Below the pieces are notes generated by a model. That model did no database searches. It had not been told where the DNA came from and saw only the letters and a list, made by a program, of their open reading frames with translations. A DNA stretch of 41,407 nt from Paenibacillus alvei (lineage in GTDB: Bacteria; Bacillota; Bacilli; Paenibacillales; NBRC-103111). Positions 1 through 41,407 of this stretch are shown here, in pieces (position 1 is the first letter of the stretch; each line of letters begins with the position of its first letter). Both the position numbers and the translations under genes were made by a program. Location of the stretch: contig CAMCVV010000019.1 in the NCBI GenBank assembly GCA_945881905.1, positions 1-41,407 on the forward strand, given 5' to 3'.

Positions 1-510
1 TGGTTCATCGAGAATAAGTATTTTAACTCGCTTAGATAAGGCTTTAGCAATTTCTACGAGTTGTTGCTTACCGACTCCCAAATGAGTAACTAGTGTATTT
101 GGAGATTCTGCAAGACCAACAATGTTTAATAACTCTTGCGTCTTGAGAATCGTTTCTGGCCAATTCATAATCCCATAACTTGCTCTTTCATATCCAAGAA
201 AAATATTCTCAGCAATCGATAAATATGGAATAAGTGCAAGCTCTTGATGAATAATTACAATACCTAGATCTTCACTTTGACGAATATCTTTGAAGGCAAC
301 AACTTTACCTTGAAGGAGAATATCTCCTTGATAAGCACCTTGCGCATAAACACCACTCAAAACTTTCATTAAAGTAGATTTACCTGCACCGTTTTCCCCA
401 ACTAAAGCATGAATTTCTCCTGGTTTTACTTGCAGATTCACATTATTCAGCGCCTTGACACCTGGAAATTCTTTCGTAATTCCTCTCATCTCTAAAATCC
501 ATTCAGACAC
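1..510 (-). CDS. Sugar ABC transporter ATP-binding protein (GguA/MmsA/XylG type), partial
   Basis: ATPase of a monosaccharide ABC importer, energising uptake at the inner face of the membrane. The gene starts with GTG at 510, ten bases after a GGAGG SD, and runs off the left edge. The visible 170 residues hold Walker A (GENGAGKST, about residue 40), a Q-loop region (VIIHQE), the linker GVGKQQL and Walker B (ILILDEP) right at the edge, so only the first nucleotide-binding domain is present. This family normally has two such domains in about 500 residues. The ChvE-like binding protein lies directly upstream on the same strand, which is the usual chvE-gguA arrangement. The exact sugar cannot be read from the sequence; the permease should lie beyond the left edge. 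Confidence 0.9.
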
Positions 511-549
511 GATAACGAAGCCTCCATACTTTTGTCATTATTCTCATGT

Positions 550-581
550 GTGTAGTGATAGTCTGATGACTATCACTACAC
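550..581. other. Perfect 14-bp inverted repeat between sugar ABC genes
   Basis: GTGTAGTGATAGTC, a TGAT loop, then the exact reverse complement. It lies between the stop of the binding-protein gene (621) and the start of the ATPase gene (510). No T-run follows on the minus strand, so it is not a classic full terminator. It more likely protects the 3' end of the binding-protein mRNA or partly attenuates read-through. Confidence 0.7.
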
Positions 582-620
582 CTTTTACTCCAATTCAATC
601 ATCACTTTGTGCCAATCAAC

Positions 621-1709
621 TTATTTCAGTTCATCCATAGACCAGTAACCGCTGTCCACTAAAATTTCCTTATAATTTGAAATATCAACAGAGACGGGAA
701 TTAGTAGATATGAAGGTACGACTTTGACTCCGTTATCATACGTTGATGTGTCATTGACTTCGACTTCTGTACCTTTGTCAATACTTTCAACCATCGCAGC
801 AGTTTTCTTAGCTAATTCTCGTGTATCTTTAAAAATGGTTTGTGTCTGTTCATTAGCAATAATCGATTTCACGGATGCTAGTTCAGCATCTTGACCCGTA
901 GTGATTGGAAGTGGCTTAGATTCCTTGCCATAGCCAACACCTTTCAAAGAAGATAATACACCAATACTAATGCCATCATTCGGACACAACACTGCATCTA
1001 CACGTGAACTTGTGTAACTCTTGCTTAATAGATTGTCCATTCTAGATTGTGCAGCAGCCCCGTCCCAACGAAGTGTTGCTACTTGCTCGAATTTACTTTG
1101 GCCACTCTTGATCACTAATTTCCCACTATCGAGATAAGGTCTCAAGACAGATAATGCACCTTCAAAAAAGAACATTGCATTGTTATCGTCAGGAGATCCT
1201 GCAAATAACTCAATATTGAATGGGCCCTTGCCTTCTTTCAACTTTAGCTTATCTTCGATATAACTTCCTTGTAGCACACCTACTTTATAATTGTCGAACG
1301 TTGCATAATAGAGGACATTATCACTTTTCTTGATTAACCGATCATAAGAAATGACTGGAATATTTTTTGCTTTTGCTTTTGAAAGAACATCCGTTAATGA
1401 TTCCCCATCAATTGGAGCAATGACTAGAATAGAAGCTCCCTTGGTGATCATATTTTCAATTTGCGAGATCTGATTCTCAACTACATCTTCACCATATTGC
1501 AGATCAGTTTTGTAGCCTAATTTTTTAAGCTCAGAAACCATACTTGCACCGTCTTTAACCCAACGTTCGGATGACTTGGTCGGCATAGAAATCCCGATCA
1601 ATTTGGAATTTGATGCACCTTCACCCTTATTGCTGTCTGCAGTATTTTCACAAGCGGAAGCTCCCCATGCAATAATCAATATGAACACAATCCACACACA
1701 TTTTCTCAA
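621..1709 (-). CDS. ChvE-like multiple-sugar-binding lipoprotein
   Basis: Extracellular solute-binding protein of a monosaccharide ABC importer, in the periplasmic-binding-protein I fold of ChvE/XylF. The N-terminus is a short hydrophobic signal ending in a lipobox-like GASAC, followed by a linker and the PBP fold. The stretch [10 protein letters not shown] near the middle is typical of ChvE, and ITTGQDAE is the ligand-contact region seen in this family. I place the start at TTG 1709 because a GAGGG SD lies eight bases upstream; a GTG at 1724 overlaps that SD. The product is 362 residues, near ChvE size. It is the first gene of the operon with the ATPase. The 276 bases upstream are very AT-rich; I see no convincing full promoter, only a TATAAT-like box about 50 bases upstream. 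Confidence 0.88.
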
Positions 1710-1985
1710 AGTATAATCCCTCACATTTCCAATTCAATTTATTTTTAAAAGCTTTATTATTATATAAGTAATATGCAAACATTTTCTTTACAATAAAGAA
1801 TTTTTTTTTATAAAATTAAGCGAAATCAATTTCTTATTATTTTCGAAAGAACAATTACAGTGTTTGATGAGTGTGAATATATTAAATAATTGATTTTTTG
1901 TAATAATATACCATTTATACGCTAAAAAAAATGCTCGTCTCTATGCTTATCGCAAGATTCTGAAGCAAATTTATTATTCGTTCAT

Positions 1986-2672
1986 TTAGTCGTTATAGCC
2001 GAATCTGCGGATAAGATCTGACAACTCAACACCAGAAAGTGTAGGCAATACAAGATCTACATGATCGAAATTCTGTTGTAATGTCACTTCATTCGGGATA
2101 ACCACACAATACATCCCTGCAGCTTTGGCTGCAAGCGAACCTACCCGTGAGTCTTCTATAGCAATCGCTTCATAGGGTTCTACACCGAGCTTTTGTAAAG
2201 CTGCTAGATATATATCTGGTGCTGGCTTGACATGTTTGACCCCATCACGCGTCTGGATATGATCAAAATGAGTAAATAGGTCATGTTGCTTAAGATGGGA
2301 CGTTACCCAATCATCCGTAGAACTTGAAGCGATGCCTAATTTGAGGTGCATGTGTATGCCTTGCGCAATCAACTCTCTAACTCCTGACATCACTTGTTGT
2401 TGCAAGGACAGACCATGATATATCGCCAAAAATACAGTATGCATATCTTCGAGTGAATACGATGGACCACCTTGTACATGACCCTCATCTAGTCGATGAA
2501 TGAGATACTCAAATGCACGATCACGACCACCAACGGTACCTACCCAAGTACTCCACACCTCCATCGGAAACTGCATGCCATATCCTGCAGCTAATTGCTG
2601 AAATGCTTGATGTTCAAGTGTTTCTGTGTCTACAATCGTACCATCAAAATCAAGGATTAACGCTTTAATCAT
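1986..2672 (-). CDS. HAD-superfamily phosphatase (beta-phosphoglucomutase-like)
   Basis: Cytosolic HAD subfamily IA hydrolase, probably acting on a small phosphorylated metabolite. The nucleophile motif LDFDGTIVDTE is at residues 8-18 (Asp8/Asp10 region), followed by a helical cap. Motif II (GIASSSTDDW) has the usual serine, motif III lysine lies in KHVKPAPDIY, and motif IV is AIEDSRVG. The length (228 residues) is normal. Start ATG 2672 follows AAGGAG. It sits 36 bases downstream of the CapA-like gene on the same strand and is probably co-transcribed. The substrate cannot be deduced; sugar phosphates are usual for this branch. Confidence 0.88.
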   Translation of the reverse strand: MIKALILDFDGTIVDTETLEHQAFQQLAAGYGMQFPMEVWSTWVGTVGGRDRAFEYLIHRLDEGHVQGGPSYSLEDMHTVFLAIYHGLSLQQQVMSGVRELIAQGIHMHLKLGIASSSTDDWVTSHLKQHDLFTHFDHIQTRDGVKHVKPAPDIYLAALQKLGVEPYEAIAIEDSRVGSLAAKAAGMYCVVIPNEVTLQQNFDHVDLVLPTLSGVELSDLIRRFGYND

Positions 2673-2708
2673 CGTGAATCAACTCCTTCACTCATACACA
2701 TGATCGGT

Positions 2709-3956
2709 TTACTTCAAAGGAACTCGCATATCGGCTATCTTACGAACATGTTGTTGAATCTCATCTCGATAGCGCTGAAGAAGCTCTACTTTCTGAGCAT
2801 TCATCGTTGCACCCGCATATCGTTGGATCGCATCGTCAAGGGGAAGTACCTGAAGTTGGGACTTGCCTTGTTTTACTTCGCGATGAACATACGTCGGAAC
2901 GACGTCGAAGGAATCGACTTGTGCGTTACCATCAGGAAATGACTTACTGACCCCAATGTGAACAATCATCCCGACATCTTTATAATCACGAACTTGACTA
3001 GAAATGAAGTTGCCCATCGAGTATACGATAAGTCCTCGCTTCGTACTTCCATCTTCTCGCTCATACTCTACCCATTGTATCGGTTGCACGACATGAGGGT
3101 GACTTCCTAGAATGATATCAGCTCCTGCTTGCACCAATGCAGTGGACAATGCGATCTGCTGTTCACTTGGCATTCGTTGATATTCATTACCAAAATGCAA
3201 AGAAACTGCAACCAAATCAGCACCTTGCTGACGCGTTTCTTTGATATCTGCTTTGATTTTCTCTTCATCAATGAGATTGACGAGATAGTCTTTGTTTTCG
3301 GGGATAGGGATCCCATTCGTTCCATATGTATACGATAAAAACCCCATCGCAATGTCTTGGTGACTGATGATTAATTTTGATTTAGCTTCTTCTGTAGAGC
3401 TAGCTGTACCGGTAAAAGCTAATGATTTTTCTCGCAAGTGCTTGATGGTGCGCAGAACACCGGCTTCACGTCGGTCCAACGAATGATTATTTGCTGTAGT
3501 GACGATTTGGAAACCTGCATAGGTTAAAGCATCGGCAAGTTCAGTCGGTGAGTTAAACATCGGATAACCGCTATATCCATTTGAATCAGCACCTGCGAGA
3601 GTCGTTTCCAAGTTCGCGACAACCCAGTCACCTTTCATGAGAATCTCTCTCACTTCCGTGAAATAATTGTTCATGTCATATGTTTTCGTGCTTGCGTCAT
3701 ATGCATTCAGGATTTGCGGCTCATGCATCATGATATCTCCAACAGCAATCAGTTGTGCTGTCTGCGTGTATGGTTCGGGTGCAACTATCTTCGGTTCAGG
3801 TGTGCTTGTCGTATCTGAAGCAATCGTTGATGTCGAACTGGCATCAAGATTGGTAAGTGAGTCCGCTTCATCGGTTGTTTTTCCTGATGCCAGATGGCAA
3901 CCCACCCCGATGAATAAACAGATGAATAACGTGAACAAGGTTATCGATCTGGACAT
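2709..3956 (-). CDS. CapA-family (PGA capsule type) lipoprotein
   Basis: Surface-anchored member of the CapA metallophosphatase-like family (poly-gamma-glutamate capsule synthesis type). It has a signal peptide ending in GVGC with Cys20 as the lipidation site, a Ser/Thr-rich linker, then the CapA core: LIAVGDIMMHEP, the WVVANLE motif, TANNHSLDR, LHFGNEY and GSHPHVVQP, all with the expected metal-ligand-like His/Asn/Asp residues. No capB or capC is nearby, so capsule synthesis is not implied; solitary CapA-like proteins are common and mostly uncharacterised. The ATG at 3956 has no good SD; the nearest purine-rich box lies about 40 bases upstream inside a terminator-like hairpin, so the start is the least certain part. 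Confidence 0.85.
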   Translation of the reverse strand: MSRSITLFTLFICLFIGVGCHLASGKTTDEADSLTNLDASSTSTIASDTTSTPEPKIVAPEPYTQTAQLIAVGDIMMHEPQILNAYDASTKTYDMNNYFTEVREILMKGDWVVANLETTLAGADSNGYSGYPMFNSPTELADALTYAGFQIVTTANNHSLDRREAGVLRTIKHLREKSLAFTGTASSTEEAKSKLIISHQDIAMGFLSYTYGTNGIPIPENKDYLVNLIDEEKIKADIKETRQQGADLVAVSLHFGNEYQRMPSEQQIALSTALVQAGADIILGSHPHVVQPIQWVEYEREDGSTKRGLIVYSMGNFISSQVRDYKDVGMIVHIGVSKSFPDGNAQVDSFDVVPTYVHREVKQGKSQLQVLPLDDAIQRYAGATMNAQKVELLQRYRDEIQQHVRKIADMRVPLK

Positions 3957-3975
3957 GATTCGATGTGTTTGCGAA

Positions 3976-4020
3976 TAAAAAATAGGAACACAGCCTCCTT
4001 CTACGAATGGTGAGGTTCCT
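3976..4020 (-). terminator. Probable terminator of the glg operon
   Basis: On the minus strand AGGAAC pairs with GTTCCT, with an inner CCTC/GAGG pairing possible, and is followed by ATTTTTTATT. It lies about 60-100 bases after the glgA stop and just before the CapA-like gene. The loop is large and the stem interrupted, so it may be weak and let some transcription through. Confidence 0.4.
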
Positions 4021-4079
4021 AATTCGACAGAAGTGCAGAAATTCCCTTTTAATTTACAAAAATTTTAGCGGATCATGAT

Positions 4080-5525
4080 CTATTCGTAATCGTAACTCGA
4101 TAGGCTAAGATATAATTCGACGTATTGCTGAGCAGACTTCTTCCAACTGAAGTCGCATTTCTTCATGTTATTTTGGATGTGATGCCATGAAGTGGGATCA
4201 TGTTGATACGTGTGGACAGCTCGCTGAACAGCATCGAACATGTCATGCGCATTGTAATGACTGAACGTGAAGCCTGTACCTTCGCCTGTAAACTGATTAT
4301 AGGGCTGTACGGTATCTCGAAGACCGCCGGTTTCTCGTACAATCGGAATTGAGCGGTAACGCATAGCGATCAACTGACCAATACCGCATGGTTCGAACTG
4401 TGACGGCATCAAAAACAGATCAGATGCTGCATAGATTTGATGTGCGAGTGCATCATCAAATGAAATCATAGCTGCAATTTTGTGTGGTTGCATCCAAGCC
4501 GCATGACTAAACATATACTCATAGCGAGGTTCACCTGTACCCAAAATGATCCATTGCACATCTTGCATTGCAAGTAGATCAGCAAGCACATGTTGTATCA
4601 AGTCTAGCCCTTTTTGTTGAACCAAGCGCCCGACAAAAGCAATCATCGGCTTATCTTCTCCGATCGGAAGCCCGAATCTTTCTTGCATATCAAGTTTATT
4701 TTTGGCTTTCTTCGAAAGTGAGTCGCGATAAGGACTGACCACATAAGGATCATTCATCGGATTATAGAGGTCATAATCGATTCCATTGACGATCCCGCTC
4801 AACTCTCTACTGCGATATCTGAGTAAACTATCCATGTGTTCACCATAGTAAGCGGTCTTGATCTCTTCTGCATACGAAGGACTTACTGTTGTAATGCGAT
4901 CAGCAAAGTGTAGTCCCCCTTTGAGAAAACTAGCCCCACCATGAATTTCTAACACTTGACCTGTGAAATAATGATGGCTGAGTCCTAATAATTCTTGAAT
5001 CCATGCCGAAGGGAATATGCCTTGGTATTTCAAATTATGTATCGTCATCACCGTCTGGATCGATTGAAAAAAATCAAGTTGCGCATAGTGAGCTTTCAAC
5101 AATAGAGGAATCATGGCACTTTGCCAATCATGGCAATGAATCACATCAGGTCTGAAATCCAACAAAGGCAGTGACTCTAGAACCCCGCGGCAGAAGAAAG
5201 CGAATCGTTCCGCATCTTGATCATGCCCGTATAGTCCATTTCGCTTGAAATAAAATTCATTATCTACGAAATAATACGTTACGCCGAGATGATCAAGTTG
5301 CTGAATACCACAGAATTGCTTTCTCCATCCTAGCTGAACCTCACATGTGGCTACAGTCTTCATGGCATCTCGATACACTTTGGGTATTTCTCCATATTTG
5401 GGAATGATCACGCGAATATCCATGCCCAGCTCTTTCAATGCTTTCGGTAGAGAGCCGATAACATCAGCAAGTCCACCTGTTTTGGCAAAGGGAACCGCTT
5501 CCGAAGCAACAAATAAAATATTCAT
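4080..5525 (-). CDS. glgA: Glycogen synthase GlgA (ADP-glucose, GT5)
   Basis: Transfers glucose from ADP-glucose to the growing alpha-1,4-glucan in the cytosol. The N-terminal GT5 domain carries the ADP-glucose-binding KTGGLADV at residues 16-23, and the C-terminal GT1-like domain has IAFVGRLVQQKGLDL and the FEPCGIGQL region with the conserved Glu. The product of 481 residues is normal for the family. ATG 5525 is preferred over a TTG one codon upstream because the protein then begins MNILFVASE as in homologues, with GGGAG upstream. It is the last gene of glgB-glgC-glgD-glgA, 21 bases after glgD, and a terminator-like hairpin follows. No glycogen phosphorylase or debranching enzyme lies in the window. 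Confidence 0.96.
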   Translation of the reverse strand: MNILFVASEAVPFAKTGGLADVIGSLPKALKELGMDIRVIIPKYGEIPKVYRDAMKTVATCEVQLGWRKQFCGIQQLDHLGVTYYFVDNEFYFKRNGLYGHDQDAERFAFFCRGVLESLPLLDFRPDVIHCHDWQSAMIPLLLKAHYAQLDFFQSIQTVMTIHNLKYQGIFPSAWIQELLGLSHHYFTGQVLEIHGGASFLKGGLHFADRITTVSPSYAEEIKTAYYGEHMDSLLRYRSRELSGIVNGIDYDLYNPMNDPYVVSPYRDSLSKKAKNKLDMQERFGLPIGEDKPMIAFVGRLVQQKGLDLIQHVLADLLAMQDVQWIILGTGEPRYEYMFSHAAWMQPHKIAAMISFDDALAHQIYAASDLFLMPSQFEPCGIGQLIAMRYRSIPIVRETGGLRDTVQPYNQFTGEGTGFTFSHYNAHDMFDAVQRAVHTYQHDPTSWHHIQNNMKKCDFSWKKSAQQYVELYLSLSSYDYE

Positions 5526-5546
5526 CAATCATCTTCTCCCTCTGCA

Positions 5547-6656
5547 CTAGATTACTCTTGTCTTCGCTGCGATGAATGGTGCTTTGTGATCGCCGGTCAA
5601 CACTCTACCGCGACTAATAAATACATCTTTGTCCAATATTGAATTTTCGATAATTACATTTTCTTCAATTTCACAATTTTGTAGGATAATACTATTCTTC
5701 ACGTAAGCTCCTTTGTGAATATGCACGCCGCGGAACAATATACTATTCTCAACTCTTCCTTCAATTTTACACCCATTCGCAATTAAGGTGTTTTTCACAG
5801 AAGCATCAGCGAAATAATGTGAAGGCGGTTCATCTTTGACTTTCGTATAAATGAGATTTTTTTGAAAAAAGAGTTCGCGCCAAATCCGCGGGTTCAACAA
5901 CTGCATACTTTGTGCATAGTAGCTCTGAATCGAATTCACAATACTCACGTGCCCGTCATATTTATATCCGTACACAGACAGTTTATCGATATTTTTCATA
6001 ATACCGTCTCTGACTAAATTGTCAAAGCCTTGTGCTAAACAAGATTCGATCATATCGAGGAGCAAAGACTTGCTGATGATATACATTTCCATCGATATAT
6101 GATCCGTTCGTAACCTTCCTGTGTGGTCTTCGATTACTGTGACACGACCATCATCTTTGACAGCTAGTCTGCGGAATCGCGCAGGAATATCGGTGCGCGT
6201 ATCTTTATAAATCACTGTAATGTCTGCTTGCTTTTCTTCATGGTAACGAACTGCATCTTGATATTGGATATTGCATACAATATGACTTCGGGAAATAATC
6301 ACAAGTTCTTCTTTTCCACGATAGAAATAATCCCGATGGCTATAGAATTGATACAAATCCCCACGTGACATGCCAGTTGATTGTTCGTACACAGCAGGCA
6401 AGAGAAACAACCCTCCCCGTTTACGATCTAGATCCCATTCTTTCCCCGAACCGAGATGATCCATTAACGAACGGTATTTATCTTGGGTAAATACAGCTAC
6501 ATTATCGATCCCTGAATTGACCATATTCGATAACGTGAAATCAATCAATCGATAACGTCCACCAAACGGCACAGAAGCCAAACAGCGATGATACGTTAAC
6601 TCTTCAAGATCGTCGGGTTCATTCACTAAATTAATCACACCCATGACATGTTTCAA
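5547..6656 (-). CDS. glgD: GlgD, regulatory paralogue of ADP-glucose pyrophosphorylase
   Basis: Partner subunit of GlgC in Bacillales. It has the nucleotidyltransferase fold and a C-terminal left-handed beta-helix, but the N-terminal catalytic glycine-rich loop (GGxGxRL) of GlgC is replaced by INLVNEPDDLEEL, as is known for GlgD. The following SVPFGGRYRLIDF matches the family. I choose TTG 6656: GGAAAGGGTG lies about eight bases upstream, translation begins LKHVMGVINL like known GlgD proteins, and the gene then follows the glgC stop after seven bases. The longer frame to 6710 would overlap glgC by 47 bases. The product is 369 residues. By established knowledge it raises GlgC activity in Bacillus/Geobacillus. 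Confidence 0.93.
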   Translation of the reverse strand: MKHVMGVINLVNEPDDLEELTYHRCLASVPFGGRYRLIDFTLSNMVNSGIDNVAVFTQDKYRSLMDHLGSGKEWDLDRKRGGLFLLPAVYEQSTGMSRGDLYQFYSHRDYFYRGKEELVIISRSHIVCNIQYQDAVRYHEEKQADITVIYKDTRTDIPARFRRLAVKDDGRVTVIEDHTGRLRTDHISMEMYIISKSLLLDMIESCLAQGFDNLVRDGIMKNIDKLSVYGYKYDGHVSIVNSIQSYYAQSMQLLNPRIWRELFFQKNLIYTKVKDEPPSHYFADASVKNTLIANGCKIEGRVENSILFRGVHIHKGAYVKNSIILQNCEIEENVIIENSILDKDVFISRGRVLTGDHKAPFIAAKTRVI

Positions 6657-6663
6657 TTGAATT

Positions 6664-7815
6664 TCACCCTTTCCATCTCGTATTTGCTTCGATATGAATA
6701 TGATTGCCAATTAGTACGATTTCACCATCACCATCCACTACTACACCGTCTTCAATGATACAATTTTCACCAATAATTGCTTTATGAATCTTGACGTTTT
6801 TACCGATACGTACATTCGGCATAATCACTGAATCTTGAATCAGCGAACCTTCTGCGACTTGAACACCATAGAAAAGCACAGAATGTTGAATTTCTCCAAA
6901 CACTTCACAGCCTTCGTTAATAAATGAATTTTGCACAATTGCAGATGATGATATATATTGCGCCGGTTGATACGGATTCACCGAGTATACGCGCCAATTT
7001 TTATCATATAGATCAAGCTCATTATCGCTATTCAACAAATCCATGTTCGCTTCCCATAAGCTTTCGATCGTTCCGACGTCTTTCCAATATCCTTGAAAAG
7101 GGTACGCGAACAACTTAGCGCGGTCACGAAGCATCATCGGTATGATGTCTTTGCCAAAGTCTTTAGTCGATTCCGGGTTTTCTTCATCCAAAATCAAATA
7201 GTTCTTTAACGCTTTCCATGAAAACATATATACACCCATCGACGCTAGATTACTTTTGGGTTGTTTAGGCTTCTCATTGAATTCAGTAATTTCATAATTC
7301 TCATCTACACTTAATATCCCAAAACGATTGGCTTCTTCCCATTTCACTTCGATTACAGCAATCGAGGCATCGGCTTGAGAATTTTTGTGAAAATGCAAGA
7401 GCTGATCATAATCCATCTTATAGATATGATCGCCAGAAATAATCAATACGTATTCAGGATCATATTGTTCAATGAAACCGATATTTTGATAGATCGCATT
7501 GGCTGTTCCTCTATACCAATCTCCTCCCTTTTGCTCCATGAAAGGTTGTAACACTGTGACACCTCCATACTTACGGTCGAGGTCCCATGGTGTACCGATG
7601 CCAATGTATGTGTTGAGAACCAATGGCTGATATTGGGTCAACACACCGACTGTGTCGATTCCCGAATTCGTGCAATTGCTTAATGTGAAATCAATAATTC
7701 GGTATTTCCCACCGAAATGAACTGCTGGCTTAGCGAGCTTATTGGTCAATACGCCGAGTCGTTTCCCTTCTCCTCCGGCTAAGAGCATGGCCACACATTC
7801 TTTACTTTGCATCAT
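6664..7815 (-). CDS. glgC: Glucose-1-phosphate adenylyltransferase GlgC
   Basis: Makes ADP-glucose from ATP and glucose-1-phosphate, the committed step of glycogen synthesis. The catalytic loop [13 protein letters not shown] is at residues 9-21, followed by [15 protein letters not shown] and the [11 protein letters not shown] motif with the conserved Asp. Hexapeptide-type beta-helix repeats fill the C-terminal third ([14 protein letters not shown] onward). It is 383 residues long, normal for a Gram-positive enzyme. The start ATG 7815 follows AAGGAGGG and lies inside the end of glgB (14-base overlap), so translation is probably coupled. Confidence 0.96.
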
Positions 7816-9748
7816 CGGTCCCTCCTTCTTGAATCTCCATAGACTTCGTTTCGCGATGTTTCAAATACAGAACAGCTAGAGGTGGTACTACAATCGAAAT
7901 GCTATTGGGAAGTTGATTATATGCAATAGCTTCACTATGGATATTGTCTAGATTACATTGACCCGATCCCCCATAGGCAAGTTCATCACTATTCAATACT
8001 TCATAATAAGTACCTTCTCTTGGAATTCCGATCCGATAATCCCTATGCACAACAGGTGTGAAATTACATATGAAAATCAAATCGTCTTGGGGGTCACGAC
8101 CTTTTCGGATGAAAACAACAATACTTTGCATCTCGTCATGAGGGTTAATCCATTGAAATCCGTCTGGATGGTGGTCTAGTTCCCATAGAGCAGGTTCCTG
8201 TAAATAAAAATGGTTCAAGGCACGAACATAGTGCAGCATCATCCGATGTAATTCAAATTGGTCTGCGAGAAACCAATCTAGATGTTCTAGGTCTTTCCAC
8301 TCATCGAATTGTCCAAACTCTCCACCCATAAAAAGCAACTTCTTCCCTGGGTGTGCTGACATATATCCATAGAACGCTCTCAAGTTAGCGAATTTCTGCC
8401 ATTCATCTCCCGGCATCTTATGTAACAAAGAACGTTTGCCATGAACGACTTCATCATGAGATAACGGCAAAATATAATTTTCGGAAAATGTATACATAAA
8501 GGAGAACGTAATCAAGTGATGATGCCATCGTCGATCGATCGGATCGAGTTGCATATAAGATAGCATATCATTCATCCATCCCATATTCCATTTATAGTTA
8601 AATCCAAGTCCGCCATCATGGATCGGAGCTGTCACCAAAGGCCAATCTGTAGAATCTTCAGCAATCATCAATGCATCTGGGTAGTAGTGGAACACGGCTT
8701 GATTGAGTCGTCGCAGGAATGACACTGCTTCTGGATTATCTTCCCCACCGAATTGATTTACCAATTTATTTCCCTGCGAAACACCAAAATTGAGATGCAA
8801 TATACTTGCGACAGCATCGACTCGAATGCCGTCAATGTGAAACACATCCATCCAAAATATCGCATTGGATATGAGAAAGCTGATCACTTCAGGTCGACCA
8901 AAATCAAAAGTTAATGTGCCCCAGTCTCGTTTTTCTGCTTTGCGCTCATCGGCATATTCATACAACGGCATCCCATCGAATTGTCTAAGTCCATGGTCAT
9001 CTTTGCAAAAGTGCCCAGGTACCCAGTCCATAATTACGCCGAGTCCGCATTGATGGCACCGATCGACAAACCGCATGAAATCATGTGGTGTCCCATGACG
9101 ACTTGTTACAGCATAATACCCTGTAGCTTGATATCCCCATGATCGATCATACGGATGTTCTGCAAGTGGCATGACTTCAATATGTGTATATCCCATCGAA
9201 ACCGCATAATCGATGAGTTCGTCATGCAATTGATCATACGAATACAACTCTTCGCTATAGCGGTCGTGTTTCTTCCAAGTGCCGAGATGAACTTCATAGA
9301 TCGATAATGGACGATGATAGATCGAGGAAGATTTCTGTCTAGCTTGCCATGCATGATCCTGCCAAGTGTATCCCAACATATCGTATACGCGCGAAGCAGT
9401 TTTCGGACGAACCTCGGCAAAGAAAGCATAGGGATCTGCTTTATATAGGATACGTCCATCTGCTGTGTGAATTTCATATTTATAATGATCACCTGATCGA
9501 GCTCCAGGAACAAATAAGAGCCACAATCCTAATGTGCTGAAGCGTTCCATCTTCGCTTCATGATTCGACCATTGATTGAAATCGCCGACTACTCTGACTT
9601 CTTTAGCTTGTGGAGCCCACACAATAAAGCGAACGCCATCTACCTCTTGTTGACGGCATACATGGGCACCTAACCAACGATAACTATGAAACAGCGAACC
9701 CTCATGAAATAAATACACATCTTCTGCACTTGGCAATGAATCGATCAT
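7802..9748 (-). CDS. glgB: 1,4-alpha-glucan branching enzyme GlgB
   Basis: Introduces alpha-1,6 branches into glycogen. An N-terminal CBM48/early-set domain ([20 protein letters not shown], residues 38-57) precedes a GH13 barrel with DWVPGHF, the nucleophile in GIRVDAV, the acid/base Glu in IAEDSTDWP, and the third carboxylate in LSHDEVVH, then a C-terminal beta domain. The length of 648 residues is normal. Start ATG 9748 follows AAAAGGGG. It opens the operon; upstream lies a 190-base divergent region with an imperfect 8-bp inverted repeat at 9811-9832. The C-terminal tail ([12 protein letters not shown]) is encoded over the glgC SD. Confidence 0.96.
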
Positions 9749-9870
9749 ACCTACTAACCCCTTTTCAGAATTTCAGGAGAACTCTATATATGAATACTGC
9801 AGAAGTGTGATGAATTCCTTTTGGGAATTTCAGTCATTTGCTTGAATCCACCAATCATCTATAATTCAAC

Positions 9871-9900
9871 TTGGAAGAAAATCGAAAAATAAGGTAAAAT
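9871..9900 (+). promoter_or_regulatory. Candidate sigma-A promoter of the methyltransferase gene
   Basis: TTGGAA, an 18-base spacer, then TAAAAT. It ends 38 bases before the GTG start at 9938. Confidence 0.5.
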
Positions 9901-9937
9901 AAGAAACTAGATGTCATAACGCAAAGGATGATTACGT

Positions 9938-10804
9938 GTGTTGATCGCAAATAAATGGAAAGAATATGAACTTCTCGATGCTGGGAATGGTGATCGTCTA
10001 GAACGATGGGGTCACTTCACGTTACGTCGACCCGATCCTCAAATCATTTGGCCCATCCAACAGGAGGATGAAGCATGGCACCAAGTGGATGCGTCTTATC
10101 GTCGAAGCTCCAGTGGTGGCGGGAACTGGTCTTACTCGAAGCAGTTACCTGATCGTTGGATAGTGAAATATGACAATAAACTGTCATTTTATATCAAACC
10201 CACGAACTTCAAACACACAGGTTTATTTCCTGAACAAGCCGTTAATTGGGACTGGATCATCGATAAGATCCAAGGTGCAAGACGACCTATACGCGTCTTG
10301 AATTTATTTGCATATACAGGAGGTGCAACTGTCGCAGCAGCTTATGCTGGTGCTTCGGTGTGCCATGTAGATGCTTCCAAAGGCGTTGTTCAATGGGCCA
10401 AAGAAAATATCCACTGTTCAGGTCTAAGTGATACATCCGTTCGTTACATTACAGATGATGTCTTCAAATTTGTACAAAGAGAACAACGAAGAGGCACTCA
10501 ATACGATGCGATTATTATGGATCCACCATCATTTGGTAGAGGACCACAAGGAGAGATTTGGAAATTAGAAGAGAATTTATACGATTTCGTTCAAAGCTGC
10601 TTGTCCATTTTATCTCCTACACCTTTATTCTTTTTGATTAATTCCTATACTACAGGCATTTCTTCGACAGTTTTGAAAAACATTATGTCGATGACTTTAT
10701 CCAAAACCTACAGTGGGACGTTGACTCATGGAGAATTAGGGCTGCCGATTACACAATCTCCACTTGTTTTACCTTGTGGTATTTTTGGTCGATGGGAGGC
10801 ATGA
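9938..10804 (+). CDS. Class I SAM-dependent methyltransferase (RlmI/RlmK-like, COG1092)
   Basis: Probable RNA methyltransferase. The Rossmann core shows motif I VLNLFAYTGGATVAAA (about residues 118-133), an acidic motif II around CHVDASKG, and motif IV IIMDPPSFGRG with the DPPS signature used by RlmI-type 23S rRNA methyltransferases. There is no N-terminal PUA domain; the first 100 residues form a shorter beta domain. GTG 9938 is nine bases after AAGGA; a TTG follows as next codon and could serve too. It is six bases from the pseudouridine synthase gene downstream, so both are likely one RNA-modification operon. The substrate base is not known. Confidence 0.85.
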   Translation: MLIANKWKEYELLDAGNGDRLERWGHFTLRRPDPQIIWPIQQEDEAWHQVDASYRRSSSGGGNWSYSKQLPDRWIVKYDNKLSFYIKPTNFKHTGLFPEQAVNWDWIIDKIQGARRPIRVLNLFAYTGGATVAAAYAGASVCHVDASKGVVQWAKENIHCSGLSDTSVRYITDDVFKFVQREQRRGTQYDAIIMDPPSFGRGPQGEIWKLEENLYDFVQSCLSILSPTPLFFLINSYTTGISSTVLKNIMSMTLSKTYSGTLTHGELGLPITQSPLVLPCGIFGRWEA

Positions 10805-10810
10805 ATTCGA

Positions 10811-11569
10811 ATGAACGAACTCATGGAACCATCGGATATTTCGATATTATATGAAGATAATCATCTCTTAGTTGTTATCAAACCCTACAACTTACCTACA
10901 CAAGAAGATGAATCTAGAGATCCAGACCTATTAACTATGCTCAAATCTTATTTGAAAAAGAAATATAACAAGCCAGGAGACGTATTCTTAGGTTTAGTTC
11001 ATCGGCTTGATCGTCCTGCTGGAGGGGTTATGGTATTTGCCAAAACCTCCAAAGCAGCTTCTCGTTTATCTGAAGCCATACGCATGCGGGCTTTTGATAA
11101 AGTATACTTAGCAGTTATTCACGGAACGCCTACTCCACTTGCAGGGAGTTTGCATCACTGGCTAAGTAAAGACCCTTCATCTTATGATGTGTCTGTCGTG
11201 CAACCATCAGTCCAAGGTGCAAAAGAAGCTTGGTTAGATTATACAGTGATAAAGAGCATGATGACTCTGCGAGAATCTAAGCTTCATCTATCTGTGCCAG
11301 ATGACAAGCTATGCATAGTGCGCATTCAACTTCATACAGGCAGATCACACCAAATTCGTGTGCAATTCGCTGCGATCGGACACCCGCTATGGGGAGATCA
11401 GCGCTATGGGACTCACGTGAACCGAGTTGGACAGCAACTCGCGTTATGGTCTCATGAAATCTCATTCAAACACCCTACCCGCTTCGAGCAGATGCAGTTC
11501 CGTGCTGATCCGCCTCAACAACTTCCTTGGTCGCAGTGGATGAACCTAATTCGCGACTTTCCCCAGTAA
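10811..11569 (+). CDS. RluA-family pseudouridine synthase
   Basis: Isomerises uridine to pseudouridine in rRNA or tRNA. The catalytic motif HRLDRPAGG is at residues 64-72 with Asp67 as nucleophile; KPYNLPTQ is family motif I, and LHTGRSHQIRVQF plus GDQRYG are the C-terminal motifs. It has no N-terminal S4 domain and is 252 residues, like the short Bacillales members. The ATG at 10811 follows GGGAGG inside the end of the methyltransferase gene. The last 24 bases overlap, on the opposite strand, the end of the marR gene. The target uridine cannot be deduced. Confidence 0.9.
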   Translation: MNELMEPSDISILYEDNHLLVVIKPYNLPTQEDESRDPDLLTMLKSYLKKKYNKPGDVFLGLVHRLDRPAGGVMVFAKTSKAASRLSEAIRMRAFDKVYLAVIHGTPTPLAGSLHHWLSKDPSSYDVSVVQPSVQGAKEAWLDYTVIKSMMTLRESKLHLSVPDDKLCIVRIQLHTGRSHQIRVQFAAIGHPLWGDQRYGTHVNRVGQQLALWSHEISFKHPTRFEQMQFRADPPQQLPWSQWMNLIRDFPQ

Positions 11570-11950
11570 ATAGATCAGGAATTGTTGATTATACGAGGAA
11601 ATCCGGTTCATATAGTTAGCTAACAACAATTCCCGGATATGCATACCTCTTGCGAATTCGCTTTTACCTGTATCGGTTACGTGCACCCAAACGATTCTTC
11701 GATCTTTTTGATCACGAATGCGAACGATTAATGCGTTCTTTTCCATTCGATCAAGTAACGTGGTTACAGCTGCAGGAGTCGTCGCGAGATACTCGATGAA
11801 ATCAGAAGGCTTCATCGGTTCTCTTGTACTTAATAACTCAAGGACATTCAACTGCCCTTCTGTCAATGTCGGTGTCAGCTGTTCTTCCATATGAAGTTTG
11901 AAATCTTTGCTCAGCTTATGCAATAATTTTCCGAACTCATTCGCATACAT
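11546..11950 (-). CDS. MarR-family transcriptional regulator
   Basis: Small winged-helix repressor-type protein of 134 residues. The core reads TLTEGQLNVLELL, then the recognition-helix region TTPAAVTTLLDRMEKNALIVRIRDQKDRRIVWVHVTDTG, cut here into its motifs: TPAAVTTLLDRME (helix), RIRDQKDRRIV (wing) and VTDTGK. No inducer-binding or redox cysteine is visible. It overlaps the 3' end of the pseudouridine synthase gene by 24 bases on the other strand. It lies downstream of the nucleoside ABC operon on the same strand but is separated by 142 bases with a weak terminator, so it is probably expressed alone. Target unknown. Confidence 0.9.
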   Translation of the reverse strand: MYANEFGKLLHKLSKDFKLHMEEQLTPTLTEGQLNVLELLSTREPMKPSDFIEYLATTPAAVTTLLDRMEKNALIVRIRDQKDRRIVWVHVTDTGKSEFARGMHIRELLLANYMNRISSYNQQFLIYLLGKVAN

Positions 11951-12034
11951 ACTTCGATCAACTCTTTATCCTAGTTTAATTTCTATGTAATTATACCACG
12001 ATGATCAAGCGATTTAAAGCTTAATGACATTAAT

Positions 12035-12075
12035 AAAAAAAGACGGCATCGGACGATCCTCGGTGTGAAGTTGTC
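12035..12075 (-). terminator. Weak candidate terminator of the nucleoside ABC operon
   Basis: On the minus strand an imperfect hairpin (CACCG/CGATG arms around ATCG) is followed within about six bases by seven T. It lies 20-60 bases past the stop of the last permease gene. Confidence 0.35.
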
Positions 12076-12092
12076 GAAAAACTCTCCCTGTT

Positions 12093-13046
12093 TTATGCTT
12101 TGGATCGATCAAACGGTTCGCCGACAGCTTTTGGTGCTTGTGATGATTTCGAGAACAAAATAAGTGCAATCAACGTAATGACATATGGAAACACTTTGAG
12201 AATCACAGGTGGAATCTCAGATAGTGTTGGAATAACCTGCGATACATTCGCAATTGTACTTGCAAAACCAAAAAATAATGTTGCTGCTAACACACCTAGA
12301 GGCCGCCACTGACCAAAAATAAGTGATGCAAGAGCTAGAAACCCTAAACCTGCGACACTACCTGAGAAACCATCTGCATACGTGACGGTAATGATTGCTC
12401 CGCCTAATCCAGAGAATGCACCCGAAATCATGACCCCGATATAACGGATATGACTCACGTGGATACCTGCCGCATCAGCTGCATGGGGGTTCTCACCACA
12501 TGCTCTTAGGCGCAAACCGAACGGCGTTCGGTAAAGTAAGAAAGAACTCGCGATAAGCAATATCACGATGAGCCACGTTGTAGGGTACGTGTGCTTAAAC
12601 AACACTTCACCAAGCAAAGGAATCGAAGACAGTAGCGGAATATCTGAGGGTATGAATCCATTCTTGATGTGAATATTGCCACTCCCTGTCATGTTCCGTG
12701 CCAAAAAAACAGTGATCGCTAAAGCCATCATATTGATCGCAGTACCACTAATAATCTGATTCGCACTGAGATGAATACTAGCGAATGCGTGGAGCAAGGA
12801 TAGAAGCACACCTGCGACCATAGCCGCTAAGAGTCCGAGCCATAACACCCAGGAGTGGCTTGGCCAAAACTGCTGTAATTGAGCGATCACGAGTGCACCT
12901 GTGAACGACCCGACGATCATCAATCCCTCTAATCCAATATTAACTACTCCGCTTCGCTCGCTGAATAAAGCACCGAGCGCTGTAATCAACAGCGGAATAG
13001 TGAAAATAATCGCATAAGGTGTAAGTTGTACAAACGTAGTCCACAT
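12093..13046 (-). CDS. Nucleoside-type ABC permease (NupQ/YufQ-like)
   Basis: Second membrane subunit of a BMP/Nup-type nucleoside importer. It is a 317-residue polytopic protein of the BPD_transp_2 family: the opening ITALGALFSERSGVVNIGLEG is diagnostic (shown as ALFSERSGVVNIGLEG), with about eight hydrophobic segments and LRACGENPHAADAAGI before the second half. It starts two bases after the stop of the upstream permease gene, so translation is coupled. It closes the four-gene unit. In B. subtilis the matching system takes up guanosine and other nucleosides; that substrate is only an inference here. Confidence 0.88.
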   Translation of the reverse strand: MWTTFVQLTPYAIIFTIPLLITALGALFSERSGVVNIGLEGLMIVGSFTGALVIAQLQQFWPSHSWVLWLGLLAAMVAGVLLSLLHAFASIHLSANQIISGTAINMMALAITVFLARNMTGSGNIHIKNGFIPSDIPLLSSIPLLGEVLFKHTYPTTWLIVILLIASSFLLYRTPFGLRLRACGENPHAADAAGIHVSHIRYIGVMISGAFSGLGGAIITVTYADGFSGSVAGLGFLALASLIFGQWRPLGVLAATLFFGFASTIANVSQVIPTLSEIPPVILKVFPYVITLIALILFSKSSQAPKAVGEPFDRSKA

Positions 13047-13048
13047 AG

Positions 13049-14116
13049 CTATTTCACCTGCCTCTCGCTACTCGATACTGAAGATTTTCGTAATGTCATC
13101 CACCTACGAATCAACCGTTCAAAGAGAAGACTTGTCGCTGCAAAATAGATGATGATCGCGATAATGGAATCTGCAATTTCCGGTGGAATCTCCGTCATGG
13201 CATTCATGAAGCCACGACCAGAATACAATATCCCAAAGAAGATTGCTGCAATCAGCACACCGACAGGAGTAATGGCACCCAGTAAAGCTACTGCGATTCC
13301 GTCAAAACCTTGTGTAGGTAGAACTCCTACTTGTATGTTTTGTGCGTTTCCTGCATATTGCGCGACTCCACCAAGCCCAGCGAGACCTCCTGCAATGAGC
13401 ATAGAGGTTACGATACTGCGATTGACAGCAATTCCTGCATATTCAGCTGCATGTCGATTGAATCCAACTGCTTTCAGTTCATAGCCTAAAGTAGTTCTCT
13501 GGATGACAAATGTGACGATACATACCGTAATCAGTGCAAGAAATATTCCCAAATTCACGTAAGATCCTCCAAACAGATCTGATAGAAGTGATATTTTCAA
13601 TGTAGCTTTATCCGGGAGATTCCGTGACTCCGTCTCCAGATATTCACCTTTGAAGTAAGCCGGTACCGCATAATACACGATCCAATAACATACCCAGTTC
13701 ATCATGATCGTCGATACGACTTCATGGACATTGTAACGTGCCTTCAGCAATCCAGGAACGAAAGCCCATAAAGCTCCTCCAATAAAGCCAGCGAAGATAA
13801 CGAGAACCATCAGCAGAGGACGCGACACATCCACACTCATACCGACTGCTGTAGCACAGAAACCCCCGAACAGCATCTGTCCTGCAGCTCCGACATTGAA
13901 TAATCCTGTGCGAAAAGCAAACGCTACCGATAAGCCTGTAAAAATCAACGGTGTAGCAGTAGCCAATGTATTCCCTAGCCGCTCTATGTTCTTCAATCCA
14001 CCTTGGAATAAGTACATATATCCTTCAAGCGGATTATGTCCTGTGATGAGCATTAATAATGCACCTGCGAACAAACCGAAGAGAACTGCAATCAGCGACA
14101 CCATTACATCTTTCAT
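13049..14116 (-). CDS. Nucleoside-type ABC permease (NupP/YufP-like)
   Basis: First membrane subunit of the same importer, 355 residues, BPD_transp_2 family. It shows the family half-motifs FNVGAAGQMLFGGF and LKAVGFNRHAAEYAGI, with eight or more hydrophobic segments and a basic C-terminus. The ATG at 14116 overlaps the TGA of the ATPase gene by four bases (ATGA), a sign of tight translational coupling. Together with the downstream permease it should form the membrane heterodimer. Confidence 0.88.
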   Translation of the reverse strand: MKDVMVSLIAVLFGLFAGALLMLITGHNPLEGYMYLFQGGLKNIERLGNTLATATPLIFTGLSVAFAFRTGLFNVGAAGQMLFGGFCATAVGMSVDVSRPLLMVLVIFAGFIGGALWAFVPGLLKARYNVHEVVSTIMMNWVCYWIVYYAVPAYFKGEYLETESRNLPDKATLKISLLSDLFGGSYVNLGIFLALITVCIVTFVIQRTTLGYELKAVGFNRHAAEYAGIAVNRSIVTSMLIAGGLAGLGGVAQYAGNAQNIQVGVLPTQGFDGIAVALLGAITPVGVLIAAIFFGILYSGRGFMNAMTEIPPEIADSIIAIIIYFAATSLLFERLIRRWMTLRKSSVSSSERQVK

Positions 14117-15636
14117 GCGCTCTCTCCTTTCTTGATCCCAGCCATCATCAATCCGATTTCATTCTCATTCGTACATGCTGCTTCCACAATTCCGACGAGT
14201 TCTCCATGATTGACGACTGCAATGCGATCCGAAAGATTCATAATTTCATCCAACTCTAATGAAATCAGCAATATGGCCATGCCTTTATCTCGATATTCAA
14301 TCAATCGTTGATGAATATATTCAATCGAACCCACATCTAATCCGCGAGTAGGTTGTACCGCGATCATCAATCTCGGATTCAATGCGATTTCCCTGCCAAT
14401 AATCGCTTTTTGTTGATTACCTCCAGATAACGATCGTACACAAATCTGACTTCCTTGTGCAGTTCGCACATCGAAACGTGTGATGATTTGTTCTGCGTGT
14501 CGTCGAATCGCTCGGCGATTCAACAATCCGTTATAAGAAAATGGCTTGCGATGATATGATTCTAATATCATATTTTCTTCGATCGAATAATCGAGCACTA
14601 AACCCCGCTTCTGCCTGTCTTCAGGAATATGAGCAATTCCGAGTTGAATCCGATCACGGATCGAACGATTCGCAATCGATTCACCACAATATCGTATCGA
14701 TCCTGAATCTACTTTACGTAAACCTGTAATGCTTTCTACAATTTCAGCTTGTCCGTTACCTTCTACACCCGCTATGCCGACAATTTCCCCCGCACGCACG
14801 GTTAATGTGAAATCGGTTAATCCGAGATTTTTTTTGCTATTTCTGACGGATACTTCATCCATCTGCAACACGATTTCTCTTGGTGTTCTGACTTGTTTAA
14901 CAACTGTGAAGTTCACTCTTCGTCCAACCATCATCTCTGCCATCGTCATTTCAGTTGTTGTAGCCACTTCCATCGTACCGATCGTCTTGCCTTTGCGTAT
15001 TACTGTGCATCGATCTGCTACAGCTTTAATTTCCTTCAGTTTATGAGTAATTAGAATGATCGACTTTCCTTCACGAATCAGATTCCGCATAATCTGCATA
15101 AACTCGCTAATTTCTTGCGGAGTCAATACCGCTGTTGGTTCGTCCAAAATCAACACATCTGCATGACGGTATAGCATTTTCAGAATTTCCACACGTTGTT
15201 GCATACCTACAGAGATGTTCTCGATCTTTGCATATGGATCTATATGTAATCCGTATTGTACCGCTAAGTGTTCGATGCGCTCAGCTGCGCTCTTTACATC
15301 CAACACATAGCTTCGGTGTGGTTCGAACCCAAGTATGATATTTTCTGTAACTGTAAAATTATCCACGAGTTTGAAGTGTTGATGAACCATCCCGATGCCT
15401 CGCTCACGCGCGATATGTGGGCTCGTGATCCGAACTTCATTTCCATGAATTTTGATCATTCCCTCATCTGGCTGAACCAAGCCAAATAAAATTCCCATTA
15501 ACGTGGATTTCCCAGCTCCGTTCTCACCGAGTAGAGCATGAATCTCTCCTCTACACAATTTGAACGTCATATCATCATTAGCGAAAACCCCTTGAAACTG
15601 CTTACGTATGTGTAACATCTCGACTGCATAATCCAT
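14113..15636 (-). CDS. Nucleoside-type ABC ATPase with two nucleotide-binding domains (NupO/YufO-like)
   Basis: Energises the BMP/Nup-type importer. The N-terminal domain has Walker [10 protein letters not shown], the linker ISVGMQQRVEIL and Walker B VLILDEP. The C-terminal half has GVEGNGQAE in place of a standard Walker A and the linker LSGGNQQKAI, with a degenerate Walker B LMIAVQPTRGLD, the asymmetry known from this family. I place the start at ATG 15636, nine bases after AAAGGAG; an ATG three codons earlier abuts the SD. The product is 507 residues. It follows the BMP gene after 105 bases that contain a 6-bp inverted repeat (15671-15676/15712-15717). Confidence 0.9.
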   Translation of the reverse strand: MDYAVEMLHIRKQFQGVFANDDMTFKLCRGEIHALLGENGAGKSTLMGILFGLVQPDEGMIKIHGNEVRITSPHIARERGIGMVHQHFKLVDNFTVTENIILGFEPHRSYVLDVKSAAERIEHLAVQYGLHIDPYAKIENISVGMQQRVEILKMLYRHADVLILDEPTAVLTPQEISEFMQIMRNLIREGKSIILITHKLKEIKAVADRCTVIRKGKTIGTMEVATTTEMTMAEMMVGRRVNFTVVKQVRTPREIVLQMDEVSVRNSKKNLGLTDFTLTVRAGEIVGIAGVEGNGQAEIVESITGLRKVDSGSIRYCGESIANRSIRDRIQLGIAHIPEDRQKRGLVLDYSIEENMILESYHRKPFSYNGLLNRRAIRRHAEQIITRFDVRTAQGSQICVRSLSGGNQQKAIIGREIALNPRLMIAVQPTRGLDVGSIEYIHQRLIEYRDKGMAILLISLELDEIMNLSDRIAVVNHGELVGIVEAACTNENEIGLMMAGIKKGESA

Positions 15637-15741
15637 GCAAGCCATCTCCTTTCCACGAAATCAAGCAAGTAGACGTTCTCTTTATGAAGTAATTTATGAA
15701 TGATGACTGAGACGTCTCGCTATGTTGTTCATTCGTATTGA

Positions 15742-16824
15742 TTAATTCAACATCAATCCTTGTTCTGAAGATATTTGTATACCACCTGATTTGATTAGCT
15801 CCCTCACTTCGTTTATTCTCCCTTGTGTATCTTCACTTAAATTCGGATTGTGATCAGGAATCCCAACACCATTGTTCTTTGTATCCATCATCAGCGTTTG
15901 GCCACCTGGGAATTGACCTTCTCGTTCTAATTGAATCATATGATATGCTGCTTGATCGACTCGTTTCATTGCTGAAGTAAGTATGATCGATTGTTCGTCT
16001 TGGTATATCCCATCTGCATATTGGTCTACATCTACACCAACGATCCATGCTAATTCTCCAAGCTTTGCACGTTTCTTCGCTTCGTTGATCGCACCGACAC
16101 CGACTACTCCAGCTGCACAAAAGATCACTTTGACACCACGGTCAAACATCTGAGCAGTTAATTGTCCTCCAGCTGCTACTTGGTCGAAGCTGCCTTGGTA
16201 AATGACATTCTCCGTTTTAATCCTCATTTGCGTTCCCAAATGCGTATTCGCATAGCGAATGCCTTGTTGAAATCCCCAATTATACTTCTGTACACTTGGA
16301 ATTTCCATGCCACCAATAAATCCGACATCTCCTGCTTTTAACTCTAGTGCTGTAGCGACTCCAGCTAGAAATCCAGATTCGTGCTCTGCAAACAACACGG
16401 ATACTGCATTTGAATTCACTGAAATCTCGTAATTACCTGGGTGAGGGGAGCCGTCAATTAAGACGAATTTCGCGTCGGGGTACTTGGTTTGCGCTTTAAA
16501 TATAGCCGTCTCAAATTTAAATCCAGGTGTGACTATGAACCTATACCTCGCATCATACAAGTTGCTAATTTCTTTCATGTAATCTGAAATGGTTGTCCCC
16601 GCAGGCTTTAAATATTTCGGATTTATGTACAACTCTGACTTTGCCTTCAAAATCCCTTCCCATGCCCCTTGATTGAAGGATCTGTCATCAATCGTACCTG
16701 AATCTGTGAGCATACCTACAAGCATACTCGACTTATCACTTTCACTTTCCGTTGCGCTGTTACAACTAACCACGAGCGGAAATATCAAAGCAAGGATCAT
16801 AGATAACATCATTGTTTTTTTCAT
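15742..16824 (-). CDS. BMP-family nucleoside-binding lipoprotein (NupN-like)
   Basis: Extracellular binding protein of the nucleoside-type ABC importer. The signal peptide ends in LVVSC with Cys21 as the lipid site. The mature part begins VGMLTDSGTIDDRSFNQGAW, the standard BMP opening, and later shows GFIGGMEIPSV, FCAAGVVGVGAI and WIVGVDVDQ, all family ligand-pocket regions. It is 360 residues long. It is the first gene of the operon, and its leader holds a 10-bp inverted repeat right before the SD, suggesting regulated expression. A guanosine/nucleoside ligand is inferred from the family only. Confidence 0.9.
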   Translation of the reverse strand: MKKTMMLSMILALIFPLVVSCNSATESESDKSSMLVGMLTDSGTIDDRSFNQGAWEGILKAKSELYINPKYLKPAGTTISDYMKEISNLYDARYRFIVTPGFKFETAIFKAQTKYPDAKFVLIDGSPHPGNYEISVNSNAVSVLFAEHESGFLAGVATALELKAGDVGFIGGMEIPSVQKYNWGFQQGIRYANTHLGTQMRIKTENVIYQGSFDQVAAGGQLTAQMFDRGVKVIFCAAGVVGVGAINEAKKRAKLGELAWIVGVDVDQYADGIYQDEQSIILTSAMKRVDQAAYHMIQLEREGQFPGGQTLMMDTKNNGVGIPDHNPNLSEDTQGRINEVRELIKSGGIQISSEQGLMLN

Positions 16825-16849
16825 CCAAGACTCCTTTATATTGAGTGTA

Positions 16850-16885
16850 GTTCAATACAAACTTCCTTCCTACTATGTATTGAAC
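16850..16885. promoter_or_regulatory. 10-bp inverted repeat in the leader of the nucleoside ABC operon
   Basis: GTTCAATACA at 16850-16859 and its exact reverse complement at 16876-16885, 16 bases apart. It ends about 16 bases before the SD of the BMP gene. It could be a dimeric-repressor operator or an RNA hairpin; it does not match the purine riboswitch core. Confidence 0.5.
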
Positions 16886-16932
16886 ATATGTGATTTACTT
16901 TCGATTAATCAATTATTTTTTGCTTTTATTGA

Positions 16933-17205
16933 TTATTTTGCAGTGCGTTCGATACGTTCATGAAGGGAACACAGCTTCTCCCATTTCGTTCTCTTGCCTA
17001 AGTAATTCTTCAAAGAAGATATGCACGATGAGGATGTTTCATTACTTATTTTCTTAAATATTCGTTCCGATATGACTTCACTTTACTTATATCTTCCTGG
17101 GAATTCGATTAAAGTATTCAATGTGAACCTTACAGCTTCTTGTGCCACTTCAATTATTTGATGTTAGACGATAGTGTCTGAATCGCTAGTTTCCCCATCC
17201 AACAT
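16933..17205 (-). pseudogene. Possible decayed 90-codon reading frame (weak)
   Basis: The region 16825-17281 has no intact gene. One minus-strand frame begins at ATG 17205 and reads to TAA 16933 with only two internal stops, both TAA (17164-17166 and 17083-17085). The segments read like protein (EVAQEAVRFTLNTLIEFPGR; GKRTKWEKLCSLHERIERT) but match no family I know, and the ATG has no SD. This may be chance; low confidence. Confidence 0.18.
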
Positions 17206-17281
17206 TCATGTAGTTAAACACCTCAACTTATGGTAAAGTTAGCTTTATTAATGCTTTATATATTCGAAGGGGTGAATGTGT

Positions 17282-17629
17282 ATGGAATTGGTCTCTGTCT
17301 TTTTTCAAATCATTATTGCTTTGTCGATTGTTATTGTTTGGGTGTTCCGGTTTGATAATATTGTTGTGGAGTTTAAGCAATACCACCTGTCCGACCTTAC
17401 TAGAAATGCCGTTGGAGCATCGAAGATTTCTTTGGCGACGCTATTGGTTGCTGGCATTTGGTTCACTGAGCTAGTAATGTTCCCTGCACTGCTCATGGCG
17501 TTTTTGATGGTTTGCGCGCAGGTAGCTCATTTCAAGGTTAAGAATCCGTGGAAGAAGCACGTTCCCTCGCTTGTTCTACTGCTATTATCCTTGTTTGTAG
17601 CCGCTGTGTCCGCTGGTATACTCAGTTGA
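17282..17629 (+). CDS. DoxX-like membrane protein (first of a tandem pair)
   Basis: A 115-residue protein with four hydrophobic segments and the DoxX-like layout; the motif KISLATLLVAGIWFTELVM matches the part of the family with a Gly/Leu-rich second helix. I use ATG 17282, nine bases after AAGGGG; an ATG at 17276 is too close to that SD. Upstream, AACTT-N6-AAGTT (17225-17240) is a small inverted repeat that could be an operator, for example for a MerR- or MarR-type regulator. Function is unknown; some DoxX proteins take part in redox stress responses. The stop overlaps the start of the next gene. Confidence 0.65.
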   Translation: MELVSVFFQIIIALSIVIVWVFRFDNIVVEFKQYHLSDLTRNAVGASKISLATLLVAGIWFTELVMFPALLMAFLMVCAQVAHFKVKNPWKKHVPSLVLLLLSLFVAAVSAGILS

Positions 17630-17973
17630 CCATAGATTACTTACATATAATTCTAGTTGTCACTTGTGCGCTGTCTTTTCTGATTTATGGAGTTTTTTGC
17701 TTGGCTTTCACACGTATGAAGGAAGATTTCAAAAGGTTTGGGCTTGAGAAGTTCACAACACTCGTTGGGATTTTAGAGGTACTTGCTGGTGCTGGTTTAC
17801 TAATAGGAATGTTTTATTTGCCGTTCATGCTTATTTCTTCAGGCGGCTTAGCGGTGTTGATGCTATTAGGGGTTATTTTTCGGTTTAAGTCAGGGGACCG
17901 GTTTATCAGTGTGGTTCCTGCGATGTTTTTCATGGTTTTAAATGCGTATTTATTCGTGGTATTTGTTCGATGA
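17626..17973 (+). CDS. DoxX-like membrane protein (second of a tandem pair)
   Basis: Also 115 residues and four hydrophobic segments (LVVTCALSFLIYGVFCLAF; FTTLVGILEVLAGAGLLIGM; FMLISSGGLAVLMLLGVIF; AMFFMVLNAYLFVVF). LEVLAGAGLLIG followed by GGLAVLMLLGVI is typical of DoxX-like families. The reading frame is open further upstream to 17548, but there it would overlap the preceding gene by 82 bases; TTG 17626 overlaps the preceding TGA as TTGA, which fits termination-reinitiation. The two products are equally long and similarly organised, so they are likely paralogues forming a heteromer. Function unknown. Confidence 0.65.
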   Translation: MTIDYLHIILVVTCALSFLIYGVFCLAFTRMKEDFKRFGLEKFTTLVGILEVLAGAGLLIGMFYLPFMLISSGGLAVLMLLGVIFRFKSGDRFISVVPAMFFMVLNAYLFVVFVR

Positions 17974-18069
17974 ACTGACAACGGTTGGTTCCAACTCGAT
18001 TATGAAGACACGTGCTACTAATATTCAATCCATCGAGGACATGACGCGTGAGTATACAAACAATACAAG

Positions 18070-18113
18070 ACTTAAGGCATAATCTCCACATCTGTGGGGT
18101 TTATGCCTTAAGT
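18070..18113. terminator. Long hairpin between converging doxX and htrA genes
   Basis: ACTTAAGGCATAA pairs exactly with TTATGCCTTAAGT; after one mismatch the stem continues through CTCCAC/GTGGGG to a four-base loop. It is followed by T-rich sequence on the minus strand (TCTTGTATTGTTTG) but not on the plus strand, so it best serves the minus-strand protease gene and may also stop plus-strand transcription. Confidence 0.65.
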
Positions 18114-18176
18114 GACTTCATGGGGCTTATTCAGTGACCTCTAGAGTTCTTATCATCACGTTTCAGTACATTAACA

Positions 18177-19772
18177 TTATTGCATGATGCCGTATATCGT
18201 ATATGCCTGCGGTTCATTATACAGTGTTTGGTTATTCGGCCCACCTTTTTGACTGATCTTGATGAAGTACGTCCCTGGTCTAAGAATTGTCATGATATCT
18301 TGATAGGCTTGTCCATCTTTACCATTCGTCATTTTGTTAGAGAAACCTACTGTACTGCCGAATGCATCTATGATCGTAATGGATAGATCAGGGGTTAGTG
18401 CTGCATCTTGATAGAGACCCAGCAATACCACTTTCGAAAAAGACTCGACACTTACTGTGAAAAAGTCTAAGTCATCATGAAGATTCGTGGTTCCTTTGAG
18501 ATAAAATTCTTTTGAGTTGACCGGATTTGCTTCTTTGGGATTTCCATTGGTTTCTTGCTCATATGTCGTTGGTGTTTCTTCAGAAGCTATTATTTGCTGG
18601 TTACCTACTGTGCTATGAAGCTGTGAGAAACTCGCATTTTTGTCTAACGACATCTTGAGGAAGTTGTGAATTGGAACCGCTAAGTTCATATTTTGACCAT
18701 CGACCAAGCTTGCAGCTGTGATTCCGATTAATTCCCCATGTATATTGAATAGTGCGCCACCACTGCTTCCTGGAGAAATCGGAGCTGTAATTTGGATGTA
18801 CTGCGTCAAGTTGAGAATCGTAGATGAACTGCTGATAATGCCTGTAGACATCGTACTTCCTACTCCTAACGGATAGCCAATTGTATAAATACTTTGTCCT
18901 ACCTTAATATTTTCGGAACTCCCTGCTGTGGTTGCGGTCAAGCCCTTAACGTTATCGACTTTCAATACAGCAATATCTTGCATCTTGTTATAATCGATGA
19001 TCCGCGCAACATCATGTTTTTGACCATTCGCTAATGTAACTACAGCAGAAACTGGATTAGATTCATTGGAGATCACATGGTAATTGGTCACGATCGTTCC
19101 ATCAGTCCTTACGATGACACCACTCCCATAGCCTGTTGTTTTACGATCTGCTGAAAAAGTCTCAATGAACACAATCGAAGGATTGTTCGTTTGATAGATT
19201 TCTTCACCAGTCAGCACAGCTTTGGTCGTTGGTGTCGAGACTTGTGATTTGACTCCTAGACGGAAACCTTTGATCGCATCAAATGAAGCATCAAGCCCAA
19301 AGGTTTCTGCTGCGAATTTCCATGTCATGGGGAAGTAAGTAATATCTCTGAAGGTAAGTAATGGAAAGGCTTCTTTTGCATTGTCGAGTTTCGTATTATT
19401 TACGAATATTTGGAAAGAAGGAAGCTTTGCGACGTATCCTGTAGTACTTGTGTTACGTTCACCTTTGTCTGCTATCACATCAGTTGCTGTTGCTGTAGCT
19501 TTTGAGATGGAGAAACCTTTCATCGAATCCCAACTCACTTGAAGCCCTAATGCATTCGCATAATTCCATGTCATCGGGAAATAGGTAATGTCCTTATACA
19601 CAATCAAAGGATACTTCTCATAAGCGTTGTCTATCTTTTGATTATTTACCGTAATATCGAATTTAGGAATAGACACAAGAACCGTATCATTAGAAACCAC
19701 TGCACCTGCTTGTGTCGAAGTAATCATTAACAGAACCAATAAGCATACACTTGTTATTAATTTTTGTATCAT
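18177..19772 (-). CDS. Secreted HtrA-like serine protease with stalk domains
   Basis: Exported trypsin-like protease. Residues 1-24 form a signal peptide. Two copies of a copper-amine-oxidase-N-type stalk domain follow (about 34-90 and 117-172; each with FPMTW and a GF end). The protease domain has His232 (TNYHVIS), Asp266 (QDIAVLKVD) and Ser337 (GSSGGALF), so the triad is complete. The tail (about 415-531) resembles a PPC-type beta domain (DLDFFTVSVESFSKVVLL and RPGTYFIKI) rather than PDZ. Homologues of HtrA act in envelope quality control; the non-PDZ tail makes the role here unclear. GAGGAGG precedes ATG 19772, and an extended -10 promoter lies 46 bases upstream. Confidence 0.87.
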   Translation of the reverse strand: MIQKLITSVCLLVLLMITSTQAGAVVSNDTVLVSIPKFDITVNNQKIDNAYEKYPLIVYKDITYFPMTWNYANALGLQVSWDSMKGFSISKATATATDVIADKGERNTSTTGYVAKLPSFQIFVNNTKLDNAKEAFPLLTFRDITYFPMTWKFAAETFGLDASFDAIKGFRLGVKSQVSTPTTKAVLTGEEIYQTNNPSIVFIETFSADRKTTGYGSGVIVRTDGTIVTNYHVISNESNPVSAVVTLANGQKHDVARIIDYNKMQDIAVLKVDNVKGLTATTAGSSENIKVGQSIYTIGYPLGVGSTMSTGIISSSSTILNLTQYIQITAPISPGSSGGALFNIHGELIGITAASLVDGQNMNLAVPIHNFLKMSLDKNASFSQLHSTVGNQQIIASEETPTTYEQETNGNPKEANPVNSKEFYLKGTTNLHDDLDFFTVSVESFSKVVLLGLYQDAALTPDLSITIIDAFGSTVGFSNKMTNGKDGQAYQDIMTILRPGTYFIKISQKGGPNNQTLYNEPQAYTIYGIMQ

Positions 19773-19817
19773 TACAACGTTCCTCCTCGTACAATCATAA
19801 ATAAATCCAATATTTGT

Positions 19818-19826
19818 ATTATATCA
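19818..19826 (-). promoter_or_regulatory. Extended -10 promoter of the htrA-like gene
   Basis: TGATATAAT on the minus strand (TG-A-TATAAT), about 46 bases before the ATG. The -35 region is AT-rich without a clear TTGACA. Confidence 0.55.
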
Positions 19827-19900
19827 CATATAAATTATAAATTAATATAAAAATTCTTTTTTTTATAAAAACCCCATTTAATTGGTATATATACATTTAT

Positions 19901-19947
19901 GAAATAAAAAACCACTTCATAAGATCATTAAGATCTCATGAAGCGGT
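19901..19947 (-). terminator. Strong intrinsic terminator with no upstream annotated gene
   Basis: On the minus strand ACCGCTTCATGAGATC pairs with GATCTTATGAAGTGGT around TTAAT (two mismatches), followed by TTTTTATTTC. The next gene on this strand upstream is over 1.3 kb away beyond a plus-strand gene, so this ends a small minus-strand transcript. Confidence 0.8.
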
Positions 19948-19987
19948 CTTGTGTTACCCATGGCGCTGCAATTTCTTTCATTCGCAT
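19928..19987 (-). CDS. Possible 19-residue peptide inside the small-RNA locus
   Basis: ATG 19987 to TAA 19928 encodes MRMKEIAAPWVTQDRFMRS. An AGAGG box lies six bases upstream. The start codon falls inside the 9-bp stem arm and the stop inside the terminator stem, so translation could depend on RNA folding. It may be chance; no homologue is known to me. Confidence 0.25.
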   Translation of the reverse strand: MRMKEIAAPWVTQDRFMRS

Positions 19988-20295
19988 CCCGCGCCTCTTT
20001 TAACGCTTTTTGATCAGATTATAAAAGATTGGGTGGGGGATGCGATCAACATGTGACTACTAATATGAACGCACCTCCTTTCGTAATGAATCTAATTTAT
20101 CACATTCGCCAAAAAAAATCTATCCCTATTACATGACCTCAACGAGTCTTCAGTGAATCACCTATAAATATAAATATTTAATAATATGATACAATATATT
20201 AAAAATTGCAACAAATCCTTTTATACTTCGTCATATAGAGTAAGATATCTAGTTAGAATTCATCATACGGGTATTACATAGAAGGGGAGTGTAGT

Positions 20296-21225
20296 ATGAA
20301 TCATGTGAAATCGATCATCTTTGCGTTATGTTTAGTGGTATTGGTGACTGTGGGGTGCAGTAAATCAAGCGAATCTGTAAACAGTTCCATTGGTTATGCG
20401 GGTTCGGAGAGTTCTGTAGATTCGAATGTGAGCTCTGATCAAGCTCAGGAACCTGCGATGTCAAAATCCATGGATCTCGAGATGGAAACAGCAAATTCTT
20501 CAGGTGATATGTTCTTAACTGTTCAGGACACTGCGATGGACCGCAAAATCATTCGAGATCTATATATGGAACAAAAAGTGAACAACCTCAAGAATGTTAT
20601 CGCAGAATTAGAACGCACGCTTGCTCGTTATTCGGGCGCTTACATCGAGAACATGTCCGAGTGGAAGAATCAGATCGAGAAACGTACGGAATATCGAGCT
20701 CAACTCATTTTGCGAGTTCCGATCGAGCAGATGGGTGAATTCATGGTATATGTCGAGCAACTCGGAATAGTGACTAGTAGAAGCCAGTCAGGACAAGACG
20801 TCACAGAAGAATTCGTAGACAATGAAGCGAGAGTGCGTAATCTGAAAACACACGAGGAACGTATCCTCGCGCTTTACCAGAAAGCCGAAAAAATCGAAGA
20901 AATGCTACAAATCGAAGCTGAACTCTCCCGAATTCGCGGTATGATTGAAGAATACGAAGGTCGTCAAAAATATCTAACACAAGTGACTTCAACTGCTCGC
21001 TTTACTCTTGAATTGTTTGAAGTTGAATCAGATGACTTGCTCAATGCAAAAGATGATACATCAGTCTGGACACAAGCATGGATTGCCTTGAAGAAATCAT
21101 TTGTACAACTCGGAGTGCTGACAGAGCAAGCGTTTATATACTTTGTTGCAAGCATCCCTTATCTTATCCTTCTTATGATCATAGCTGTAATCGTATATAT
21201 CCTCTATAGAAGACGCAAGAAATAA
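20296..21225 (+). CDS. DUF4349-domain lipoprotein with C-terminal membrane anchor
   Basis: Envelope protein of 309 residues. Signal peptide with lipobox VTVGC (Cys21), a low-complexity Ser-rich linker to about residue 60, then the DUF4349 domain (IIRDLYMEQKVNNLKNVIAE through RFTLELFEVE) with a predicted coiled coil around EKAEKIEEMLQIEAELSRIR, and one transmembrane segment near the C-terminus (SIPYLILLMIIAVIVYILY) followed by RRRKK. It would be tethered at both ends. SD AGGGGAG precedes ATG 20296. The domain's role is unknown; it is common in Bacillales. It is a single-gene unit ended by a strong bidirectional terminator. Confidence 0.87.
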   Translation: MNHVKSIIFALCLVVLVTVGCSKSSESVNSSIGYAGSESSVDSNVSSDQAQEPAMSKSMDLEMETANSSGDMFLTVQDTAMDRKIIRDLYMEQKVNNLKNVIAELERTLARYSGAYIENMSEWKNQIEKRTEYRAQLILRVPIEQMGEFMVYVEQLGIVTSRSQSGQDVTEEFVDNEARVRNLKTHEERILALYQKAEKIEEMLQIEAELSRIRGMIEEYEGRQKYLTQVTSTARFTLELFEVESDDLLNAKDDTSVWTQAWIALKKSFVQLGVLTEQAFIYFVASIPYLILLMIIAVIVYILYRRRKK

Positions 21226-21250
21226 GCTCCACTGCTACAAGCTAGAACCC

Positions 21251-21291
21251 AAAAAGAACTGCTCCGATATGTATCGTGAGCAGTTCTTTTT
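21251..21291. terminator. Bidirectional intrinsic terminator
   Basis: AAAAAGAACTGCTC pairs exactly with GAGCAGTTCTTTTT, with a further CGATA/TATCG stem inside. The flanking A-run and T-run make it work on both strands, between the DUF4349 gene (+) and htpX (-). Confidence 0.92.
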
Positions 21292-21320
21292 GCGTGTAGG
21301 TAACTTCAGGTATTGCTTAT

Positions 21321-22205
21321 TCAAGATTGTTGCAAACGACGTATACGTTCATCTATATCCGGATGGGTAGAGAATAACGGGTTTCTTTTTCTACTACTGA
21401 TTTTCAGTGTTGCAAGTGATGATTGCTTTTCCCCATCGATTTCTGATTGATGAATAAGTGACTTAAGCGACTTTAGCGCATGAACCATCTTATCCCGACC
21501 AGCGAGGTTGGCTCCGCCGCGGTCAGCGTGATATTCACGATGACGAGAATATGCCATGACAACTATACTACCCAAAATCGAAAACAAAATCTGGAATACG
21601 ATGACAGAGATAAAATGAACAATGGGTGCAAGTTCGGAACGAACGAGACGAGATACACCAAATGCGACAATACGTGATAAGAAGATGACAAATGTATTCA
21701 CGACCCCTTGTAACAAGGTCATCGTGACCATGTCACCATTCGCGATATGAGCTACTTCATGTGCAATAACACCTTCTATGGCGTCCGAGTCCATCTTATT
21801 CAATAAACCCGTAGACACCGCAACAAGCGAGCTTTTCTTCGATGGACCTGTTGCGAAAGCGTTGACTTCATGTGAATCATATACACCGACTTCTGGCATG
21901 TGCATTAATCCTGCATTGCGTGACATGCGGTGAACCATGTCCACGATTTGCCGTTCCCCCGTGTTAAGCGAGCCATTGGGATCGAGCACTTGAATATTCA
22001 TCATCTTCTTAGCCATCCATCGCGATAAGGCAAGTGAGATCAATGCGCCTGAGAATCCAATAACTGCACTAAAAAGAAGCAATGAACCAAATTGAATGCC
22101 ACCATCTTGGATATAATTCCCAATACCGAATACCGAAAAAATGACACCTATAGTTATCATTACAAGGATATTCGTAAGTAAAAAAAAGAATATTCGTTTC
22201 GCCAT
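21321..22205 (-). CDS. htpX: Membrane zinc metalloprotease HtpX
   Basis: M48B protease that degrades damaged membrane proteins. Two N-terminal transmembrane segments ([18 protein letters not shown] and [20 protein letters not shown]) lead to the zinc motif HEVAH at residues 149-153; two more hydrophobic segments follow ([16 protein letters not shown] and [18 protein letters not shown]), and the third zinc ligand region is [11 protein letters not shown]. The C-terminal [15 protein letters not shown] is the family end. Length 294 is standard. GGGAG precedes ATG 22205. In B. subtilis htpX is under stress-responsive repressors; no matching operator is obvious here. Confidence 0.95.
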
Positions 22206-22398
22206 TTTGACTGCACTCCCTCGGTTTATTAATTTATATATTCAACATACAACAACTCATCCATTTGTGCAAATCGTTCTTTTTATAGTAAATAACTCAT
22301 ATTATTACAGTCGATTTCTTGATGATCTAGCATCCCTTGACGATAATCTTCAAGCTAACGCTCTCACGTGCCTACTTCACTACTTACCGTGAATGAGA

Positions 22399-23874
22399 TC
22401 AGGTTCCGCAAAAAGTTCGGTATGGACGTTCTGATGGTGGAGGCAAGATAGCATAATCCGCTTGTTCAGCAGAGTGTGCATAAGGGCTAGATAGCATAGC
22501 AAGAAGCTTCTCCATTATGCTGTAATCCTCTTTGTGCACGGCAGCTTCCAATGCCTCTTCTACACGGTGGTTCCGAGGAATCAGCGCAGGATTGGAATTG
22601 CGCATCAATCGATGAGAAGCCTCTATCGATTGCTCCTGATTGTGTAATCTCACTTGCCATCGTTCAACCCATTGCATGAACTTTGGGACACCACATAAGT
22701 CTATTTGCTCTAATGTACCGAGCGTCATTGCACGGAACGTATCGGTGTAATCTGCACGGTATTGTTTCATGATACTAAGCAGATCTGTGATCAGCAACTC
22801 ATCATCTGGATCTGAATCAGATATACCTAGTTTGGCTTTCATTCCTGTGAGCCAATGATCGTGATACAACACTGTGAATTCTGAGATTGCTTGCTCAGCG
22901 AGTTCGATCGCTTGCTCTTCGTTCTCATGTAATAGTGGTAATAGGGATTCTGCGAATCTCGCTAGATTCCACATCGCCACACGTGGCTGATTGCCATAAG
23001 CATAACGACTTTGAACATCAATTGAACTGAATACAGTTTCTGGATCATAAGTATCCATGAAAGCACAAGGACCATAATCTATCGTTTCACCACTAATTGT
23101 CATGTTATCTGTGTTCATCACGCCGTGAATAAAACCCACAAGCTGCCATTGCGCAATCAATGCAGCTTGTCGCTCGATGACTGCTCGAAGCAGATATAGA
23201 TAACGGTTCGCACTAGCTTCACATTCTGGGAAATGTCTGTGCAACGTATAATCAGCTAACGCTTGGAGTTCATCTACAGTCCCCCATTGAGCTGCATATT
23301 GGAAAGTACCGACACGCACATGACTTGCAGCGATACGAGTGAGAACGGCACCTGGTTGCTCCGTTTCGCGTGAAATTGACTCGCCTGTAGTTACTACGGC
23401 CAAACTGCGTGTTGAAGCAATCCCTAGTGCATGCATAGCTTCACTCATGATGTATTCCCGCAACATCGGTCCTAGCGTAGCTCGACCATCTCCTCCTCGC
23501 GAGTATGGCGTTCTACCTGAACCCTTGAGTTGAATATCAACTCGTTCTCCTTGAGGAGTGATCTGTTCCCCAAGCAACAGAGCTCGACCATCCCCTAGCA
23601 TATTGAAATGACCGAATTGATGACCTGCATAAGCTTGCGCAAGAGGTAACGCCCCTTCTGGGATTTGGTTCCCCGCACACACCGCTAACCCATCATCGCT
23701 TCGTAATGACTGAACGTCTAACCCTAATGTCGTTGCTACAGCATGATTAAGAATGACCCACTTAGGTGCGCGGACCGGGGTCGGATTGAGATGAGTAAAC
23801 AAACATTTCGGTAAACGCGCATAGCTATTGTCTATATTCCATCCTGTTACGATATGTGATTGTCTGTCTGTCAT
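22399..23874 (-). CDS. selO: Protein adenylyltransferase SelO (YdiU/UPF0061)
   Basis: Pseudokinase-fold enzyme that transfers AMP from ATP to Ser/Thr/Tyr of target proteins, known to act in oxidative stress responses. Visible blocks: [54 protein letters not shown] and the metal-binding [11 protein letters not shown]. The product is 491 residues. I place the start at ATG 23874, about seven bases after AAAGGA, because the longer frame's ATG 23949 lies inside the TGTTATAAT promoter box and so cannot be on the mRNA. The C-terminus is shorter by one SelO cysteine motif only in part (RTFCGT ends the protein); the usual CxxC-like tail Cys is reduced to one visible Cys. Confidence 0.93.
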
Positions 23875-23947
23875 CGGCGTTCCTTTCTGGTTCCGTGTGA
23901 ACGTATCTAAAGCCAGTGTGTATTTCTTTACAGCAATATATACCTTC

Positions 23948-23956
23948 ATTATAACA
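23948..23956 (-). promoter_or_regulatory. Extended -10 promoter of selO
   Basis: TGTTATAAT on the minus strand. It places the transcript start near 23941 and rules out the upstream ATG at 23949. Confidence 0.65.
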
Positions 23957-24011
23957 TGAAACCAACTTACATCTCATTAGACAACGTACCCACCACAAAA
24001 AGCTGAAAACC

Positions 24012-24051
24012 AAATAAAAAAGTTAACGTTGATCGGCGATCAACATTAACT
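24012..24051 (-). terminator. Intrinsic terminator after ahpF
   Basis: On the minus strand AGTTAA-T-GTTGATC pairs with GATCAAC-G-TTAACT around a GCC loop, followed by TTTTTATTTG. It lies about 70 bases past the ahpF stop. Confidence 0.88.
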
Positions 24052-24121
24052 CAACCATCAACGAATACAACAAATCACGATTGAGCGAATTTCCTGCTTC
24101 ATGTTAATCATATGTTGCAAC

Positions 24122-25669
24122 TTATGAACTTCGAATCAAATGATCAAATGCACCTAATGCAGCTGTAGCTCCAGAACCCATAGAAATGATAATTTGCTTA
24201 TAAGGGTTATTCGTACAATCTCCTGCAGCAAACACTCCAGGAAGTTCAGTTGCACCATGTTGATCGACAATAATTTCACCTGATTTCGTGAGTTCAAGTG
24301 AGTCCTTGAGCCAATCTGTGTTGGGTACCAGACCTATCTGTATAAATACACCTTCTAGCTCTATGTGTTGTTCGATATGTGTATCACGTTCAATATATGT
24401 AATGCCATTCACCGTATCTGTACCTGTAATTTCCTTGGTTTGTACGTTCGTTCGCACAGTAACATTCGCAAGACGATACAGACGTTTTTGGAGCACTTCA
24501 TCCGCTTTAAGTGTCGGTGCAAACTCTAGGACTGTGACATGTGCGACAATACCTGCTAAATCAATGGCAGCTTCAATCCCTGAATTCCCTCCACCAACTA
24601 CAGCTACGCGCTTGTTCTTGAAGAGAGGCCCGTCGCAATGCGGGCAGTAAGCCACTCCTTTGTTCTTGAACTGTGCTTCACCATGAACACCTAGATTTCG
24701 CCAACGTGCACCTGTAGCTACAATCACAGTGCGACTCTTGAGAACCGCGCCGTTCTCGAGTTCGACTTGTATCCATGAATCGTCTTTGTTGAGCTTCACG
24801 ACGCGTTGAAGATTCATGATATCTACTTGGTATTGTTTGACATGCTCTTCGAGATGAGCAACCATCTGAGGACCTTCCGTGTGTTTCACAGAAATGAAAT
24901 TCTCAATCCCCATCGTATCCATCACTTGACCACCGAAGCGTTCAGCAACAATACCTGTACGGATTCCTTTGCGTGCAGTGTATATCGCAGCACTCGCACC
25001 CGCAGGTCCACCACCTACAATAAGGACATCAAAGGGTTCTTTTGCGTTGAGTTTCTCTACTGATTTGACATCTACATCGATATCTAGCTTAGCGATGATT
25101 TCCTCTAGTGTCATCCGACCACTTCCCAAAAACTCACCATTGAGATAGATCGAAGGTACAGCAAGTACATGCTTCGCTTCTACTTCAGCTTGAAATACTG
25201 CACCATCAATCATGGTGTGACTGATACCAGGGTTTAACACACTCATAACATTCAATGCCTGTACGACATCTGGGCAGTTATGGCACGTAAGACTCACATA
25301 GGTTTCAAATCTATATTCACCTGTAATGGATTTGATTTGCTCAGAAGCACTTACATCAATCTTAGGTGCTCGACCGCTTACCTGCAGAAGTGCAAGTACG
25401 AAGCTCGTGAACTCGTGCCCTAGCGGAATTCCTGCAAAAACCACGCCAGAATCATCAGAACCTTGACGAACAATGGTAAAGCTAGGTAATCTTTCTAAGA
25501 TCGCATGCTCTACACTGATCCTAGTCGACATACTAGCAATCTCATTGACCAATTCTAGCATGTCATACGAAGTTGAATCAGAACCAACGTGAACACGGAT
25601 AATCATATCACTCTCTAACATCGAAAGATATTGCTGTAACTGTGCTTTGATTTCTGTATCTAATGCCAT
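24122..25669 (-). CDS. ahpF: Alkyl hydroperoxide reductase subunit F
   Basis: NADH-dependent disulfide reductase that recharges AhpC. Counting from the second ATG (25669), the N-terminal double thioredoxin-fold domain has the CHNC redox pair (Cys129/Cys132), followed by the FAD site GGGPAGASAA, the catalytic CPHC pair (Cys342/Cys345, CPHCDGP) and the NADH-binding GGGNSGIEAA, ending with the GVFAAGDCT FAD motif. Length 515 is normal. ATG 25669 has better spacing from AAGGAG than the ATG just before it. It is 29 bases downstream of ahpC, the usual order, and ends at a strong terminator. Confidence 0.97.
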   Translation of the reverse strand: MALDTEIKAQLQQYLSMLESDMIIRVHVGSDSTSYDMLELVNEIASMSTRISVEHAILERLPSFTIVRQGSDDSGVVFAGIPLGHEFTSFVLALLQVSGRAPKIDVSASEQIKSITGEYRFETYVSLTCHNCPDVVQALNVMSVLNPGISHTMIDGAVFQAEVEAKHVLAVPSIYLNGEFLGSGRMTLEEIIAKLDIDVDVKSVEKLNAKEPFDVLIVGGGPAGASAAIYTARKGIRTGIVAERFGGQVMDTMGIENFISVKHTEGPQMVAHLEEHVKQYQVDIMNLQRVVKLNKDDSWIQVELENGAVLKSRTVIVATGARWRNLGVHGEAQFKNKGVAYCPHCDGPLFKNKRVAVVGGGNSGIEAAIDLAGIVAHVTVLEFAPTLKADEVLQKRLYRLANVTVRTNVQTKEITGTDTVNGITYIERDTHIEQHIELEGVFIQIGLVPNTDWLKDSLELTKSGEIIVDQHGATELPGVFAAGDCTNNPYKQIIISMGSGATAALGAFDHLIRSS

Positions 25670-25698
25670 CATGTTCTCCTTATATCTGAATTGACTCT

Positions 25699-26262
25699 TC
25701 AGATCTTACCGACGAGGTCAAGACTTGGCTTAAGTGTTTCTCTGCCTTCTTGCCATTTCGCAGGACACACCTCACCTGGGGAATTACGAACATATTGAGC
25801 TGCTTTGATCTTGTTGATCAGTGAACTTGCATCTCGACCAATACCGCCTGCAGAAATTTCTACAGATTGAATCACGCCATCTGGATCTATGATGAACGTT
25901 CCCCGATCTGCAAGACCATCTTCTTCGATGAGCACTTCAAAGTTACGACAAATCGTATGGGTTGGGTCACCGATCATGACATAAGTCACTTTACCGATTG
26001 CGTGTGAATTATCATGCCATGCTTTGTGCGTGAAATGTGTATCCGTCGAAATAGCGTACACTTCAACCCCTAATGCTTGTAATGTTCCATACTGGTCTTG
26101 CAGGTCTTCGAGTTCTGTTGGACAAACAAAAGTGAAATCAGCAGGATAGAAGCACATGACACTCCACTTGCCTTTGAGATCCTGTTCTGTAACATCAATA
26201 AATTTCCCTTTTTGATAAGCTTTAGCTTTAAATGGCTTTACATCATTTCCGATTAATGACAT
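25699..26262 (-). CDS. ahpC: Alkyl hydroperoxide reductase subunit C (peroxiredoxin)
   Basis: Typical 2-Cys peroxiredoxin reducing H2O2 and organic peroxides. The peroxidatic Cys47 sits in [13 protein letters not shown], the resolving Cys near residue 166 in GEVCPAKW, and the GGIG motif and YF-type tail region are those of sensitive AhpC enzymes. Length 187 is standard. I use ATG 26262, eight to nine bases after GAGGAG; an open frame extends 15 codons further without SD. It forms an operon with ahpF. A promoter lies about 90 bases upstream, with an imperfect inverted repeat (26330-26345) across the expected transcript start that could be a repressor site, though it is not a good PerR box. Confidence 0.97.
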
Positions 26263-26347
26263 ACTTTTCTCTCCTCTGGAATCATAAGTACTGTGCCTTT
26301 GATTCACTCTTTGTATTGTTCAGCGAATTACATTAGTTACTATGTTT

Positions 26348-26376
26348 AGCATACCCATAATAAACCCAAAAATCAA
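26348..26376 (-). promoter_or_regulatory. Candidate sigma-A promoter of ahpCF
   Basis: TTGATT, 17-base spacer, TATGCT on the minus strand, roughly 90 bases before the ahpC start. Confidence 0.5.
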
Positions 26377-26442
26377 CTTTACCCTAGCTTCTAGGTCAAT
26401 GTGAAGACTGAATAGGTCGACTGTCACCTGAAGCGTTAGACC

Positions 26443-28287
26443 TTACCGCTTCGCTTTTGGAGTTGATGATGTGATCTGATCCGACAAATCATTTAAGTAT
26501 GTCCAGCGATCAATCAATATCTCGAGCCGCTGTTGTTGCTCTTGTTGTTTGAGGGTTAAGGTTTGTAATTGTACATAATCGCTTCTTGCTGCGTTAATCG
26601 CTAGTCCTAATTGTTTTAGCTGTTGTTCAGCTGTTGCAATCCTTTCATCGATTTGTTCGAATTCCCTTTGCTCATGGAATGAAAACTTTAATGTTTTTGT
26701 TTCTTTTTTGTGCAGATCTCCGTGTTTGGTTTGTGTTGTTTGGGACGAGGACTCTTTTGGATTCAATTCAAGTTCTCTACGTTTCGTAAACTCCTTATAA
26801 TCCGAGTAATTGCCAACGTAAGACTCAATCTGATGACCTCTAAATGAAAAAATCGTTTCTGTGATTCGATCTAAAAAATAGCGATCATGCGAAACAGCAA
26901 GGACAGCTCCATCAAATTCATCGATATAGTGTTCAAGAATCGTAAGTGTTTGAATATCCAAGTCGTTCGTAGGCTCATCAAGTAAGAGCACATTAGGTGC
27001 TTCCATTAATATTCGCAAAAGAAACAGCCTTCTTTGCTCTCCACCCGATAAGTGAGCAATCGTGTTCCATTGTAAGGAAGCAGGAAATAAAAACCGTTCA
27101 AGCATCTGCGATGCACTAATTTGAGAACCGTCAGAAGTTTGGATATATTCTGCTGCAGATTTAATATAGTCGATGACTCGAAGAGAGGGATTCATTTCCT
27201 CGTTTTCTTGAGAGAATAACCCGATTTTTACCGTTGTTCCCACATCAATGTTCCCTTGGTCTGGACGAAGCTGACCTGCGATGAGCTTCAAAAGCGTGGA
27301 TTTGCCACTTCCATTGGCACCGATAATGCCAATGCGATCTTGCTTTTGAATGATATAATCAAAGGAATTGATGAGGCATGATCCATTGAAAGACTTGGTG
27401 ATGTGTTGAAGCTCAATCACTTTCTTGCCGATTCTGCTACTAGATGTGGTAATCTCGACTTCTTCGTTCAAGGGACTGGGTGTTGCTTGCTGAATCTGAT
27501 GAAATCGATCTATTCTGGCTTTCTGCTTCGTCGATCTGGCTTTTGCTCCACGACGCATCCAAGCCAATTCATGGCGATACATATTTTGTCGCTTTCTTTC
27601 GACAGACTGAAGCAATTCTTGCCGCTCAGCTCTCTTGTCTAGAAATACACTGTAGTTACCTTCATAATTATAGAGCACACCTTGATCAAGCTCCAAGATA
27701 CGTGTGACAACGCGGTCAAGAAAATATCGATCATGTGTAATCATCATTAATGCAGAGCTACTCTTGGTTAAGTAAGATTCGAGCCAATCCACTGCTTGTG
27801 TGTCCAAGTGATTCGTTGGTTCATCGAGAATTAGTAAATCTGTGTCTTGCATCAGGACACCTGCTAACAACACACGCTTCTTCTGTCCTCCGGATAAACT
27901 GGACATGATCGTGTCGAACTGATGGATCCCTAGCTTCGTCAAAATCGATTTGGCTTCGGCTTCTCGCTTCACATGTTGTTGTTCATCTAGATGAACGTTG
28001 GGTGTTGAACTATTTTTTTGCTCTATGACTTGTTCTAGCACAGTTGCTGTTGGATGGAATGAAGGGTTCTGCGACAAATACGTAATGCGCAGTCCATCGA
28101 GATAAGCGATCTTGCCACTGTCTGGCGTTTCTTCACCTGCAATGAGTTTCAGCAAAGTTGATTTCCCTGTGCCGTTAATTCCGATTAGACCGACACGATC
28201 TGTGTTATTCAAGCTTAATGAAAGTTGCTCAAACAAATCTTTCATTCCATAGCTTTTGGCAAGCCGTTCTGCAGTGAAAATGTTCAT
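26443..28287 (-). CDS. ABC-F family ATPase (YfmR/Uup subfamily)
   Basis: Soluble twin-ATPase protein that acts on ribosomes rather than in transport. Two nucleotide-binding domains: Walker A GINGTGKST and GANGSGKST, linkers LSGGQKKRV and LSGGEQRRL, Walker B LLILDEPTNHLD and VLLLDEPTNDLD, joined by the charged P-site tRNA interaction linker rich in Arg (ERKRQNMYRHELAWMRRGAK). A C-terminal coiled coil (about 545-605) as in Uup/YfmR is present. Length 614. YfmR helps release stalls at proline-rich and similar sequences in B. subtilis; the same role is inferred. It is upstream of ahpC on the same strand but with its own spacing of 180 bases. Confidence 0.9.
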   Translation of the reverse strand: MNIFTAERLAKSYGMKDLFEQLSLSLNNTDRVGLIGINGTGKSTLLKLIAGEETPDSGKIAYLDGLRITYLSQNPSFHPTATVLEQVIEQKNSSTPNVHLDEQQHVKREAEAKSILTKLGIHQFDTIMSSLSGGQKKRVLLAGVLMQDTDLLILDEPTNHLDTQAVDWLESYLTKSSSALMMITHDRYFLDRVVTRILELDQGVLYNYEGNYSVFLDKRAERQELLQSVERKRQNMYRHELAWMRRGAKARSTKQKARIDRFHQIQQATPSPLNEEVEITTSSSRIGKKVIELQHITKSFNGSCLINSFDYIIQKQDRIGIIGANGSGKSTLLKLIAGQLRPDQGNIDVGTTVKIGLFSQENEEMNPSLRVIDYIKSAAEYIQTSDGSQISASQMLERFLFPASLQWNTIAHLSGGEQRRLFLLRILMEAPNVLLLDEPTNDLDIQTLTILEHYIDEFDGAVLAVSHDRYFLDRITETIFSFRGHQIESYVGNYSDYKEFTKRRELELNPKESSSQTTQTKHGDLHKKETKTLKFSFHEQREFEQIDERIATAEQQLKQLGLAINAARSDYVQLQTLTLKQQEQQQRLEILIDRWTYLNDLSDQITSSTPKAKR

Positions 28288-28453
28288 TCCGGTTGTGTTC
28301 TCCCATCCAAATTATTCTTACTATCATAGCATAGATGGGGCATCGATGGGGCATACATGAATCCATTTCTTTGGATCGCTTATCGAAATATATTCAACAG
28401 TATATAGACATGTTGATGCATCCAATGAACCTCCGAATGATTACTTTACTACA

Positions 28454-29650
28454 TCACATAATTCTCACAGGAGTAGCTTGATTCGATTCACTGCCATTAC
28501 CGAGTTTTCCATATTTATTAGATCCCCACGCCCATAAGCTGCCGTCTTTCTTTAGAGCAATGGTATATTCGAAATTTGCACTGACGCTCGCCCAATCGGT
28601 ACTGCTGCCAATTTGCACAGGGGTAGCTCGATTCGTTTCACTGCCATCACCGAGTTGTCCAAGTTCATTTAATCCCCACGCCCATAAGCTGCCATCTTTC
28701 TTCAGCGCATGGGTATGAAAGGCACCTGCGCTGACACTCGCCCAATCGATACTGCTGCCGATTGGCACAGGTGTAGCTCGATTCGTTTCACTGCCATCAC
28801 CAAGTTGTCCGTATTTATTGCTTCCCCACGCCCATAAGCTACCGTCTTTCTTCAGAGCAATGGTATGATAGTTCCCTGAACTGACAATTGCCCAATCGAT
28901 ACTACTGTCGATTGGCACAGGGGTAGCTTGATTCGTTTCACTGCCATCACCGAGTTGCCCAAGTTCATTCAATCCCCACGCCCATAAGCTGCCGTCTTTC
29001 TTCAGCGCAAGGGTATGAGAGTACCCTGCACTGACACTTGCCCAATCAGTACCGTTATCGATTTGAACAAGGGTATCTTGATCCCTTGTGGTGCCATCAC
29101 CAAGCTGTCCAGATGAATTCCATCCACAGGCCCATAAGCTACCGTCTTTCTTCAGTGCAAGGGTATGAGCGCCCCCTGCAGTGACACTCTCCCAATCGGT
29201 ACTGATGCCGATTTGCATAGGAATAGCTCTATTTGTTTCTCTACTTTCACCGAGTAGTAAAGATTGATTCTCTCCCCACGCCCATAAGCTACCGTCTTTC
29301 TTCAGTGCAAGGGTATACAAGCTTCCTGCACTGACACTTGCCCAATCAGTACTGCTGCCGATTTGAACTGGGGTAGCTTGATTCGTTTCACTGCCATCAC
29401 CGAGTTGTCCAGATGAATTCCATCCCCACGCCCATAAGCTACCGTCTTTCATCAATGCAAGGGTATGAAAGCTTCCTGCACTGACACTCGCATAATCGCT
29501 TATTTTAACTATAGGAGAGGCACTATAGCGTTTTTTGCTAATTTGTGTGTCGTGAGTCATCCAATATATGCCAATCCCAATGAAAGAAAAAGTAATTACT
29601 ATTAAAACAATTATTGGGATTGAACTGAATCTATTGATATAATTTCTCAT
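28454..29650 (-). CDS. RCC1-repeat beta-propeller protein, membrane-anchored
   Basis: A 398-residue protein with a short N-terminal transmembrane segment ([20 protein letters not shown], about 11-30) and then seven 50-residue RCC1 repeats from about residue 50 to the end, each of the form [41 protein letters not shown]. Seven blades make one closed propeller facing outside the cell. Bacterial RCC1 proteins are binding scaffolds of unknown partner. I use ATG 29650, with AAAGGAG 9-10 bases upstream; the frame stays open 14 codons further without SD. Repeat 3 has WACG for WAWG, and repeat 2 is most diverged. A consensus promoter lies at 29930-29958, and a truncated ABC-ATPase copy sits between promoter and gene. 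Confidence 0.9.
28457..29500 (-). repeat. Seven tandem 150-bp coding repeats
   Basis: Seven consecutive units of 150 bases within the RCC1 gene. Several units share long identical stretches at the DNA level (for example the block encoding [10 protein letters not shown]), implying recent duplication or gene conversion. The array may also be prone to copy-number change. Confidence 0.85.
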
Positions 29651-29672
29651 CTTCGGCACTCCTTTATTATCG

Positions 29673-29798
29673 TTAAAGTGTGGGTAAATCATAGTTCGAA
29701 TTGTCTATAATTCGCACGTCATCTTTTCCCTCTACTTTCTCAGTACCCATGCGATATAGTTTGTGTACAGGGTTCACTTCAATCAAGCGAATCCCCAT
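29673..29798 (-). pseudogene. Truncated copy of the 5' end of the MacB-like ATPase gene
   Basis: Positions 29734-29796 match the start of the ATPase gene (34535-34597) at 59 of 63 bases, including the GGGGATTCGC box and the TTG start. The frame reads LIEVNPVHKLYRMGTEKVE, then leaves homology ([13 protein letters not shown]) and stops at 29673, 22 bases before the RCC1 start. It has no Walker A, so it cannot be an ATPase. It remains translatable as a 37-41 residue leader ORF upstream of the RCC1 gene. The rest of the gap 29651-30175 holds a promoter, a terminator and no other gene. Confidence 0.85.
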
Positions 29799-29929
29799 TA
29801 AGACATGTATACCTATGGTAATGATTACTCAGCACATTCTCCTATAAGTGCCATGCCCATTCTAATGAAACTTTGCTGCAGGTATATATAAATAATCCAA
29901 TTTGTGATTTTAAATACAATATATACCAT

Positions 29930-29958
29930 ATTATAGTAAAAAAGATTTCATTAGTCAA
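29930..29958 (-). promoter_or_regulatory. Near-consensus sigma-A promoter for the RCC1 gene
   Basis: TTGACT, exactly 17 bases, TATAAT on the minus strand. Transcripts would start near 29923 and read through the ATPase fragment into the RCC1 gene. Confidence 0.8.
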
Positions 29959-30040
29959 TCTCTACATTCATCTGATTCGACCCTGTATGTGATCCTACCC
30001 CTGTAGTTCTGAAGAGGATGAAATTGTATACGTGTACCTC

Positions 30041-30070
30041 AAAAAAAAGAACCTCTCACAAGGGGAGGCC
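30041..30070 (-). terminator. Terminator of the three-gene ABC operon
   Basis: On the minus strand GGCCTC pairs with GAGGTT (four Watson-Crick plus two G-U in RNA) around a nine-base loop, followed by CTTTTTTTT. It lies about 110 bases after the permease stop. Confidence 0.6.
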
Positions 30071-30175
30071 TTACTTGCATAACAACTTCTCAATTACTAC
30101 AGTCATCCCGCGTGATGAAGAACCCTTAGACAGGATATTGCTTAGACATGTTGATGCAGTCATATGACGCCTTCC

Positions 30176-31465
30176 CTACGATTGAATCGCTTCAAGCGCA
30201 CTCAAGCGCATTGCTCGACGTGCAGGTAAATAGCCGGATAGCAGTCCAATGAGTGTGGTGAATCCAAGTGCTGACGCAGACAGCCACCATGGAATGATGG
30301 ATATATTCCCTATATCTTCGGTTGATGCTACAAAATTCGGGAGTAGTGCAAATATTTCACTCGAGAATTGGTTAATTATCGCTGCACAACCGTAACTGAT
30401 CGACAGTCCGATCATGCCTCCAAGCAAACCTATGAAACTCGCTTCGAATAAAAATAATGAACGAATATCCGATAACTTGGCACCGACGACTTTCATAAGA
30501 CCGATTTCTTTTCTTCGTTCATTCACAGACATCATCATCGTGTTGGCGATACCAATTCCTGCAATAACCAAGGATATCGAAGCAATCCCTGAGAGTACGA
30601 TCTGAAGAATCTTAAAAAGGCTATTGATAGATTCAAGTATATCTTCCAAACTGAAAGTCATGTACCCCATCTCAGTCAATTCATCTTGAATTCTATTGAT
30701 ATCAGAGACATCGTTCACTTTGATTTGGGCTTCATCATAATTATCCTTTTTCTTAATAAAGCTTGCATCAAAATATCGACCCACTTTGTCGAATTCCTTC
30801 ATCGGCATCACCGAATCAAATTGCAAGTCACCTTGTCCTTCTCCCGTCACACCTACGATTTTCACAGGCATCGTTTTCTTCTTTACTTGGCTGTTCTCTT
30901 CCTCCCCAACATCCATGAGGGATATCTTGAATTTGTCATTGAACGCATCAATCTGCGGAAGCGATGGTTCGTGATTGTTGACCGACTGACTACTAACCAC
31001 TTCATAGAAATTCAAGGTGACCTGAGAACCAATCAATATCGAACTGCGATCACTTTCATTGGGGATTCGCCCTTCCGCTGCTCGATATTTCAATTGAGCG
31101 ATATATTCGGTATCTACACCTTTGACACCCAGATATCCTTCATAATTCCCCGTCGTAATCTTGTACGTTGCTTTTCGAATTGGCGCTACGAATTGGACTC
31201 CTTCGATCTTTCTGATGCTTTTGATGTCTTTAACCGTCAGCAATTTTTCTTTGAACTCATCGTAACCTGGATATACTTCGATCATATCAAGTGCTCCATC
31301 TTTTTCCATTACATCTCTGGTGGTTTGCTGTATGCCATTACCTAAAGAAATAATGAGCACAATTGCACTCGTACCAATAATTACACTGAGTATCGTAAGA
31401 AATGTTCGTACTTTACGTGTCCATAAATTCCCAATGCCCATTTTGACTACATCTATACTATTCAT
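30176..31465 (-). CDS. MacB/FtsX-type ABC permease
   Basis: Membrane subunit of a type VII (MacB/FtsX) ABC system, which work as mechanotransmitters rather than classical transporters. One transmembrane helix near the N-terminus (VRTFLTILSVIIGTSAIVLI), a large extracellular MacB-PCD domain (about 45-280), then three C-terminal helices with the FtsX motif (NERRKEIGLMKVVGA). Product 429 residues. I place the start at ATG 31465, because the upstream gene ends at 31458 and the overlap ATGAATAG gives coupling; the frame to 31528 would run far into the previous gene. It ends the operon ATPase - COG1361-like protein - permease. Confidence 0.88.
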   Translation of the reverse strand: MNSIDVVKMGIGNLWTRKVRTFLTILSVIIGTSAIVLIISLGNGIQQTTRDVMEKDGALDMIEVYPGYDEFKEKLLTVKDIKSIRKIEGVQFVAPIRKATYKITTGNYEGYLGVKGVDTEYIAQLKYRAAEGRIPNESDRSSILIGSQVTLNFYEVVSSQSVNNHEPSLPQIDAFNDKFKISLMDVGEEENSQVKKKTMPVKIVGVTGEGQGDLQFDSVMPMKEFDKVGRYFDASFIKKKDNYDEAQIKVNDVSDINRIQDELTEMGYMTFSLEDILESINSLFKILQIVLSGIASISLVIAGIGIANTMMMSVNERRKEIGLMKVVGAKLSDIRSLFLFEASFIGLLGGMIGLSISYGCAAIINQFSSEIFALLPNFVASTEDIGNISIIPWWLSASALGFTTLIGLLSGYLPARRAMRLSALEAIQS

Positions 31466-33866
31466 CGAACGAAGCTCTTCTCGCACGCTTGGCACGGATG
31501 ATGAATATCGCAGCAACTGCTGATGCAATCAAGACAAATAATAGTGCATTCGTCCATGTGAGTAATTTCTTCTCCGATATATTCGTTTCTTGCTCTATCA
31601 TCGTCTCATCGATGATCACTTCTTCAACCACTTGAATCGTGAACGGCGTCACTGTTTCTCGGATTTCTCCATTCAGTTCCTTATAAGAAACGGTAATGGT
31701 TCCCGATAGTTCTCCCGTCTTTTCTGGAATAACGATGAATTCATAAGAATCATCTGTACTCGGAGCAAGGTTCACTGCAAAATAAGGTGCAGCATCGATC
31801 TTGAAATCACCTTCTACTTTCACTTGGAAGTAATTCAAGGGAATCTTCCCTGTGTTAAAAAACTTCACGGATAAAGGATGCTCACCATACACGCTAAGGT
31901 TCGGTGGAATATATACGTCTGTCATATAATATGAGCCTTTAAGCTCAACAGGAATCGTCATGGATTCTTTGGCTGTGATTATATTTCCTTCTTCATCTTC
32001 ATATTCCATATTCAAGGTTACGGTGTAGTTCTTCGATTCTGCATTGGGCATCACGCGGTATTTCAGATTCTTGGTTGTTCCTTCGAGTGCTGCAAGTTTA
32101 CTAATATAGAAGGTGTTACTTGCATCTACTGGTGCAAACACGCCACCCGTCGATCCTAACTTCTCTGACACTTCATCATAAACAATCGTTGCTTTAAGAT
32201 TACTTACAGCTTTCGATATGTTCGTATTCACCAAGCGTAAGCTGATCTCAAACGTATCCCCGGGTTTGACTGTAGTTGCATTCAAGGTGTATTTATCGAG
32301 AATAACCCGAGGAACACTTTTGGTTTTACTATTCTTCTGAATAAACACCCCATAATTTATTGTGACAGCTTCAGTCATACTATCTGCAGTCAGCTTCAAA
32401 ATGATCGGTACCACGCCTTCTTCTGTCACCTGGGTGCTTCTCAGCTTGAACGAAACTCTAGTTGTAGCTTGAGAAGCTAATGAAGGTACATTCGCTTGTC
32501 CACTCGATACAGCTAGTAATCCGCGCGTTAATTCCAAAGTGGCTTTCACATTTTTTGCTGTCCCCAGACCTGTATTCACGAGGTCTACAGCAAAGTCAAA
32601 TTCTTGATTTTCATTGATTGCGACAGGAATTGAAGCAGCGACGGCTTGGATGTCCGAGCTTTTGAGCACATCGATCGTTACTGTCTCCCGATACGTCTCT
32701 AGCTCAGTCGACGATCCCCGCTTCAGATATTTCACTTCAATCGCAATCTGATACGGTCTTACTTCTATTTTCTCTAAGGGTTGTAAGATGAAGGAGTACG
32801 ACTTCTTCTCTCCATCATTGAGAGATTGTAATCGCTGTATGCCTGAAGATATGGGAATGATCTTATCTCCTCCATCTACAGTTACCGAGATATTCTCAAG
32901 ATAGCGACGGGTCGTATTCTCAAGTACGAAAGAAATTTCAAAAGGCTTCCCTGTAGCGATTGACTTAGTAGGATACTTCAGTTCGCTGAGTTTCACTGTA
33001 GTATAGAAGTCTTTGGTCACTTGGATATACAGCTGTCGAGTTTGTTCTTTTAATTCGCCATTTAACTCCGTGTATTGGAATTTGATCGTAACCGGGTATC
33101 CTCCGGGTTCGAGCTTATCCGAAGCATTCAAGCTGAATAGTATCGGTTTCCTTTGTGCAGAAGCGATAACACCTGTAGACTTCACTCCAGTGTCCATTGA
33201 AGTTAAGCCAGTTGGTGAAAGTCCGTCCAAAGTGACTTGTACATTATTGATGATCTGCGAACTATTATTAGCAATATCAAAGCTTATATCGAATTTGTTT
33301 CCCGAAGTAACGATATAAGGCGAAGTACGTACATTCGTAAGGTCGATCGATAGTGTTTCTTTGCCTTCTATGATGCGGACAAAAAATACCTCCGTCGCTT
33401 GAAGTGCGTCACCTGCTAGATTCTTAAATGCATAACTGACGTTGACAGGGTACACACCTATTTGGGCTGAGCTTTTGACGCGATAGGAAAGTGATAGCGT
33501 CGCGATCCCTCCGACAGCAATGCTAGTGATGACTTTGGAAGTGACGAGCGTCGTATTTTCGAGAGGAGTCGCTTCCGGGAACGTGAAGTTCATCACTGTA
33601 TCTGAAGCAACTTCATTGCCGATGTTCTTGACTTTCAATTGAAAAGACATCATGTCCCCTGCTTTCCCGGTGGGGATCACATCGGATTCGATCATGAAAG
33701 CTGGAGAATTCGTTCCTGCTGCCTGAGCACTTAGCGAAGTTCTCGCCGGTAGTTGTATCGACATTACGATCAACAGGGTGACGAGGCATAGCGTGATTCC
33801 TCGGTACACATGCCCCCACTTTCTTGTCCTACCCATTGTCTGATGATTCTCATTGTAGTTATCCAT
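31458..33866 (-). CDS. Large COG1361/CARDB-type surface protein with C-terminal anchor
   Basis: 802 residues. A signal sequence lies at about 18-45 (GITLCLVTLLIVMSIQLPA), followed by six or so Ig-like repeats of about 110-120 residues of the COG1361/NEW3-CARDB type; each has the pattern G-x-x-F-x-(I/F)-x-F-x-(V/L)-x-N-(T/I/N), e.g. GDMMSFQLKVKNIGN, GNKFDISFDIANNS, GKPFEISFVLENTT, NQEFDFAVDLVNTG, GDTFEISLRLVNTN. One transmembrane helix (LLTWTNALLFVLIASAVAAIF) and a basic tail (RAKRARR) close the protein. I use ATG 33866, which overlaps the ATPase stop as ATGGATAA. It replaces the HlyD-like adaptor usual in MacAB systems. Function unknown. Confidence 0.82.
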   Translation of the reverse strand: MDNYNENHQTMGRTRKWGHVYRGITLCLVTLLIVMSIQLPARTSLSAQAAGTNSPAFMIESDVIPTGKAGDMMSFQLKVKNIGNEVASDTVMNFTFPEATPLENTTLVTSKVITSIAVGGIATLSLSYRVKSSAQIGVYPVNVSYAFKNLAGDALQATEVFFVRIIEGKETLSIDLTNVRTSPYIVTSGNKFDISFDIANNSSQIINNVQVTLDGLSPTGLTSMDTGVKSTGVIASAQRKPILFSLNASDKLEPGGYPVTIKFQYTELNGELKEQTRQLYIQVTKDFYTTVKLSELKYPTKSIATGKPFEISFVLENTTRRYLENISVTVDGGDKIIPISSGIQRLQSLNDGEKKSYSFILQPLEKIEVRPYQIAIEVKYLKRGSSTELETYRETVTIDVLKSSDIQAVAASIPVAINENQEFDFAVDLVNTGLGTAKNVKATLELTRGLLAVSSGQANVPSLASQATTRVSFKLRSTQVTEEGVVPIILKLTADSMTEAVTINYGVFIQKNSKTKSVPRVILDKYTLNATTVKPGDTFEISLRLVNTNISKAVSNLKATIVYDEVSEKLGSTGGVFAPVDASNTFYISKLAALEGTTKNLKYRVMPNAESKNYTVTLNMEYEDEEGNIITAKESMTIPVELKGSYYMTDVYIPPNLSVYGEHPLSVKFFNTGKIPLNYFQVKVEGDFKIDAAPYFAVNLAPSTDDSYEFIVIPEKTGELSGTITVSYKELNGEIRETVTPFTIQVVEEVIIDETMIEQETNISEKKLLTWTNALLFVLIASAVAAIFIIRAKRARRASFDE

Positions 33867-34587
33867 GATTCGCCGCCTTCTTCTCTTCATGTGTATGGTT
33901 CGTCTCGATATGTTTCAATTCGATATGTTCAATTCGTCCATCACGCATACGGATTACGCGATCTGCATATGCAGAAGTTTCTACATCATGGGTAACAATA
34001 ATGAGTGTCATCTTCTGTTCACGCGATAAGCCTGTCATTAATTTCATGACTTCATCAGTGGTCTTCGTATCCAGATTCCCTGTAGGTTCATCCGCGAATA
34101 CGATTTGTGGGGAGTTCACGAACGCTCTCGCAATACTGACCCGTTGCTGTTGACCTCCACTCATCTCAGAAGGTCGATGTGATAGCCTCTGCCCGAGTCC
34201 GACTGCATTAAGCATCTGACTCGCTTTGGCATTGCGCTCCTTCTTACTCATTCCTGCAAAAATTAACGGCAGTGCTACATTCTCTAGTGCTGTCAACGTC
34301 GGTAATAAATTATACGACTGGAACACGAATCCGATATACTTTTGTCGGAATGACGTCACTTGTGATTCGTTCATGCGTTCAAGGTGCTTGCCGTTGATGA
34401 TGATTTCGCCTTTGGTCGGTTTCTCTAAGCCTGCAAGCATGTTCAATAACGTCGACTTCCCTGAACCAGATGTTCCGATCACACAACAAATCTCTCCTTG
34501 TGGAATCTGGAGATTAATCTCACATAAGGCTTCGACTTTCTCACTACCCATGCGATATAGTTTATGTACATTGTTCACTTCAATCAA
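33859..34587 (-). CDS. MacB/LolD-type ABC ATPase
   Basis: Energises the adjacent FtsX-type permease. Walker A GTSGSGKST, Q-loop VFQSYNLLPTLTALENV, linker MSGGQQQRVSIARAFV, Walker B IVFADEPTGNLD and the H-loop VTHD are all intact. I place the start at TTG 34587 (LIEVNNVHKLYRMGSE), seven bases after GGGGG; the longer frame's ATG 34662 would coincide with the transcript start predicted from the promoter at 34670-34697. Product 242 residues, normal for the family. It opens the operon, and its 5' end is duplicated at 29734-29796. Confidence 0.92.
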   Translation of the reverse strand: MIEVNNVHKLYRMGSEKVEALCEINLQIPQGEICCVIGTSGSGKSTLLNMLAGLEKPTKGEIIINGKHLERMNESQVTSFRQKYIGFVFQSYNLLPTLTALENVALPLIFAGMSKKERNAKASQMLNAVGLGQRLSHRPSEMSGGQQQRVSIARAFVNSPQIVFADEPTGNLDTKTTDEVMKLMTGLSREQKMTLIIVTHDVETSAYADRVIRMRDGRIEHIELKHIETNHTHEEKKAANHG

Positions 34588-34669
34588 GCGAATCCCCCAC
34601 ATCAATTGACGATTAGTATAGTTGCCTTTGGATTTCACAGTGTAGGCGAATCGATACGTCATATTTCAA

Positions 34670-34697
34670 ATGATATACGACTCCCAATAATAGTCAA
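34670..34697 (-). promoter_or_regulatory. Candidate sigma-A promoter of the ABC operon
   Basis: TTGACT, 16-base spacer, TATCAT on the minus strand. It leaves a leader of about 75 bases before TTG 34587. Confidence 0.55.
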
Positions 34698-34758
34698 TGA
34701 TTATATTGACCTAGCGATACATTCGTTTCGATGATATGAGCGAATAGTCGTTCGATGC

Positions 34759-34787
34759 TTGTAGGAATCTAGGCTAACGTATATGAT
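34759..34787 (+). promoter_or_regulatory. Candidate sigma-A promoter of the TauE/SafE gene
   Basis: TTGTAG, 17-base spacer, TATGAT, about 50 bases before the ATG at 34837. Confidence 0.5.
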
Positions 34788-34836
34788 GACTGTATACATA
34801 ACATTCGATGGAACATAGGAAAGGAAGCCTCATCAC

Positions 34837-35592
34837 ATGGAATTGACGATGGTTCAACTCATCTTGCTGTGTATGTGCGCACTGATGGTAGGGGTCTCTA
34901 AGACTGGTATCCCGAACCTAGGAACGCTTGTAGCAGCTATTCTCGCAGTGATGTTCCCTGCCAAAGCTTCCATCGGCATCTTACTTCCGATGTTGCTTAC
35001 TGCAGATCTCGTTGCAGTGATTACCTATCGACATACCGTCATCTGGCGATTATTGGTGAAGCTGATACCTTGGGTGCTTGCTGGTATCGTTATGGGCTAC
35101 TTCACATTAGGGCAAATCGATAATCATCAACTATCCTTGATAATCGGTGTGATTGTGATTACACTTATCGTCGTGCATCTCTTGAAAGATCCGCTTGAAG
35201 CTCGGTTCCAATTGAAGTGGTCACAATCTACGACATTTCATCATGTGTTGGGTGTGCTCGCAGGCTTCACAACGATGGTCGGCAATGCTGCTGGAGGGAT
35301 CATGGCGATTTATTTTCTCGCCAAAGGCTTGAAGAAGAAAGAGTTCATGGGTACGGGAGCTTGGTTCTATCTCGGAGTCAATCTGCTGAAGGTGCCTTTC
35401 AGCATGGATCTTGGGCTGATCACTACACGCACGTTGGTGTGGAACATGTGGATGATCCCATTGATCCTGCTCGGTACATATATCGGTATTCGTTTGTTGA
35501 AAGTCATCCCTGAGCGATTATTTCAAACTCTGATCTTGTTGTTCGCAGGTATAGGTGGCGTATGGCTATTGGTTCAAGGATGGATCATATAA
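34837..35592 (+). CDS. TauE/SafE-family membrane permease
   Basis: A 251-residue polytopic protein with about eight hydrophobic segments in two halves. The first half carries the family motif GVSKTGIPNLGTLVAAILAV, the second GFTTMVGNAAGGIMAIYFLA. TauE/SafE proteins export sulfite, sulfoacetate or related organic anions; the substrate here is unknown. AAAGGA lies somewhat far (about 12 bases) from ATG 34837. It is a single gene, divergent from the ABC operon, with no sulfur genes nearby. The 120 bases after it hold no clear terminator. Confidence 0.9.
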   Translation: MELTMVQLILLCMCALMVGVSKTGIPNLGTLVAAILAVMFPAKASIGILLPMLLTADLVAVITYRHTVIWRLLVKLIPWVLAGIVMGYFTLGQIDNHQLSLIIGVIVITLIVVHLLKDPLEARFQLKWSQSTTFHHVLGVLAGFTTMVGNAAGGIMAIYFLAKGLKKKEFMGTGAWFYLGVNLLKVPFSMDLGLITTRTLVWNMWMIPLILLGTYIGIRLLKVIPERLFQTLILLFAGIGGVWLLVQGWII

Positions 35593-35715
35593 CTCAACCT
35601 GTGTGAAGAATACACATGGATCGATGTCTCTTGCCCAATAACCGAGATAGGGGAAGAAATACGGTTGCATGATCGCTACTTTCAATATTAACCCTCCCTG
35701 AGCTCCACCTGCTTA

Positions 35716-36813
35716 CTATGAACCTGTTATGATTTCACATATTCGGTCGACATCAGCGAGCGCTAACTCCGCATAGAGAGGAAGAGTTAAGATTCTCTGC
35801 GCCACATACTGAGCCACTGGTGTATAAGCGAGGTCGAACTGACCCGCATAGCATTCATATTGGCTCGTCAATGGATAGAAATATTTGCGCGCGATGACTT
35901 CGTGTTTCTTAAGTTCTTCATATACTTCATCTCTGGATTGGCGATATCCATCAAACACCACAGGCATATAGGCATAGTTGCTGGTTACGCCTTGCTGTGG
36001 GATGACCAGTTGAATACCTGGAATGCCTTGTAGATGTGACGTGTATCGCTCGTAGACTATTTGGCGTTGCTTGATTTCACTATCCACATGTCTTAGATTG
36101 CATAGACCCATCGCAGCTTGAAATTCATTCATTTTGGCATTGCCACCTACATGTCTCACGGACTCGGGTCCCGTGATGCCATAATTTTTGAGATCATCAA
36201 GAGTGTCCTTCAAGTTCATCTGTGTATAGGTAACGGCTCCACCTTCGATCGTGTGAAATACCTTCGTCGCATGAAAGCTTATCATCGATGCATCACCGAA
36301 ATTACCAATGCCTACTCCGTCAACTGTAACCCCAAAGCAATGTGCAGCATCATAAATGACCTTAAGGTGATACTTCGCAGCAATCTCTGCGATTCCTCGC
36401 ACATCACACACATGCCCATAGACGTGCACAGGTATGATCGCACTGGTCTTGTCGGTAATTAACGATTCTATGCTTTGCACATCGATCGTATAATCATCAC
36501 GACGAATATCACAGAACACAGGTGTTAAGCCTTTCCTGACAATCGCATGCGTGGTAGAAGCAAATGTGAACGGTGTCGTAATGACTTCTCCTTGTAACTG
36601 AAGAGCTTCAATAGCACATTCTAGTGCTAGGTGTCCATTCGTGAACAACGTAACATAAGGAACGCCTAATACATCGGTTAACGCAGATTCGAATTGCTGA
36701 TGTTTGTGTCCCATGTTGGTCAACCAATGACTATCCCATAAGTCTCTGATTTCTTCGATATACTCCTCGAAACCAGGCATAGATGATTGTGTGACGCGGA
36801 TCGGTCTAGTCAT
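35716..36813 (-). CDS. DegT/DnrJ/EryC1-family sugar aminotransferase (VioA/FdtB-like)
   Basis: PLP enzyme that adds an amino group to an NDP-ketosugar. The PLP lysine lies in SFHATKVFHTIEGG (about residue 185); the aspartate contacting the cofactor nitrogen is in VIYDAAHCFG, and the N-terminal LFTNGHLALECAIEAL is the phosphate-binding loop. SFHATK-F-T-EGG is typical of 4-amino (VioA) or 3-amino (FdtB) dTDP-sugar transaminases. Length 365 is normal. Two copies of an AAGGAGAA-containing block precede ATG 36813. It follows the GT2 gene in one operon. The ketosugar-forming dehydratase (RmlB type) is not in the window. Confidence 0.9.
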   Translation of the reverse strand: MTRPIRVTQSSMPGFEEYIEEIRDLWDSHWLTNMGHKHQQFESALTDVLGVPYVTLFTNGHLALECAIEALQLQGEVITTPFTFASTTHAIVRKGLTPVFCDIRRDDYTIDVQSIESLITDKTSAIIPVHVYGHVCDVRGIAEIAAKYHLKVIYDAAHCFGVTVDGVGIGNFGDASMISFHATKVFHTIEGGAVTYTQMNLKDTLDDLKNYGITGPESVRHVGGNAKMNEFQAAMGLCNLRHVDSEIKQRQIVYERYTSHLQGIPGIQLVIPQQGVTSNYAYMPVVFDGYRQSRDEVYEELKKHEVIARKYFYPLTSQYECYAGQFDLAYTPVAQYVAQRILTLPLYAELALADVDRICEIITGS

Positions 36814-36821
36814 GTGTCCAC

Positions 36822-36856
36822 TTCTCCTTATGGATAGAATTCTCCTTATGGATAGA
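36822..36856 (-). repeat. Tandemly duplicated Shine-Dalgarno block
   Basis: The 17-base sequence TCTATCCATAAGGAGAA (minus strand) occurs twice with an 18-base period between the GT2 stop and the aminotransferase ATG. Only the copy nearer the ATG is at working distance for initiation. Confidence 0.85.
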
Positions 36857-36858
36857 CT

Positions 36859-37824
36859 TCATCTTCTTCTCAACTTCTTGGTCATCGTTGATATAAGCTG
36901 TGCTAGTCGAGGATAGTCCTGTTTCAAGTATTTGCTAAGAATTCCCTTGATGCCGATGTCTGCATAGAGAAGTCTGAGTTCAAAGAGCTGTAATGTATTG
37001 ATGTCTCTATGTTTGATGATCGAAAGCTGATTGCGCTTCAGCTTGGTTCGTATCGCATCAACATATCGATGATGAGTGTATGCATTGATTTCGTCTAGCA
37101 TCACCTCAATTTGTTTCACAAATCTCGATTTACTTTCGATATGAGTAAATTCCCTATCAGTCCAAGAACCAGGGACGCCTTTGCGATAAGCTGACATCCA
37201 CTCATCGATATAATAGACCTCTCCTTGAAGAGCAAGATGAATCATCAGTGGATAATCGCCCACAGGAGCATTGAAGTAGAAGTCGGGCAGATGCAGATCA
37301 TATATTCGCCGATACATCATCGAATTCGAAGCAAATAACCCTCCTCCTCCGACAATGACTTCCTCGACGGTACATATTTTGTTTCCTTGATAAGGACGCA
37401 CATCACTATCCATGCGTTCTCCATCCACCCACACTTTGTAGGTAGCATGCACGCATAAACTACAAGACGCATGATGGTCCATGTAGTCCACTTGCTTTTG
37501 CAATTTATAGGGATCGGTCCAATAATCATCGCCTTCACAGATCGCGATATAAGTACCTGTTGCATGCTGACTTGCGCTATGCCACGTCTTGACACCTTTG
37601 GAATATTGGTTCTCTGTTTGGTAGATGGGCTTGATGAGCTGTGGATAGTTGCGTTCATATGCGCGAATGATTTCAGTCGTGGTGTCTGTAGATGCATCGT
37701 CATGAATGCAGATCTCATATGGAAAATCAGTTATTTGTAGTAAGAAACTTTCGATCGCTTCTGCGATATAGTGTTCGTGGTTATAAGTTGCACAGATGAT
37801 GCTGACCTTGATTTCCTTGTTCAT
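36859..37824 (-). CDS. Family 2 glycosyltransferase
   Basis: Inverting GT-A enzyme of 321 residues transferring a sugar from an NDP or lipid donor to a glycan. The N-terminal VSIICATYNHEHYI and IHDDASTD bind the nucleotide; EGDDYWTDPYKL carries the DxD-like metal site; a basic tail (KKLRRR) may attach to the membrane. ATG 37824 follows GAGGAG at about ten bases; the frame stays open 15 codons further without SD. It starts the minus arm of the glycan cassette, opposite the triple 23-bp repeat. The sugar and acceptor are unknown; it may transfer the amino sugar made by its neighbours. Confidence 0.9.
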   Translation of the reverse strand: MNKEIKVSIICATYNHEHYIAEAIESFLLQITDFPYEICIHDDASTDTTTEIIRAYERNYPQLIKPIYQTENQYSKGVKTWHSASQHATGTYIAICEGDDYWTDPYKLQKQVDYMDHHASCSLCVHATYKVWVDGERMDSDVRPYQGNKICTVEEVIVGGGGLFASNSMMYRRIYDLHLPDFYFNAPVGDYPLMIHLALQGEVYYIDEWMSAYRKGVPGSWTDREFTHIESKSRFVKQIEVMLDEINAYTHHRYVDAIRTKLKRNQLSIIKHRDINTLQLFELRLLYADIGIKGILSKYLKQDYPRLAQLISTMTKKLRRR

Positions 37825-37957
37825 GAACGATATTCTCCTCGAGTAGTTCGTCTGTAGGGTATCCCTCATTACGTGTTGCAGTGATCACTTTAAGATGATG
37901 AATTGATCAAATCGTATGATCATGTTAACATAATATTGATCATTGCTCAATCTCTCG

Positions 37958-38026
37958 ATAACCCGATCCAGACATATCCATTAACCCGATCCAGACATAT
38001 CCATTAACCTGATCCAGACATGCACA
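37958..38026. repeat. Three tandem 23-bp repeats in the divergent glycan promoter region
   Basis: Units at 37958-37980, 37981-38003 and 38004-38026. The first two differ at one base; the third carries several changes in its second half. Core TAACCCGATCCAGACAT. They lie between the GT2 gene (-) and the acyltransferase gene (+), ending 45 bases before the latter's ATG. Possible binding sites for a regulator. Confidence 0.85.
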
Positions 38027-38070
38027 TCTCGCAATGGAAGGGTTCGTATCTAGCAGAGGAGTGTGAGCAG

Positions 38071-38745
38071 ATGAGCCATGAGGTCATCGTCTATGGAAGT
38101 AGAGCATTGGCCGCCATGTTATATGAAGATTCTTTACGACATCCTGATTTTACGATCGTAGCTTTTGTAGTAGATGAATCGTACTTAGATCCTTCCGGCT
38201 ATTATTTAGGATTGCCTCAGGTAGGGTTGCAGTCGGTTTCTGATCTGTATCCGCGCGCAACCTACGATATGATGATCTTAATCTCTACCTATGAGGATAT
38301 GCGAATTCGCGATAGCATGTATCATTCATCCATCTCCTTAGGGTATCCGCTACGGAATTATGTAAGTCCCTCAAGCATCGTTTCCTCCCATGTTAGCATG
38401 GGACATAATAATGTCATCTTTGAGCAAGTATATATGGGTCCACAGGGACGTATGGGGTCATTTAACATCATTCGACAACACGTCTACATCGGTCATGATT
38501 TCACAATAGGAGATCGCAATGTGATCGCACCTGGCTGTAAGATTGGTGGGCATGCACACATTGCGCATCATTGTTATATCGGTATAGGTGCTACTCTCAT
38601 CGATCACATCTCGATTGCTGAGGAAAGCTTGGTAGGTGCAGGTAGTGTTGTCATCAAGGATACCGAACCGTATTCGAGGAATGTCGGTAATCCCAGCAGA
38701 GTCATCAGCTATAAGCAACAAGAAGGATTGAAGGTGAACCGCTAA
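38071..38745 (+). CDS. NeuD/PglD/VioB-like sugar acyltransferase
   Basis: Left-handed beta-helix acyltransferase of 224 residues. An N-terminal Rossmann-like domain starts VIVYGSRALAAMLYE, followed by hexapeptide repeats from about residue 110 (SSHVSMGHNNVIFEQVYMG, HVYIGHDFTIGDRNVIAPG, HAHIAHHCYIGIGATLIDH), with the catalytic His likely in the IGHDF or HHCYIG turns. Such enzymes N- or O-acylate amino sugars with acyl-CoA. ATG 38071 is about nine bases after GAGGAG; the frame is open further to 38020 within the third 23-bp repeat. The next gene begins one base after its stop, so the two are co-translated. It probably acylates the amine formed by the DegT enzyme. Confidence 0.83.
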   Translation: MSHEVIVYGSRALAAMLYEDSLRHPDFTIVAFVVDESYLDPSGYYLGLPQVGLQSVSDLYPRATYDMMILISTYEDMRIRDSMYHSSISLGYPLRNYVSPSSIVSSHVSMGHNNVIFEQVYMGPQGRMGSFNIIRQHVYIGHDFTIGDRNVIAPGCKIGGHAHIAHHCYIGIGATLIDHISIAEESLVGAGSVVIKDTEPYSRNVGNPSRVISYKQQEGLKVNR

Positions 38746-38746
38746 G

Positions 38747-39661
38747 ATGAATCCGATCATCGTGAACTTCACACCGACGGGCATGATCCCTCGGCTTACA
38801 GATACCCCTTATGTGCCGATTACCCCTGAAGAAATCATCCGTGATGTGCAGGAAGCATGGGAACTGGGGATTTCCATGGTGCATCTGCATGCAAGAGACC
38901 GTGTCGATCAGACACCTCGCCATCAGAAGGAACTATATCATGAGATTATCGCAGGGATTCGACAATTCGCACCGGAGCTCATTATCTGTGTATCTACATC
39001 AGGTCGATCCGTGAATGAATGGGGAGCCCGATCCGATGTATTGTCACTTGAAGGCGATGTGAAGCCTGATATGGCTAGCTTGACACTCAGCTCCCTGAAC
39101 TTCAATCAGAGTGCGAGCATCAATGAGCCTGCGATGATTCAATCCCTGGCGAAGCGGATGTACGAACAAGGCATTCAACCTGAATTGGAATTATTTGATC
39201 TGGGTATGGTGAATTATTGCCATTATTTGATTAAGAAGGGGTACCTCTCTCCTCCCTATTACGCCAACATCATACTGGGTAATGTGGCTTGTGCTCAAGC
39301 GGATATGTTACATATCGGCTGTATGATCAACGATCTTCCTGAAGAAACCCTGTTCGCCTTAGGTGCAGTGGGTCAAGCTCAATTGAAGATCAATGCCCTC
39401 GCCATCGCCATGGGCTGGGGAGTACGTGTAGGGATCGAAGATAACTATTGGTATGATGATGCAAGAACCCAATTAGCTGCAAATATCACCTTTTTGCAGA
39501 GAATACATCGGATTATCTCAGCCAATGAGCATGCGGTGATGACATCTCAAGAATTACGTCACAAACTCAACTTGGCACCAGGGTATGGGCGATACGGTAC
39601 TGCCCGTTCGCACGTAGTAAATGGATCCCACGATGCAACGATACAGGGCGTAGATCTGTAA
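38747..39661 (+). CDS. BKACE-family beta-keto acid cleavage enzyme (DUF849, Kce-like)
   Basis: Zn-dependent enzyme family converting a beta-keto acid plus acetyl-CoA into acetoacetate and a new acyl-CoA. The metal pair is HLH at His46/His48, with Glu231 and Asp232 in VGIEDNYWYD, Arg227 just before, and Ser83 in CVSTSGR: all positions known to matter in Kce, within one residue in number. Length 304 is normal. No lysine-fermentation genes (kdd, kal, kam) are present; instead it follows the sugar acyltransferase by one base. I infer that it supplies an unusual acyl-CoA for sugar acylation. The true substrate needs testing. Confidence 0.88.
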   Translation: MNPIIVNFTPTGMIPRLTDTPYVPITPEEIIRDVQEAWELGISMVHLHARDRVDQTPRHQKELYHEIIAGIRQFAPELIICVSTSGRSVNEWGARSDVLSLEGDVKPDMASLTLSSLNFNQSASINEPAMIQSLAKRMYEQGIQPELELFDLGMVNYCHYLIKKGYLSPPYYANIILGNVACAQADMLHIGCMINDLPEETLFALGAVGQAQLKINALAIAMGWGVRVGIEDNYWYDDARTQLAANITFLQRIHRIISANEHAVMTSQELRHKLNLAPGYGRYGTARSHVVNGSHDATIQGVDL

Positions 39662-40228
39662 GCATTGAGATCAAGGATATTTGCTAGAGGAGAGCTTTAT
39701 GCGTGCAGGTAACCTCGTCGACAGTCAGGATCGATCGTGAATAGGGTTCGGCACATCCTTAGACAGGGTGTATATTGAGTACTTCGATCACACGGACTAT
39801 TTCACGCAAAGAGTTCGGTATCGGTTCGGTATCCATGTAAGTGTGGCATGCATCGTAATTCGAATTCCTACTATAGCAGGGAATGTATGGCTTTCTCATT
39901 AAGATGGGATACGTGGGCAGGATCTTTCCTGCTCTTATGTTCATGCAACGATGATCTTCATCATCAGGAATCTTCATCCCCATTTATCCCCTTCTCCGCC
40001 TTACAGCTACAGACGAGATAACGCCGTGGACAGCGGATCACGCACAAGCTACTGTTATCCATTGATAACAAACACACGAGACACCTGCATTTGTGAGTTA
40101 GGCCTTCTTTTGTTGTTATGTATCATATAAATGGTAATAATATCCATTTTATATCTAGAATTAACGGATGTTTCATCATATTCAGAAAATTATTTATCAA
40201 AATCATTTTGACAAAGCTCATTGTTACA
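39662..40228 (+). other. Gap after the glycan cassette with a 13-codon ORF, otherwise no gene seen
   Basis: A good SD (AGAGGAG) six bases before ATG 39699 starts a frame that stops after 13 codons (TGA 39738-39740). The same frame is then open for about 53 codons to 39902. This looks like the start of a further cassette gene that has decayed, but no family is recognisable. The rest is AT-rich near 40100-40200 and shows no clear gene, RNA or terminator. Confidence 0.35.
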
Positions 40229-40573
40229 ATGATGCTCCCGATTCAAGCGCCAGTAGCACAACAAGTATAACAGCAAGTAGAACGACCAGTAGAACGACCA
40301 CTAGATCAACAAGCAGATATGATAAATCTAAAACAAAAAAACGAATTATTGCGTATTTCCTTAACAGCTCAAAGACCTGATCTGTCATGGGTTTTTGAAG
40401 TCGATGAAATGATTGAAGTAGATGATCTACTAGGTGGAGAGTTACATAGTGCAGTATGTGATCATTTCCTGGAATTCGGCAAAGATCCTGGTGTGAAATT
40501 TGATAGGAATTTCTGGGCAAATAAATTCTGCTTGGAGCTTGAAGATTCAATAGATGATACTGGTAACTGGTAG
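40229..40573 (+). pseudogene. Unknown small protein gene interrupted by one TAA
   Basis: One frame runs from ATG 40229 to TAG 40573 with a single internal TAA (40268-40270). Around it the sequence is QQV-stop-QQVERPVERPLDQQ, which fits a CAA-to-TAA change. The downstream 100 residues have an acidic, low-repeat composition (VFEVDEMIEVDDLLGGELHS and DRNFWANKFCLELED) and may be an intact cytosolic domain; no family is recognised. The part from ATG 40319 (84 residues) could still be made but has no SD. Within 40277-40300 a 12-bp unit is repeated (GTAGAACGACCA twice). A strong terminator follows, which supports a once-real gene. Confidence 0.5.
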
Positions 40574-40622
40574 GTTGTGTCTGTTAATTAAAATATTTTA
40601 AATTGGATCTGTTTCACTTTGA

Positions 40623-40647
40623 AGAGCGCTTTTGCGCTCTTTTTTTT
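40623..40647 (+). terminator. Strong intrinsic terminator
   Basis: AGAGCGC-TTTT-GCGCTCT followed by seven T, 50 bases after the interrupted frame. The 250 bases between it and the next start at 40897 show no gene. Confidence 0.93.
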
Positions 40648-40896
40648 ATAATTTGATCCCTTATAGGATTCAATTTTGGCCCTTCGATTCGTTTCAATTC
40701 GAATTCAATACCGCTCTATAAGATTGTTGTGTACATCCATGCGAAATAAGTCGAGCGATTTTTGTTGAATTTCTTCCATATTTTAGTTATTATAGCTATC
40801 CATGGATTATATCGCGTAATGACCTTTTCTAGAGAGACAGACGCATCTTTACATTTACGAACAAGAGCAATCAGAGAAAAGGTGGAATCAGACAAC

Positions 40897-41407
40897 ATGA
40901 ATGTACGAACAAGTAAGAAAATGTGGGCATTGAAATGGGTATTGACCGTTCTTCTCCTGGCTAATGTGTTACCTAGCATTAGTGCAATGGGGCAAGAATT
41001 AAGTCAAGGAAGCGTATTATCTGCGAATAGTGCAGATAGCGCTTATCAAGCGGATCCAGGTGAAGTAACAAGTCTATCTTTGGCAAGTCTAGCAGTTGCT
41101 ACTGACGAAGCAGAGCAAGCATATATTGAACTGATTGAATCAAAGCTATCCGAAATCGAACAAGCGATTGACGCCATCCGCATCGATGCTGAAGTAGCGA
41201 GCGAAACCACGTTACATGAGGAAACAATTCTACATGTAACTGAAGAAGAAGTTCTAATTGATCTTGCAGATGCAACACCATCTGATGAACAGAACCCATC
41301 AAAGCGAAGCAAACGAGCGATAGAAACAGTTGCTGACGCTGCTAGCTTAGGACATAGTATATATGAGTACAACAAGAAACCCACATTAACCAATGGTTTA
41401 TTCATGG
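40897..41407 (+). CDS. N-terminus of a large secreted protein, cut by the right edge
   Basis: An open frame of 170 codons running off the window. ATG 40897 follows AAAGGTGG at about 11 bases. Residues 1-30 are a clear signal peptide (basic start, hydrophobic WVLTVLLLANVLP, likely cleavage after SISA). Then comes an acidic Ala/Ser-rich stretch with a short coiled coil (about 70-100), a dibasic SKRSKR at 135-140, and an Ala-rich segment ADAASLGHSIYEYNKKPTLT that resembles the region before toxin domains in Gram-positive polymorphic toxins or RHS/WapA-like proteins. That likeness is weak and the diagnostic C-terminal part is missing. No function can be assigned. Confidence 0.65.
   Translation, partial: MNVRTSKKMWALKWVLTVLLLANVLPSISAMGQELSQGSVLSANSADSAYQADPGEVTSLSLASLAVATDEAEQAYIELIESKLSEIEQAIDAIRIDAEVASETTLHEETILHVTEEEVLIDLADATPSDEQNPSKRSKRAIETVADAASLGHSIYEYNKKPTLTNGLFM

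Follow-up and report, generated by a model that had tools for sequence, protein, structure and literature searches.

A distinct BKACE clade encoded beside acyltransferases and a predicted sugar-modification cassette in Paenibacillus alvei

The stretch of DNA analysed here (the window; 41,407 nucleotides, contig CAMCVV010000019.1 of Paenibacillus alvei assembly GCA_945881905.1) raises the question of why an enzyme of the BKACE family should be encoded immediately behind a putative sugar acyltransferase. All four genes named in the original prediction were found, each with Pfam matches: a NeuD/PglD-like left-handed beta-helix (LbH) acyltransferase (38071..38745, plus strand) and the BKACE (38747..39661, plus strand), divergent from a family 2 glycosyltransferase (GT2; 36859..37824, minus strand; PF00535, 80.8 bits) and a DegT/DnrJ/EryC1 sugar aminotransferase (35716..36813, minus strand). 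The predicted one-base spacing also holds, the acyltransferase stop codon ending at 38745 and the BKACE ATG lying at 38747.

The reading that we favour, with a probability of roughly 0.57, is that the BKACE makes a dedicated acyl-CoA for the N-acylation of a 4-amino-4,6-dideoxy sugar within a four-gene sugar-modification cassette. The DegT enzyme would place an amino group onto C4 of an NDP-4-keto-6-deoxy sugar; the BKACE, by the chemistry of its family, would convert a beta-keto acid and acetyl-CoA into acetoacetate and the dedicated acyl-CoA; the NeuD-like enzyme, to judge from the pairing, would transfer the acyl group onto the sugar amine, and GT2 would add the sugar to a surface glycan. 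Anthrose of Bacillus spores is likewise a 4-amino-4,6-dideoxy sugar with an unusual N-acyl group, and its pathway employs an enoyl-CoA hydratase for the 3-hydroxy-3-methylbutyryl group. No hydratase was present among the 25 window proteins put through Pfam, and the likeness to anthrose is one of logic only.

The BKACE matched PF05853 (DUF849) over the whole domain with 250.6 bits (gathering cut-off 24.8) and was the sole match to this family in its genome. In common with Kce it has the Zn ligands (H46, H48, E231), the Glu that serves as catalytic base (E148) and R227 (Kce Arg226), all kept in 84/84 aligned sequences of its clade, and presumably the beta-keto acid plus acetyl-CoA chemistry. In BKACE15 the catalytic base is Glu171, the replacement of which by Leu abolished activity (PMC11961710); from the pair Tyr173/Tyr145 this residue probably corresponds to Kce E143. 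The position of Kce Tyr145, a residue said to occur in all BKACE sequences (PMC12871164), is occupied by Phe150 in 84/84 clade sequences. However, 3no5, which also has Phe there, scored 494 bits against the cut-off of 350 for NF053568 (3-oxoadipate:acetyl-CoA BKACE equivalog), and Tyr145 is therefore not strictly defining for BKACE. The amine-binding Kce Glu14 is replaced by Ile14 in the window, and by Ile, Leu or Val in 84/84 clade sequences. Together with Phe150, this makes lysine-type (3-amino-acyl) chemistry unlikely, and a 3-amino acyl group is disfavoured by the Glu14 replacement. The expectation that the residues for BKACE chemistry are in place and the enzyme should be active is thus mostly, not wholly, right: it stands for the Zn ligands, E148 and R227 and fails at Phe150 and Ile14.

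Further differences from Kce (T7N, I10P, H168Y, Q170N and V175N, Kce numbering) accompany a 15-residue signature of the clade: N7, P10, S85, R87, T113, F150, N156, Y160, Y172, N174, N179, Q184, Q212, N216 and G225. All 15 residues are present in 84/84 aligned clade sequences; the alignment was built without survey loci L159, L160, L162 and L164, of which L162 and L164, added later, have 15/15 and L159 14/15 (L160 was never added). The signature clade is separate in the tree (SH-aLRT 98-100), which was calculated without L160 (its BKACE reading frame is interrupted), the viral L167, L168 and L175, and the short or near-duplicate controls L006, L007, L011, L012, L024, L025 and L030-L037. The active site stays constant within the clade, which speaks for a single acyl-CoA being made by all of its members.

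The clade is further distinguished from other BKACE and Kce enzymes by its pairing with acyltransferases. In the set of 88 clade loci, 81 BKACE genes have an acyltransferase gene (34 NeuD-like/LbH, 47 GNAT) as direct neighbour, on the same strand and within 100 bp; the gap was taken between stop-to-stop open frames, with a median of -6 in the paired clade loci. The same arrangement was seen at 3 of 47 other BKACE loci, these controls being the 22 survey loci L137-L158 and 25 others, some near-identical to each other. It should be added that the 88 loci are an uneven sample, 80 of them being the best of at least 551 matches and 52 of those 80 belonging to Bacteroidota; records G601, G625 and G576 were taken as the same as L105, L070 and L066 because their contigs are equally long, and each was counted once. 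In an even survey of 398 genomes of the same phylum, the pairing was present at 8/8 clade loci and at 0/22 other BKACE loci fetched (of 113); the training of both detectors, NeuD and GNAT, drew on neighbours within this same set of loci, with 4/8 survey loci outside the training. Reciprocally, the NeuD subfamily, searched with a profile built from BKACE-paired NeuDs, occurred in 8/398 genomes, and 7 of these also belong to the 8 genomes that encode a BKACE of the clade. These controls and the reciprocal survey make chance adjacency very unlikely, and we rejected it.

Any LbH match was found in nine controls, of which three (L006-L008) passed the strict rule; by eye, L023-L025 and L030 have gamma-carbonic-anhydrase-like neighbours, and L010 and L021 are in DegT-containing loci. 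Distances of NeuD and BKACE were correlated over 33 loci (r 0.57, 0/5000 permutations), and with the three Trichococcus copies removed r was 0.34 (1/5000 permutations); L006-L008, L061 and L160 were left out of this analysis. The pair is repeatedly accompanied by genes for DegT and GT2, for example in the contiguous four-gene set L052, with identities to the window of 47% (NeuD), 60% (BKACE), 48% (GT2) and 52% (DegT). Two exceptions count against the favoured reading: one genome has a second NeuD of the subfamily with no BKACE beside it (L189), and another has an FdtA-like/NeuD fusion that lacks a BKACE (L190).

The functional coupling of BKACE with an acyltransferase is thus supported, and it extends further than first proposed. 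Its recurrence in other genomes is borne out by these counts; a NeuD-only partner proved too narrow, since a GNAT takes the place of the NeuD-like neighbour at 48 of the 88 loci, one of which has both within 1.5 kb. No evident sugar genes were seen by eye at the GNAT-neighbour loci, and acceptors other than sugars are therefore conceivable in some cases. We would only tentatively entertain the broader proposal that the BKACE clade and an N-acyltransferase, LbH or GNAT, form a general mobile two-gene module making and installing one specific N-acyl group, which we hold to be possible, with the odds against it.

Paired genes were recorded in contigs bearing about a dozen different phylum labels, and BKACE-acyltransferase pairs are also present on some contigs predicted to be viral; phage records gave no match at 1e-10. 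A genome scan with an alignment as query returned at least 551 genome stretches encoding relatives, of which the best 80 were read, unlike a scan with one protein query, which returned no matches. The side-by-side pair in many unrelated bacteria and in predicted viral sequences suggests that they modify their surface sugars in a common manner.

The nearest outgroup relatives, 46% and 41% identical and encoded on plasmids of Salmonella enterica and Streptomyces camelliae, match the 15-residue signature at 13 and 10 positions, and the flavin-like clusters around them include no gene annotated as an acyltransferase in the vicinity. The pocket alone thus does not imply an acyltransferase partner, and this context lowered our confidence in the favoured reading from 0.60 to the value given above. 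The plasmid-borne relatives carry names after lysine degradation; if the clade supplies acyl groups, this naming would be corrected.

The same outgroup relatives, having most of the signature and no acyltransferase neighbour, speak for an unlikely alternative modelled on BsfD of flavophos biosynthesis, a DUF849 enzyme which transfers acetyl without cleavage and has Phe (Phe166) for the catalytic Tyr (PMC12871164), as do 84/84 clade sequences. The window enzyme would then add acetyl to C2 of a beta-keto acid with no cleavage, giving a diketone-type product, and the acyltransferase would use another donor. BsfD differs in acting on a phosphonate and in an inserted segment of about 20 residues (PMC12871164). 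Against this alternative, the score of 3no5 indicates that Phe alone does not abolish cleavage, if the NF053568 model is right, and a free diketone would leave the pairing with two acyltransferase folds unexplained.

Slightly less probable is that the acyltransferase adds ordinary acetyl, with the BKACE only managing acetoacetate or regenerating acetyl-CoA. The closest solved relative of the acyltransferase bears the name perosamine N-acetyltransferase (4ea7), and the BKACE reaction is reversible (PMC11961710); yet acetyl-CoA is general, so that a dedicated adjacent enzyme with an unchanged pocket across phyla would seem superfluous. The acyltransferase itself matched PF00132 (hexapeptide) with 42.1 bits, above the cut-off, and TIGR03570 (NeuD/PglB/VioB) with 142.7 bits over residues 22-227 of its longest ORF, under the curated cut-off of 160.8, and is therefore termed NeuD-like rather than called a member. 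This ORF starts at 38020; the start was set at 38071, just after AGAGGAG, since homologues align from there. Counted from 38071, His142 is nearly invariant (at least 90%) in 25 aligned sequences. With PglD, NeuD, VioB and PerB the enzyme thus shares the left-handed beta-helix, the conserved His and the setting in DegT amino-sugar clusters, whereas those are named acetyltransferases and the fixed neighbour here is a BKACE.

A slimmer chance again attaches to the BKACE acting on an acylated nucleotide sugar or carrier-bound intermediate, making or breaking a C-C bond of the N-acyl group, with no free beta-keto acid as substrate. In its favour, many of the signature residues are Asn, Gln or Tyr, and DUF849 groups G6 and G7 are described as lacking BKACE activity (PMC4922564), but GNAT and LbH partners presumably differ in acceptor, yet the signature is the same for both. 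Finally, a lysine-fermentation or other catabolic Kce placed there by chance is highly improbable and was rejected in spite of the family membership, because NF052387 gave 200.7 bits where 382 are required and because Glu14 is replaced; the pairing controls also speak against it. A search of the genome for lysine aminomutase gave no match but, having no positive control, carries no weight by itself.

Concerning the acyl group that the favoured reading calls for, no dedicated beta-keto acid gene recurring across clade loci was seen by eye in the part of the loci inspected, which speaks against that reading. KAS III-like and adenylation genes occur in Trichococcus L039, KAS III and a reductase in L087 and a KAS III-like gene, by eye, in L100; these neighbours were not seen to recur widely, and inference from them was abandoned and no acyl group is named. 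Arg87 of the clade, also found at the same position in the 3-oxoadipate-type 3no5, may point to a substrate that has another carboxylate besides that of the beta-keto acid; that it is a ubiquitous compound, for instance oxaloacetate yielding an oxalyl group, is speculation. Among the matches listed, the literature search gave no paper on BKACE in glycans and nothing relevant on NeuD and acyl donors. One parallel, the O-antigen R-group genes wfpC-wfpG of Flavobacterium psychrophilum, places a pglD homologue beside predicted special acyl-donor genes for a 4-amino sugar; the donor there is a predicted ACP thioester supplied by genes resembling a type II FAS, and the available excerpt of that paper does not mention BKACE (PMC6519341). 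If the favoured reading is true, a single gene of the clade would give access to unusual N-acyl sugars, and the nature of a conserved modification of the cell surface would become open to direct study, e.g. in Winogradskyella or in Trichococcus, whose BKACE is 70% identical to that of the window.

As for the divergent genes, the DegT protein (PF01041, 320.6 bits) carries SFHATKVFHTIEGG, its PLP Lys184 is invariant in 9/9 aligned sequences and its closest solved relative is 2po3 (192.4 bits). A PF02719 sugar dehydratase gene (407 bits) lies elsewhere in the genome and scored 194.8 bits against the PseB equivalog, under the cut-off of 407.75. Position 37824 is the likely GT2 start codon on the minus strand, preceded by GAGGAGAA (by eye) in an ORF open to 37869, and bounds with the acyltransferase start (38071) an intergenic region at 37825..38070. 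Between 35500 and 40200, 11 sigma-70-like sites were found against 12.0 expected from shuffles, and therefore no promoter is claimed in this region. Upstream of the acyltransferase start, at 37959..38021 (plus strand), lies a 23-bp tandem repeat of 2.7 copies (TRF, 97% matches), the 21-base core of which has no match elsewhere in the genome with up to two mismatches allowed.

The arrangement proposed in the original prediction, a NeuD-like acyltransferase gene and a BKACE gene one base apart in the company of DegT and GT2 genes, was confirmed in the window. A TauE-type permease (34837-35592, forward strand) is followed by the DegT transaminase (35716-36813) and GT2 (36859 to about 37824), both on the reverse strand, and then by the forward-strand NeuD-like acyltransferase (38071-38745) and BKACE (38747-39661), the latter being the sole PF05853 match in the whole genome (2.4 Mb, completeness 99.6%). 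The divergent region of the cassette holds a 23-bp tandem repeat (37959-38021; 2.7 copies, 97% matches), the 21-base core of which has no other copy genome-wide with up to two mismatches allowed; speculatively, changes in the number of copies could affect how strongly the acyltransferase and BKACE genes are expressed.

The window BKACE was aligned with 83 relatives, namely three from genomes of the same family (G056, G022 and G044; 51-55% identical to it) and the best 80 of at least 551 genome-contig stretches. Fifteen residues (N7, P10, S85, R87, T113, F150, N156, Y160, Y172, N174, N179, Q184, Q212, N216 and G225) were identical in all 84 sequences, against 0/15 in Kce, the BKACE of lysine fermentation (2y7d), and 3/15 in the 3-oxoadipate-type enzyme 3no5. 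Beyond the 84, this signature of the clade was close to constant, not fully so (15 residues in loci L162 and L164, 14 in L159). The zinc ligands H46, H48 and E231 were unchanged throughout the alignment, as were E148, R227 and D232; conservation, like homology and gene adjacency, is a direct observation. By the Tyr173/Tyr145 pairing given in a preprint (PMC12871164), E148 would be the counterpart of Glu171, reported as the catalytic base of BKACE15 in PMC11961710. Two positions depart from the characterised enzymes: that of Kce Glu14 (Ile in 78, Leu in five, Val in one) and that of Kce Tyr145 (Phe in 84/84). The same preprint describes Tyr in every BKACE sequence and ties its loss in BsfD, the DUF849 enzyme of flavophos biosynthesis, to a different chemistry (PMC12871164). 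We do not take Phe150 as disproof, since 3no5 in the PDB also has Phe there, yet scores 494 bits against a cut-off of 350 for the NCBIfam equivalog 3-oxoadipate:acetyl-CoA acetyltransferase.

Neighbouring genes were scored with HMMs built from the NeuD-like and GNAT partners. A partner lay within 1.5 kb at 82 of the 88 clade loci (34 NeuD-like, 47 GNAT, one both). When pairing was restricted to partners that scored 80 bits or more, on the BKACE strand and with no more than 100 bp between the open frames (the strict rule), it was found at 81/88 clade loci and 3/47 other BKACE loci; the Fisher p of 2e-24 is indicative only, because the 88 loci are an uneven sample of related sequences. The seven unpaired loci include L099, where a GNAT gene lies on the opposite strand, L067, where the GNAT match is weak, and L113 and L118, where a left-handed beta-helix (LbH) gene is farther away. 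An even sample of 398 genomes from the same phylum provided the better test: the clade stood apart by score (eight genomes at 393-535 bits, next match 251), and all eight clade loci were paired, as against none of 22 other BKACE loci, these being the ones fetched out of 113 other matches (Fisher p 1.7e-7). In genome G570 the partner is an LbH protein that has diverged further (140.7 bits). Conversely, the NeuD subfamily occurred in eight of the 398 genomes, seven of which carry a clade BKACE, an overlap favoured by a profile derived from BKACE-paired NeuDs. Exceptions are G745, where an FdtA-like/NeuD fusion occurs without BKACE, and G674, where a second NeuD lies on a short contig that lacks BKACE.

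The strict NeuD pairs (26 among 80 named loci) fall under 13 labels at phylum level if KSB1 is taken as one, though many of these genomes are MAGs with possible mis-binning, and the Fusobacteria label of L070 clashes with the 398-genome survey, which places its genome in the phylum of the window. The 47 strict GNAT pairs comprise 45 from Bacteroidota, one from Chlorobiota and one labelled Pseudomonadota. Among five GNAT-type neighbours searched against Pfam, three cleared a GNAT cut-off (L080, L099, L107), L047 fell just short (20.0 vs 20.7) and that of L056 had no Pfam match. NeuD-type loci repeatedly contain DegT and GT2 genes (BLAST labels) and also WbqC genes (assigned by Pfam at L112, elsewhere by eye), and in a Bacillota MAG (L052) the four genes of the window form a single run at 47-60% identity. 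A DegT gene and an FdtA-type isomerase gene, the latter assigned by Pfam at L048 and by eye at L070 and L164, suggest 3-amino sugars at these three loci.

For a near-constant active site with two unrelated acyltransferase types as fixed partners, the best explanation is a donor common to both, an acyl-CoA which the BKACE would make and the partner consume. The probable acceptor in the window is an NDP-4-amino-4,6-dideoxy sugar: 2po3 is the nearest solved structure to the DegT, DesI its nearest NCBIfam model (286.6 bits, under the cut-off of 650), and a PF02719 dehydratase (407 bits) is encoded in the genome. We infer the enzyme activity, the identity of the acyl group, its acceptor and the glycan. 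The core of the proposed BKACE-acyltransferase coupling stood and was extended, whereas the acyl groups it had offered as examples (3-hydroxy- or 3-amino-acyl) found no support. Beside the pair, no recurrent pathway to a dedicated beta-keto acid was seen; speculatively, the substrate would then be a common metabolite. More than 20 of 124 BKACEs can form formyl-CoA from malonate semialdehyde, according to CORE-cycle work (PMC11961710), and therefore the acyl range is not readable from family membership alone.

Against acyl-CoA supply for sugar N-acylation stand the nearest outgroup BKACEs, on plasmids of Salmonella enterica (L176, 9001-9870) and Streptomyces camelliae (L177, 5983-6837), 46% and 41% identical to that of the window, which have 13 and 10 of the 15 signature residues without an annotated acyltransferase nearby. 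They lie in flavin-like clusters with ribA, methyltransferase and gamma-glutamyltransferase genes, and a so far unrecognised DUF849 role in flavin-analogue synthesis is possible. With these relatives considered, we put the probability of N-acyl supply at roughly 0.57; the wider proposal of a mobile two-gene acyl module, likewise lowered by them, is tentative and rather doubtful.

In a tree of 133 rows, made by quick search and with several long branches, the clade formed one branch (SH-aLRT 98-100), with L177 at its base and L176 weakly within. The window BKACE fell with those of four Trichococcus and an Acidobacteria MAG (support 96) instead of the three from its own family, a placement that suggests horizontal transfer. 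Relatives were also present on 10 contigs, viral by the calls of their source collection, of which eight are distinct, L166-L168 being identical across the compared stretches. All 15 signature residues were found in seven of the 10 (14 in L172, 13 in L171 and L175). A NeuD-like gene adjoins the BKACE on L172-L174 (85.6-135 bits); on L166 and L170 the neighbour, of 323-326 aa, is unscored by the GNAT HMM and marginally above a Pfam GNAT cut-off, and GT2 and very long open frames lie near the L166 pair. No partner acyltransferase was seen beside the BKACE on L169, L171 and L175.

In searches of open-licence full texts, none of the titles and abstract openings listed deals with a role of BKACE/DUF849 in N-acylation of glycans or sugars. 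One feature table, for Vibrio parahaemolyticus, includes kce as well as genes such as fdtA and gmd (PMC13234855). The nearest published logic, from F. psychrophilum, is a pglD homologue alongside predicted ACP-based acyl-making genes (PMC6519341). Distant BKACE lineages (26-35% identical to the window; L006-L008, L010, L020, L021) lie near sugar genes, e.g. DegT or LbH (partly by eye), and therefore BKACEs may have been recruited to glycans on more than one occasion.

Elsewhere on the contig, an ORF truncated by its end (40762-41406) has a KRSKR run and a long stretch rich in acidic residues and alanine, with no Pfam match at 1e-5; ahead of the contig end is a 12-bp AGTAGAACAACA-type tandem repeat (40252-40317; 5.5 copies, 75% matches). 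At 28454-29692, an RCC1-repeat protein is encoded by 6.9 tandem copies of a 150-bp DNA unit (80% matches), which suggests repeat expansion. A glycogen-type gene set on the reverse strand (4080-9748) comprises starch synthase, two nucleotidyltransferases with GlmU-like ends and an alpha-amylase/CBM48 branching-type enzyme.
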